Below the pieces are notes generated by a model. The model made no database searches. It was not told the origin of the DNA and saw nothing but the letters and a program-made list of their open reading frames with translations. This document shows, piece after piece, positions 1 to 49,773 of a stretch of 49,773 nucleotides of DNA. Origin of the DNA: Alphaproteobacteria bacterium. Its GTDB lineage: Bacteria; Pseudomonadota; Alphaproteobacteria; GCA-2731375. The DNA is taken from positions 1-49,773 of the forward strand of contig VGEV01000008.1 in NCBI GenBank assembly GCA_016869175.1, read 5' to 3'. Position 1 is the first letter of the stretch; every line of letters begins with the position of its first letter. A program made the translations under genes and the position numbers.

Positions 1-87
1 CTCGGCGACCGTCGCCTCTTCCCGCAGCGCTTCCAAGGCGATCTTCGCCTTGAATGCCGCATCAAACTTCCGTCTTGTCTTCGCCAT
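1..87 (-). CDS. IS3-family transposase OrfA, N-terminus (partial)
   Basis: Twenty-nine codons run off the left edge. The peptide starts MAKTRRKFDAAFKAKIALEA and continues LREEATVAE, the typical opening of IS3-group OrfA, a helix-turn-helix DNA-binding protein that is normally fused to the OrfB integrase domain by -1 frameshifting. A strong GGAGGGA ribosome-binding site lies just upstream of the ATG. The rest of the gene is not visible, so whether it is intact is unknown. Confidence 0.85.
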   Translation of the reverse strand, partial: MAKTRRKFDAAFKAKIALEALREEATVAE

Positions 88-158
88 CGCTCCCTCCGTC
101 ACAATGACGGATCAGAACGCGGCTCCATTCAAGCCCCTGGTCCCAAAACCGGGGTCCA
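1..158 (-). mobile_element. IS3-family insertion sequence, left end (cut by window edge)
   Basis: This is the upstream end of an insertion sequence whose transposase reads out of the window to the left. The putative terminal repeat, read on the minus strand, begins TGGACCCCGGTTTTGGGACC, a GC-rich TG-ended sequence of the kind seen at IS3-subgroup ends. It is followed by about 50 bases of leader and then the orfA start. The outer boundary at 158 is inferred from the terminal TG; the other end and any target duplication lie outside the window, so completeness cannot be judged. Confidence 0.7.
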
Positions 159-225
159 CTTCTGTCGCGAAATCAGAGGCCAGTTTCAGCGAACCGATGA
201 ACAATCACTGCTGGTTACCGCGCCG

Positions 226-1521
226 TCAATAGCGGTAGGCTTCGGGCTTGAACGGCCCCTCGTTGCCGACGCCGATATAGGCGGCCTGTTCGGTTGTCAG
301 TTGGGTCAGCCGGGCGCCCAGCTTGTCGAGATGCAGCCGGGCGACTTTCTCATCGAGGTGCTTGGGCAAGGTGTAGAGCTTGCGTTCGTAGCGGGCGCCG
401 TTCTGCCAGAGTTCGATCTGCGCCAGTACCTGGTTGGAGAACGACGCGCTCATCACGAAGCTGGGATGGCCGGTGGCGCAGCCCAGATTGACCAGCCGCC
501 CTTCGGCCAGCAGGATCAGGCGCTTGCCGTCCGGGAACTCGATCTCGTCGACCTGCGGCTTGACGTTGTGCCAGGGATGGTTGCGCAAGGCCGCGACCTG
601 GATCTCGCTGTCGAAATGGCCGATGTTGCACAGGATGGCGCGGTGCTTCATGCGCCGCATGTGTTCGATGGTGACGACGTCGATATTGCCGGTGGCGGTC
701 ACCACGATGTCGGCGACGGCGGCGGCCTCGTCCATGGTGGTGACTTCGTAGCCTTCCATCGCCGCCTGCAGCGCGCAGATCGGATCGATCTCGGTCACCA
801 TGACGCGGGCGCCCTGGCCGCGCAGGCTGGCGGCGCAGCCTTTGCCCACGTCGCCGAAGCCGCAGACCACCGCGCGCTTGCCAGCCAGCATCACGTCGGT
901 CGCCCGCTTGATGCCGTCGACCAGACTTTCGCGGCAGCCATAGAGGTTGTCGAACTTCGACTTGGTCACCGAATCGTTGACGTTGATCGCGGGTACCTTG
1001 AGTTCGCCGCGCTTCTGCATCTCGTACAGCCGGTGCACGCCGGTCGTGGTCTCCTCCGACAGGCCGCGCACCCCGCCCAACACCGCCGGATGCTGCTCGT
1101 GCAGCAGCTTGGTCAGGTCGCCACCGTCGTCCAGCACCAGGTTCGGCTGCCAGCCGCCTGGGCCGGCGATGGTCTGCTCGATGCACCACCAGAATTCCGT
1201 CTCGCTTTCGCCCTTCCAGGCGAAGGTCGGTATGCCGCGGGCCGCCATCGCCGCCGCCGCATGGTCTTGCGTCGAGAAGATGTTGCAGGACGACCAGCGC
1301 AGCTCGGCGCCCAGCGCCATCAAGGTCTCCATCAGCACCGCGGTCTGGATCGTCATGTGCAGGCAGCCGGCGATGCGGGCACCCTTCAGCGGCTGCTTGG
1401 GGCCGAACTCCGCGCGCAAGGCCATCAGGCCCGGCATTTCCGTCTCGGCGATGGCAATCTCCTTGCGGCCCCAGTCGGCCAGCGCGAGGTCCTTCACCTT
1501 GTGATCGTTGCTGCTGCCCAT
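226..1521 (-). CDS. ahcY: adenosylhomocysteinase
   Basis: S-adenosyl-L-homocysteine hydrolase, a cytosolic NAD-dependent enzyme that splits SAH into adenosine and homocysteine and so relieves product inhibition of methyltransferases. The 431-residue protein has the family opening [15 protein letters not shown], the NAD-binding glycine loop [15 protein letters not shown], and the conserved C-terminal end KPEAYRY. The frame is open 29 codons further upstream, but the chosen ATG has a GGAG site and gives the normal N-terminus. It lies 153 bases downstream of ptsH on the same strand, with a perfect palindrome (1604-1625) in the gap, so it is probably transcribed at least partly on its own. Placement at the end of the PTS cluster is common in alphaproteobacteria. 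Confidence 0.97.
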
Positions 1522-1603
1522 GGACGCTTGCTCCACCGCGGGTTGTGACCAAGTCGGGACCGGCCGCCGCGCGCGGCCGGCCGCATGCGAGACTAACGGC
1601 CAG

Positions 1604-1625
1604 AACATAAAGAAATCTTTATGTT
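1604..1625. promoter_or_regulatory. perfect 10+2+10 palindrome upstream of ahcY, candidate operator
   Basis: AACATAAAGA, a 2-base AA spacer, then TCTTTATGTT: the two 10-base arms are exact reverse complements. It is an AT-rich island in very GC-rich DNA and sits about 80 bases upstream of the ahcY start. ArsR-family regulators of SAH/methionine metabolism (SahR type) bind AT-rich palindromes of this general form before ahcY and met genes. Assignment to that family is inference; no regulator gene is in the window. Confidence 0.6.
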
Positions 1626-1674
1626 GTTAAATGGCGAATGGTCCGGGCGTCAAGAGCGCGCCGCGCCCCACCGG

Positions 1675-1962
1675 CTAGTTCTCCTGGAACTTGTCGGCCA
1701 CCAGCACGGCCAGCGCCTCCAGCGCCGCCGCTGCCTGTGGACCGCGCGCGGCCAGCTCCAACTCCGTGCCCATACCGGCCGCCAGCATCATCAGCCCCAT
1801 GATCGACAGCGCCGACACCGTCTGCTCGGCCTTCGTCACCTGGATCTCGGCCTGGAAGCGTTCGGCGCAGCGCACGAACTTGGCTGCCGCCCGGGCATGC
1901 AGTCCCAACTGGTTGACGATGGTGACGTTGCACCGTTGCCAGCCATCCACGCCGAGGGTCAC
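1675..1962 (-). CDS. ptsH: HPr-family phosphocarrier protein (PTS)
   Basis: Small cytosolic phosphocarrier of 95 residues. The active-site histidine is His22 in the motif GLHARAAAKF (equivalent to His15 of E. coli HPr), and the regulatory serine is Ser53 in ALSIMGLM (equivalent to Ser46), the target of HPr kinase. The GTG start overlaps the EIIA stop as GTGA, so the two are translationally coupled. With no sugar permease nearby and an HPr kinase in the same operon, this fits the regulatory, non-transporting PTS of alphaproteobacteria (PTS-Ntr-like). Confidence 0.95.
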   Translation of the reverse strand: MTLGVDGWQRCNVTIVNQLGLHARAAAKFVRCAERFQAEIQVTKAEQTVSALSIMGLMMLAAGMGTELELAARGPQAAAALEALAVLVADKFQEN

Positions 1963-2366
1963 TTGCTGTCGCCCGCCAGCAATTGCGAGGCGACGTTGAT
2001 GTACTTGCGGCCCGCTTCCTGCGCCGCCGCCACGGCGCTGGCCAGCGGCTGATTGCCGCGCACCCGCAACAACTTGATCAGCATTGGCAGGTTGACGCCG
2101 GCAAGTGCCTCCACCCGGTCCCGCGCCAACATGCTAATCGCAAGATTGGATGGCGTGCCGCCAAACATGTCGGTCAGTACGATCACGCCTTCTCCGGAGT
2201 CGACTTGATTGACTGCCTGGAGAATTTCCTGACGACGCGCTTCCATATCGTCATCGGGCGCGATGGAGACTGCGCAAATCGCAGGCTGACGGCCCATCAC
2301 GTGTTCCGCGGCAGCGATGAATTCCTGGGCCAGGCGGCCGTGCGTCACCAGGACGATGCCGATCAT
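1959..2366 (-). CDS. manX: PTS EIIA component, mannose family
   Basis: A 135-residue EIIA domain of the mannose family. His9 in VTHGRLA is the expected phosphorylation site and the LTDMFGGTPSN motif is characteristic. It is EIIA only: no IIB, IIC or IID partners are present, so it probably accepts phosphate from HPr for regulation rather than transport. The frame extends 14 codons upstream, but the ATG giving MIGIVLVTHG matches the family N-terminus and clears the end of rapZ by 16 bases. Overlaps ptsH by four bases. Confidence 0.93.
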   Translation of the reverse strand: MIGIVLVTHGRLAQEFIAAAEHVMGRQPAICAVSIAPDDDMEARRQEILQAVNQVDSGEGVIVLTDMFGGTPSNLAISMLARDRVEALAGVNLPMLIKLLRVRGNQPLASAVAAAQEAGRKYINVASQLLAGDSK

Positions 2367-2382
2367 TGTCGCTACCCGCGGG

Positions 2383-3294
2383 TCATTCGCTGCGCGGCCG
2401 GAGCTCACGGTGCGTGAGATGAACGTGATAGCCGGCTCCGGTCAAGCGGGCCGCCACGTGCTCGGCGACGAACACGGAGCGATGCTGGCCGCCGGTGCAG
2501 CCGATGCCGACGGTCAGGTAGCTCTTGCCCTCGCGTTCGTAGAGCGGCAACAGGCGCAGCAGCATGCGGTCGAGTTGCTGCAGGAAGTCCTCGGCCGCCG
2601 GGTCGGCCCGGATGTATTCCGCCACCGCCGGATCGACCCCGGTCAGCGCGCGCAATTCCGCTTCATAGAAGGGATTGGTCAGGAACCGCACGTCGAACAC
2701 CAGGTCGGCCTCGCGCGGCAGCCCGCGCCGGTAGGAGAAAGAGACGACTGACACGGTGAGCGGTTCGCTGGCCTCCAGTCGATGGCTGCCGCCGATCAAC
2801 CGGCGCAGGTCGGCGGCGCCGAGATAGGTGGTGTCGAGCACCCGGTCCGCGGCATCGGCCAACGGCGCCATCAGCCGGCGCTCGGCGGCGATGCCCTCTG
2901 GCAGCGGCCGGTTCTCGGCCAACGGGTGGCGTCGGCGGGTCTCGGTATACCGCCGGCGCAAGGCCTCGTCGTCGCAGTCGAGAAACAGCAGTTCCACCGT
3001 CACGTCGGCCCGCGCGCGCAGCGGCGCCAGCAGCCGCAAGAAGGCATCGGCCGAGAAGTCGAGCGTGCGGGCGTCGATGCTGATGGCCACGGCGTGCCGC
3101 GCGGGGGCGTGTTTCAGGCCAATCTCGATCAACGCTTCGACCAGCGAGATCGGGCAGTTGTCGGTTGCCTCGTAGCCCAGGTCCTCCAGCGTCTTGAGGG
3201 CCGAACTCTTGCCGGCCCCGGACAGGCCGGTCAGCAGCAGGATGCGCAGGGGCCGCGGCCGGGCGACCGGCTGTTCGCGGTCCCGTGACGGCAT
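2383..3294 (-). CDS. rapZ: RNase adapter / nucleotide-binding protein RapZ
   Basis: A 303-residue protein of the YvcJ/RapZ P-loop family. Walker A is LTGLSGAGKSSALK (about residues 21-34). The C-terminal domain carries GIGCTGGQHRSVFVAEH, the RNA-binding and sensing half known from E. coli RapZ, where it presents GlmZ sRNA to RNase E. In alphaproteobacteria it is regularly found between HPr kinase and EIIA(Man), as here, but its RNA targets are not established by this sequence. The start is the ATG before PSRDREQP; a much longer open frame upstream runs through hprK and was rejected. Confidence 0.94.
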   Translation of the reverse strand: MPSRDREQPVARPRPLRILLLTGLSGAGKSSALKTLEDLGYEATDNCPISLVEALIEIGLKHAPARHAVAISIDARTLDFSADAFLRLLAPLRARADVTVELLFLDCDDEALRRRYTETRRRHPLAENRPLPEGIAAERRLMAPLADAADRVLDTTYLGAADLRRLIGGSHRLEASEPLTVSVVSFSYRRGLPREADLVFDVRFLTNPFYEAELRALTGVDPAVAEYIRADPAAEDFLQQLDRMLLRLLPLYEREGKSYLTVGIGCTGGQHRSVFVAEHVAARLTGAGYHVHLTHRELRPRSE

Positions 3295-3332
3295 GTCCGG
3301 TGGCAAGCTGCGGCTCGAATACAAGCGATCCC

Positions 3333-3773
3333 TCAAGCGCCGAATATACCTTGACGGCAGTTCCGCACCAGCAGGCGAACCTTGGCCGGCGCCGAAGCCT
3401 GCCAGGCACATAAGCGGTAAAGCGGTAAAGCAATTGCAAGCAGCTCCAGCCGACCGGGCCCGGGCAGGCGCTCCAGGTCGCCGTCCGGCACCAGGTCGAT
3501 GGCCAGCTGCACGACCGCCGCGGGCCGCGCAGCCAGTCGTGCCAGGCCCAGGCCGCGCACCTCCAGCAGGCCGGCCAAGGCGGGCGGCGCGGCCGCCCAC
3601 AACAGGCCGCCTCGGACCCGCAGCTCGACTTGGTCGTCGGCGACCAGGCCGGCCCCGGCATCGATCAGCCGCAGCGCCAGGTCGGACTTGCCGGCGCCGG
3701 ACGGGCCGCGCAGCAGCAGGCCGATGCCGTCCAGCTCGACGCAAGTGGCGTGCACGCGCAGCATGTCGGCCAT
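3333..3773 (-). CDS. hprK: HPr kinase/phosphorylase, short alphaproteobacterial type
   Basis: Only 146 residues: the C-terminal kinase domain without the N-terminal domain of Firmicutes HprK. The P-loop is GPSGAGKS at residues 23-30, followed by the catalytic region ADDQVEL. It is expected to phosphorylate HPr on Ser53 and to reverse this, setting the state of the regulatory PTS. It starts 12 bases after chvG, and this chvG-hprK adjacency is well conserved in Rhizobiales and Rhodospirillales, linking envelope signalling to the PTS. Confidence 0.93.
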   Translation of the reverse strand: MADMLRVHATCVELDGIGLLLRGPSGAGKSDLALRLIDAGAGLVADDQVELRVRGGLLWAAAPPALAGLLEVRGLGLARLAARPAAVVQLAIDLVPDGDLERLPGPGRLELLAIALPLYRLCAWQASAPAKVRLLVRNCRQGIFGA

Positions 3774-3785
3774 CTGCCGGCTGTC

Positions 3786-5489
3786 TCACCCCTCGGCCTG
3801 GGGCAGCGCCAGACGGAAACACGCGCCCAGCACCTGTCCGTCGGCCGCAAGCCGGTTGCTGGCGGTCGCGCGGCCGCCATGCATGTCGGCCACCTGGCGG
3901 ACGATCGACAGGCCCAGGCCGGAATGACGGCCGAATGCCTCGCCTTGCGGCCGCCGGCTATAGAATCGCTCGAACACGCGTTCCAACTCGGCTTGCGGCA
4001 GCCCCGGCCCGTCGTCCTCCACCGTCACCACGACCTCGCCGCCGTCGCGCAGGCAGCGGATCGTGACCATGCCGCCCGGCGGCGAGAAGGAGAGCGCGTT
4101 GTCCACCAGGTTGCCGAGCGCCTGGCCCAGCCGGCCCGGCAGGCCCAGCGCCCGGCAGTCGTCCCCCGGTCGAGCGCTGACCTGCAGCCGTGGTCCGCCG
4201 GCCAGCTCGCGACTGCGATGGAGTTCGGCCACAGTGTTGGCGAGCTCCAGCAGGTCGACCGGCTCGAACTCCGCCCGCAGCATCTCGGCCTCGATGCGCG
4301 AGGCATTGGAGATGTCGCCGATCAGTCGATCCATGCGCTCGATATCCTGGGCGATGATGTCGCGCAGGCGGGCGATCCGCGCCGGGTCGCGGGTCAGCGC
4401 CAGCGTCTCGCTGGCGCTCTTCAGCGAGGTGAGCGGGTTGCGGATCTCGTGCGCCACGTCGGCGGCGAAGCGCTCGGTCGCCGCGATGCGCGCGTTGAGC
4501 GCGCGCACCATGGCGTCGAGGGCCACCGACAGGTCACCGATCTCGTCGTGCCGATGGCGCAGGTTGGGCACCGCCACCGGCCGGCCCGGGAAGCGGCCGG
4601 CGCGTTCGGCCATCCGCGCCAGCCGGCGGATCGGCCGGGCGATGGTGCCGGCGAGGAACAGCGAGAGCAGCACGGTCAGCCCGAACGCAACGGCGATCAC
4701 TCCGGACATCTGCACCCGCACGCTGCGCACCGCCTCCTCGATGTGGGCGCTGCCCGAACTCAGCAGCAGGCCGCCCAGCACCTGCCGCAAGTGCTGCACC
4801 GGCACCGCCACGGTCAGCACCAGCGAGCCGTCCGGCAGGCCGCGCACGGCGCCGCTCGGCGTGCCGGCCAGGGCCTGCGCCACCTCCTCGTAGTCCTCCG
4901 CCCGCTGGTCCGGCCGCTCGACATAGGGCAGACGTTCGGGCGCGCGCGGCAGCCGGGGCGCCAGCCAGTCGTAGAGCCGCTCGACGAAGCGGTCGATCAG
5001 GTGAAAGGGGTCGTGGGCCGGGAGATAGTAGAGCTGCACCTGCCGGCTGGCGCCAGCCAGATAGCGGCTGTCGGCGATCAGGTCGCCAGCGGCCGCGAAC
5101 AGGCGGGCGCGCGCGCCAGAATTCTCCAGCAGGCGGGCCAGGAGTTGACCGGCGCGCTCGCGCTGGATCTGCTGGGCTTCGGGCGGACCGCCCAACGCGG
5201 TTTCGGCCAGGGTGCCGGCAATGGCGACGGCCTGCGCCTGTAGCGCCGCGACTTTCTGGTCGATCAGGCTGGCCCGATACTGGTCGAGGAACAGCAGCCC
5301 GCCTGCCAGCACCACCAGAGGCAGCAGGTTGGGCGCCAGGATGCGCAAGGTCAGCGTCGACAGGTGGCGGCGGACCGGCCGGGGAAACAGGGCGGCAGAG
5401 GGCGTCGCGGGCGCCGGCCGCCCGGCATCGGCGGGCGGCGCCGGCGGCGATCGCGGCTCAGTCCTGGCGGTAACGGTATCCCAGGCCAT
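3786..5489 (-). CDS. chvG: sensor histidine kinase ChvG
   Basis: Membrane histidine kinase, 567 residues. It has a proline/alanine-rich cytoplasmic tail, a first membrane segment near residues 50-68, a periplasmic sensor of about 190 residues, a second membrane segment near 265-285 leading into a HAMP-like region, the phospho-acceptor motif [13 protein letters not shown] (His near residue 346), and a HATPase domain with [18 protein letters not shown] and GLGLSIVRQ. ChvG (ExoS in Sinorhizobium) senses acid or envelope stress and phosphorylates ChvI. The ATG chosen overlaps chvI by 32 bases with a weak ribosome-binding site; a downstream non-ATG start is possible. Confidence 0.92.
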
Positions 5490-6162
5490 AGAGCGTCTCG
5501 ATGGCGGCGAAGCCGTCGTCAACTTGCTTGAACTTGCGCCGCAGCCGCTTGATGTGGCTGTCGATGGTGCGGTCGTCGACATAGCTGTCGTCACTATAGG
5601 CGGCGCTCAGCAGCTGTTCGCGGGACTTCACATGCCCCGGTCGCTGCGCCAGCGCCTGCAGCAGCAGGAATTCGGTCACCGTCAGCTCCAGCTTGTGCCC
5701 GCGCCAGGTGCAGAGGTGGCGTTGCGGGTCCAGGCTGAGCGGCCCGCGCATCAGCACGCGCGCCGGCTCGTCCTCGGGCCCGCCATGCGCGGCGCGTTCC
5801 GCCCGGCGCAGCAGGGCGCGGATCCGCTCCACCAGCAGGCGTTGCGAGAACGGCTTGCGGATATAGTCGTCGGCCCCGAGCTTGAGACCCAGCACCTCGT
5901 CGATCTCGTCGTCCTTGGAGGTCAGGAAGATCACCGGCAGGCTGGAATTGCGGCGCAGCCGGCCCAGCACTTCCAGGCCGTCAAGGCCTGGCATCTTGAT
6001 GTCGAGCACGACCAGATCGGGCGGCTCGCGTTCCATGCCCGCCAGCGCCTGCGCGCCGTCGGCATAGCTCTGCACCTTGAAGCCCTCGTCTTCGAGCGCA
6101 ATGGCAAGCGAGGCAAGGATATTGCGGTCGTCGTCGACCAACGCCACGGTGGCCACCTGCAA
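5458..6162 (-). CDS. chvI: response regulator ChvI (OmpR/PhoB type)
   Basis: A 234-residue receiver plus winged-helix regulator. The acidic pocket is Asp10-12, the phospho-acceptor is Asp54 in VVLDIKMPG, and the switch lysine is in [10 protein letters not shown]. The C-terminal winged helix contains [17 protein letters not shown] and the recognition segment [17 protein letters not shown] good GGGAGG site precedes the ATG. It is the promoter-proximal gene of the chvI-chvG-hprK-rapZ-manX-ptsH run, so its promoter probably drives the set. Known ChvI regulons cover exopolysaccharide, envelope and acid-response genes. Confidence 0.95.
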
Positions 6163-6189
6163 GCGTCCTCCCGGCCGCGCCGCGGCGGC

Positions 6190-7545
6190 CTAAAGCCGGC
6201 GCACCGGCCGACGAGATATATGGTTGAAACGCAACCCCAAAAGTAGGGCAGCGAGACTGACCCCTACCCAGGCGCCGGCCATCAGTCCAGGGGCGCCCCA
6301 GCCCAAGCCGAGCCCCAGCCAGGCGGCGAGCGGCAGCATCAGCAGGAAGAAGGCGGCCGAGTGCAGGGCCAGCGGCACCCAGACATCGCCCAGGCCCCGA
6401 AGCGCCCCCATCAGCACCGCTTGCATCCCGTCGGTCGGCAGCATCAGGCCGCCGACCAGCAGGGTCGGCACCGCCACCGCCAAGACCAGCGGGTCGCTGG
6501 TGAACAGCCCGCCTACCGTGCGCGGCAGGCTGAGCAGCAGACTGCCCGCCACCGCCATGAACAGCACGATGGCGATCAGCCCCGCGAACCCTGCTCGCCT
6601 GAGGCCGGCCTGATCTTGCCGTCCGACCGCCAGGCCAACCCGCACGCCGGTCGCGCTGGCCGTGCCAATGGCGCCCATGAATGCCATCGCGACCGCACTG
6701 ATGGCAATCTGGTAGCCGGCCACCGCCTCGGGGCTGACGAGGCCCGCCAGCAGCACCAAGCCACCGAAGGCAGCCGACTCGGCGCCCTGCGTCAGGCCGA
6801 TGGCATAGCCGAAACGGCGCAGTTTGCGGCCGATCGTCATGGCGCCAACCAGCGGACCGACAATGCCCCAGCGCTGGCGGTCGGCCAATGTCAGGATGTA
6901 CAGGACAAGGCCCAGCGCGGCCACGCTGCGGGCGACGCTGGTGGCGAGCGCGGCGCCGGCGGCCCCCATCGCCGGCAGGCCCAGTCCGCCGCCAATCAGC
7001 AGCAGGTTGAGCAGAAAGTTGATCACGTTGGCCGCCAGCATGGCGGCCACGCCCGGGCGTGGCCGCCCGAGCGCCTCCAGGAACAGAGTCGAGCAGACGA
7101 AGACCAACGCGCCCGGCAGGCCGAGGCCGGCCAGCAACAGAACCTGGCCGCCGCCCGCCGCCATCGCCGGCGCCTGGCCAGTGAGCGTCAGGGCCGGCTC
7201 GCCGGCCAACGTCAACAGCGCGAAACCGCCGCCCAGCACCAGCGCGTACAACAGCGCGACCCGCCAGACCCGTCCGCAGCTCTGTTCCTCGCCCGCGCCG
7301 CGCGCCTGCGCCGACAGCACCGCCGTGCCGACCAGCATGCCGATGCCAATCAGCAACAGCACCAAGTGAAGCGCGTTCCCGAGCCCGAAATAGGCCAGTT
7401 CGGCGCTGTCGTAACGGCCCACCATCGCGGCATCGACCAGCACCAGCAACAGCATGCCGATGCGGCTGGCGGCCACCGGCACCGCCAGGCGCGCGATGGC
7501 CACGATCTCCTGGGCGTAGCCCGGGCGGGCGGCGGTTGCGGCCAT
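6190..7545 (-). CDS. MATE-family efflux transporter
   Basis: A 451-residue integral membrane protein with about twelve hydrophobic segments in two repeats. The N-terminal repeat shows PVAASRIGMLLLVLVDAAMVG and the second shows a matching GLTQGAESAAFGGLVLLAG, as expected for NorM-like Na+- or H+-coupled multidrug exporters. It lies upstream of chvI on the same strand with a 27-base gap, so cotranscription is possible. It is divergent from the HugZ-like gene with a 64-base shared promoter region. The substrate cannot be read from sequence. Confidence 0.92.
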   Translation of the reverse strand: MAATAARPGYAQEIVAIARLAVPVAASRIGMLLLVLVDAAMVGRYDSAELAYFGLGNALHLVLLLIGIGMLVGTAVLSAQARGAGEEQSCGRVWRVALLYALVLGGGFALLTLAGEPALTLTGQAPAMAAGGGQVLLLAGLGLPGALVFVCSTLFLEALGRPRPGVAAMLAANVINFLLNLLLIGGGLGLPAMGAAGAALATSVARSVAALGLVLYILTLADRQRWGIVGPLVGAMTIGRKLRRFGYAIGLTQGAESAAFGGLVLLAGLVSPEAVAGYQIAISAVAMAFMGAIGTASATGVRVGLAVGRQDQAGLRRAGFAGLIAIVLFMAVAGSLLLSLPRTVGGLFTSDPLVLAVAVPTLLVGGLMLPTDGMQAVLMGALRGLGDVWVPLALHSAAFFLLMLPLAAWLGLGLGWGAPGLMAGAWVGVSLAALLLGLRFNHISRRPVRRL

Positions 7546-7609
7546 CGCCCGACTGTAAGCGCAGTCCCGCTCTGGCGGCTATCGCGACGCTTGCGCTAAC
7601 CTCGCCCGC

Positions 7610-8356
7610 ATGTCCGCAGGTCCGCAGACCGATCCACCCGTCGCCGTGCTTGCGCGCGGTGTCATGCGCGGCCTCGACGCCGCCGGCCTGGCCACGCGCC
7701 TGGCTGGCGCGGACTGGCCTTATGCCTCGCTGGTGCTGGTGGCGCTCGACTACGACGCCACGCCGATCCTGCTGATCTCGCGGCTGGCCGAACACACCAA
7801 GAATATCCAGGCCGACGACCGGGTCTCGTTGCTGTTTGACGCCACCCACGGCCTGGACAGCCGGCTGACCGGGGCGCGGGTGAGTGTGTTGGGCCATGCC
7901 CGGGCGAGCACGGACACCACCATCATCCGCCGCTTCGTCGACCGCCATCCGCAGGCCATGGCCTATGCGTCCTTCGCCGACTTCGCGTTCTATCGGGTGG
8001 CGATGACGCGGGCGCACCTGGTGGCCGGCTTCGGTCGCATACGTTGGCTGGAGGCCGACGAATTGCGGCTTTCCCTGCCGGCCAACCTGCCGCTGGCCGA
8101 GGAGGAGCGTGCCGTCGTCGAGCACATGAACGCGGATCATCTCGATACGATACAGCTCTATGCGCGAAAGCTGTTGAACGCCACGGACGAAGGCTGGCGC
8201 ATGACCGGCTGCGATCCAGAGGGCGTCGACCTGCGCCGCGGCGGACAGGTGCTGCGCCTCGCCTTCGCCAAGCGCGCGGACAGCGCCGAGGCCGCACGCG
8301 TCGAACTGGTGCGGCTGGCCAAGCTCGCCCGCGCCAAGACCGTCAACGGGACCTAG
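7610..8356 (+). CDS. HugZ-like haem-utilisation protein (PPOX-fold plus DUF2470)
   Basis: A 248-residue protein with an N-terminal pyridoxamine-phosphate-oxidase-like split barrel (ASLVLVALDYDATPILLISR, then the LAEHTKNI segment) and a C-terminal DUF2470 region with VVEHMNADHLDTIQLYAR and GCDPEGVDLR. This two-domain arrangement defines the HugZ/HutZ family, which binds and can degrade haem. It starts divergently from the MATE gene. The TAG stop is followed immediately by a strong hairpin. No iron-uptake genes are adjacent, so the haem role is a family inference. Confidence 0.87.
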   Translation: MSAGPQTDPPVAVLARGVMRGLDAAGLATRLAGADWPYASLVLVALDYDATPILLISRLAEHTKNIQADDRVSLLFDATHGLDSRLTGARVSVLGHARASTDTTIIRRFVDRHPQAMAYASFADFAFYRVAMTRAHLVAGFGRIRWLEADELRLSLPANLPLAEEERAVVEHMNADHLDTIQLYARKLLNATDEGWRMTGCDPEGVDLRRGGQVLRLAFAKRADSAEAARVELVRLAKLARAKTVNGT

Positions 8357-8359
8357 GAA

Positions 8360-8398
8360 CTCGATGCCGACGCTTGGCTCCCAAGCGTCGGGATCGAG
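8360..8398 (+). terminator. 17-bp hairpin just after the HugZ-like gene
   Basis: Arms CTCGAT-G-CCGACGCTTGG and CCAAGCGTCGG-G-ATCGAG pair with a single G/G mismatch around a 3-base CTC loop. It begins four bases after the stop codon. There is no T-run behind it, so if it ends transcription it would be a non-canonical or Rho-assisted terminator; it could equally protect the 3' end of the mRNA. Confidence 0.5.
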
Positions 8399-8656
8399 CC
8401 ACTAACCCATTGCTGCAGTGGATCGACCGCCCAAACGGCGGGGTCGCTTCCGTTTCGGCTGACCCACCAGCCGGCGGCGCCCGCCGACCGTGGGCATGAA
8501 TATTGCTGCGCACCAACATGCCTGAGCCGCGACCCAGCCCGCCCGCGCCAACATTGCGGGTCGGCGGGGGGCGGACTATATCGAACTGGGTGAGTCGCAC
8601 GGCGAACAGTCGGCGCGTTGGCGTGCTGGCGGCACGCTTCCCAAGAATGGTGCGTC

Positions 8657-8662
8657 AGGAGG
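8657..8662 (+). promoter_or_regulatory. ribosome-binding site that fixes the GTG start of pckA
   Basis: A perfect AGGAGG sits five bases upstream of GTG at 8668. An in-frame ATG at 8647 lies upstream of this site and has no comparable signal. The GTG start gives the family-typical N-terminus [18 protein letters not shown]. Confidence 0.75.
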
Positions 8663-8667
8663 AAACG

Positions 8668-10275
8668 GTGGAGCAAACCGGCCCGCATGGCAGTCGCTTC
8701 GGTCTCGATCGGCACGGCTTGATCAATATCAAGCGCGATTTCTGGAACCTGCCGACGCCGACGCTCTACGAACATGCGATCCGGCGCGGCGAAGGTTGGA
8801 TCGCCGAGGGCGGCGCCTTCGTCGTGCATACCGGCCAGCACACCGGCCGTTCGGCCAACGACAAGTTCATCGTGCGCGACAAGGCGGCCGACAGCAAGGT
8901 CGACTGGGGCACGGTAAACCGGCCGATCGGCGAGCCGGAGTTCGAGGCGCTGCTGCAGCGCCACCTGGCCTATTACCAGGGCCGCGAACTCTACGTGCAG
9001 GATTGCTGGGCCGGCGCCGACCGGGAACATCGCCTGGCGGTGCGCGTGGTGACCGAAAATGCCTGGCACAGTCTGTTCGCGCGCAACATGTTCATTCGGC
9101 CCTCGGTCGACGAACTGGCCGAGTTCGAGCCTACCTTCACGGTGTTGCACGCGCCCGGCCTGGAGGCGGCGCCGGGCACGCCGGGGCTGCGCTCGGGCAC
9201 CTATATCGTGGTCAGTTTCGCCCAGCGCCTGGTGCTGATCGCCGGTACCTCGTATGCGGGCGAGATCAAGAAGTCGGTGTTCAGCATCCTGAACTTCCTG
9301 CTGCCCGAGGCCGATGTGCTGCCGATGCATTGTTCGGCCAATGTCGGCGCCAAGGGCGATGTCGCGGTGTTCTTCGGCTTGTCCGGCACCGGCAAGACCA
9401 CCTTGTCGGCCGACCCTGCGCGCACGCTGATCGGCGATGACGAACACGGCTGGGGCGCCAATGGCGTGTTCAACTTCGAGGGCGGCTGCTATGCCAAGGT
9501 GATCCGGCTGTCGGCCGAGGCCGAGCCGGAAATCCACGCCACCACCAGGCGCTTCGGCACCATCCTGGAGAACGTGCCGATCGACCAGGCGAACCGCCGG
9601 ACCGACCTGGACGACGACCGTTTCACCGAGAACACGCGCGGGTCCTACCTGCTCGAGTGCATTCCCAACGCCTCTCCCTCTGGCCATGCCGGGCATCCGA
9701 CCAGTGTCATCATGCTGACCGCCGATGCCTTTGGCGTGCTGCCGCCGATCGCCCGGCTCAGTCCGGAACAGGCGATGTACCACTTCCTGTCCGGCTACAC
9801 CGCGCGTGTCGCCGGCACCGAGAAGGGCCTGGGCCGCGAGCCGCAGGCGACCTTTTCCGCCTGTTTCGGCGGCCCGTTCATGGCCCGCCATCCGTCGGTC
9901 TATGGCAACATGCTGAAGGCCAAGATCGGCCGGCACGGCGTTGCCTGCTGGCTGGTCAACACGGGCTGGACGGGCGGCCAGGCCGGCGTCGGCAACCGCA
10001 TGCCGATCCAGGTGACGCGCGCGCTGCTCGCCGCGGCGCTGGATGGCAGTCTGGACGAGGTGCCGATGCGCCTGGATTCGCATTTCGGCCTGATGGTGCC
10101 GGAATCCTGCCGCGGCGTGCCGGCGCAATTGCTGGAGCCGCGCAAGACCTGGCCCGACCAGCGTGCCTATGACCGCACCGCCAGCGAAGTCGTGCAGCGC
10201 TTCCAGGCGAACTTCGCGAAATACGAGGCCTTCGTCGACGCCGAGGTCAAGGCCGCCGCGCCGCGCGCCGCGTAG
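8668..10275 (+). CDS. pckA: phosphoenolpyruvate carboxykinase (ATP)
   Basis: A 535-residue, full-length ATP-dependent PEP carboxykinase that converts oxaloacetate and ATP to PEP, CO2 and ADP, the first step of gluconeogenesis from C4 acids. Diagnostic motifs are [15 protein letters not shown] (kinase-1a P-loop near residue 240), [23 protein letters not shown] (kinase-2 and metal site), and the RSANDKF substrate loop. In many rhizobia pckA is directly divergent from chvI; here the MATE and HugZ-like genes lie between them. The GTG start is set by the AGGAGG at 8657-8662. Confidence 0.96.
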
Positions 10276-10290
10276 CCGGCCAGGCCCGGT

Positions 10291-10767
10291 CTAGCCGAGC
10301 GCCGCCTCGATCGCGGCCAGCAGTGGCGGATCGTCGGGCGCCACGCGCGCCGGCCAGGCGCCGGCCAGCTCGCCGTCCCGGTCGAACAGGAACTTGTGAA
10401 AGTTCCAGCGTGGGCTGCCGCCCTCGCCCAGTTCCTGAGCGATCTGGCGGTAAAGCGGGTGCGCGTGTGGTCCGATCACCGACACTTTCTCCGTCAAGGG
10501 AAAGTCGACCCGGTAGCGGGCGGCGCTGAAATCGGCGATCTGTTGCCCGCTGCCCGGCTCCTGTCCGCCGAAATCGTTGCTGGGCACCCCCAGAACCAGC
10601 AGCCCACGTTCACGAAACCGCTGCCAGAGCGACTGCAGACCGGCATATTGCGGGGTATAGCCGCATTGGCTCGCGGTATTGACCAGCAGCACCGCCTTGC
10701 CGCGAAACCCCGCCAGGGGCAGCGGCTGCGCATCCAAGGTCTGGAATTCGTAGCTGAACAGATCCAC
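10291..10767 (-). CDS. glutathione peroxidase family (thiol peroxidase, BtuE/GPx-like)
   Basis: A 158-residue thioredoxin-fold peroxidase. Catalytic Cys35 (cysteine rather than selenocysteine) lies in NTASQCGYTPQY; the catalytic glutamine is in PSNDFGGQEPG and the tryptophan in WNFHKFL. The GTG start is preceded by GGGAGGGG; a longer upstream frame lacks family similarity. It reduces hydroperoxides, probably with thioredoxin or glutathione. It is convergent with pckA (15-base gap) and divergent from the interrupted EAL gene, sharing an 82-base upstream region. Confidence 0.92.
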   Translation of the reverse strand: MDLFSYEFQTLDAQPLPLAGFRGKAVLLVNTASQCGYTPQYAGLQSLWQRFRERGLLVLGVPSNDFGGQEPGSGQQIADFSAARYRVDFPLTEKVSVIGPHAHPLYRQIAQELGEGGSPRWNFHKFLFDRDGELAGAWPARVAPDDPPLLAAIEAALG

Positions 10768-10849
10768 CGTCCCCTCCCGACCAGGCGAGTCGTTAACCTT
10801 ATCGCAACAACCGGCCCACCATGCTGCGGCAAGCCCGCCGGTAGGCCGC

Positions 10850-12028
10850 ATGAATCCCATCGCGCAATTGCTGCTGTTCGTCGCCCTTTCGGGTCTGGCC
10901 TTCGGCACGGCCGTCGTCGTGCCGGCGAGCGAGCCGGTTTCGCGCATCCTGACCGCCGCCGTCATTCTGCTGGCGGGCGCGCTGGGTCGCGAGGCCTAGC
11001 TGCGCCGGCAGGACGGCGAGCAGTTGCTGGCCGAGCAGCGCCAGCGGATGCGCGAGCAGAGCCAGGACGACGAGTCGCTTTGGCAGGGCCAGCGCATGCT
11101 GGCCGACAAGGTGACGGCCCTGGAGGAGCGCCTGGGCCAGCTCAACAGCTCGGCGCATGAACGGATGATCGCCGAGATGCGGCTGTTGCAGGACCAGCTT
11201 GCGCATCTGGCCGAGCGGCGCGCCGCCGGTCCGCCCCGCGCTGCGCCGAGCCCGAGCGGCGGTTCGGGCTTGGTCGACGAATTGCGCCAGAGCCTGGAGG
11301 ACAACCGCATCGACCCGCACCTGCAGCCGATCGTCAGCTTGCCACAGTGCAAGCGACGCTACTACGAAGCCTTCTCGCATCTGCGAACCGGCGCCGGCGA
11401 GGCGTTGCCGCCGGAACGCTACCTCAAGCTGGCCGAGGACGCCGGCCTGATGCTCACGCTCGACAATCTGTTGCTGTTCCGCTGCGTGCAGCTCGTGCGC
11501 CGCATGAAGCCGCGCAACCGGCATACCGGCTTCTTCGTCAATCTGTCCCCGCGCTCGCTGTCGGATGCGGCCTATATGGAACAGTTCGTCGAATTCCTGC
11601 CTGGCAATGCCGGGCTGGCCGAGGTGCTGTTCTTCGAGGTCGGCCAGGCCACCATGCGCCAGCACTGGCGCGACGCCGAACCCTATCTCGAGCAGCTGGC
11701 CGAACTCGGCTTCCGGTTCTCGCTCGACCGGGTCGAGCGGCTGGACCTCGATTTCGAACTGCTGGCTCGCCGGCGCTTCAAGTTCGTGAAGGTGCCGGTC
11801 GGCCTGCTGCTGGCCGGGGCGCAAGCGCCAGGTGCGGGCATCCACCCAGCCGATCTCAAGGAAGCCCTGCGGCGCAACCAGATCGACCTGATCGCGGAGA
11901 AGGTCGAGAACGAACGCAGCGTGCTGGAGCTTCTGGAACTGCAGGTCGACTTTGGCCAGGGCTTTCTGTTCGGCCAGCCGCGGCCGGCGCGCGAGTCGGT
12001 CGAGCGGCCGGAACTGGCGGTCGGTTGA
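10850..12028 (+). pseudogene. tipF: TipF-like EAL-domain gene interrupted by in-frame TAG
   Basis: Read as one frame from ATG 10850, the product would have two N-terminal membrane segments (LLLFVALSGLAFG and ILTAAVILLAGALG), a charged coiled-coil (LAEQRQRMREQSQDDE onward) and a C-terminal EAL domain, the architecture of TipF, which positions flagellar assembly in Caulobacter. A TAG at 10997-10999 (codon 50, between REA and LRRQDGEQ) interrupts it. The frame is otherwise intact on both sides, and a single change to CAG would restore glutamine. It may be a recent nonsense mutation, a sequencing error, or a gene split into two translated parts. Confidence 0.65.
11024..12028 (+). CDS. EAL-domain protein, surviving 3' part of the TipF-like gene
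   Basis: If translation restarts at TTG 11024 (or ATG 11048), this yields about 334 residues of soluble coiled-coil plus EAL domain without the membrane anchor. The EAL signature itself is altered (YYEAFSHLR in place of EALLR), and other catalytic motifs are diverged (SLDRVERLDLD, FVKVPVGLLL). It is therefore likely a c-di-GMP-binding or scaffold domain rather than an active phosphodiesterase, as described for TipF. No convincing ribosome-binding site precedes either restart codon. The HAD-IIA gene follows after a short gap. Confidence 0.6.
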   Translation: MLAEQRQRMREQSQDDESLWQGQRMLADKVTALEERLGQLNSSAHERMIAEMRLLQDQLAHLAERRAAGPPRAAPSPSGGSGLVDELRQSLEDNRIDPHLQPIVSLPQCKRRYYEAFSHLRTGAGEALPPERYLKLAEDAGLMLTLDNLLLFRCVQLVRRMKPRNRHTGFFVNLSPRSLSDAAYMEQFVEFLPGNAGLAEVLFFEVGQATMRQHWRDAEPYLEQLAELGFRFSLDRVERLDLDFELLARRRFKFVKVPVGLLLAGAQAPGAGIHPADLKEALRRNQIDLIAEKVENERSVLELLELQVDFGQGFLFGQPRPARESVERPELAVG

Positions 12029-12073
12029 CCCTGCCGCGCCGGCCACGCTATGCGGCAGCATCGAGAGCAGGGG

Positions 12074-12949
12074 ATGCGCTTGCCGATCCACATGCCGGCG
12101 GGCGTCGGCGAACTGGCCGACCACTACAACGGTTTCATCTGTGATGTGTGGGGCGTGCTGCATGACGGCGTGGCCGCCTATCCCGGCGCGGCCCGCTGCC
12201 TGGGCGAATTGCGCCGGCGGGGCAAGCCGGTGGCATTGCTCTCCAACGCGCCGCGCGCCGCCCAGCGCGTCGCCGACCGGTTGGGCGAACTCGGCATTGC
12301 GCGCGAGCTCTACAAGGCCATCGTGACCTCGGGCGACGCGGCGGTGGGCGCGCTGCGACGGGGCAGCGATCCCTGGCATGCCGGTCTGGGCGAAGCCTGC
12401 TTTTATCTGGGGCCGGAACGCGATCTGGCGGTGCTGCGCGACAGCGGCCGGCGGGGCGTGGCGCTGGAAGCGGCCGACTTCATTCTCTGCACCGGGCTAT
12501 TCGACGAGGCGCGCGAGACACCGGACAGCTATGGCGAATTGTTCCGGCGGGCGCTCGCCCGTAAGCTGAAATTCGTCTGCGCCAATCCGGACCGCGTGGT
12601 CAATCGCGGACCGGCGCTGGTCTACTGCGCGGGCGCGTTGGCCGACCGCTACCAGGACCTCGGCGGCGAGGTGCGGCGGCATGGCAAGCCCGATGCCGCA
12701 GTCTTCCGGTTGGCGGCCGCCGCGCTCGGCCTGTCAGCCGGCGCGCGGCTGCTGGTGGTAGGCGATGGCCTCAACACCGATCTTGCCGGCGCGGCCGCCG
12801 CGGGCTTCGATGCGCTGTGGGTGCTGGACGGCATCCATGCCCAGGAATTGGCGGCCGACGGCCGGCCGGTCGATGCCGAACGCGTGGCGGCCTTCCTGGC
12901 CAAGGCGCAGCGCAGGGCGGTGGCGGCAGTCGAGCGGTTCGCCTGGTAG
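12074..12949 (+). CDS. HAD-superfamily class IIA hydrolase (TIGR01459-like)
   Basis: A phosphatase of about 291 residues. Motif I is FICDVWGVLHDG (nucleophile and acid aspartates), motif II is ALLSNAPR, and motifs III/IV are RHGKPDAAVF and VVGDGLNTDLAGA. Together with the type IIA cap this places it near NagD-like phosphatases and the alphaproteobacterial TIGR01459 subgroup, whose substrate is not established. Alternative ATGs at 12050 and 12092 are possible; none has an ideal ribosome-binding site. It ends 88 bases before repeat copy 1. Confidence 0.85.
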   Translation: MRLPIHMPAGVGELADHYNGFICDVWGVLHDGVAAYPGAARCLGELRRRGKPVALLSNAPRAAQRVADRLGELGIARELYKAIVTSGDAAVGALRRGSDPWHAGLGEACFYLGPERDLAVLRDSGRRGVALEAADFILCTGLFDEARETPDSYGELFRRALARKLKFVCANPDRVVNRGPALVYCAGALADRYQDLGGEVRRHGKPDAAVFRLAAAALGLSAGARLLVVGDGLNTDLAGAAAAGFDALWVLDGIHAQELAADGRPVDAERVAAFLAKAQRRAVAAVERFAW

Positions 12950-13037
12950 CGCAGGCCGGCCGGCCAGCCGGGCTTGCCGCCCGCGCCTGGCCCGCGAACA
13001 AGCGCCGGAACCGCTGCCGCGGGCAAGCCGGTCGCCC

Positions 13038-13176
13038 AGGGCGATTGCCGTTCCCATCGAACCGGTAGGTTCGGTTTGAACGGAATCCATTGCCCTGCAA
13101 CCGCGACGGCTGCGCGATGGGCTCCGACCAGATGGTATCGCGATCAGCGATTCCATCTGATCGGACACCGCGCTAG
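13038..13176 (+). repeat. interspersed two-stem-loop repeat, copy 1
   Basis: A 139-bp member of a family also at 20258-20395 and 40976-41116. Stem-loop 1 pairs CCGTTC..CGAACC with GGTTCG..GAACGG; stem-loop 2 pairs CCGACCAGATGG with CCATCTGATCGG. The right end ACACCGCGCTAG is identical to the other copies, and its CTA is the TAG stop of the CheZ-like gene on the minus strand. The left end reads CCAGGG where the other copies have CTAGGG. It lies between convergent genes, so a bidirectional 3'-end or terminator role is plausible. Confidence 0.9.
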
Positions 13177-14153
13177 TTGAACAGCGCGTCGATATCGGCC
13201 TGCGAGGCCTTTTCGCCGCCGCTGGGTGTCGGCGGAGGCGGCGCCGGCTTGGCAGCGGGCTGGCTGGTGGTTTTCGCCGCGGCTTTCTTCGCGGCCGCGG
13301 TCGCACCCTTGGCCGGCTTGCCAGCAGGCTTCGCCGCAGGCGACTGCGCGCTGGGCTCGGCCGTCAGCGCGGGCGGCGTTGGCGCGACCGCTGGTTTGGC
13401 ATCCGGCGGCGAGGCCGCCGCCGCGGGCAAAGCGGCCTCGTCCGGCCCCTCGGCGACGGCCGCTGGCGAGCCCGCCACGGTGTCGGGCGGCGACGGCGGG
13501 GCCGCCGCTGCCGCCAGGGTGGCGGCGCCCAGCAATTCGTCGACCGCCGATTGGTCGATGCCTTCGCCGGCCAGCGCCGGGCCGTTCAGCAGTGCCGCGT
13601 CGCCTTGCGGTGCGGCCTGCGTCTCGCCTTCGTCGGCAATGTCGGGTCCCCAGGCGCGGTCGAGGCTGTTCAGCCGCTCCTCGATATGCGTCAGCGTGGC
13701 AACCACCTTGGAGATGCGCTGGCCGGTGATGTCCTGGAACGAGCACGCCTCGATGATGCGCAGGCAATGGTCGTTGACCTGCGCGCAGTAGGCTTGGGCG
13801 TCCTCGCCGTCCAGCGCCATGATCTGCTCGGCCGCGCTCATGATGGAATCGGTGGCTAGTTCGGTCGCCTGGACGATCGCCTCCAACTCCATCCCGGCCC
13901 GCGGGATCTTCTCTTTTTTCAGGTCGTTCGGCCGCATCTGGGCAATCTCCTGACGCGCCTGTCCAATATGCGCCGACAGATTGCGCAACTCGCGATAGAT
14001 CTCGACATCGATCGACGCGAAGAAGCGCTGCGTGGCGGCGATCAGCACCTCGGTCACCGAGGCGATGTCGGCAAGCCCGACCGCGGCGCCTCGATCGGCG
14101 CGCAGATGATCGACCAGCCGCTCAATCGAGCCAGCCAGTCGGCTGGCGTCCAT
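13173..14153 (-). CDS. CheZ-like chemotaxis phosphatase
   Basis: A 326-residue protein: a helical N-terminal half of about 170 residues, a long Ala/Pro/Lys-rich linker, and a C-terminal SQADIDALFN. The active-site helix SFQDITGQRISKV holds Asp141 and Gln145, spaced as in the CheZ catalytic pair (Asp143/Gln147 in E. coli). The C-terminal peptide resembles the CheY-binding N-terminus of FliM (SQ-x-EIDALL) and probably binds the receiver. The ATG overlaps the stop of the CheY-like gene as ATGA, so the pair is coupled. Its own stop lies inside repeat copy 1. Confidence 0.83.
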   Translation of the reverse strand: MDASRLAGSIERLVDHLRADRGAAVGLADIASVTEVLIAATQRFFASIDVEIYRELRNLSAHIGQARQEIAQMRPNDLKKEKIPRAGMELEAIVQATELATDSIMSAAEQIMALDGEDAQAYCAQVNDHCLRIIEACSFQDITGQRISKVVATLTHIEERLNSLDRAWGPDIADEGETQAAPQGDAALLNGPALAGEGIDQSAVDELLGAATLAAAAAPPSPPDTVAGSPAAVAEGPDEAALPAAAASPPDAKPAVAPTPPALTAEPSAQSPAAKPAGKPAKGATAAAKKAAAKTTSQPAAKPAPPPPTPSGGEKASQADIDALFN

Positions 14154-14539
14154 CAGAATTCTCCCAGCACGGCGCTTATCTTGGTCTTCAGCGTCTGCGC
14201 GTTGAACGGCTTGACGATGTAGCTGTTGACCCCGGCCTGTTTGGCGGCGATCACGTTCTCGGTCTTGCTTTCCGCGGTGACCATGATGAAGAGAGTCTTG
14301 TTCAGCTTCTCGTCGGCTCGCACCTCCTTCAAGAGGTCGTAGCCGGTCATCGGCTGCATGTTCCAATCGGAGATCACCAAGCCATAGGGCTTCTGCCTCA
14401 TCTTGGACAGCGCCTCGGTCCCGTCCGAGGCCTCGTCGACATTGTCGAAGCCCAACTGTTTCAATAAGTTGCCGATGATGCGCAGCATCGTCTTGTAGTC
14501 ATCCACGATGAGGATTGGCATCTTCTTGTCGACTGACAT
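14153..14539 (-). CDS. CheY-like single-domain response regulator
   Basis: A 128-residue stand-alone receiver. Asp13 and Asp14 form the acidic pocket, Asp58 in VISDWNMQPMTG is the phospho-acceptor, and the switch region is MVTAESKTENV with lysine in YIVKPF. The N-terminus and the DWNMQPM sequence are typical of chemotaxis CheY. An AGAGGGA site fixes the ATG. Coupled to the CheZ-like phosphatase downstream; no receptor or kinase is in the window. Confidence 0.9.
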   Translation of the reverse strand: MSVDKKMPILIVDDYKTMLRIIGNLLKQLGFDNVDEASDGTEALSKMRQKPYGLVISDWNMQPMTGYDLLKEVRADEKLNKTLFIMVTAESKTENVIAAKQAGVNSYIVKPFNAQTLKTKISAVLGEF

Positions 14540-14781
14540 GGCGTCCCTCTGCCAGATCAAGAGGTGATCGGTTTGCGGTGCAGCGGCTACTGGCTCGATC
14601 GAGGCTAGGCGCCATATTCAAAAGTTCCGTTAAGGCCGGGGGTTGTGGGCGGTCCGGGCGGCGGCTATAAGGGCGCCGCCTTGTTGCAATGCAAAATGCA
14701 CCAGCCTTTCTTCATGCTTCTCAAACCCGCCTGGAATTAGCGTAACCCCTCGCACGCTTGGCCCCATAAAAGGGAATTGGC

Positions 14782-15264
14782 ATGAACGTGCCCGCCGCTC
14801 TGGCTCCCGCCCTGGCCAACACACCGGTCGATCTGCATCGCGAACTGCATGGCTACTTCATCGACGATCTGGAAGTCGGCATGTCCGCCTTCTATTCGCG
14901 CACCGTGACGGAGGCCGACATCGTGCTGTTCGCGGGCATTTCGGGCGACTTCAACCCGCTGCATCTCAATCGCGAATTCAGCGAGAAGACGCGCTTCGGG
15001 GGGTGCATCGCGCACGGCATGTTGACCGCCAGTCTGATCTCCACCGTGGTTGGCACCAAGCTGCCGGGGCCGGGCGCCATCTATCTTGGGCAGTCCTTGC
15101 GCTTCACTGCCCCGGTTCGCCCCGGCAACACGGTCACCGCGCGGGCGGTGGTGACCGAGGTCGAGCGCGAGAAGCGACGCTGCCGACTGATCACCAATTG
15201 CATGGTTGGCGGGCGGCTGGTAGTCGAGGGCGAGGCCCTGATGCTGGTGCCGGCGCGCGGCTGA
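14782..15264 (+). CDS. MaoC-family (R)-specific enoyl-CoA hydratase
   Basis: A 160-residue single hotdog-fold hydratase. The catalytic Asp/His pair is in the family motif GDFNPLHLN, followed by KTRFGGCIAHGML. Such proteins hydrate trans-2-enoyl-CoA to (R)-3-hydroxyacyl-CoA, linking beta-oxidation with polyhydroxyalkanoate synthesis (PhaJ-like), though many homologues are uncharacterised. An AAGGGA ribosome-binding site precedes the ATG. It leads a long plus-strand run into ribF and ileS. Confidence 0.9.
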   Translation: MNVPAALAPALANTPVDLHRELHGYFIDDLEVGMSAFYSRTVTEADIVLFAGISGDFNPLHLNREFSEKTRFGGCIAHGMLTASLISTVVGTKLPGPGAIYLGQSLRFTAPVRPGNTVTARAVVTEVEREKRRCRLITNCMVGGRLVVEGEALMLVPARG

Positions 15265-15342
15265 AGCGCCGTCCCGCCGGCTGGACGATTGCGCCGCCGG
15301 CATTGACCCGCATAATGGCGGTCGCCCGCGCCGCTAAGGACC

Positions 15343-16296
15343 ATGCAGCTTATCCGCGATTATCAGGGCTTGCCGCCGGCGGCCACCGGCGCCGTCGTGG
15401 CGATCGGCAATTTCGACGGCCTGCATCGCGGCCATCGGGCGTTGCTTGCACGCTGCCGAACGGTTGCGCGCGACGCCGGTCTGCCGATGGGCCTGTTGAC
15501 CTTCGAACCGCACCCCCGTTCGGTGTTCAACCCGGACGGGCCGCCGTTCCGGCTGACGCCGTTCCGCAGCAAACTGCGGCTGTTGGCAACGCTGGGCGTC
15601 GAGCGCTGTTATTGCCTGCGCTTCAACGCGGCGCTGCATGGCAAGCCCGCCGAGGCCTTCATCGCCGACGTGCTGGCCGGCGGCTTGGGCGTGCGCCACG
15701 TCGTCGTCGGCTACGATTTCGTGTTCGGCCATCGCCGTGGTGGCAACGCCGAGCTGCTGCAGGAACTCGGGCCTCGGCACGGCTTCGCGGTCAGCGTGCT
15801 GCCGGCGGTGACGCATGGCGAGGACGTCTGCTCGTCGACCGTAATCCGCAAGGATCTGGAAGCCGGGCGGGTGCGCCGGGCCGCCGAATTGCTCGGTCGC
15901 TGGTGGGAGGTCGAGGGGCGGGTGCGGCACGGCCATCGGCGCGGCCGCACCATCGGCTTCCCCACGCTCAATCTGCATCTGGCGCCCGGCGCGCTGCGCC
16001 CGGCTTTGGGGGTCTATGCCGTCCGCATCGCACTCGACCGGGACGGCGCCGCCGACTGGCTGCCGGGGGTGGCCAATTTCGGCCGGCGGCCGACCGTGGA
16101 CGGCACCAGCCTGGTGTTGGAGGCGCATGTCTTCGACTTTTCGGGCGACCTCTACGGCCGGCGCGTGCGCGTGGCCTTCGTCGACTACCTGCGCGGCGAG
16201 CGCAAGTTCCCCTCGCTTGCCGCCCTGCAGGCGCAGATCGCCGAGGACGGCGCGGCCGCCCGCGGCCTGTTGGCACGGCCGGATGCGGCGTTCTGA
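15343..16296 (+). CDS. ribF: bifunctional riboflavin kinase / FAD synthetase
   Basis: A 317-residue two-domain enzyme making FMN and then FAD. The N-terminal nucleotidyltransferase domain has GNFDGLHRGHRALL and GYDFVFGHRRGGN with the SSTVIRKDLEAG motif. The C-terminal flavokinase domain has GRTIGFPTLNLHL, GVYAV, VANFGRRPTVDG and the FVDYLRGERKF end. The order ribF-ileS-lspA is widely conserved in proteobacteria. Confidence 0.97.
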   Translation: MQLIRDYQGLPPAATGAVVAIGNFDGLHRGHRALLARCRTVARDAGLPMGLLTFEPHPRSVFNPDGPPFRLTPFRSKLRLLATLGVERCYCLRFNAALHGKPAEAFIADVLAGGLGVRHVVVGYDFVFGHRRGGNAELLQELGPRHGFAVSVLPAVTHGEDVCSSTVIRKDLEAGRVRRAAELLGRWWEVEGRVRHGHRRGRTIGFPTLNLHLAPGALRPALGVYAVRIALDRDGAADWLPGVANFGRRPTVDGTSLVLEAHVFDFSGDLYGRRVRVAFVDYLRGERKFPSLAALQAQIAEDGAAARGLLARPDAAF

Positions 16297-16381
16297 GGCG
16301 GGCCGGCCTCGACAGCCGCGGTCCGGCTTTGCTACCAAGCCCGATTGGCGAATCGGGCAGACCGCCCGCACGGATTCCGGC

Positions 16382-19192
16382 ATGAGCAAGGACTACAAGC
16401 AGACGGTGTTTCTGCCCGCGACTTCCTTCGCGATGAAGGCCGGGTTGCCGCAGCTCGAGCCCAGGCTGCTCGAACGCTGGCGGAAGCTCGATCTCTATCG
16501 GCGCTTGCGCGAACTCTCGGCCGGGCGGCCGCGGTTCGTGCTGCATGACGGACCGCCCTACGCCAATGGCAACATCCACATCGGCACCGCGCTCAACAAG
16601 ATCCTCAAGGACGTGGTCAACCGCGCGCAGCAGATGCTGGGCAAGGACGCCAACTACGTGCCCGGCTGGGACTGCCATGGGCTGCCGATCGAATGGCAGA
16701 TCGAAGAGCGCTACCGGGCCGCCGGCAAGAACAAGGACGACGTGCCGATCGGCGAGTTCCGCCGCGAATGCCGGGCTTTTGCCCAGCATTGGATCGGGGT
16801 CCAGGCGGAGGAGTTCAAGCGCCTGGGCGTGCTGGGCGATTGGGCCAATCCCTACACCACCATGTCCTACGCCGCCGAGGCGCAGATCGTCGCCGAATGC
16901 CTGAAGTTTCTGATGAACGGCGGGCTTTACCGCGGCGCCAGGCCGGTCATGTGGTCGGTCGTGGAGAAGACCGCGCTGGCCGAAGCGGAGATCGAGTATC
17001 ACGACCGCACCTCGACCACCGTGCATGCCCGCTTTCCGGTCGTGCGGCCGGGCCTGCCGGAGCTGGCCGGCGCCGCCATCCCGATCTGGACCACCACCGC
17101 CTGGACACTGCCCGGCAACCGCGCCATCTGTTTCGGGCCGAAGTTCGCCTATCGCCTGATCGAAGTGGAAGCGGTCGCGGAAGGCAGCGCCGCCCGCGTC
17201 GGCGAGCGGCTGGCGGTGGTCGAGGATTTGCGCGCGGCGATGTGCCACGAAGCCGGCATCGCCCGTCACCGCGTGCTGGCCGACCTGCCGGCGGCGGCGC
17301 TGGCGGCCACCGTCTGCGCGCATCCCTGGCGCGGTCGCGGCTACGATTTCGATGTGCCGCTGTTCGGCGAAGAGCACGTCACCAACGACCAAGGCACCGG
17401 CTTCGTGCACACCGCGCCGGGCCATGGCGCGGAGGACTTCGAGGTCGGCCGCAAGCACGGGCTGGAGACGCCGCGTACGGTTGAGGACGATGGCACCTTT
17501 CATCCCTCGGTGCCGCTGCTGGCGGGCGTGCATGTGTTCAAGGCCGACCGGCCGGTGATCGACGCGTTGCGTGCGGCCGGCGCGCTGCTCGCGCAAGGCA
17601 AGTTGCAGCACAGCTATCCGCATTCCTGGCGCTCCAAGGCGCCGCTCATCTTCCGCAACACGCCGCAATGGTTCATCTCGATGACTGCGAACGGCCTGCG
17701 CGAGACCGCGCTGGCCGCCATCGACCGGGTGCGCTGGGTGCCGGCGACCGGGCGCAACCGCATCCGCGCCATGATCGCCGAGCGGCCCGATTGGGTGGTA
17801 TCGCGGCAACGCGCCTGGGGCGTGCCGATCGCGCTCTTCGTCGACCGGCGCAGCGGCGAACCGCTGCGCAAGGAAGCGGTCAACCAGCGTATCCTGGCGG
17901 CGGTGCGCGAGGAGGGGGCGGAAGCCTGGTTCGACAGTCCGCCCGAACGGTTCCTCGGCCCCGGCCACGCGGCCCAGGACTACGAGAAGGTCGACGACAT
18001 CCTCGACGTCTGGTTCGACAGCGGCTCGACCCACAGCTACGTGCTGGAGCAGCGCCCCGACCTGCAGTGGCCTGCCTCGCTCTATCTCGAAGGTTCCGAC
18101 CAGCATCGCGGCTGGTTCCATTCCTCGCTGCTGGAAAGCTGCGGCACGCGTGGCCGGGCCCCCTATGACGCGGTGCTGACGCACGGTTTCGTGCAGGATC
18201 AGCAGGGGCGGAAGATGTCGAAGTCGCTGGGCAATGTCACCGCGCCGCAGGAGGTGATGGACAAGTTCGGCGCCGACGTGCTTCGGCAGTGGGTGGTCAG
18301 CGCCGACTATTCGGAGGATCTGCGCATCGGCCCGGAGATCCTGTCGGCCCAGGTCGAGGCCTACCGGCGCTTGCGCAACACGCTGCGCTTCCTCTTGGGC
18401 AATCTCGCCGGCTTCAGCCCGGCGGAGCGCCTGGCGCTGCAAGAACTGCCGGCGCTGGAACGGTGGGTGCTGCATCGGCTCTGGCAGCTGGACAAGCAAG
18501 TGCGCCGCGCGGCCGAGGACTACGAGTTCCATCGCCTGTTCGTCGAACTCTACACCTTCTGCACCGTCGACTTGTCCGCGCTCTATTTTGACATTCGCAA
18601 GGATGCGCTCTATTGCGATGCCGCGACGCAGGCCCGCCGGCGGGCGACGCGCGCGGTGCTGGACGAAGTGTTCAACTGCCTGACCGCGTGGCTTGCCCCG
18701 ATCCACTGCTTCACCGCCGAGGAGGCTTGGCTTGCCCGCTTCCCGTCCGAGACCGACAGCGTGCATTTCCGCACCTATCCGCCGGTGCCGGACACCTGGC
18801 GCGACGAGGCGCTGGCCGCCCGCTTCGAGCGCGTGCGCGACATCCGCCGGACGATCACCGGGGCGCTGGAAATCTGGCGCAAGGAGCGCCGCATCGGCGC
18901 CAGCCTGCAAGCCTGGCCGCGGGTGCATCTGCGGGCCGCGGACGAAGCGGCGCTGGCCGGCTTCGACCTGGCGGAACTCGCCATCGTGTCTGGCGTCGCG
19001 ATCGCGCTTGGGCCGGCGCCGGCCGAGGCGTTCCGGCTGGAGGGTGTGGACGACGTGGCGGTCGTGGTCGAATTGGCCCCCGGCACGAAATGCGAGCGCT
19101 GCTGGCAGGTCCTGCCGGAGGTGGGCCGGCATCGCGAACATCCGGGCCTCTGCCGGCGATGCCTGACCGTGGTCGACGCCCAGGCGGCGTGA
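16382..19192 (+). CDS. ileS: isoleucyl-tRNA synthetase
   Basis: A 936-residue class I aminoacyl-tRNA synthetase. HIGH-type signature PPYANGNIHIGTALNKILKD, GWDCHGLPIEW, an editing domain with TTTAWTLPGNRAI and the DDGTFHPS region, and the KMSKS loop GRKMSKSLGN. The C-terminal zinc knuckle has CERCW and CRRC, the bacterial (mupirocin-sensitive) type layout. The ATG giving MSKDYKQTVFLP is the family start; the frame is open upstream through ribF. The stop overlaps the lspA GTG as GTGA. Confidence 0.98.
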   Translation: MSKDYKQTVFLPATSFAMKAGLPQLEPRLLERWRKLDLYRRLRELSAGRPRFVLHDGPPYANGNIHIGTALNKILKDVVNRAQQMLGKDANYVPGWDCHGLPIEWQIEERYRAAGKNKDDVPIGEFRRECRAFAQHWIGVQAEEFKRLGVLGDWANPYTTMSYAAEAQIVAECLKFLMNGGLYRGARPVMWSVVEKTALAEAEIEYHDRTSTTVHARFPVVRPGLPELAGAAIPIWTTTAWTLPGNRAICFGPKFAYRLIEVEAVAEGSAARVGERLAVVEDLRAAMCHEAGIARHRVLADLPAAALAATVCAHPWRGRGYDFDVPLFGEEHVTNDQGTGFVHTAPGHGAEDFEVGRKHGLETPRTVEDDGTFHPSVPLLAGVHVFKADRPVIDALRAAGALLAQGKLQHSYPHSWRSKAPLIFRNTPQWFISMTANGLRETALAAIDRVRWVPATGRNRIRAMIAERPDWVVSRQRAWGVPIALFVDRRSGEPLRKEAVNQRILAAVREEGAEAWFDSPPERFLGPGHAAQDYEKVDDILDVWFDSGSTHSYVLEQRPDLQWPASLYLEGSDQHRGWFHSSLLESCGTRGRAPYDAVLTHGFVQDQQGRKMSKSLGNVTAPQEVMDKFGADVLRQWVVSADYSEDLRIGPEILSAQVEAYRRLRNTLRFLLGNLAGFSPAERLALQELPALERWVLHRLWQLDKQVRRAAEDYEFHRLFVELYTFCTVDLSALYFDIRKDALYCDAATQARRRATRAVLDEVFNCLTAWLAPIHCFTAEEAWLARFPSETDSVHFRTYPPVPDTWRDEALAARFERVRDIRRTITGALEIWRKERRIGASLQAWPRVHLRAADEAALAGFDLAELAIVSGVAIALGPAPAEAFRLEGVDDVAVVVELAPGTKCERCWQVLPEVGRHREHPGLCRRCLTVVDAQAA

Positions 19193-19677
19193 ACCGGGCG
19201 CTTGTCCACCGCCTGCTGCCGGGCTCGTGCGCGGCCCTGGCCGTGCTGGTGCTCGACCAGGCGGTCAAGGCCTGGCTGCTCGACTTGCTGGTCGTGCTGG
19301 GCGGCCATGCCCGGGTCACCGGCTACTTCAACTTGGTGATGGTGTGGAATACCGGCGTCAGCTTCGGCCTGTTGCAGGCCGGCCAGGAGGCGCGCTGGCT
19401 GTTCATCCTGTTATCGCTCGGCATCGTCGTGGGGTTGATCGTCTGGCTGGCCCGAGCCGAAACGCGCGCCCTGGCGCTTGCGCTCGGTCTGGTGATCGGC
19501 GGTGCGCTTGGCAACGTGATCGACCGCCTGAGGTTCGGCGCGGTGGCGGATTTCTTCGATTTCCACTATGCTAGCTACCACTGGCCGGCCTTCAACATCG
19601 CCGACGCGGCCATCGTCCTGGGAGTCGCCGTCATCTTTCTGCAATCCTTGCTCGGCCCCCGTTCGCTGGCTAAATAA
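19189..19677 (+). CDS. lspA: lipoprotein signal peptidase (signal peptidase II)
   Basis: A 162-residue inner-membrane aspartyl protease that removes signal peptides from prolipoproteins. Four hydrophobic segments are visible. Catalytic aspartates are in GGALGNVIDRLRFGAVADF and FNIADAAIVLG. The GTG start overlaps the ileS stop by four bases. The next gene is itself a predicted lipoprotein. Confidence 0.96.
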   Translation: MNRALVHRLLPGSCAALAVLVLDQAVKAWLLDLLVVLGGHARVTGYFNLVMVWNTGVSFGLLQAGQEARWLFILLSLGIVVGLIVWLARAETRALALALGLVIGGALGNVIDRLRFGAVADFFDFHYASYHWPAFNIADAAIVLGVAVIFLQSLLGPRSLAK

Positions 19678-19709
19678 TGCACATGTTGTCGCCCAGGGCG
19701 GAGTGAAGC

Positions 19710-20261
19710 ATGCGTGGCGACTGGCGTTGCGGCCTTGCCGGCCTGCTCTTGCTGGGCTTGCCCGGCTGCGAGGGCGTGCGAGAGCAACTGGGCCTGGGCA
19801 AGCGTCCGCCCGATGAATTCGCGGTGGTGACCAAGGCGCCGTTAGCGTTGCCGCCGGAATTCACGCTGCGGCCGCCCAAGCCTGGCGCTCCCCGGCCGCA
19901 GGAACAGCCGCCGAGCGAGACCGCCCGCAGAGCGCTGACGCAAGGTCGCACGCTGCCCAACTTCGCCATCGGGCGCAGTCCCGGCGAACAGGCGCTGCTG
20001 AAACAGGCGGGCGGCGAGCGGGCCGATCCCAAGATCCGCGAGGTGGTCAACCGCGAGACCTCGCAATTCGCCGAGCGCGACGTGTCTTTCGCCGACAAGT
20101 TGATCTTCTGGCGGGCCCCCGAACCGCTCGGCAACGCGGTCGACGCGCAGAAGGAGGCACAGCGCCTGCGCGACAACGCGGCCCAGGGCAAGGCCAGCAC
20201 CGAAGGCGAGACACCGGTCATCCGACGTCGCCAGCGGGGCCTGCTGGAAGGCATCTTCTAG
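19710..20261 (+). CDS. DUF3035 lipoprotein
   Basis: A 183-residue predicted outer-membrane lipoprotein. The signal peptide ends in a lipobox LPGC (Cys20), followed by a proline-rich region with the DUF3035 signature RPPDEFAVVTKAPLALPPEF and LRPPKPG. Function unknown; the family is regularly found between lspA and M16 peptidases in alphaproteobacteria. The TAG stop is formed by the first CTAG of repeat copy 2, so the C-terminal end is set by the repeat boundary. Confidence 0.88.
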   Translation: MRGDWRCGLAGLLLLGLPGCEGVREQLGLGKRPPDEFAVVTKAPLALPPEFTLRPPKPGAPRPQEQPPSETARRALTQGRTLPNFAIGRSPGEQALLKQAGGERADPKIREVVNRETSQFAERDVSFADKLIFWRAPEPLGNAVDAQKEAQRLRDNAAQGKASTEGETPVIRRRQRGLLEGIF

Positions 20262-20395
20262 GGCAATTTCCGTGCAAATCGAACCGGCAGGTTCGGTTTG
20301 AACGGAAGCCATTGCCCTGCAACCATGACGGCAGCGCGGTGGGCTCCGATCAGAGGGATCGCTGATCGCTGCCATTTGATCGGACACCGCGCTAG
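20258..20395 (+). repeat. interspersed two-stem-loop repeat, copy 2
   Basis: A 138-bp copy bounded by CTAG at both ends. Outer arms GGGCAAT/ATTGCCC enclose a weaker inner stem CGAACC/GGTTCG; the second stem-loop has AGCGCGGTG/CACCGCGCT outside and CCGATCAGA-GGG/CCATTTGATCGG inside. The left CTAG contains the TAG stop of the DUF3035 gene. Unlike the other two copies it lies between genes in the same direction, about 70 bases upstream of the M16 peptidase start. Confidence 0.9.
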
Positions 20396-20467
20396 CCAGC
20401 GGACACGCGAGCGTGAGCGGGCTTGTGCTTGCGCTGGGCCGACCGGCATGGCCATAGTGCCCGGCCG

Positions 20468-21823
20468 ATGAACGCGTCGTTTCCCAGCTTGTGCCGTCTG
20501 ACCGGTCTAGTGGTGCTGGTGGCGTCGATCCTGCGGAGTGCCCCGCTCACGGCCGGCCTGTTCAACCCGGAAAGCTTCAGCCTGGCCAATGGCCTCCAGG
20601 TCGTGGTGGTGGTCGACCGCCGGGCGCCCGCGGTGACACAGATGCTGTGGTACCGGGCCGGCACCATCGACGAGCCGGTCGGCAAGTCCGGCATCGCGCA
20701 TTTCCTGGAACACCTGATGTTCAAGGGCACCTCCAACGTGGCGCCCGGCGAGTTCAGCCGGCAGGTGGCCCGGCTGGGCGGCCGCGAGAACGCCTTCACC
20801 ACCTCCGATTACACCGGCTATTTCCAGCAGGTGCCGGCGAGCGAGCTCGAATTGGTGATGCGACTGGAAGCCGATCGAATGGTCAACCTGCGGATCGAAC
20901 CGGCCGAAGTCGAGCGAGAGCGCCAGGTCGTGCTGGAGGAGCGCCGCATGCGCACCGACAACCAGCCGGCGGCGCAGCTTTGGGAGATGGCTGGCGCGGC
21001 GCAGTATCTCGCGCATCCCTACCGCCTGCCGGTGATCGGCTGGCAGCACGAGATAGAGCGGCTGACGCCCGCGGACGCGCTCGACTTCTATCGTCGGTTC
21101 TACGCCCCCAACAATGCCATCCTGGTGATTGCCGGCGATGTCGAGCCGGCGAAAGTGCGCGCCCTGGCCGAACGCTATTATGCACCGATCCCGGCCCGAC
21201 CGCTGGCGCCGGTGGCGGACCTCAGCGAGCCGCCGCAGCGCGCGGCCCGGCGGGTGCAACTCATCGATGCGCGCGTCAACCGACCCGGTTTGTGGCGCAC
21301 CTACCTGGCACCGTCGCGGGTGCATGGCGAGACCCGGCACGCGGTGCCGCTGCGCCTGCTGGCCGATATCCTGGGCGGCGGCGCGAACAGCCGGCTCTAC
21401 CGCCGGCTGGTGCTGGAACGCGAACTGGCCAGCGGCGCCAGCGCCTCCTATAGCGGCATCGCGCGGGGGCCCACCACCTTCAACCTGTCGGTCACGCCGC
21501 GCGAGGTCGGCAAGCTGGCCGAGGCCGAGGCGGCAATGGATGCGGTGGTGAGCGAATTGCTGGCCGAGGGCGTCAGCCAGGCGGAGCTGGAGCGGGTGCG
21601 CAATGCGGTGTTGGCCGATGCGATCTACGCGCGCGACAACGTCGGCGCGGCGCCGCGCGTGCTGGGCGCCGGCCTGATCATCGGACTGACCGTCGAGCAG
21701 ATCGAGGCCTGGCCGCAGCTCGTCGAGCAGGTGACGCTCGAGGATGTGAACGCCGCCGCCCGCGCGGTGTTCAATGCCAATGCCTCGGTGACCGCGGTGC
21801 TGCTGCCGAAACCGGCGAGCTGA
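20468..21823 (+). CDS. M16 family zinc peptidase (catalytic subunit)
   Basis: A 451-residue pitrilysin-family peptidase with an N-terminal hydrophobic signal (LTGLVVLVASILRSAPLTAG). The inverted zinc motif is HFLEH at residues 78-82 in SGIAHFLEHLMFKGT, and the third ligand lies in the EVERERQVVLEERR helix. It resembles processing-peptidase-like periplasmic proteases that work as heterodimers with a non-catalytic partner, which here is the next gene, four bases downstream. The ATG at 20468 gives the signal sequence directly. Confidence 0.92.
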   Translation: MNASFPSLCRLTGLVVLVASILRSAPLTAGLFNPESFSLANGLQVVVVVDRRAPAVTQMLWYRAGTIDEPVGKSGIAHFLEHLMFKGTSNVAPGEFSRQVARLGGRENAFTTSDYTGYFQQVPASELELVMRLEADRMVNLRIEPAEVERERQVVLEERRMRTDNQPAAQLWEMAGAAQYLAHPYRLPVIGWQHEIERLTPADALDFYRRFYAPNNAILVIAGDVEPAKVRALAERYYAPIPARPLAPVADLSEPPQRAARRVQLIDARVNRPGLWRTYLAPSRVHGETRHAVPLRLLADILGGGANSRLYRRLVLERELASGASASYSGIARGPTTFNLSVTPREVGKLAEAEAAMDAVVSELLAEGVSQAELERVRNAVLADAIYARDNVGAAPRVLGAGLIIGLTVEQIEAWPQLVEQVTLEDVNAAARAVFNANASVTAVLLPKPAS

Positions 21824-21827
21824 GCCG

Positions 21828-23135
21828 ATGCGGCGCTGGCTGGCCCTGCTGCTTGCGCTCCTGCCCCTGGCGCCGCCGGTCGCCGCGGCGCCGCAGGCGA
21901 TCGAGCGCGTGACCAGTCCGGGCGGCGTCGTGGCGTGGCTGATCCGGCAGCCGGAAGTGCCGGTCATCGGCTTGCGTTTCAGCATCGAGGGCGGGGCGCG
22001 GGCCGAGCCGGCGGACAAGCCGGGCACCGCCCGGCTGATGGCCGATCTGCTGGACGAGGGTGCCGGCCCGCTCGATGCCCAGGCGTTCCAATTGCGCCTG
22101 GAGGAACTCGCGGTCGAGTTGAACTTCTCGGCCGGCCGCGACGAGCTTTCGGGCGGCCTGCGGACGCTTGCCCGCAACCGCGAGGACGCCTTCCGCCTGC
22201 TTGGCCAGGCGCTGGCCGAGCCGCGGTTCGAGGAGGGCGCGATCGCCCGGGCCAAGCGGCAGATCCACAACGAACTGCTGCGTCAGCAGGAGGACCCGCA
22301 GTCGATCGCCCGACGCGCCTGGGCCGAGGCGGTGTTCGCGGGCGAGGCCTATGGCCGGCCGGCCGACGGCACGCCGCAATCGCTCGCCGCGCTGAGCCGT
22401 GACGACATCGTCGCCTACCATCGCCAGCGGGTGGCGCGCGACCGGCTGGCGGTCGGCGTCGCCGGCGACATCACTGCCGCGGAACTGGCGCCGTTGCTCG
22501 ACCTGGCATTCGCCCGTCTGCCGGCGACTTCCGCGCCGCTCGCCGACGACGAGCAGCAACCCCGGCTGGCGGACAAGGTGCAGGTGGTCCGCCGGGCGGT
22601 ACCGCAGAGCGCCATCGTGTTCGGCCTGCCGGGGGTCAAGCGGGACGATCCGGACTGGTACATCGCCTTCGTGCTGAACCACATCCTGGGCGGCGGCGGC
22701 CTGACGTCGCGGCTGGCGGAGGCGGTCAGGGAGAAGCGCGGGCTCGCCTATTCGGTGTCGAGCTACCTTGTGCCACTCGACCGCGCCGGCCTGCTGATGG
22801 GGTCCGCTGGCACGGTGAATGCCCGGGTGCCCGAGACGCTGACCACCATCCGCGCGGAATTGCGCCGGCTGGCGCAGGACGGACCAAGCGAGCAGGAACT
22901 GGCCGACGCGAAGACCTTCCTCAATGGCTCGTTCGCCCTGCAACTGGTCGGCAGCGGCCGGCTGGCCGAACTGCTGGTCACCCTGCAGCGCCGCAACCTG
23001 GGCGCCGATCATCTGTTGCGGCGGCCGCAGCTGATCGATGCGGTGAGCGCGGCCGACATCGCCCGCGTGGCCGATCGGCTGCTGCGGCTCGATCGCCTCT
23101 ATGTCGTGGTGGTGGGCGATCCGCCCGGCGTCTGA
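21828..23135 (+). CDS. M16 family peptidase-like protein (non-catalytic partner)
   Basis: A 435-residue M16 homologue with a cleavable signal peptide (LLALLPLAPPVAAAP). At the place of the HxxEH motif it has RLMADLLDEG, so zinc ligands are missing and it is probably inactive. The C-terminal half keeps the substrate-binding features GGGGLTSRLAEAVREKRGLAYSV. Together with the upstream active subunit it likely forms the periplasmic heterodimer typical of paired M16 genes. Confidence 0.91.
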   Translation: MRRWLALLLALLPLAPPVAAAPQAIERVTSPGGVVAWLIRQPEVPVIGLRFSIEGGARAEPADKPGTARLMADLLDEGAGPLDAQAFQLRLEELAVELNFSAGRDELSGGLRTLARNREDAFRLLGQALAEPRFEEGAIARAKRQIHNELLRQQEDPQSIARRAWAEAVFAGEAYGRPADGTPQSLAALSRDDIVAYHRQRVARDRLAVGVAGDITAAELAPLLDLAFARLPATSAPLADDEQQPRLADKVQVVRRAVPQSAIVFGLPGVKRDDPDWYIAFVLNHILGGGGLTSRLAEAVREKRGLAYSVSSYLVPLDRAGLLMGSAGTVNARVPETLTTIRAELRRLAQDGPSEQELADAKTFLNGSFALQLVGSGRLAELLVTLQRRNLGADHLLRRPQLIDAVSAADIARVADRLLRLDRLYVVVVGDPPGV

Positions 23136-23174
23136 GCGGCTTCCGGCGCCCCGGGGGCTCTGTTAGCGTCGGGC

Positions 23175-24467
23175 ATGCGCTACCGCCATGTGATCGATTC
23201 GTGCCGGGCCGAGACGATCGGCGATGCCGGTCTCGACGACGTCGAACTCGAGGCCCGGCTTGCCGGTTGCGCCGCGGGCCTAACGACCTTGCGCCGCCAG
23301 CAGGTCGACGGCAGCCTGCCGCTGCTGCGGCTGCCCGCCCGGCGCGACGACCTGGGCGAACTGCAGACCATCGCCGCCGACTGGCGCCGACGCTTCGGTC
23401 GGGTGGTGCTGCTTGGCACGGGCGGCTCCAGTCTGGGCGCGCGGGCGCTGGCGGCGCTGGCGCCGCCGGGCGGCCCGGAACTGATCGTGCTCGACAATCT
23501 CGATCCCGACGGGTTCGGTGCCTTCGCCAGCGGCCAGCCGCTCGACAGGACTGGCCTGCTCATCGTCTCCAAGTCCGGCGGCACGGCGGAAACACTCAGC
23601 CAAGCGCTGGTCTGCCTGCCGGCATTGCAGGCCGCGATCGGCCAGGCGGCGCTCTCGCGCCAGGTGCTCGCCGTCGTCGAGCCCGGCAACTCGGCGCTCC
23701 GACAGTTGGCCGCGGCCTATCGGCTGCCGGTCCTGGCGCACGATCCGGGCGTCGGCGGCCGCTTCTCGGTGCTGTCGCTGGTCGGCCTGTTGCCGGCCCT
23801 GCTGCTGGGCCTGGACGCCGCCAAGGTGCGGGACGGGGCGGCGGAGGTGCTGGATCAGGCGCTGGCGGCAACGCGCCCGGCCGAGGTGCCGGCCGCGGTC
23901 GGCGCCGCCCTGGCGGTGGCGCTGGCCGAGCGGCGCGGCATCGCGGAAGCGGTGCTGCTGCCTTATGTCGGCCGGCTGGAGACCTTCGCCTTGTGGTATT
24001 GCCAGCTTTGGGCGGAGAGCCTGGGCAAGGCCGGACATGGCATCACACCGGTGCGGGCGCTGGGGCCGGTCGACCAGCACAGCCAATTGCAACTCTACCT
24101 CGACGGCCCGGCCAACAAGCTGTTCACCCTCATCACCCTGCCGATGCGGGGCAGCGGCCCGCTGGTGCCGGAAGCCGAGGCACGACGCCTGGGCCTCGAC
24201 TATCTGGCCGGCCGGCGGATCGGTGACCTGGTGGCCGCCATGCAGCGCGCCACCGCCGAAACGCTGGCCAAGCGCGGCCGGCCTGTCCGACGGATCGAAC
24301 TCGAGCGCCTGGACGAAGCGACGCTGGGCGCCTTGCTGATGCATTTCATGCTGGAGACCATCCTGGCCGCGCATCTGCTGAAGATCGATCCCTACGACCA
24401 GCCGGCGGTCGAAGAGGGCAAGGTATTGGCAAGGTGCTATCTCGCGCAGATGGCGGCGGTCGGCTGA
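23175..24467 (+). CDS. pgi: glucose-6-phosphate isomerase (short form)
   Basis: A 430-residue phosphosugar isomerase interconverting glucose-6-P and fructose-6-P. SIS-domain motifs are LGTGGSSLGARAL, VSKSGGTAETL and GGRFSVLSLVG; the C-terminal region carries GPVDQHSQLQLYLDGP and KIDPYDQPAVEEGK. It is about 100 residues shorter than E. coli Pgi but close to the compact form found in many alphaproteobacteria and Bacillus. It is followed by mutL after five bases. Confidence 0.92.
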   Translation: MRYRHVIDSCRAETIGDAGLDDVELEARLAGCAAGLTTLRRQQVDGSLPLLRLPARRDDLGELQTIAADWRRRFGRVVLLGTGGSSLGARALAALAPPGGPELIVLDNLDPDGFGAFASGQPLDRTGLLIVSKSGGTAETLSQALVCLPALQAAIGQAALSRQVLAVVEPGNSALRQLAAAYRLPVLAHDPGVGGRFSVLSLVGLLPALLLGLDAAKVRDGAAEVLDQALAATRPAEVPAAVGAALAVALAERRGIAEAVLLPYVGRLETFALWYCQLWAESLGKAGHGITPVRALGPVDQHSQLQLYLDGPANKLFTLITLPMRGSGPLVPEAEARRLGLDYLAGRRIGDLVAAMQRATAETLAKRGRPVRRIELERLDEATLGALLMHFMLETILAAHLLKIDPYDQPAVEEGKVLARCYLAQMAAVG

Positions 24468-24472
24468 CGGCG

Positions 24473-26266
24473 ATGATGATGCTCCGCCGCCTGCCGGACC
24501 GCCTGGTCGATCGCATCGCCGCCGGCGAAGTCGTGGAGCGCCCGGCCAGTGCGCTGAAGGAGCTGGTGGAGAACGCGCTCGACGCCGGCGCCACCCGGAT
24601 CGAGGCGACGCTGCTCGGCGGCGGGCGCGACCTGCTTCGCGTGGTCGACGACGGCCGCGGCATGACGGCCGAGGAACTGGCGCTTTCGGTCGAGCGGCAT
24701 TGCACCTCGAAGCTGCCGGACGACGAGCTGATCGACATCCGCTTTTTCGGTTTCCGTGGCGAGGCGCTGCCGTCGATCGGCGCGGTCGCGCGGCTGACGC
24801 TGGTCAGCCGGCCGCCCGGCGCCGAATGTGGCTATCGCCTGACGGTCGAGTTCGGCCAGAAGCGGCCGGCCGAACCGGTTGCCGCCGCCTTCGGCAGCAC
24901 CGTCGAGGTGGCGGAGCTGTTCGCCGCCACACCCGCCCGCGCCGGGTTTCTGAAATCCGACCGGGCCGAGATCCAGGCGGCGGTCGACCAGATGAAGCGG
25001 CTGGCCATGGCGCATCCGGCGGTCGCGTTCACTCTGCTGGATGGCGCCAGGCCGCTGCTCAAGCTGGCGCCCGCCGCGGAGCTGCCCGAACTGGCCCGCC
25101 GCCGCCGCGTGGCCGACGTGCTGGGCCGCGACTTCGCCGACAACGCCATGAGCATCGCCGCTGAACGGGACAGCGTGCGCCTGGAAGGACTGGCCGGCCT
25201 GCCCACCTACCACCGGCCAACGGCGCAGCAACAATATCTCTTCGTCAACGGCCGGCCGGTGCGCGACCGTCTGCTGGCGGGCGCCCTGCGCGGCGCCTAT
25301 GCCGACGTGCTGGCGCATGACCGGCATCCGGCGGTGGCGCTGTTCCTGACGCTGCCGCCGACGGCGGTGGATGTGAACGTGCATCCGACCAAGAGCGAGG
25401 TGCGCTTTCGCAACCCGATGCTGGTGCGCGGACTGTTGGTCGCCAGCTTGCGCCAAGCCATCGCCGAAGCGGGCAAGCGCGCCGCCGGTACGCTGGCGGC
25501 CGGTACGCTGGCGGCGCTCAGGCCTGGGCGCGGTGTCGCCTACGCCGCCGCGCCCAGCCGCGGCAGGCTCGCCCTGGCGGAGGCTGCCGCGGCCTTCCAA
25601 GCCCCGACGCCGGCCGCCGCGCTGCCATTGCGCACGCCGCCGCTGGCTCCCGCGGTCGCCGCCGCGCCCGATGACGGCGCGCTGGCGCACCCGTTGGGCG
25701 CGGCACGCGGGCAACTGCACGGCACCTATGTGGTGGCGGAGACGCGCGAGGGGATCGTCATCGTCGATCAGCATGCCGCGCACGAGCGCCTGGTGCTGGA
25801 GCGCCTCAAGGCAGGCCTGACGCAAGGCGGCGTTCCGCGGCAGACCCTGCTGCTGCCGGAAGTGGTCGAACTGGAGCCGACCGCCGCCGCGCGCCTGACG
25901 GCGGCGGCGGACGGTCTGGCCGAACTGGGGCTCATGGTCGAACCGTTCGGTGCGGCCGCCGTCCTGGTGCGCGAGGTGCCGGCCACCCTGCACGGCGCGC
26001 CGGCGGCGGCACTGCTACGCGACCTGGCCGAGGAACTGCTGGAATGGGAGGCGCCGCTATCCTTGAGCGAGCGTCAGGACCGGCTGTGCGCGCGCGTGGC
26101 CTGCCATGCCAGCGTGCGGGCCGGGCGAAAGCTCGGCGTGGCGGAGATGAACGCGCTCTTGCGCGAGATGGAGACGACGCCGCGCTCTGGGCAATGCAGC
26201 CACGGCCGGCCGACCTATGTCGAACTGAAGCTGGCCGACATCGAGCGGCTGTTCGGACGCAAATGA
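24473..26266 (+). CDS. mutL: DNA mismatch repair protein MutL
   Basis: A 597-residue GHKL ATPase of mismatch repair. N-terminal motifs are LVENALDAGA, VDDGRGM and GFRGEALPSIG. The C-terminal domain has DQHAAHERLVLE, which fits the endonuclease motif DQHA(x)2E(x)4E, plus GQCSHGRPT. It should therefore nick DNA itself, as in bacteria lacking MutH. Three consecutive ATGs (24473, 24476, 24479) could serve as start. The linker holds a 15-bp tandem duplication. Its stop overlaps the next gene as ATGA. Confidence 0.97.
   Translation: MMMLRRLPDRLVDRIAAGEVVERPASALKELVENALDAGATRIEATLLGGGRDLLRVVDDGRGMTAEELALSVERHCTSKLPDDELIDIRFFGFRGEALPSIGAVARLTLVSRPPGAECGYRLTVEFGQKRPAEPVAAAFGSTVEVAELFAATPARAGFLKSDRAEIQAAVDQMKRLAMAHPAVAFTLLDGARPLLKLAPAAELPELARRRRVADVLGRDFADNAMSIAAERDSVRLEGLAGLPTYHRPTAQQQYLFVNGRPVRDRLLAGALRGAYADVLAHDRHPAVALFLTLPPTAVDVNVHPTKSEVRFRNPMLVRGLLVASLRQAIAEAGKRAAGTLAAGTLAALRPGRGVAYAAAPSRGRLALAEAAAAFQAPTPAAALPLRTPPLAPAVAAAPDDGALAHPLGAARGQLHGTYVVAETREGIVIVDQHAAHERLVLERLKAGLTQGGVPRQTLLLPEVVELEPTAAARLTAAADGLAELGLMVEPFGAAAVLVREVPATLHGAPAAALLRDLAEELLEWEAPLSLSERQDRLCARVACHASVRAGRKLGVAEMNALLREMETTPRSGQCSHGRPTYVELKLADIERLFGRK
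25484..25513 (+). repeat. two-unit 15-bp tandem repeat in the mutL linker
   Basis: The unit GCCGGTACGCTGGCG occurs twice head to tail, adding five residues (AAGTL) in frame to the disordered Ala-rich linker between the ATPase and dimerisation domains of MutL. Likely a replication-slippage product without effect on fold. Confidence 0.85.
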
Positions 26267-27225
26267 TCGCTGGGGAGCAAGCGTTGGCCAAGCGGAGCTG
26301 CATGCTGTTCAGTTCGCCCGACGATCCGGTCGATGTCTGGGTGCCGGAACTGCAGCGCAACCTGCCGGAGGTGGAGTTCCGCGTGGCGCCGGAACTGGGC
26401 GCGGCGGCCGACATCGACTACGCCATCGTCTGGAAGCCGCCGGCCGGCCTGCTGGCCAGCCTGCCCAACCTCAAGGTGATCTTTTCCATCGGCGCCGGCA
26501 TTGATCATATCCTGGCCGATCCCGAGCGACCGAAGGCATTGCCCATCGTGCGCATGGTGGACCCCTACTTGCGTGACATGATGTGCGAATACGCGCTTCT
26601 GGGCGTGCTGCATTTCCACCGTTTCATGCCGGAATACCAGGCCGATCAGCAGGCCCGGGTCTGGCAGCGGCGCTGGCCGCATTACACGCCCGAGATGACC
26701 GTCGGCGTGCTCGGTCTGGGCGAAATCGGCGCCAAGGTGGCCGAGAGCTTTCGCCAGTTGGGCTTCCGCGTGCGCGGCTGGTCGCGCGGGGAGAAGCGCC
26801 TGCCGGGCATCGAATGCTTCCATGGCCGGGCGGCGCTGCCGGTAATGCTGTCGGCGTGCCACTATCTCGTCTGCGTGTTGCCGCTGACCGGCGAGACGGC
26901 GGGCCTCCTGGATGCCGCCGCGTTCGCCGCCCTGCCGCGCGGCGCGGTCGTGGTCAGCATCGGTCGCGGCAAGCATGTGGTGGAGCCCGATCTCCTGTCC
27001 GCGCTCGAATCCGGCCAGGTAGGGGGCGCCTTCCTCGATGTCTATGCCAGCGAGCCGCCGCAACCGGCGCATCCGTTCTGGCGCCATCCCAGGGTGATCA
27101 TGACGCCGCACATCGCGGGCGAGATCGTCCCGAAGAGCAGCGCCAAGGTGGTGGCCGCCAACGTCCGCCGGCATCTGGCGGGCGAGCCCATCGCGCATGT
27201 CGTCGATCTGGCGCGCGGCTATTGA
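26263..27225 (+). CDS. ghrA: glyoxylate/hydroxypyruvate reductase A-like (D-2-hydroxyacid dehydrogenase)
   Basis: A 320-residue NAD(P)-dependent reductase of the GhrA subgroup. The Rossmann loop is VGVLGLGEIGAKVAESF, the substrate arginine lies in VVSIGRGKHVVE, and the catalytic histidine is in MTPHIAGE. It reduces glyoxylate or hydroxypyruvate to glycolate or glycerate. The ATG overlaps the mutL stop; TTG 26284 behind GGGGAG and ATG 26302 are alternative starts. Confidence 0.9.
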   Translation: MIAGEQALAKRSCMLFSSPDDPVDVWVPELQRNLPEVEFRVAPELGAAADIDYAIVWKPPAGLLASLPNLKVIFSIGAGIDHILADPERPKALPIVRMVDPYLRDMMCEYALLGVLHFHRFMPEYQADQQARVWQRRWPHYTPEMTVGVLGLGEIGAKVAESFRQLGFRVRGWSRGEKRLPGIECFHGRAALPVMLSACHYLVCVLPLTGETAGLLDAAAFAALPRGAVVVSIGRGKHVVEPDLLSALESGQVGGAFLDVYASEPPQPAHPFWRHPRVIMTPHIAGEIVPKSSAKVVAANVRRHLAGEPIAHVVDLARGY

Positions 27226-27226
27226 G

Positions 27227-28075
27227 CTATAGCCGGCGGATCGCGCTGACGGGCTGGCCGGCCGCTTCGGCCCGGGCCAGCACATCGCCCAGCGGGTGGA
27301 TCGAGACCCGCATGTCGAAGGCGTTGGCGTGCAGGAACCGCCCGTCGCCCAACGCGATGCCGGCATGGCCGGGGAAGAACACCAGATCGCCCGCATGCAG
27401 CCGCGCGCAATCCCAGGGCACCGGCAGCGCCTGGCCAAGCGTCGCGGCCTGCTGGTCGCTGTCGCGCGGCGCCGCGATACCGGCTCGCTGCAGCACAAGT
27501 TGCAGCAAGCCGGAGCAGTCGACGCCGTCGGCCGAACGGCCGCCCCAAAGATAGGGCACCCCCAGGAAGGCTTCCGCCGTGCCCACATAGCCGGGTTCGG
27601 GCCGCTCGAGGCTGGCTGCATGCTTGGCGAAAACGAACCCGCCCGCGACCAGTTCGAGGAAGCCGTCACGCTCGCCCGCGACCGCGAAGCGCGCGCCGAA
27701 CCCTAGCCGGCAAAGCGGCCGAAGCTTCAGATCGGCGGCGCGGTAGAGATGGGTGGACAGCGCGCTGACGATATGGGTCGGCGGCATCGGATGCACCAGC
27801 GTCGCCGCCGGCAGATAGCCCACATAGCCGTCGAGCAGGGCCTGGCCCCAGGCCCAGCCGTCGCGTTCCTCGTAGACGGTGAAGCCTTCGCCCAGCAAGA
27901 GCTGGCTTTCTTGCCGGGCATTGGCGTCGGGGCTGAAGCTCAAGGTGACGACCGGCACGCCTACCTGTCGGGCTTCGCCCACGGCGTAGCGATCGGCGGC
28001 GATGCGGCCGCGATAGTGCTCCGCCGCCAGGTCGGGCCGGGCAGGTGTGACCCGGCGGTCGAAGGATTGCGTCAT
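27227..28075 (-). CDS. NlpC/P60 family peptidoglycan endopeptidase with SH3-like region
   Basis: A 282-residue protein: an N-terminal bacterial SH3-like half (residues about 40-150) and a C-terminal NlpC/P60 cysteine protease with GVPYLWGGRSADGVDCSGL (catalytic Cys in DCSG) and the histidine in PGHAGIALGDG. No signal peptide is visible, consistent with a cytoplasmic role in recycling murein peptides, as for YkfC-like gamma-D-glutamyl peptidases. The start overlaps the aminopeptidase stop as ATGA, so the two are one operon. Confidence 0.9.
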   Translation of the reverse strand: MTQSFDRRVTPARPDLAAEHYRGRIAADRYAVGEARQVGVPVVTLSFSPDANARQESQLLLGEGFTVYEERDGWAWGQALLDGYVGYLPAATLVHPMPPTHIVSALSTHLYRAADLKLRPLCRLGFGARFAVAGERDGFLELVAGGFVFAKHAASLERPEPGYVGTAEAFLGVPYLWGGRSADGVDCSGLLQLVLQRAGIAAPRDSDQQAATLGQALPVPWDCARLHAGDLVFFPGHAGIALGDGRFLHANAFDMRVSIHPLGDVLARAEAAGQPVSAIRRL

Positions 28076-29457
28076 GGCCGGGACCGACCGAAACGTTGCT
28101 CGACGAGCGCGTAAAGCGCCCGCAGGGCCAGTGGCTCGCCGCCCGCCGGTCGGCCCGGCCGGTTGTCGTCGATCCACGCATAGCTGTCGATATGGGCGTA
28201 GGCCGTGGTCGCCTCGACGAAGCTCTTGAGATAGAGCGCGGCGGTGATGGCGCCGGCGAACGGGCCGTCGGACACGTTGTTGAGATCGGCGACGCGGCTT
28301 TTCAGCAGGTCGCGATAGCGTTCGTGCAGCGGCAGCCGCCAGAGCGGGTCGAGTTCCTCCCGGCCATGCGCCAGCAGCGCCTCGGCCAGCCCGTCGTCCG
28401 GCGTGAACAGGGCCGGCAGGTCGGGGCCCAGCGCCGTGCGCGCAGCGCCGGTCAGGGTGGCGACGTCGACCAGCAACGCCGGCTGTTCGGCGTCGGCTTC
28501 GGCCAGCGGATCGCACAGGATGATGCGGCCCTCGGCGTCGGTATTGCCGACTTCGACCGTCAGGCCCTTGCGGGTGCGGATCACGTCGCCTGGCCGGAAG
28601 GCGTTGCCGGCGACCGCGTTCTCGACCGCCGGCACCATCAGGCGCAAACGGACCGGCAGGCCCCGATCCATCACCATCGCCGCCAAGCCGATCAGCGTGG
28701 CGGCGCCGCCCATGTCCTTTTTCATGCGCAGCATCGCGGCCGCTGGCTTGAGGTCGAGGCCGCCGCTGTCGAAACAAACCCCCTTGCCGATCAGGGTCAG
28801 CTTGGGCTGCGCCGGATCGCCCCAGGTGAGATCGGCTAGGCAGGGCGGCCGGGCGGCGGCGCGGCCGACGGCGTGGATCGCCGGGTAGTTGGCCCGCAGC
28901 AGCTCGTCGCCCACCACCAGGCGCGTGCTGGCGCCGTGTCGCGCGCCAAGCTCGCGCACCGCCGCCGCCAGCTCGGCCGGGCCCAGATCCTCGGCGGCGG
29001 TGTTGATCAGGTCGCGGGCATGGCCGATGGCCCACGCGGCGCGGCGGACATAGCCGCGGTCGACGCCCTCCGGCTCGACCAGCGCGACGGCCTTCGCTTC
29101 GGTCTTGCGGTAGCGGCCAAACTGGTAGTGGCCCAGCAGGAAGGCCAGCGCGGCCCGGCTGGCCTGTGCCGGTGGCAGGGCACCGGCCAGGCGATAGCTG
29201 CCATCCGGCAAACCGCCCGGCAGCGCGCCGAAGGCCCAGAACTCGGCCCACTCGCCCAAGCCCAGAACCGCGCCATCCGGCCGCCCGTCGCGGCCCGGCA
29301 GCAGTGCCACCTGGTTGGCCTCGGCCTTGAAGCGCTGCGCCAGCAGCCAGGCCCGTTCATCGGCCGTGCGGCCGGCAAGGAAGCCGTCGAGCTCGGCCTT
29401 GCGCACGGCATGCAGCGGCCGGGTGTCCGGCGTCGGGCTTGGCAGCAGGTGCGGCAT
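28072..29457 (-). CDS. M17 leucyl aminopeptidase family protein
   Basis: A 461-residue cytosolic aminopeptidase. The M17 metal and catalytic signatures are IGKGVCFDSGGLDLKPA, KKDMGGAATLIG and VGNTDAEGRIILCDPL. The N-terminal part is diverged, as in the PepB-like subgroup common beside NlpC/P60 genes. With its coupled neighbour it probably trims peptides released from the cell wall or proteins. The ATG giving MPHLLPSP is chosen; upstream extension reaches into the divergent GST promoter. Confidence 0.93.
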   Translation of the reverse strand: MPHLLPSPTPDTRPLHAVRKAELDGFLAGRTADERAWLLAQRFKAEANQVALLPGRDGRPDGAVLGLGEWAEFWAFGALPGGLPDGSYRLAGALPPAQASRAALAFLLGHYQFGRYRKTEAKAVALVEPEGVDRGYVRRAAWAIGHARDLINTAAEDLGPAELAAAVRELGARHGASTRLVVGDELLRANYPAIHAVGRAAARPPCLADLTWGDPAQPKLTLIGKGVCFDSGGLDLKPAAAMLRMKKDMGGAATLIGLAAMVMDRGLPVRLRLMVPAVENAVAGNAFRPGDVIRTRKGLTVEVGNTDAEGRIILCDPLAEADAEQPALLVDVATLTGAARTALGPDLPALFTPDDGLAEALLAHGREELDPLWRLPLHERYRDLLKSRVADLNNVSDGPFAGAITAALYLKSFVEATTAYAHIDSYAWIDDNRPGRPAGGEPLALRALYALVEQRFGRSRP

Positions 29458-29542
29458 GTCAGTTATCGAACGGGACGCGGGGGTTGTGACGGCACGGCTG
29501 CTACAATGCCGTTGGCGGCGCGACATGCAAGGGGCGGGGCCG

Positions 29543-30178
29543 GTGTCGGGATATCACCTTGTGATCGGGGACAAGCGGCATTCCTCGTGGTCGCTGCGGC
29601 CCTGGCTGCTGTTGACGGAGTTCGGCCTGCCGTTCCGGGAGACCGAGGTGGCGCTGGATCGCGACACGACAGCGGCGGCGATCCGCCGGCACTCGCCCTC
29701 GGGGCGGGTGCCGGTGCTGTATGACGGCGGCTTTGCGGTCTGGGACTCGCTCGCCATCCTGGAATATCTGGCCGAACAGCATCCCGAGCATCGGGTCTGG
29801 CCGGCGCCGCCGCTGGCCCGGGCGCGGGCGCGCAGCCTGGCGGCCGAGATGCATGCGGGTTTCGCCAGCCTGCGTGCCGAATTGCCCTTCATCGCCGGCG
29901 AACGCCGACCGGGCTTGAGCTTCAGCGCCGAGGCGGCAGCCGAGGTTGCCCGCCTCAAGGCGATCGTCGCCGATAGCCGCGGCCGATTTGGCGGCGCAGG
30001 CGGCTTCCTGTTCGGCCCGTTCGGCGCCGTCGACGCCATGTTCGCCCCGGTCATGTGTCGGTTCGCCAGTTACGGCATTCCGGTCGACGGGCCGGTCGAA
30101 GCCTACATGCGCGGCGTGCTGGAGCTGCCGGGCCTGCAGGCTTGGAACCGGGCGGCAGCCGCCGGCGCGGCTACTTGA
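29543..30178 (+). CDS. glutathione S-transferase family protein
   Basis: A 211-residue GST. The N-terminal thioredoxin-like domain contains IGDKRHSSWSLRPWLLL (active-site serine region) and the GSH-contacting GRVPVLYDGGFAVWDSLAI; the C-terminal helical domain ends with LPGLQAWNRAA. The GTG start has AGGGG eight bases upstream; ATG 29525 is an alternative. Its 3' end overlaps the convergent TAXI gene by eight bases. Confidence 0.9.
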   Translation: MSGYHLVIGDKRHSSWSLRPWLLLTEFGLPFRETEVALDRDTTAAAIRRHSPSGRVPVLYDGGFAVWDSLAILEYLAEQHPEHRVWPAPPLARARARSLAAEMHAGFASLRAELPFIAGERRPGLSFSAEAAAEVARLKAIVADSRGRFGGAGGFLFGPFGAVDAMFAPVMCRFASYGIPVDGPVEAYMRGVLELPGLQAWNRAAAAGAAT

Positions 30179-31190
30179 GCCGGCCTACCTCGCGATAGAA
30201 GCGTTCGGCGCCTTCATGCAGCGGGATGACCGCACCATCGAGCGCGGACTCCAGGCGGATCAAGCGGCCGTTGGGGTGGCCCCGGTCGAGCAGGGCGCGG
30301 TTGGCCGGGTGCCACAAGGCGCGGGTCAGCAGGTAGACGAATTCGGCGTCGAGGTCGGCGCTCGTCACCCAGTGCGCGCCGACGCTCAGCACCACCCGCG
30401 CCGGCAGGTTGGCATAGGTGCCGTCGGGGATGGTGGTCAGCGAGAGATAGGGGTGCTGTTCGGTCAGGCGCAGGGCAACGGCTGGCTCGATCGGCAACAG
30501 GTCGATGGCAATGCGCGTCGCCAGCCCGGCAATCGCCCCGGCCGGCGCGCCGGCGACGAAGAAGAAGGCGTCGATGTTGCCTTCGGCCAGTTGATCGGCC
30601 GAGCGGGAGGGAGACCAGTATTCCGGCTGCACGGCGGTTTCGCTGAGGCCATGGGCTTCCAGCACCAGCTGGGCCTCGATCAGCGTGCCCGATTCCGGCA
30701 GGCCCAGCGAGACGCGCTTGCCGCGCAGGCCCGCGATGCCGCGGATGCCGGTGTCGGCCCGCACCACGACATGGATGCTTTCGGGATAGAGGTTGGTGAT
30801 CAGGCGCAGCTTGCCGAACGGCTCGGTGTCCTTGAAACGACCACGGCCGCGATAGGCCGCCAGCGCCACGTCGGCCTGCACGAAGGCCGATTCCACCATC
30901 CCGCGGCGCAGCAGCGACAAATTCTCCACCGCGCCTTGGCTGGTCACCGCCGCCGCGATCAGTCCCGGCACCCCGCACCGCCCGCCCTCCTCGCAGGCCC
31001 GGCCGCCGGCCGGATTGCTGATGGCGTTGGCGATCAACGCGGCGATGGGAAAGTAGGTGCCGGCGGTCGAACCGGTGGCGATGCGGTGGAAGCGCTGTTC
31101 TTGCGCCAAGGCCGGTCCGCTCCAACCACCCGGGATGCTTGTCAGCATCGCCAGGGCCGGCAGCAGAAATCCAAGCCGGCGATAGCGCAT
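30171..31190 (-). CDS. TAXI-family TRAP transporter solute-binding protein
   Basis: A 339-residue periplasmic binding protein with signal peptide (LLPALAMLTSIPGGW, cleavage after ALA). TAXI signatures are ATGSTAGTYFPIAALIANAIS, TSQGAVENLSLLRRG and the GKRVSLGLPESGTLIEA loop. TAXI proteins bind glutamate or other organic acids for a fused 4TM-12TM TRAP permease. No permease gene lies nearby, so this is an orphan subunit in this window. A candidate promoter is at 31199-31228. Confidence 0.92.
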   Translation of the reverse strand: MRYRRLGFLLPALAMLTSIPGGWSGPALAQEQRFHRIATGSTAGTYFPIAALIANAISNPAGGRACEEGGRCGVPGLIAAAVTSQGAVENLSLLRRGMVESAFVQADVALAAYRGRGRFKDTEPFGKLRLITNLYPESIHVVVRADTGIRGIAGLRGKRVSLGLPESGTLIEAQLVLEAHGLSETAVQPEYWSPSRSADQLAEGNIDAFFFVAGAPAGAIAGLATRIAIDLLPIEPAVALRLTEQHPYLSLTTIPDGTYANLPARVVLSVGAHWVTSADLDAEFVYLLTRALWHPANRALLDRGHPNGRLIRLESALDGAVIPLHEGAERFYREVGRLK

Positions 31191-31198
31191 GGCAGTGG

Positions 31199-31228
31199 CT
31201 TATAGTCCGCCAGGGCCATCGGCGCCAA
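31199..31228 (-). promoter_or_regulatory. candidate sigma-70-type promoter for the TAXI gene
   Basis: On the minus strand TTGGCG and TATAAG are separated by 18 bases. The -10 box ends only nine bases before the ATG, so the transcript would be leaderless or nearly so. Pattern match only. Confidence 0.35.
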
Positions 31229-31275
31229 GCGCCGGTTGACGCAAACCCCGTCACGGGCAGACAGTCGGTCCTGGC

Positions 31276-31719
31276 ATGGCTCTCGATTTCGGATTCGTGC
31301 GCGGTCTGGTGCGCGGCGGCATTCCGCATCTGCACGAGCTGGGCGTCGAACTGGAAGCGGTCGATGGCAGCGGCCTGACCATATCGCTGGGTTACCAGGA
31401 ACGGCTGATCGGCAACCCCGAAACCGGTGTGCTGCATGGCGGCGTGATCACCGTGCTGCTGGATACCGCCAGCGGTCTGGCGGTGTGGAGCGCCGTCGAC
31501 AAGCCGGTGCCGATCGCCACGCTCGACCTGCGCATCGACTACCTGAAGCCGGCCACGCCGGGGCAGCGGCTGTTTGCCCGCGCCGATTGTTTCAAGCTGA
31601 CCCGCAACGTCGCCTTCACCCGCGCGCTCGCCTATCACAGCGCGGACGATCCGATCGCGCAAGGCATCGGCTCGTTCATGCTGTTGACGCCGGGCCAGCC
31701 GCCCGCGCCGGTGCGCTGA
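31276..31719 (+). CDS. PaaI-like hotdog thioesterase, first of two
   Basis: A 147-residue hotdog-fold acyl-CoA thioesterase with the family segment GNPETGVLHGGVITVLLDTASG (HGG loop and catalytic Asp) and the DLRIDYLKPATPGQ strand. Members hydrolyse aryl- or acyl-CoA thioesters. It is followed after seven bases by a second, diverged hotdog gene, suggesting a duplicated pair acting together or as a heteromer. Confidence 0.88.
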   Translation: MALDFGFVRGLVRGGIPHLHELGVELEAVDGSGLTISLGYQERLIGNPETGVLHGGVITVLLDTASGLAVWSAVDKPVPIATLDLRIDYLKPATPGQRLFARADCFKLTRNVAFTRALAYHSADDPIAQGIGSFMLLTPGQPPAPVR

Positions 31720-31726
31720 ACCGCCG

Positions 31727-32176
31727 ATGGCCGCGACACGCTTCCTCGACTTTCTGACCCAGGCCCGAATGAGCGGCGATTTCGAAGCCGTGCTGCAGGC
31801 CATTCCCTATGCCCGCTTTCTCGGCCTCAAGCTGCGCTCAGGCCCTGACGGCCTCTGGTCGGTCATGCCGTTCAGTCACCGCCTAGTCGGCAATCCGATG
31901 CTGCCGGCGATCCACGGCGGTGTGACCGGCGCTTTTCTGGAGAACGCCGCCATCGTCACCCTGATCGCCGAGATGGACACGCCGGCGCTGCCCAAGATCA
32001 TCAACATCACCATCGAATACCTGCGGCCCGGTCGTCCGGTCGACTGCTACGCATCGGGCGTGATCACCCGCCAGGGCCGGCGGGTCGCCAACGTGCGCGT
32101 CGAAGCCTGGCAGGAGGACCGCGCGCATCCCATCGCCTTGGCCAGCGCGCATTTCCTGTTAACCATGCCGGATTAA
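31727..32176 (+). CDS. PaaI-like hotdog thioesterase, second of two
   Basis: A 149-residue hotdog protein similar in layout to its upstream neighbour: GNPMLPAIHGGVTGAFLENAAI in the active-site helix and NITIEYLRPGRPVDCY in the central strand. The catalytic acidic position differs (GAFLENAA against TVLLDTAS), so substrate or activity may differ. Likely cotranscribed with the first gene. Confidence 0.87.
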   Translation: MAATRFLDFLTQARMSGDFEAVLQAIPYARFLGLKLRSGPDGLWSVMPFSHRLVGNPMLPAIHGGVTGAFLENAAIVTLIAEMDTPALPKIINITIEYLRPGRPVDCYASGVITRQGRRVANVRVEAWQEDRAHPIALASAHFLLTMPD

Positions 32177-32489
32177 GGGCTTGCGCCGCACGCGGCGGTC
32201 ACGACGGGCTCACGATAGTTTCAATGCGATCGCGTGCTGCGATGCAGCAGGGGCGCTTCACAAACCGCCCCGACAGATTTATATCACTGCAGCGAACGGA
32301 CCCTTGCCTAGGCTTTCGTTGAATCAACGGGCTTGGGAGATGGCTTCCGAAGCGTTAACATGATGAGAGTGCAAGGGGGGCGTACCGCCCCCGGCTTCCC
32401 AATCCGAGCTTGGCTGACAACGGTGCCTGTGGCCGGCGCCGGCAGCGCGCGCGGGTTGCATAGGGACCGGGTGGTGGACGAGAAGAACG
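32177..32489 (+). other. 313-base spacer with promoter and hairpin before the glucan synthase
   Basis: No credible gene. It contains the best promoter match in the window (32257-32285) and, in the resulting leader of about 200 bases, a GC hairpin GGGGGCG-TAC-CGCCCCC at 32376-32392 without a following T-run. The long leader could carry post-transcriptional control of the downstream membrane enzymes; nothing else is recognised. Confidence 0.5.
32257..32285 (+). promoter_or_regulatory. candidate sigma-70 promoter for the beta-glucan locus
   Basis: TTCACA and TATATC are separated by exactly 17 bases, in an AT-richer patch. It points at the GH17-GT2 gene with a start site expected near 32292, about 200 bases before the coding start. 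Confidence 0.5.
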
Positions 32490-35108
32490 ATGCGGCGTGG
32501 CTGGGTGGTGGCGATCGTGATCGCCATGGTTGCGGTCAACGTGGCGGGCTGGGCTGGTTTTGGCTGGCCCATCGACGGCGAGCCGTCCTGGTATGGCCGG
32601 ATCAAGGGCCTGTCGTTCAGCCCGTTCCAGCGCGATGAGAGCCCCTTCCGCGGCGACCGGCCGAGCGTCGAGGAGGTCGACGGCGACCTGGCCATCGTCG
32701 CGGAGAAAACCGATCGCATCCGTACCTATGGCGGCGACGATGCGAGCGAGGACGTGTTGCAGCGGGTCGGCCGTCATGGCATCCGCGTCAGCCTGGGCGC
32801 CTGGATCAAGGGCAAGCGCAAGGACGACGAAGCCGAGATCGCGCGCATCGTCGAACTGGCCAAGCACAATCGCAATGTGGACCGGGTAATCGTCGGCAAC
32901 GAGGCGCTGCTGCGCCGCGATGTCTCGGTGATGCAGTTGATCGCCTATCTGCGCCTGATGCGGGCGCAGGTGACGCAGCCCGTCAGCACCGCCGAACCGT
33001 GGCATGTCTGGATGGAATATCCGGAACTGGCCGACGCGGTGGATTTCGTCGCCGTGCACATCCTGCCCTACTGGGAAGGCATCCACATCAACGGCGCCGT
33101 CGAATACATCATGATCCGCCAGCGGCGGTTGCAGGCGATCTTCCCCAACAAGCCGGTGGTGCTGCTGGAGGTGGGCTGGCCGACCGAGGGTCGGGTGCGG
33201 GCGGCGGCGGTGCCCAGCGTCGAGAACCAGGCGATCTTCGTGCGCCGGTTCCTGAAGGCGGCGCACGAGCGCAACCTCGACTATTACATCATGGAAGCCT
33301 TCGACCAGCCCTGGAAGGCGGCCGAGGAAGGCAGCGTCGGCGCGTACTGGGGCTTGTGGAACGCCGGGCGGCAGCCGAAATTCTCCTACGTCGCCAATAT
33401 TGAGCCGCTGCCGAACTGGCCGTTCCTGGCCGCCTTGTCGAGTGCCGGGGCCGCCCTGTTCGTGCTGTGGTTCGCCAGTCGCAACCGCCTGTTGAAGCCT
33501 GCCGGTCTCGCGTTCTTCGCGGCGCTGACCCAGGGCGCCGTGTCGCTCGCGCTGTGGACCGTGTTCGTCGGCTCGCAACAATACCTCTCGCCGCTCAGCC
33601 TCGCGCTCTGGACGATCATGCTGACCGGCCAAGCAGTGCTCTATGCCCGGCTGTTCGGCGAGGGTTTCGAGCTGACCGAGCTGTTCTGGCGCCGCCGCTG
33701 GCGCCGCCAGCCCAAGCCGTCCAGCGCCCTGCCTCCCGTCGAACGCGCCTGGCCGAAGGTTTCGCTGCACCTGCCGATCTGCCGCGAGCCACCGGAGATG
33801 GTGATCCGCACTTTGCAGCGGCTGGCCCTGCTCGACTATCCCAACCTGGAAGTCCTGGTGATCGACAACAACACCAGGGACGCGGCGATCTGGCGCCCGG
33901 TCGAGGACGCTTGCCAGCGGCTTGGCGAGCGGTTCCGCTTTTTCCATCTGGAGAGCTGCCAGGGCTTCAAGGCGGGCGCGCTCAACTTCGCGCTGGCGCA
34001 GACCGTGGCCGACGCTGAGATCGTCGGCGTGATCGACAGCGACTACCTGGTCGAACGGCAGTGGCTGAAGACCATGGTGCCGCAGTTCGACAGGCCGAAA
34101 GTCGGCTTCGTGCAGTCGCCGCAGGACCACTACGACTGGTCGGGCAATGGCTTCAAGACCATGCTGAACTGGGAGTATGCCGGCTTCTTCCATGCCGGCA
34201 TGGTGCAGCGCAACGAACGCAACGCCATCATCCAGCACGGTACCATGACGCTGATCCGCAAGGCGGCGCTGGCCAAGCTGGGCGGCTGGGCGGAATGGAC
34301 GATCTGCGAGGACGCCGAACTCGGCATGCGCCTCATGCATGCGGGGTACGAGTCGGTCTACAGCCCGGAAGTGCTGGGCCGCGGCGTGACGCCGGACGGC
34401 TTCGCCGCCTATCGCACCCAGAGGTTCCGCTGGGCGTTTGGCGCGATGCAGATCTTGCGCCGGCATTGGCGCTGGTTCCTGACGGAGAAGGGCGGTCTCA
34501 GCGCCGGCCAGCGCTTCCACTTCATCGCCGGCTGGCTGCCCTGGCTGTCGGATGCCCTGGGTGTGTTGTTCACCGTCATGGGCTTGGTCTGGACGGTGGG
34601 GCTGATCCTGTTTCCCAAGACCATGGACTTCCCGCTGACGCTGTTCCTGCTGCCCACGCTCGGCATGTTCGCCTTCAAGACGGCCAGCGTGCTGGCGCTC
34701 TATGGCGGCGTGGTCAGGGCGGGCCTTTGGCAGACCCTCGGCGCGCTGATTGCCGGTCTGTCGCTCAACTACGCGGTCGCCAAGGCGGTAATGGTCGGCT
34801 GTTTCACGACGAAGCGACCGTTCGTGCGCACGCCCAAGCTGGAAGGCCACTCCACCATCCTGCGCGGCCTGGTCTGGGCCTGGGAGGAGACGCTCTTCCT
34901 GGTGGCGCTGCTGGCGGCCGCCTTCGCGGTCTACGAGGTGCATGGCGGCGAGCAGCGCGACGAAGCGCTGTGGATCGCGGTCCTGTTGACCCAGGCGATC
35001 CCGTTCGCCGCTTCGGTTGCCTGTTCGCTGCTGGGCGCGCTGCCGGCGCTGGGCTTCGGCCGGGTGCGCCAGCCGGCGACGTCGCGGCCGGCGCTGGGCA
35101 CGTCCTGA
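32490..35108 (+). CDS. ndvB: membrane beta-glucan synthase, GH17-GT2 fusion (NdvB-like)
   Basis: An 872-residue inner-membrane protein. After one N-terminal membrane segment comes a glycoside hydrolase family 17 domain (about 35-300) with acid/base Glu in VIVGNEALLR and nucleophile Glu in LLEVGWPTEG. A pair of membrane segments leads into a family 2 glycosyltransferase (about 420-650) with VLVIDNN, VIDSDYLVE, CEDAELGMRL and QRFRW, the D, DxD, (T)ED and QxxRW motifs of processive synthases, then several further membrane helices. Size and layout match Bradyrhizobium NdvB (about 100 kDa), which polymerises periplasmic beta-(1,3),(1,6)-glucan. Product inferred. Confidence 0.82.
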   Translation: MRRGWVVAIVIAMVAVNVAGWAGFGWPIDGEPSWYGRIKGLSFSPFQRDESPFRGDRPSVEEVDGDLAIVAEKTDRIRTYGGDDASEDVLQRVGRHGIRVSLGAWIKGKRKDDEAEIARIVELAKHNRNVDRVIVGNEALLRRDVSVMQLIAYLRLMRAQVTQPVSTAEPWHVWMEYPELADAVDFVAVHILPYWEGIHINGAVEYIMIRQRRLQAIFPNKPVVLLEVGWPTEGRVRAAAVPSVENQAIFVRRFLKAAHERNLDYYIMEAFDQPWKAAEEGSVGAYWGLWNAGRQPKFSYVANIEPLPNWPFLAALSSAGAALFVLWFASRNRLLKPAGLAFFAALTQGAVSLALWTVFVGSQQYLSPLSLALWTIMLTGQAVLYARLFGEGFELTELFWRRRWRRQPKPSSALPPVERAWPKVSLHLPICREPPEMVIRTLQRLALLDYPNLEVLVIDNNTRDAAIWRPVEDACQRLGERFRFFHLESCQGFKAGALNFALAQTVADAEIVGVIDSDYLVERQWLKTMVPQFDRPKVGFVQSPQDHYDWSGNGFKTMLNWEYAGFFHAGMVQRNERNAIIQHGTMTLIRKAALAKLGGWAEWTICEDAELGMRLMHAGYESVYSPEVLGRGVTPDGFAAYRTQRFRWAFGAMQILRRHWRWFLTEKGGLSAGQRFHFIAGWLPWLSDALGVLFTVMGLVWTVGLILFPKTMDFPLTLFLLPTLGMFAFKTASVLALYGGVVRAGLWQTLGALIAGLSLNYAVAKAVMVGCFTTKRPFVRTPKLEGHSTILRGLVWAWEETLFLVALLAAAFAVYEVHGGEQRDEALWIAVLLTQAIPFAASVACSLLGALPALGFGRVRQPATSRPALGTS

Positions 35109-35122
35109 GCCAGCGCTAGGCC

Positions 35123-36748
35123 GTGGGCGGCGGCTGGCGACAGCTCTGGGCCGCCGGCGCGGGCTTGCTCTGTTGGCTTGGCCTGGCCGGTGCGTGGTGG
35201 GCCTGGACCGGCGCAGCCCGGCATCTGGGCGACAGTCCGGGCATGCCGGTTGCCTGCGTTTCCTTCGCGCCCTACGGCGCCGGACAAAGCCCGTTCCAGC
35301 GGCTCGACTTGCCGCCCGAGCAGATCGACGCCGACCTCGCGGCCTTGCGCGCCGTCAGCCGCTGCGTGCGCACCTACTCCAGCCGCTCGGGCCTCGAAGC
35401 GACCGCGGCGTTGGCCGGCCGGCATGGCATCGCCGTGGCGCTGGGTGCCTGGATCGGCTCCAACGACAAGGACAACCGGCTGGAGATCGAGGCGCTGATC
35501 GCCGCCGCCAACGCGCATCCCGAAACCGTCACGCGCGTCATCGTCGGCAACGAGGTGCTGCTGCGCGTCGAATTGCGCGCCGATCAATTGGCCAATTACC
35601 TCGACGAGGTGCGCGCGCGGGTCAAGCAACCCGTCACCTACGCCGACGTCTGGGAGTTCTGGTTGCGCAATCCCCAGCTTGCCGACCATGTCGATTTCAT
35701 CACCGTGCATATCCTGCCGTTCTGGGAGGACGAGCCGGTGGCGGTCGACGTCGCCATCGAGCATGTGCTGGCGACGTATCGCCAGGTGCGGGCGGCCTTT
35801 GCGGGCCGGGAGATCTTCATCGGCGAGACCGGTTGGCCGAGCGCCGGCCGCGCCCGGGAAGGCGCACGGCCCGGTCGCATCGAACAAGGTCGCTATGTGC
35901 GCGAGTTCCTGGCGGCCGCCAGCCGAGAAGGCTTCGACTACAGCCTGATCGAGGCCTTCGATCAGCGCTGGAAGCGTCAGTTGGAGGGCACGGTCGGCGG
36001 CGCCTGGGGATTGTTGGATGCCTGGCGACGGCCGAAAGGCACGCTTCTGCCCGATGTCGTCGGCAATCCGTCCTGGCGATGGCATGCCGGCCTGACCGCG
36101 GCGCTGGCGTTGCTGGCAACGCTCGTCGCCTGGCGGCGGGGCGGTCCGCCGACGGCCGGCGGCTGGTTCTGGCAGGCCGGTGCCGCCACCGCCGTGGCGC
36201 TGGCGCTGACGCTGCAGGCGCGGCATGTCGCCGAAAGCTTCCATACGCCGCTCGGTTGGCTCGCCAACTTGGCCGGGCTGGCGGCGATGGCGCTGCTGGC
36301 GGCGGCGCTGCTGGATCTCTTGCGTGCGCGGTTCCGCGGCGAAGCGCACCCCGCCGCCTCGGCGGTGCCGGTGGCCGAGACGCTCGCATGGCTGACCAGG
36401 CCGCCGCCCTGGCGGCTGTCCGCGGCACAAGGTTTCGCGGCGCTGCACGTGGCGATCGATGGGGCCGCGCTGACGACGGCGGCCGGCCTCTTGTCCGACC
36501 CGCGCTATCGCGATTTCCCGACCGCGCTGTTCCTGGTGCCGGCCTTTGGCCTGGCGTTGCGCACGCTGTTCGTGCGCGAGGCGTCGGCTGCCGGCGGCCG
36601 CGAGGAGGGGCTGCTGGCGCTGCTCTACCTGGGGCTCGCGCTTGCCATTGTGCTGAACGAGGGGCCGCTCAATCGCCAGTCCGCCGGCTTCGCGCTGGTG
36701 CTGCTGCTCATGGCGCTGCCACGGGCGCGCGCCGCCCGCGCAACATGA
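35123..36748 (+). CDS. ndvC: GH17 domain membrane protein, glucan-modifying (NdvC-like)
   Basis: A 541-residue protein starting with GTG 14 bases after the synthase. One N-terminal membrane segment, a GH17 domain (about 40-310) with Glu in VIVGNEVLLR and Glu in FIGETGWPSAG, then about 230 residues of six or more membrane helices. It matches in size and order Bradyrhizobium NdvC (62 kDa), needed for beta-1,6 linkages. The GH17 half is clearly paralogous to that of the upstream gene. It probably acts as a glucanosyltransferase branching or cyclising the glucan; linkage is inferred. The 3' end overlaps a minus-strand gene by 41 bases. Confidence 0.8.
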   Translation: MGGGWRQLWAAGAGLLCWLGLAGAWWAWTGAARHLGDSPGMPVACVSFAPYGAGQSPFQRLDLPPEQIDADLAALRAVSRCVRTYSSRSGLEATAALAGRHGIAVALGAWIGSNDKDNRLEIEALIAAANAHPETVTRVIVGNEVLLRVELRADQLANYLDEVRARVKQPVTYADVWEFWLRNPQLADHVDFITVHILPFWEDEPVAVDVAIEHVLATYRQVRAAFAGREIFIGETGWPSAGRAREGARPGRIEQGRYVREFLAAASREGFDYSLIEAFDQRWKRQLEGTVGGAWGLLDAWRRPKGTLLPDVVGNPSWRWHAGLTAALALLATLVAWRRGGPPTAGGWFWQAGAATAVALALTLQARHVAESFHTPLGWLANLAGLAAMALLAAALLDLLRARFRGEAHPAASAVPVAETLAWLTRPPPWRLSAAQGFAALHVAIDGAALTTAAGLLSDPRYRDFPTALFLVPAFGLALRTLFVREASAAGGREEGLLALLYLGLALAIVLNEGPLNRQSAGFALVLLLMALPRARAARAT

Positions 36749-37082
36749 CCAGCAGCACGACCAGCCCGGCAAGCGCGCCCAGCTCGGTCTGGTAGAGCAC
36801 CACGGCAACGCCTCCCGCGCCGGCCGCGAGCCAGGGCCAGGGCCCGCGTCCGCCCGCCGCGGCGAACCAGGCGGCGCCCAGGGCCAACAGGCCGGGCACC
36901 TGATGCTGCAACAGCCAGATGGCGACCAGGCGGCCCCAGCACCAGGGCGGCAGCGCAACCGCCATGCAGGCGATGCCGACCGCGCGTTCCTCGATCACCA
37001 GGAAGCGCAAGGCGGCGGTAGCCGTCGCCGCCAGGGCATAGAGCGCGAGCACGCCCCAGTAGGCGGCCGGCGCCTGCCTCAC
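36708..37082 (-). CDS. small integral membrane protein, unknown function
   Basis: A 124-residue, strongly hydrophobic protein with about four or five membrane segments, ending with VVLYQTELGALAGLVVLLVML. I do not recognise a named family, though small alphaproteobacterial membrane proteins with a similar closing helix are familiar. The GTG start overlaps the aspartate dehydrogenase stop as GTGA, which supports real translation. Its 3' end runs 41 bases antisense into the GH17 gene. Confidence 0.65.
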   Translation of the reverse strand: MRQAPAAYWGVLALYALAATATAALRFLVIEERAVGIACMAVALPPWCWGRLVAIWLLQHQVPGLLALGAAWFAAAGGRGPWPWLAAGAGGVAVVLYQTELGALAGLVVLLVMLRGRRAPVAAP

Positions 37083-37894
37083 GTGCCGACCTTGAGCGTT
37101 GCGGTCAAACCGCTCAGCGCCGCCAGCACGCTATAGGCGGTGATCCGGCCGGTGCGCGGGTTCTCGGCCGAGGGCACGTTCTCGATCTGCATCTCCAGGC
37201 GCGCGGCGGCGGCGTCCACCACGATGCGATGGGTGTTGCGGCTGACCGTCGGATCGGCCCACACCTCGACTTCGGTGCGTTCGGGGCCGATGCCGGCGAG
37301 ACTGAGCGCGGCCGCCACATTCACGTTGGCGGGAAAGCCGCGCGCCGCCTCCAGCGCGTTGCCCTGGAACACGCACAATGGCGCTTGGAGACCGTCGAGG
37401 CGTATGGCGTTCCGCTCGATATGCGGCGCGCCCTTGAGGCCGGCTGGCGGCTTGCGTGTGACCATGCGCACCGAGGCGATGCCATCCAGCGCCGCCGCGC
37501 GCACCGCGTCCAAGCCCAGCAGCGCACCGGTGGGCACCAGAATGCGCGCGCCGGTTTCCCTTGCCCGCTCCACCAGGTCCATGCGCTCCAGCAATTGCCC
37601 GGCGCTGAGCACGATCAACAACCGGCCGGCCGCCACCGCCGGATCGGCGATGGCGGCAAAGGCCGCGGCCGGCACGCTCTCGACCACGATGTCGGCATGC
37701 GCGGCCAACTCGCCCAAGCCGACCACCGGCACCGGCTGACGAAACCCCGACAGTCTGGCGGCGGCCGCTGCCGAGTCGCGCGCCGAGACCGCGGCCAGCC
37801 GCAGTCCCGGCAAGCCCCGATCGAGCGCTTCGGCCACTTTGCGTCCGATCGCGCCCAGCCCGCCGATTGCCACCTTCAACACCGCCCCCTCCAC
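37079..37894 (-). CDS. L-aspartate dehydrogenase
   Basis: A 271-residue NAD(P)-dependent dehydrogenase. The nucleotide loop is VAIGGLGAIGRKVAEAL; the family signatures are PTGALLGLDAVRAA, FPANVNVAAALSLAGIG and the catalytic SRNTHRIVVD (Asn/His). It forms iminoaspartate from aspartate and can feed NAD synthesis with NadA, or run in reverse for aspartate formation. No nadA or nadC is in the window. It is divergent from the patatin gene. Confidence 0.9.
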   Translation of the reverse strand: MEGAVLKVAIGGLGAIGRKVAEALDRGLPGLRLAAVSARDSAAAAARLSGFRQPVPVVGLGELAAHADIVVESVPAAAFAAIADPAVAAGRLLIVLSAGQLLERMDLVERARETGARILVPTGALLGLDAVRAAALDGIASVRMVTRKPPAGLKGAPHIERNAIRLDGLQAPLCVFQGNALEAARGFPANVNVAAALSLAGIGPERTEVEVWADPTVSRNTHRIVVDAAAARLEMQIENVPSAENPRTGRITAYSVLAALSGLTATLKVGT

Positions 37895-38001
37895 TGCCCC
37901 ATAGCATCACGCTATCGCCGCCATATGGGTTAGATATTGGCCCCGGGCGCAGCGGCTCGCCAAGCTGGGAAGCGAACATGCGAGGACGAAGGACGCGAGC
38001 G

Positions 38002-39066
38002 ATGAACGCACCCAAGCGGCTTGACGCCACCAGCCGGGAACGCCGGGCGAGCGTCGAGGTCAAGCGAGTGAACCTCGCCCTGCAGGGCGGCAGCGCGCAT
38101 GGCGCGTTCACCTGGGGCGTGCTCGACCGGCTGCTGGCGGACGAGCGGTTGGAGATCCAGGGCATTTCCGGCACCTCCGCCGGGGCGATGAACGCCGCCG
38201 TGCTGGCGGCCGGTGCGACGCATGCCGGCCGGGCCGGCGCGCGCCAGGCGCTGGAGGCGTTCTGGCGGCGGATCAGTCAGGCGCAGCCCTTCAACCTGCT
38301 GTCGCCGCCGCCCTGGGAGCGTGCCGTCAATGGCTGGAACGCCGACCATCTGCCGCAATTCCTGCTGCTCGACCTGATCAGCCGGGTGTTCTCGCCCTAT
38401 CAGCTGAACCCGGCCAATCGCAACCCCTTGCGCAAGGTTCTCGGGCAATCGATCGATTTCGAATGCCTGCGCGAACATCCGGCGGTGAAGCTGTTCATCT
38501 CCGCCACCAACGTGCGCACCGGCAAGGTGCGCGTCTTCAAGGAGCGCGAACTCAGCATCGACGCGCTGCTGGCCTCGGCCTGCCTGCCCTTCCTGTTCCA
38601 ATCGGTGATGATCGACGGCGATCCGTACTGGGATGGTGGCTACATGGGCAATCCCTCGATCTTCCCGCTGATCTACGGCGCCGAGAGCGAGGACGTGATC
38701 GTGGTGCAGGTCAACCCGCTGCAACGCGAGGAAACCCCCACCACCGCGCGCGAGATCATGGACCGGGTGAACGAGATCAGCTTCAATTCCTCGCTGATGC
38801 GCGAGATGCGCGCCATCGCCTTCGTCTCGCACCTGCTGGAGGCCGAACGGCTCGACGTCGATCGCTACAAGCGCATGCGCGTCCACTGGATCGACAGCGA
38901 GCAAGAGATGAACAAGCTGGGCTATGCCAGCAAGCTCAATGCCGACTGGGGTTTCCTCACGCATCTGAAGGAAATCGGCCGGCAGGCGGCGGAACGCTGG
39001 CTGGCCGCCAACTATGCCGGCATCGGCCAGCATTCGACCGTCGATATCAAGGCGAAGTTTCTCTAG
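38002..39066 (+). CDS. patatin-like phospholipase family protein
   Basis: A 354-residue acyl hydrolase. The oxyanion hole is LALQGGSAHGAFTWG, nucleophile Ser lies in GISGTSAGAMNAA, and the catalytic Asp is in YWDGGYMGN. An AAGGA site eight bases upstream favours ATG 38002 over ATG 37978. No signal peptide, so probably cytosolic or membrane-associated. Similar proteins are often found near polyhydroxyalkanoate or lipid genes, but no such genes adjoin here. The stop TAG shares CTAG with the convergent dusA stop. Confidence 0.9.
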   Translation: MNAPKRLDATSRERRASVEVKRVNLALQGGSAHGAFTWGVLDRLLADERLEIQGISGTSAGAMNAAVLAAGATHAGRAGARQALEAFWRRISQAQPFNLLSPPPWERAVNGWNADHLPQFLLLDLISRVFSPYQLNPANRNPLRKVLGQSIDFECLREHPAVKLFISATNVRTGKVRVFKERELSIDALLASACLPFLFQSVMIDGDPYWDGGYMGNPSIFPLIYGAESEDVIVVQVNPLQREETPTTAREIMDRVNEISFNSSLMREMRAIAFVSHLLEAERLDVDRYKRMRVHWIDSEQEMNKLGYASKLNADWGFLTHLKEIGRQAAERWLAANYAGIGQHSTVDIKAKFL

Positions 39067-40073
39067 GCGGCCTGCCTCCCCGCTGCCTGCGGCTCAACGA
39101 GCGCCAGCGCCTCGGCCAGCACTTCCAGCCCTGCCCCCGGCCGGGCCGCTGCCTCGTTGAGTTGCCGCCGCCAGCCCCGCGCACCGGGCAGGCCGTGGTA
39201 AAGCCCCGAGAGATGTCGCGTCATCAGGTGCAGGGGCACGCCCTCGGCCAGGCGCAGGGCGAGATAGGGCCGCATCGCCTCCACCACGTCGGCCCGCGCC
39301 GGTGCCGGCCGCTCGTCGCCATGCAGGCGGCGGTCGACCTCGGCCAAGAGACAGGGCGTCTCGTAGACCTGCCGGCCCAGCATCACGCCGTCGAGGCCGG
39401 CGGCCTCGACGGCGGCCTGGTCGAGCGAGCTGAGGCCGCCGTTCAGCACCACCGCCAGGTCCGGCCGGTCCGCCTTGAGCCGCCTGACCATCTCGTAGTC
39501 GAGCGGCGGGATCTCGCGGTTCTGCTTGGGCGTCAGCCCGCCCAGCACGGCCTTGCGGGCATGCACGATGAACACCCCGACGCCCGCATCCGCCACCCGG
39601 TCGACGAAATCGCGCAAGAAGGCGTAGTCGTCGCGGTCATCGATGCCGATGCGGCACTTGACGGTGACCGGCAGCCGGCAGGCGCGGCGCATTGCCGCCG
39701 CCGCCCTGGCCACGCTCTTCGGCGCCGCCATCAGGCAGGCGCCGAAGCGGCCGTGGCGCACCCGCGCGCTGGGGCAGCCGCAGTTGATGTTGATCTCGTC
39801 ATAGCCCCAGTCGCCGGCCAGCCGCGCCGCCTCGGCCATCGCCGCGGGCTCGCTGCCGCCCACTTGCAGCGCCAGCGGGCGTTCGATCGGATCGAAGTCC
39901 AACAGGCGCTGGCGGTCGCCATTGAGGATCGCCCCGACCGACAGCATCTCGGTATACAGCAGGGCACGCCGGCTCAGCAGCCGCAGGAAATAGCGGCAAT
40001 GCCGGTCGGTCACCTCCAGCATCGGCGCCACCGCGAAGCGGCGGTCGAGCGGTGGGGCGGGTGCCTGGTTCAT
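39063..40073 (-). CDS. dusA: tRNA-dihydrouridine synthase A
   Basis: A 336-residue FMN-dependent reductase that makes dihydrouridine at positions 20/20a of tRNA. Signatures are FAVAPMLEVTDRHCRYFLR, the catalytic cysteine in ININCGCPSARV, VKCRIGIDD, FIVHARKAVLGGLTPKQNR and LNGGLSS with GVMLGRQ. The ATG giving MNQAPAPPLD is preferred over an upstream one. Four-base tail-to-tail overlap with patatin. Confidence 0.96.
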   Translation of the reverse strand: MNQAPAPPLDRRFAVAPMLEVTDRHCRYFLRLLSRRALLYTEMLSVGAILNGDRQRLLDFDPIERPLALQVGGSEPAAMAEAARLAGDWGYDEININCGCPSARVRHGRFGACLMAAPKSVARAAAAMRRACRLPVTVKCRIGIDDRDDYAFLRDFVDRVADAGVGVFIVHARKAVLGGLTPKQNREIPPLDYEMVRRLKADRPDLAVVLNGGLSSLDQAAVEAAGLDGVMLGRQVYETPCLLAEVDRRLHGDERPAPARADVVEAMRPYLALRLAEGVPLHLMTRHLSGLYHGLPGARGWRRQLNEAAARPGAGLEVLAEALALVEPQAAGRQAA

Positions 40074-40153
40074 GCCGGGCCATGTAGGCGAAAGCGGGCG
40101 GATCGGCAAGCGCCGGCCGGGGCGCTAGAATGGCGGCGATCGGAGGAAGCGCG

Positions 40154-40975
40154 ATGGCCGAGCTTGCCCGCATGGCGATCAACCAGGCCACCACCCGCCC
40201 GCAATACACGCTCGAACAGGCGATTGCCGCCTACGCGAGGGCCGGCGTGCGGGCGATCGGTGTGTGGCGCGACAAACTGGCGGAGTGCGGCGCCGCGCGC
40301 GCCCGGGCGCTGCTTGCCCAGCACGGCATGACGGCCTCAAGCCTCTGCCGCGCAGGCAATTTCGCGCAGACCGATGCCGCCCGCCGGCGTCGCGCACTGG
40401 CGGAGAACCGCGCCGCCATCGCCGAGGCCCAGGCGATTGGCGCGGCCTGCCTCGTCATCGTTGCCGGCGGCCTGCCGGCCGGCAGCCGCGACCTGGCGGG
40501 GGCGCGGGCGATGGTCGCCGATGGGCTGGCCGAGCTCCTGCCGGAGGCACGCGCCGCCGGCGTGACGCTGGCGGTCGAGCCGCTGCATCCGATGTACGCC
40601 GCCGACCGCTGCTGCATCAACACCCTGCCGCAGGCGATCCAGCTTTGCGATGCGCTGGGCCCGGGCGTCGGCATCGCCGTCGATGTCTATCATCTGTGGT
40701 GGGATCCCGACCTGCTGACGCAGATCGGCCGCGCCGGCCGGCGCGTCGTCGCCTTCCACGTTTGCGATTGGCTCGCCACTACCAAGGACCTGCTGCTCGA
40801 CCGCGGCATGATGGGCGATGGCGTGGCGGACATCCGAGCCATCGCGGCCGCCGTCGAGGCCGCCGGTTATCGTGGCCCCATCGAGGTCGAAATCTTCTCG
40901 CGCGACAATTGGTGGAAGCGGCCGGGCGAGGAAGTCGTCCAGGTCAGCGTCGAGCGGTTTCGCGATTGCGTCTGA
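40154..40975 (+). CDS. sugar phosphate isomerase/epimerase family (TIM barrel)
   Basis: A 273-residue xylose-isomerase-like TIM barrel. Metal-site segments are LAVEPLHPMY (Glu), GIAVDVYHLWWDPDL (Asp and His), VVAFHVCDWL (His) and PIEVEIFSRDNWW (Glu). The substrate is unknown; hydroxypyruvate isomerase-, inosose- or myo-inositol-related reactions are possible. GGAGGAA five bases upstream fixes ATG 40154. Its TGA is directly followed by repeat copy 3. Confidence 0.87.
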   Translation: MAELARMAINQATTRPQYTLEQAIAAYARAGVRAIGVWRDKLAECGAARARALLAQHGMTASSLCRAGNFAQTDAARRRRALAENRAAIAEAQAIGAACLVIVAGGLPAGSRDLAGARAMVADGLAELLPEARAAGVTLAVEPLHPMYAADRCCINTLPQAIQLCDALGPGVGIAVDVYHLWWDPDLLTQIGRAGRRVVAFHVCDWLATTKDLLLDRGMMGDGVADIRAIAAAVEAAGYRGPIEVEIFSRDNWWKRPGEEVVQVSVERFRDCV

Positions 40976-41116
40976 CTAGGGCAATTTCCGATCGAGTCGA
41001 ACCGGCCCGGTTCGACTCGATCGGGAGCCATTGCCCTGCAACCGTGACCGCAGCGCGGTGGGCTCCGATCAGATGGATCGCTGATCGCAATGCCATCTGA
41101 TCGGACACCGCGCTAG
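40976..41116 (+). repeat. interspersed two-stem-loop repeat, copy 3 (most regular)
   Basis: A 141-bp copy with CTAG at both ends. Stem-loop 1 is a perfect 18-bp inverted repeat (CCGATCGAGTCGAACCGG, one-base loop, exact complement) enclosed by GGGCAAT/ATTGCCC. Stem-loop 2 has perfect CCGATCAGATGG/CCATCTGATCGG inside AGCGCGGTG/CACCGCGCT. The left CTAG abuts a TGA stop; the right CTAG supplies the TAG stop of the minus-strand hydrolase. It sits between convergent genes. Confidence 0.92.
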
Positions 41117-41982
41117 AGTTCGAACTGGACGAAAATCGGCTGGTGGTCCGAGCCCAGCGCCTGGTCGTCGATCCAGGCGCGCGTGACCCTGGCGGCGAGG
41201 CCGGGCGCGGCGAACACATAGTCGATGCGTTGCGGCCGGCCCGGCTCCGCGAACGTCACGCCTTCGCTCTCGCGATGGCCGGCGGCGACCCAACTGTCGA
41301 CGAAGCCCTGGCGTGGCGTCAGCCGGCCGCGCCGGGGATGCCATTCGCCGACCAGCAGGGGATATTCCGGGTGGTGCGGCTCGAAATTGAAATCGCCGGC
41401 CAGGATCGCTTCCGCCGGCAGGGCCGGCGCCGGCCGCCCTTCGCCCAGCAGGAAGTCGGCGCAGTGTTCCCAGGCCAGGCCTTCGCCCGGCGCGCGTTCG
41501 ACCGTTCGCAACAGCCACTCGACCTGCGGCCGTCGCTGGCCGGTGGAAATGTGCGACAGATGCAGCGAGTAGACACGCAACGCTCCGGCTGGCGTCGCCA
41601 GCACGCTCTCGACCGCGCAGCGCAGCAAGTCGAAGACGGCGGCGAGCGGTGGGCGCGGCAGCGGCAGGGTGCGGGCAGCGGCGATCGGCCAGCGGCTGGC
41701 CACCATGTTGCCGAATTCCTGGCGGCGGTTGCGCGAACGGGCATCGCCGCCGGGTGCGCCGGCATCGACGCTGAAGGGACAGCCGTGCACATAGTGGAGG
41801 CCCAGCATCTCGGCCAGTTCCGCCGCCTGGTCGGCGAAACCGTGCCGCGCGGCGTGGCGCGAGACCTCCTGGAAGCAGACGATGTCAGCTTGGCGCACGG
41901 CCTGGGCGATGCGCGCGAGATCGTAGGCACCGTCGCGGCCGATGCCGTATTGGATGTTGTAGCTGGCCAGGGTCAGCAACAT
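41113..41982 (-). CDS. endonuclease/exonuclease/phosphatase family hydrolase
   Basis: A 289-residue metal-dependent phosphoesterase. EEP motifs: ASYNIQYGIG (Asn), IVCFQEVSRH (Glu), YSLHLSHIS (His), ILAGDFNFEP (Asp/Asn), RIDYVFA and LGSDHQPIFVQFEL (Asp/His). No signal peptide, so cytosolic. Homologues cleave phosphodiesters in nucleic acids, phospholipids or inositol phosphates; the substrate is not evident. Its stop codon is formed by the end of repeat copy 3. Confidence 0.9.
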   Translation of the reverse strand: MLLTLASYNIQYGIGRDGAYDLARIAQAVRQADIVCFQEVSRHAARHGFADQAAELAEMLGLHYVHGCPFSVDAGAPGGDARSRNRRQEFGNMVASRWPIAAARTLPLPRPPLAAVFDLLRCAVESVLATPAGALRVYSLHLSHISTGQRRPQVEWLLRTVERAPGEGLAWEHCADFLLGEGRPAPALPAEAILAGDFNFEPHHPEYPLLVGEWHPRRGRLTPRQGFVDSWVAAGHRESEGVTFAEPGRPQRIDYVFAAPGLAARVTRAWIDDQALGSDHQPIFVQFEL

Positions 41983-42024
41983 GGCGGTGTTCTAGGCCGC
42001 ATCGGTGACGACAGCATGGCCGCG

Positions 42025-43083
42025 TCAGCGCTGGGTGAGCGTGCGCCACAGCGCATCGGCGCCGCGCCCCGCCACTTCGCGGCCCAGTCGCACCGACCAT
42101 TCGCTGTCGTTGCCGAACTCCGATCGCCATGACCACAGCCGGCGGGTAGTGAAGTGCAGCGCGTGCTCGTAGGTGAAGCCGATGGCGCCGTGCACTTGGT
42201 GGGCGATGGCGCAGCCGGCGCCGGCCGCCTCGCCAACGCGCGACTTGGCGACCGCGATCTCGAACCCGGGATCCCCGGTCTCCGCCGCCCGCGCGGCGAC
42301 CAACGCGGCCATGCCGGCCGCCGCCGTATGGCTCGCCAGCACGGCCAGTTGTTGCTGGATCGCCTGGAACTTGCCGATCGGCCGGCCGAATTGGCTGCGC
42401 TCATTGGCGTAACGGACGCACTGGTCCAGCACCTGGTCGAGGCCGCCCGCCATCTGCAGCGAGCGGACAAGCGCGCCCCAAGGAACCAGGCCGTCTGGCC
42501 CGAGCTCGCTCGGCGCGGGTGCTGCCGCCAGTACGGCCGCGTCCGCGAAACGCAACCGGTCGCGCGGCTCGGCCGCCATGTTCCGGTCTGCCGCGACGCT
42601 TGCCGCGCCGCTGGCGACGCAGGCCAGATGCGGCCGCCCGTCGAGCGGCGCCAGCACCAACACATGGTCGGCGCGGCCGCCCCAGGGCACCCGCGCGGCG
42701 CTGCCGGACAACTTCAGCCCGCTGCCCGTGCGGGCAAGCGCCAGGCGGTCGGTCCGGCGCACCGGCGCCAAGCTGAGCGGACCTTGCGGCACCGCCAAGC
42801 CGGCACGCGTGGCCAGCCAGGCGGCCAGCACGGTCTCCGCCAGCGGCACCGGGGCGGCGTGCCGGCCGGCCGCGCGCAGCACAATGGCGGCATCGCTCCA
42901 GCTCCCGCCGGCGCCACCCTGGTCCTCCGGCACCAGCACCTGTGTCAGGCCGTTCTCCTCCAATGCCCGCCACAGCTCGGCCGGCCACAACCCCTTCTCC
43001 ACCCGGTCGAGCAGGTCCTTGGTGACCACGTCGCCCAACAGCCGGGCGACCTGATCGGCGAGGATGCCAGCCAGCTCGCTCAT
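42025..43083 (-). CDS. acyl-CoA dehydrogenase family protein, small subunit type
   Basis: A 352-residue flavoprotein-fold protein with the helical N-terminal domain (ENGLTQVLVPEDQGGAGGSW), a diverged middle beta domain, and a C-terminal domain with RSQFGRPIGKFQAIQQQLA and HQVHGAIGFTYEHALH. Such reduced ACADs usually pair with a second ACAD to make an alpha2beta2 enzyme, as known for FadE/ChsE pairs in steroid side-chain breakdown. The ATG overlaps the stop of the partner gene. Confidence 0.9.
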   Translation of the reverse strand: MSELAGILADQVARLLGDVVTKDLLDRVEKGLWPAELWRALEENGLTQVLVPEDQGGAGGSWSDAAIVLRAAGRHAAPVPLAETVLAAWLATRAGLAVPQGPLSLAPVRRTDRLALARTGSGLKLSGSAARVPWGGRADHVLVLAPLDGRPHLACVASGAASVAADRNMAAEPRDRLRFADAAVLAAAPAPSELGPDGLVPWGALVRSLQMAGGLDQVLDQCVRYANERSQFGRPIGKFQAIQQQLAVLASHTAAAGMAALVAARAAETGDPGFEIAVAKSRVGEAAGAGCAIAHQVHGAIGFTYEHALHFTTRRLWSWRSEFGNDSEWSVRLGREVAGRGADALWRTLTQR

Positions 43084-44228
43084 CGCAGGCCAAGCCCGCG
43101 CGCAATGATGCCGCGCAGGATCTCCCGCGTGCCGCCGCGCAGCGTGAACGAGACCGCAATCTGCCGCAGATGCGCCAGCACCTGCTCGAAGTCCTGGGCG
43201 GAATTGGCCGATGGCTCGCAATCGATCAGCATCTGCGCCACTTCGGGCAACTCCTGCTCGAAATTGGTGCCCAGATCCTTGACCACCGAAGCTTCCAGCG
43301 CCGGGTCGATCTTCTGCTGCAGCAGTCCGGAGACGCTGATCGACATCTGCCGGATGGTGGCCAGATGGGCGACCAGCCGGCCGACCGCCAGCGCCCCGCG
43401 CTCGCTCGGGTCCTGACTGATCTCGCGGATCAGTTCCAGCAGCAACTGGAAGCTCGACAGATAGCGCTCCGGCCCGCTGCGCTCGAAGGCAAGCTCGGTC
43501 GTCACCTGCTTCCAGCCTTCGCCCTCCTTGCCCACCAGGCTGTCGGCCGGGATGAAGGCGTCCTGGAACACCACCTCGTTGAAATGTTCCTCGCCCGCCA
43601 GGTTGCGGATGGGGCGGATGCTGATGCCCTTGGTCTTGGTCGGCACCAGAAACTGCGACAACCCCTGGTGCTTGCTCTCGGCGTTGGGATCGGTGCGGAA
43701 CAGCGCGATCATGTAGTCGCAATGCTGCGCGTTCGAGGTCCACACCTTGGTGCCGTTGACCAGGTAGCCGCCGTCCTGGCGAATGGCGCGGGTGCGGATC
43801 GAGGCCAGGTCGGAGCCACTGTCGGGCTCGCTCATGCCGATGCAGAAATAGAGTTCGCCCCGGGCAATGCGCGGCAGGATCGCCTGGCGCTGCGCCTCGG
43901 TGCCGAAGCGCAGCAACAGCGGCCCGCTCTGCCGGTCGGCCACCCAGTGCGCGGAAACCGGCGCCCCGGCGGCCAGCAGCTCCTCCAGCAGCACGTAGCG
44001 CTCGAAGGCGCTGCGCTCGTGTCCGCCATAGCGCTTCGGCCAGGTCAGGCCGATCCAGCCACGCTCGCCCAGCTTGCGGCTGAAGCCGGGGTCCCAACCG
44101 GACCACGAGGTGGCGCGATGGACCGCCGAGCGGTTCGGCATCGCCTCGGCCAGGAAGTCGCGCACTTCCCCGCGCAGCGCTTCGGCGTCTGGCGGCAGTC
44201 GCGTCGGCTCAAAACGGAACGCTTGCAT
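43080..44228 (-). CDS. acyl-CoA dehydrogenase family protein, partner subunit
   Basis: A 382-residue ACAD. Signatures are GLTWPKRYGGHERS, FCIGMSEPDSGSDLASIRTRA, VNGTKVWTSNAQHCDYM (flavin site) and the C-terminal LRGGTREILRGIIARGLGLR. It is the first gene of the two-gene unit and overlaps the second as ATGA. Substrate unknown; the pair suggests oxidation of a bulky or branched acyl-CoA rather than a simple fatty acid (inference). Confidence 0.92.
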   Translation of the reverse strand: MQAFRFEPTRLPPDAEALRGEVRDFLAEAMPNRSAVHRATSWSGWDPGFSRKLGERGWIGLTWPKRYGGHERSAFERYVLLEELLAAGAPVSAHWVADRQSGPLLLRFGTEAQRQAILPRIARGELYFCIGMSEPDSGSDLASIRTRAIRQDGGYLVNGTKVWTSNAQHCDYMIALFRTDPNAESKHQGLSQFLVPTKTKGISIRPIRNLAGEEHFNEVVFQDAFIPADSLVGKEGEGWKQVTTELAFERSGPERYLSSFQLLLELIREISQDPSERGALAVGRLVAHLATIRQMSISVSGLLQQKIDPALEASVVKDLGTNFEQELPEVAQMLIDCEPSANSAQDFEQVLAHLRQIAVSFTLRGGTREILRGIIARGLGLR

Positions 44229-44317
44229 GTGGAACCCGTCCGGGCGTGGGATGAAGAGGCGAGGTTAGCACGACCAAGTCGATCGGCCGGGGCCGGCCAA
44301 TTGACGGTGGAGCGGCA

Positions 44318-44394
<77 letters not shown>

Positions 44395-44407
44395 ATGGCG
44401 GCAGAGC

Positions 44408-44436
44408 CTAATAGGAGAAAGCCGTCGGCGCCGCAA
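44408..44436 (-). promoter_or_regulatory. candidate promoter for tRNA-Val
   Basis: On the minus strand TTGCGG and TATTAG are spaced by 17 bases; the -10 box ends 13 bases before the tRNA 5' end. Good spacing and placement, pattern match only. Confidence 0.45.
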
Positions 44437-44447
44437 GTCCGCGGCGC

Positions 44448-44465
44448 GCGGGCAGCGGTGCCCGC
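44448..44465 (-). terminator. 7-bp GC hairpin after cpdR
   Basis: GCGGGCA-GCGG-TGCCCGC, two bases beyond the cpdR stop and between it and the tRNA promoter. No T-run follows on the minus strand, so a termination role is tentative. Confidence 0.4.
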
Positions 44466-44467
44466 CC

Positions 44468-44827
44468 TCAGGCGGCGAGCACGCGATCGACCTCGGCCAC
44501 CAGGTCGCGCAGATGGAACGGCTTGGACAGCACGCGGGCGTCGGTTTCGCCGACCCGGCGGTTCTTCAGCGCCACCGCGGCGAAGCCAGTGATGAACATC
44601 ACCCGGATGCGGGCATCGATGGCGACCGCGCGGCGGGCCAGTTCGATGCCGTCCATCTGCGGCATGACGATATCCGCCAGCAGCAGATCGAAGCGCCGCT
44701 CGGCCAGGACCGGCAGGGCTTCGTCGCCCTGCGCCACGGAGAAGACGCTGTGGCCGGCCCGCTCCAGCGCCCGCGCGAGGAATCCGCGCATCGAATCATC
44801 GTCTTCGGCCAACAAGATACTCGCCAT
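44468..44827 (-). CDS. cpdR: CpdR-like single-domain response regulator
   Basis: A 119-residue receiver with acidic pocket AEDDDSMRGFLARALE, phospho-acceptor Asp52 in LLLADIVMPQMDG, MFITGFAAVAL switch strand and lysine in VLSKPFHLRDL. It closely resembles Caulobacter CpdR, which when unphosphorylated delivers substrates such as PdeA and primes CtrA degradation by ClpXP. The divergent N-formylglutamate amidohydrolase neighbour is the usual partner of cpdR in alphaproteobacterial genomes, which supports the assignment. Confidence 0.88.
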   Translation of the reverse strand: MASILLAEDDDSMRGFLARALERAGHSVFSVAQGDEALPVLAERRFDLLLADIVMPQMDGIELARRAVAIDARIRVMFITGFAAVALKNRRVGETDARVLSKPFHLRDLVAEVDRVLAA

Positions 44828-44940
44828 GGAACACCCTGCCGGGACCTGCCCTCGCCGGCTTCCAGCCGTCGTCCGAGGATAGGCGACCCGCCCTACGAAA
44901 GCGTGAAAGCGCGGTATGCACGAGGCATGCCGCGGCCTCT

Positions 44941-44969
44941 TTCGACACCTCGTGCTGGCTTGTTATGAT
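44941..44969 (+). promoter_or_regulatory. candidate sigma-70 promoter for the N-formylglutamate amidohydrolase gene
   Basis: TTCGAC and TATGAT with 17 bases between, in the 183-base divergent region between cpdR and the hydrolase gene. Expected start about 35 bases before the ATG. Confidence 0.5.
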
Positions 44970-45010
44970 TACCGCCGCAGTTCGGCGCGCGACGTCGAGG
45001 TCTGGGAGCA

Positions 45011-45907
45011 ATGGCGCGGCAGCAGGGCGAGGGACGGTCCACGGCGCGGCGCGAGTGCCCGCCCTTCGAGGTGCGCCAGCCGGCGACCTGGACCTCGCCG
45101 GTCGTCTACGCGGTGCCGCATAGCGGCACCTACTATCCCAGCGACCTAGTGCTGGCCAGCGCGCTCGACCGGCTCACCTTGCGCAAGTCAGAGGATGCCT
45201 TCGTCGACGAACTCTTCCTGCCGGCGATCCTGACCGGATCACCGCTCATCAAGGTGAACTATGCGCGGGTCTACCTGGACGTGAACCGCGAGCCGTATGA
45301 ACTCGATCCGCAGATGTTCGAAGATCCGCTGCCGCCGGAAGCCAACACCACCAGCCTGCGCGTGGCCGGCGGGCTGGGCACCATCGCCCGGGTGGTAGCG
45401 GACGGTGCGGAGGTCTACCGCTCCAAGCTGAAATTCGAGGCGGCGGAGGAGCGGGTCGCCCGCATCTACCGGCCCTATCACGAGGCGCTGGCGGAATTGC
45501 TGCGGGCCGCGCGCGCACGCTTTGGCTTCGCCGTGCTGATCGACTGTCACTCCATGCCATCGATGGGGGCCATGCAGGGCGACGGCCGGCGCCGCGCGGA
45601 CGTGGTGCTGGGCGACCGGTTTGGCACGTCCTGCGCAACTCTGTTGAGCGATCTCGCCGAGACGCTGCTCCGCGCGGAGAAGCTGGCGGTCGCCCGCAAC
45701 AACCCCTATGCCGGCGGCTTCACCACCTACCACTATGGCCGGCCGGCGGAAGGTGTGCACGCCTTGCAGATCGAACTGAACCGCGCGCTCTACATGGACG
45801 AGGAGCGCATCGCCAAGCGGGCGGACTTCGCCGCGCTAGCCGCCAGCCTGCGGCGGGTCATCGCCGGTCTGTCGGGGCTGTCCGCCGAGCCGGCCGGCCG
45901 AGTTTAG
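45011..45907 (+). CDS. N-formylglutamate amidohydrolase
   Basis: A 298-residue hydrolase of the HutG/FGase family, which releases formate and glutamate from N-formylglutamate at the end of one histidine degradation route. Motifs are AVPHSGTYYP, KVNYARVYLDVNREPYELD, YRPYHEAL, VLIDCHSMPSMG and IELNRALYMDE. GGGAG precedes the ATG. No other hut genes are near, so the physiological substrate may differ. Four-base tail overlap with the deacetylase gene. Confidence 0.92.
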   Translation: MARQQGEGRSTARRECPPFEVRQPATWTSPVVYAVPHSGTYYPSDLVLASALDRLTLRKSEDAFVDELFLPAILTGSPLIKVNYARVYLDVNREPYELDPQMFEDPLPPEANTTSLRVAGGLGTIARVVADGAEVYRSKLKFEAAEERVARIYRPYHEALAELLRAARARFGFAVLIDCHSMPSMGAMQGDGRRRADVVLGDRFGTSCATLLSDLAETLLRAEKLAVARNNPYAGGFTTYHYGRPAEGVHALQIELNRALYMDEERIAKRADFAALAASLRRVIAGLSGLSAEPAGRV

Positions 45908-46797
45908 CCGCCCGGCACGATGCCGGCCGGCAGGCTTTCGATGTGCCGGCAGATCTCGCCCGGCCGCGTCAGCCAGATGTCGTCGCGGTGGCGGGCGATA
46001 TGGCGCAAGGCGCGCCGCAATTCGCGCAATCGGAAGGCCTGGCCGATCACGAAGGGATGCAGCGACAGGCGGAAGACCAGCGGCCGCCGACGGCTTTCCG
46101 CCAGCATCTCGTCGAACTCCGAGATGATCATGTCGGCGAACTCGGCGGCGGTCGCGTGCAGCCAGACGATGGCACGGTTGTCGTTGAGCTCGATCGGATA
46201 GGGCATCGAGAGCAGCCGACCGGCGCGGCAACGCAGCCAGAAAGGCTGGTCGTCGGCCATGCCCCAGTCCATCACGTAGCGGTAGCCGGCCTCTTGCAGC
46301 AGGTCGAGCGAGACGGGGCTGTTCGACAGCCAGGGGCTCATCCAGCCGAGCGGCTGGCGGCCTTCGTGGCGGACGATGGCGCTCGTCACCTTGTGAATGA
46401 GCTCGCGTTCGAGTTCTTCCCGCAGGATGCCCTGCTCCTCGGAATTGGTCAGGCCGTGGCCCAGGATCTCGTGCCCCCGTTGGCGCAGCGCCTGCGGGAT
46501 CTCCGGCGCCATCTCATAGAGCTCGGTGTTGAGCTGCGCTTCCGCCGGCAGGGCCAGCTCGTCCAGCAGTTCGATGAGCCGCCAGAAGCCGACGCGGTTG
46601 CCATAGTCGCGCCAAGCATAGACCGAATGAGCATACGCTTGGTCGGGCGGCGCGATGGCCGAGCCCTTGCCTTGACCATAGGCGAAGACCTCGGCGTTGA
46701 TGGCGACATAGGCGGCCAAGCGCCGGCCGTGCGGCCAGGAATAGTCGGGCCGCTGGGCGATGGCCGAATAGGCGTAGCGGGGTTGCGTGGGCAGCAT
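45904..46797 (-). CDS. polysaccharide-deacetylase-fold protein, PuuE/allantoinase-like
   Basis: A 297-residue NodB-fold protein with PDYSWPHGRRLAAYVAIN, INAEVFAYG in place of the DD metal motif, GHEILGHGLTNSEEQG, GWMSPWLSNSPVSLDLLQEAGY and LSLHPFVIGQAFRL. The HG-x-TNSE segment and altered first metal motif are typical of the PuuE-like subgroup (metal-independent allantoinase and relatives) rather than true chitin deacetylases. It lies 17 bases downstream of a dihydropyrimidinase-type gene, so hydrolysis of a cyclic amide or ureide is more likely than a wall function. Confidence 0.85.
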   Translation of the reverse strand: MLPTQPRYAYSAIAQRPDYSWPHGRRLAAYVAINAEVFAYGQGKGSAIAPPDQAYAHSVYAWRDYGNRVGFWRLIELLDELALPAEAQLNTELYEMAPEIPQALRQRGHEILGHGLTNSEEQGILREELERELIHKVTSAIVRHEGRQPLGWMSPWLSNSPVSLDLLQEAGYRYVMDWGMADDQPFWLRCRAGRLLSMPYPIELNDNRAIVWLHATAAEFADMIISEFDEMLAESRRRPLVFRLSLHPFVIGQAFRLRELRRALRHIARHRDDIWLTRPGEICRHIESLPAGIVPGG

Positions 46798-46814
46798 GTG
46801 GTGGCTCCGGGTGA

Positions 46815-48281
46815 TCAGAACAAGGGGCGATCGTCGCCATCGACCAAGCCGGCCAGTTCCGTCGGCAGCCGCCCGCTCGGGCGCGCGGGATCGGGCTTGG
46901 CGCAAGGCAGGAAACGGCCGCTGCCGGGGCTGGCCAGCAACTGTCCGCCGGCCACCACGAACCGCCCGCGCGACAGCACGGTGGTCGGCCAGCCGACCAG
47001 TTCGCGGCCTTCATAGGGCGTGTAGCCGACCTTGTCGTGCAACTCCGCCCAGCGCACCGTCACCCGCTTGTCGGTATCCCAGATCGCCAGGTCGGCATCG
47101 CTGCCGATGGCGATGGTGCCCTTGCGCGGATAGAGGCCATAGAGCCTGGCGTGGTTGGTGGCGCCGAGCGCGACGAACTGCGTCAGTTCGAGCCGGCCTT
47201 GCCGCACGCCTTCGGAAAACAGCAACGGCAGCCGCAGTTCCAGCCCGGGCAGGCCGTTTGCCATGTCCTTGAAGGTGGTGGCCTCGCCTTTCGGCAGCTT
47301 GCCGCTGGCATCGAACCGGTAGGGCGCGTGGTCGGAGGAGAACACCTGGAAGGTGCCGTTGGCCAGCCCGCGCCAGATCGCCGCTTGCGCGGCCTGGTCG
47401 CGCGGCGGCGGGCTGCAGCAGAACATGGCGCCGGCAAGCCCCTCGCGGTCCAGATCGGCCGCGGTCAGGAACAGATATTGCGGGCAGGTCTCGCCATAGA
47501 TGCGCAAGCCGCGGCCTTGCGCGGCACGGATCTCCGCCGCCGCTTCCGCCGCCGACACATGCACCAGCAGCAGGGGCACATCGAGCAGTTCGGCCAGGCG
47601 GATGGCGCGGTTGGTCGCTTCCGCTTCCGTCACGCGCGCATGCGCCACCGCGTGGAACTTCGGCAGCCTGCGGCCGGTCTCCAGCAACTTCGCGGTCAGC
47701 CAGCGGATCATGTCGTGGTTCTCGGCATGCACCATGACCAGCGCCCCCTGCCGGCGCGCCAGCGCCAGGACGTCGAGCATCTGGCTGTCGTCGAGCCGCA
47801 AGCGCTCGTAGGTCATGTAGACCTTGAACGAAGTATAGCCATCGGCGATCAGCGCCGGCAGCTCCTGGCCCAGCACCTGTTCGCTCGGGTCGCTGACGAT
47901 CAGGTGGAAGGCGTAGTCGACGATGGCCTTGGGCCCGGCTGCCTGGTGGTAGTCCCGCACGACCTGGCGGAGCGACTGGCCCCGGTGCTGCGCCGCGAAG
48001 GGGATGATCGTGGTGGTACCGCCGAAGGCGGCCGAGACGGTGGCACTGTGGAAGTCGTCGGCGCAGAGCACGCCGAACGAACTGAGCTGCTCCACATGGC
48101 AGTGCGAATCGATGCCGCCCGGCAGGACCAGCTTGCCGGCGACGTCCAGTTCTCGCCGGCCCGCGGGCAGGCCACGCCCCAGTGCCGCGATCACGCCGTC
48201 GCGGACGCCGATATCGGCCGCGAACACGTCCGCCGCGGTGCAGACCTTGCCGCCCCGCAGCACCAGATCGAAGGGCTCCAT
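46815..48281 (-). CDS. dihydropyrimidinase / D-hydantoinase family amidohydrolase
   Basis: A 488-residue metal-dependent cyclic amidohydrolase. The N-terminal metal pair is HCH in PGGIDSHCHVEQ, the carboxylated bridging lysine is in GYTSFKVYMTY, further ligands are in VHAENHDM and LLVHVSAAEAA, and the catalytic Asp is in FSSDHAPYRF. GGGGAGA fixes the ATG. It opens 5,6-dihydrouracil, hydantoins or related rings. First gene of a two-gene unit with the PuuE-like protein. Confidence 0.94.
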   Translation of the reverse strand: MEPFDLVLRGGKVCTAADVFAADIGVRDGVIAALGRGLPAGRRELDVAGKLVLPGGIDSHCHVEQLSSFGVLCADDFHSATVSAAFGGTTTIIPFAAQHRGQSLRQVVRDYHQAAGPKAIVDYAFHLIVSDPSEQVLGQELPALIADGYTSFKVYMTYERLRLDDSQMLDVLALARRQGALVMVHAENHDMIRWLTAKLLETGRRLPKFHAVAHARVTEAEATNRAIRLAELLDVPLLLVHVSAAEAAAEIRAAQGRGLRIYGETCPQYLFLTAADLDREGLAGAMFCCSPPPRDQAAQAAIWRGLANGTFQVFSSDHAPYRFDASGKLPKGEATTFKDMANGLPGLELRLPLLFSEGVRQGRLELTQFVALGATNHARLYGLYPRKGTIAIGSDADLAIWDTDKRVTVRWAELHDKVGYTPYEGRELVGWPTTVLSRGRFVVAGGQLLASPGSGRFLPCAKPDPARPSGRLPTELAGLVDGDDRPLF

Positions 48282-48425
48282 CGGCTCTCCCCCGCCTTGG
48301 CACGGATGATCCGCCGGCGAACCCGCCGACGCAACGGGCTTCGGCTTGCGCCGGGCGGCGCATTCTCGTGAAATGTCGCGGCCGCCGGGCGTGGCGCCGA
48401 GCCGCCCCGGCCACCGGAGGCTGGC

Positions 48426-49124
48426 ATGGCCGCGATCGCGCCCGACAAGAAGCTGGATTTCCCGCCGACCGAACGCACGCGGGTCAAGCGCCTGCATGAA
48501 CGCGGCCACTACGATCGCGAGACCGTGCACGCCATCCTGGATGCCGGCCTGATCTGCCATGTCAGCTACGTCATCGACGGGCAGCCCTATGCCACGCCCA
48601 CCAGCTATTGGCGCGAGGGCGACATGCTCTATTGGCACGGCTCCTCCGCCAGCCGCATGCTGGAGAACGTGGCGACCGGCATTCCCGTCTGCGTCACCGT
48701 CACCCATCTCGATGGCCTGGTGCTGGCGCGCTCGGGCTTCCACTCCTCGATCAACTACCGCGCGGTCATGGCCTTGGGCGTTGCCCGGTTGGTCAGCGAC
48801 GAGACGGCCAAGCTGAACACGCTGCGCGCCTTCGTCGAACGCTTGACGCCGGGGCGCTGGGCGGAATTGCGGCCGGTGACGGCACGGGAGCTGAAGGCGA
48901 CCACGGTGGTCGGCATGCCGCTCAAGGAGGTTTCGGCCAAGGTGCGCACTGGCCCGCCCAAGGACGACGCCGAGGACTACGCGCTCGATGTCTGGGCGGG
49001 TGTGCTGCCGCTGCGGCAGGTGGCGGCGCCCGCCATCCCCGACCCCAAGCTCAAGGCCGGCGTCGCCCTGCCGCGCTATCTCCAGGACTACGCGCTCGAC
49101 CGCTACGCTCGGGCGAAAGGCTGA
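48426..49124 (+). CDS. pyridoxamine 5'-phosphate oxidase-like FMN-binding protein
   Basis: A 232-residue split-barrel protein of the group often annotated as PPOX-family or nitroimidazole-resistance-like. Visible family segments are HYDRETVHAILDAGLICHVSYV, TPTSYWREGDMLYWHGSSASRML and SINYRAVMALGVARLV. It probably binds FMN or another flavin/deazaflavin; the true substrate is unknown. It is divergent from the dihydropyrimidinase gene and almost abuts the convergent OsmC gene. Confidence 0.88.
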   Translation: MAAIAPDKKLDFPPTERTRVKRLHERGHYDRETVHAILDAGLICHVSYVIDGQPYATPTSYWREGDMLYWHGSSASRMLENVATGIPVCVTVTHLDGLVLARSGFHSSINYRAVMALGVARLVSDETAKLNTLRAFVERLTPGRWAELRPVTARELKATTVVGMPLKEVSAKVRTGPPKDDAEDYALDVWAGVLPLRQVAAPAIPDPKLKAGVALPRYLQDYALDRYARAKG

Positions 49125-49127
49125 GGC

Positions 49128-49637
49128 TCAGCGCTGGCCCAGGCTGACCGCGACCGGCGGGGCCTGTTTCAGCGTCTGGTAGACGACGCAGTAGCGCTCG
49201 GTCAGGCGCAACAGCGTGGCCAGCTTGTCGGCGTCGGCGTCAGTGTCGACGTCGAACGTCAGGCGAATGTCCTTGAAGCCGACGGGTGCATCCTTAGCGA
49301 CCCCCAGCGTGCCGCGGAAGTCGAGCTCGCCTTCGGCCCGGACGACGCCGCCGCGGACCGGGATTTCCAGGGCGGTGGCCACGGCCTTCAACGTGACCCC
49401 GGCGCAGGCCACCAGCGCTTCCAGCAGCATGTCGCCGGAACAGGCCTGCAGGCCATTGCCGCCGGTCGCGGGATGCAGACCCGCCTCGACCAACGCGCGG
49501 CCAGTATCCACCTTGCAGGCGATGCCCTCGCCGTCTAGCCGGCCTTCGGCCTTGAGTGTCACCGTGCCGGCCTGCGGTGCCTCGCGATAGCGCTGCTTCA
49601 AGGGTGCCTGCAGCGCGCGCAACTCGTTCGCGTCCAT
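49128..49637 (-). CDS. OsmC family peroxiredoxin-like protein
   Basis: A 169-residue OsmC/Ohr-fold protein. The two expected redox cysteines are in ACSGDMLLEALVACAGVT and LTERYCVVYQTL. It probably reduces organic hydroperoxides. The start lies only about 14-20 bases from the putative left boundary of the right-hand insertion sequence, so its native promoter may have been displaced or replaced. Confidence 0.87.
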   Translation of the reverse strand: MDANELRALQAPLKQRYREAPQAGTVTLKAEGRLDGEGIACKVDTGRALVEAGLHPATGGNGLQACSGDMLLEALVACAGVTLKAVATALEIPVRGGVVRAEGELDFRGTLGVAKDAPVGFKDIRLTFDVDTDADADKLATLLRLTERYCVVYQTLKQAPPVAVSLGQR

Positions 49638-49650
49638 GTCCTGTCCTAAG

Positions 49651-49773
49651 GGCTCGTCAGGGAATACCTGAATCGCGCCGGTCTATCGGCGGGGGATTCC
49701 GTTTGATGTGAAGGTAGCGTAGTTGATCTGAATGATCGACGACGCAGCGATCCGCGCGCGCTACGCGGGCATG
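49651..49773 (+). mobile_element. insertion sequence left end, probably ISAzo13-type (cut by window edge)
   Basis: From about here the composition changes to a less GC-rich leader (GGGAATACCTGAATC and following) ending in a transposase start codon at 49732. The exact end and inverted repeat cannot be fixed because the other end is outside the window; the boundary is a guess within about 10 bases. Confidence 0.5.
49732..49773 (+). CDS. transposase N-terminus, probably ISAzo13 family (partial)
   Basis: Fourteen codons, MIDDAAIRARYAGM, run off the right edge. The opening MID(E/D)AAIRARY is characteristic in my recollection of ISAzo13-family transposases. The fragment is too short for certainty and has no strong ribosome-binding site. 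Confidence 0.55.
   Translation, partial: MIDDAAIRARYAGM

Follow-up and report, generated by a model that had tools for sequence, protein, structure and literature searches.

An in-frame amber codon interrupts a tipF orthologue in an alphaproteobacterium whose assembly lacks flagellar structural genes

Our results indicate the presence, in an alphaproteobacterium (GenBank assembly GCA_016869175.1), of a tipF orthologue that is interrupted by one in-frame amber codon. The gene lies on the forward strand at positions 10850-12028 of the window, by which we mean the whole stretch of 49,773 nucleotides of contig VGEV01000008.1 that was analysed, and it runs from an ATG start to a TGA stop. We consider it likely to be a recent nonsense pseudogene that arose after the flagellum had been lost. 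The flagellar genes would have been lost first, by deletion, and the nonsense mutation in tipF would have come later, an order that we infer. Once there was no flagellum, there would have been no selection to keep TipF, and a nonsense mutation located after the second membrane segment would end translation at residue 49, leaving no membrane-anchored TipF. The EAL frame would still look intact because the break is young. The flagellum would then be missing from the organism and not merely from its assembly, and the remnant of tipF would presumably not be translated.

The amber codon (TAG, 10997-10999, forward strand) is codon 50 of the frame that begins at ATG 10850, and the frame is otherwise open, on both sides, to its TGA at 12026-12028. 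The initial annotation had described a single in-frame amber codon without other damage, and this description holds. Upstream of the stop, 49 codons (10850-10996) encode two hydrophobic segments, which hydropathy places at residues 1-19 and 22-40 and which are predicted to be membrane segments; downstream, a coiled coil and an EAL domain are encoded in the same open frame (11000-12025), in which coding periodicity is kept and the GC3 is 0.87, similar to that of neighbouring genes. This layout, which had also been read from the DNA at the outset, is borne out by hydropathy, by Pfam and by the 47 orthologues described below. Chance long open frames are common in this GC-rich DNA, with antisense ones of more than 500 codons listed, so the open frame alone is little proof of a gene and the proof comes from homology.

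The part of the gene after the stop matches the Pfam EAL domain (PF00563, E 8e-40). Its best NCBIfam match is TipF (NF051880, E 1.9e-78, the next model reaching 1.4e-16), with a score of 264 bits that stands against a whole-protein cut-off of 600, the N-terminus having been left out of the query. For the peptide of 49 residues before the stop, homology is found to the TipF N-terminus of family member G014, the nearest orthologue (Z 6.1, 0 of 1000 shuffles reaching the score), with weaker support from two other TipF N-termini and none from more distant ones. Both halves therefore belong to one ancestral gene. On this evidence from homology, 10850-12028 is a true tipF orthologue, with the features of the TipF family present in the DNA frame even though the TAG splits it.

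Comparison was made with 47 orthologues, 10 from the family of the host and 37 from genome contigs, mostly of Caulobacterales. All 47 encode the membrane segments, the coiled coil and the EAL domain as a single chain; none of them has a stop at the position of the TAG, and none starts naturally after it (0/47), which rules out a natural downstream start. The comparison with close relatives that had been proposed as a check shows this stop in the host alone, and the identification of the gene as TipF-like is upheld by the NF051880 match, by the single-chain architecture and by a shared gene order. The TAG is a disabling change that is absent from the orthologues, as in a pseudogene, and at 10997-10999 it breaks the continuous frame for a membrane-anchored protein that is found in a functional TipF. 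The proposed origin of the stop, a transition from CAG (Gln) to TAG, finds no support: the aligned column holds V, I, F or L in nearly all of the 47 relatives, A or S in four, and Q in none.

The gene order around tipF is also conserved. Immediately downstream lies its conserved neighbour, a HAD-IIA hydrolase gene (TIGR01459, 12050-12949, forward strand), followed on the reverse strand by genes for a CheZ-like phosphatase (13173-14144; PF04344, E 1.8e-12) and a CheY-like response regulator (14153-14560; PF00072, E 1.5e-28; best NCBIfam match CheY), so that the CheY/CheZ-like pair noticed earlier in the window is real by these profile matches. The order tipF, HAD hydrolase, CheZ/CheY on the opposite strand, MaoC and ribF is identical in family member G013, and the order tipF, HAD, MaoC and ribF is common to Caulobacterales too (loci compared: L125, L037 and L044).

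The initial annotation had suggested that an unanchored EAL domain, or none, could affect flagellum placement or motility. This consequence fits the host poorly, which probably has no flagellum left to place, because flagellar structural genes are absent from its assembly. Genome-wide profile searches found no match for FlhA, flagellin, FliM or the Flg_bbr_C axial protein in the whole assembly (285 contigs; 100% complete by marker estimate; 0.13% contaminated), and of FlgI only a 43-residue fragment at the very end of a contig. The absence of a single marker is weak evidence, as FlhA was missed in G014, a genome that has FlgI, FliM and flagellin; that four flagellar families are missing together from an assembly estimated to be 100% complete is far stronger evidence than one. 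When 2.3 Mb of the host genome (59%) were compared with the flagellar-cluster proteins shared by two relatives, none of these proteins matched in full. Masking in the assembly was considered as a cause of the missing genes and rejected, as the 2.0 Mb of the host genome that were checked contain no runs of N. At the expected place of the flagellar cluster, the search for a clean deletion scar yielded no syntenic empty site.

The FlgI fragment (L130:2-133, at the end of contig C13) is about 77-82% identical to relatives and is cut off by the contig end. It directly adjoins the 3' end of a putative dienelactone-hydrolase-like gene, as judged by inspection of the sequence, and no other flagellar structural trace was found in the assembly. 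It is either a remnant of a deletion or a chimeric contig end.

Several observations speak against a pseudogene formed after loss of the flagellum. The host keeps an intact Che operon, with a ChpT-like phosphotransferase, CheA, CheW, CheY, CheB and CheR (L244:937-7325, contig C114), together with about three chemoreceptors (the number is higher in 10 of 14 relatives, with a maximum of sixteen matches) and the CheY/CheZ pair, a complement that would be unusual if motility had been lost long ago. A flagellar region may have escaped assembly, as the FlgI fragment at the contig end could indicate. The draft, in 285 contigs, has gaps, since tRNA-Tyr and tRNA-Ile are not among the 38 tRNA genes found, and may therefore lack a flagellar replicon.

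The distribution of tipF in the family of the host is consistent with a link to flagella. The sample comprised 15 genomes including the host, and the order-level survey covered the same 15. A family profile search for tipF recovered the full-length frame from ten genomes; the frame is split in G008 and carries the TAG in the host, and G001, G009 and G012 gave no clear tipF. Flg_bbr_C is present in 10 of 10 genomes with intact tipF versus 2 of 5 with a broken or absent one (Fisher p 0.022), a correlation drawn from a small sample of incomplete drafts and from species that are not independent. An apparent internal TAG in the tipF of G014 proved to be the stop codon at the end of that gene, which the alignment had included. 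In G008 (L129, G008:C15:4817-6096), tipF has a frameshift in an A-rich stretch, and the genome has FlgI and flagellin; either the draft is in error here or this tipF is broken too. G001 and G009 are without tipF, CheA, FlhA, FlgI, FliM and Flg_bbr_C, with flagellin matches or fragments remaining, a pattern suggesting that motility was lost independently or that the drafts are incomplete.

The break does not appear to be old. Tajima counts of unique changes for the EAL domain of the host versus that of G013 or G014, with Caulobacterales as outgroup (24 v 27, 26 v 30, 21 v 23 and 22 v 27), reveal no accelerated evolution, and the neighbours HAD, MaoC and RibF behave alike; this test gives no sign of an old pseudogene. 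Of 57 near-invariant EAL positions, 52 are conserved in the host, and those changed are mostly at 148-177. At the start of the EAL domain (window 11291-11380), the substitutions A148S, L156P, Y157H, R167C, T169R and R177H (readthrough numbering) are seen, the rest being well kept. The frame has thus probably been under selection for nearly all its history. The lack of acceleration in the EAL domain implies that the TAG is recent, or is an assembly error, or that the remnant is still used.

That the TAG is an error of base calling, assembly or strain mixture, with the gene intact in the organism, is unlikely, even if the lack of accelerated evolution in the EAL domain would suit it. The host is the single genome of its genus in the sample, so the TAG has been seen once, which also weighs against the pseudogene, as does the hardly eroded EAL domain. 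The frame is otherwise undamaged, and a draft in 285 contigs, one of which has a possibly chimeric end, leaves room for mistakes. Against an error stand the high completeness and low contamination of the genome, the rarity of single-base substitution errors in consensus assemblies, and the loss of flagellar genes, which is an independent reason for tipF to decay.

We regard as improbable a restart of translation at the first possible codon after the stop, TTG 11024-11026, or at the next candidate, ATG 11048 (both on the forward strand), giving a soluble coiled-coil/EAL protein selected for a non-flagellar c-di-GMP role. The unaccelerated EAL domain, its 52 conserved positions and the coding periodicity kept after the TAG would agree with such a protein, as would an AGGA at 11010-11013 (forward strand), 10 nt before the TTG. 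Restart signals this weak would be expected by chance, however, in DNA so rich in GC, and no orthologue lacks the membrane segments; several conserved residues are changed at the start of the EAL domain, and the conservation would follow just as well from a recent mutation. A cell that dropped its flagellum and keeps a restarted, soluble TipF EAL domain with the Che pathway, for a non-flagellar function in c-di-GMP signalling or polarity, is more doubtful still.

In this host TAG is a normal stop, since it ends four genes near tipF (those of PEPCK, glutathione peroxidase, the HAD hydrolase and CheZ) and no tRNA with a CTA anticodon is among the 38 tRNA genes found, a list that is incomplete; these two observations also speak against a suppressor tRNA or amber recoding. 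Readthrough of the TAG to a full-length TipF is thus very improbable, in spite of the frame being open on both sides and of the strongly folding mRNA stretch in which the TAG lies (z -2.6): no relative has a stop there, and such a fold score is unremarkable for RNA so rich in GC.

Studies in Caulobacter have shown that TipF is enzymatically inactive and that its deletion reduces motility and attachment (PMC3764195). The protein is stabilised by c-di-GMP binding, is placed by TipN and brings the first components of the flagellum to the pole (PMC10212136). In non-flagellated Caulobacteraceae, tipF was lost with other c-di-GMP regulators, and its co-loss with flagella occurred in two lineages (PMC12700997). 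The recent nonsense mutation that we favour would make the host tipF an instance of this known process, the joint loss of motility and of the c-di-GMP regulators that serve it, rather than a new system. It would show the flagellum-placement machinery early in its decay, with the structural genes apparently gone, the Che genes still intact and the polar recruiter disabled by a single stop.

The host gene resembles the tipF of Caulobacter crescentus (CC0710, NF051880) in its two N-terminal membrane segments, coiled coil and degenerate EAL domain, and its locus resembles those of Caulobacterales in having the HAD hydrolase, MaoC, ribF and ileS as neighbours. It differs from the gene of C. crescentus in being cut by a TAG after the second membrane segment, and the host assembly is without flagellar structural genes. 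A non-functional tipF in a lineage without flagellar genes is what has been described for Phenylobacterium immobile and Acaudatibacter (PMC12700997); in those lineages nothing is left of tipF or of the flagellar and chemotaxis genes, whereas our host keeps a one-stop remnant of tipF together with its Che genes.
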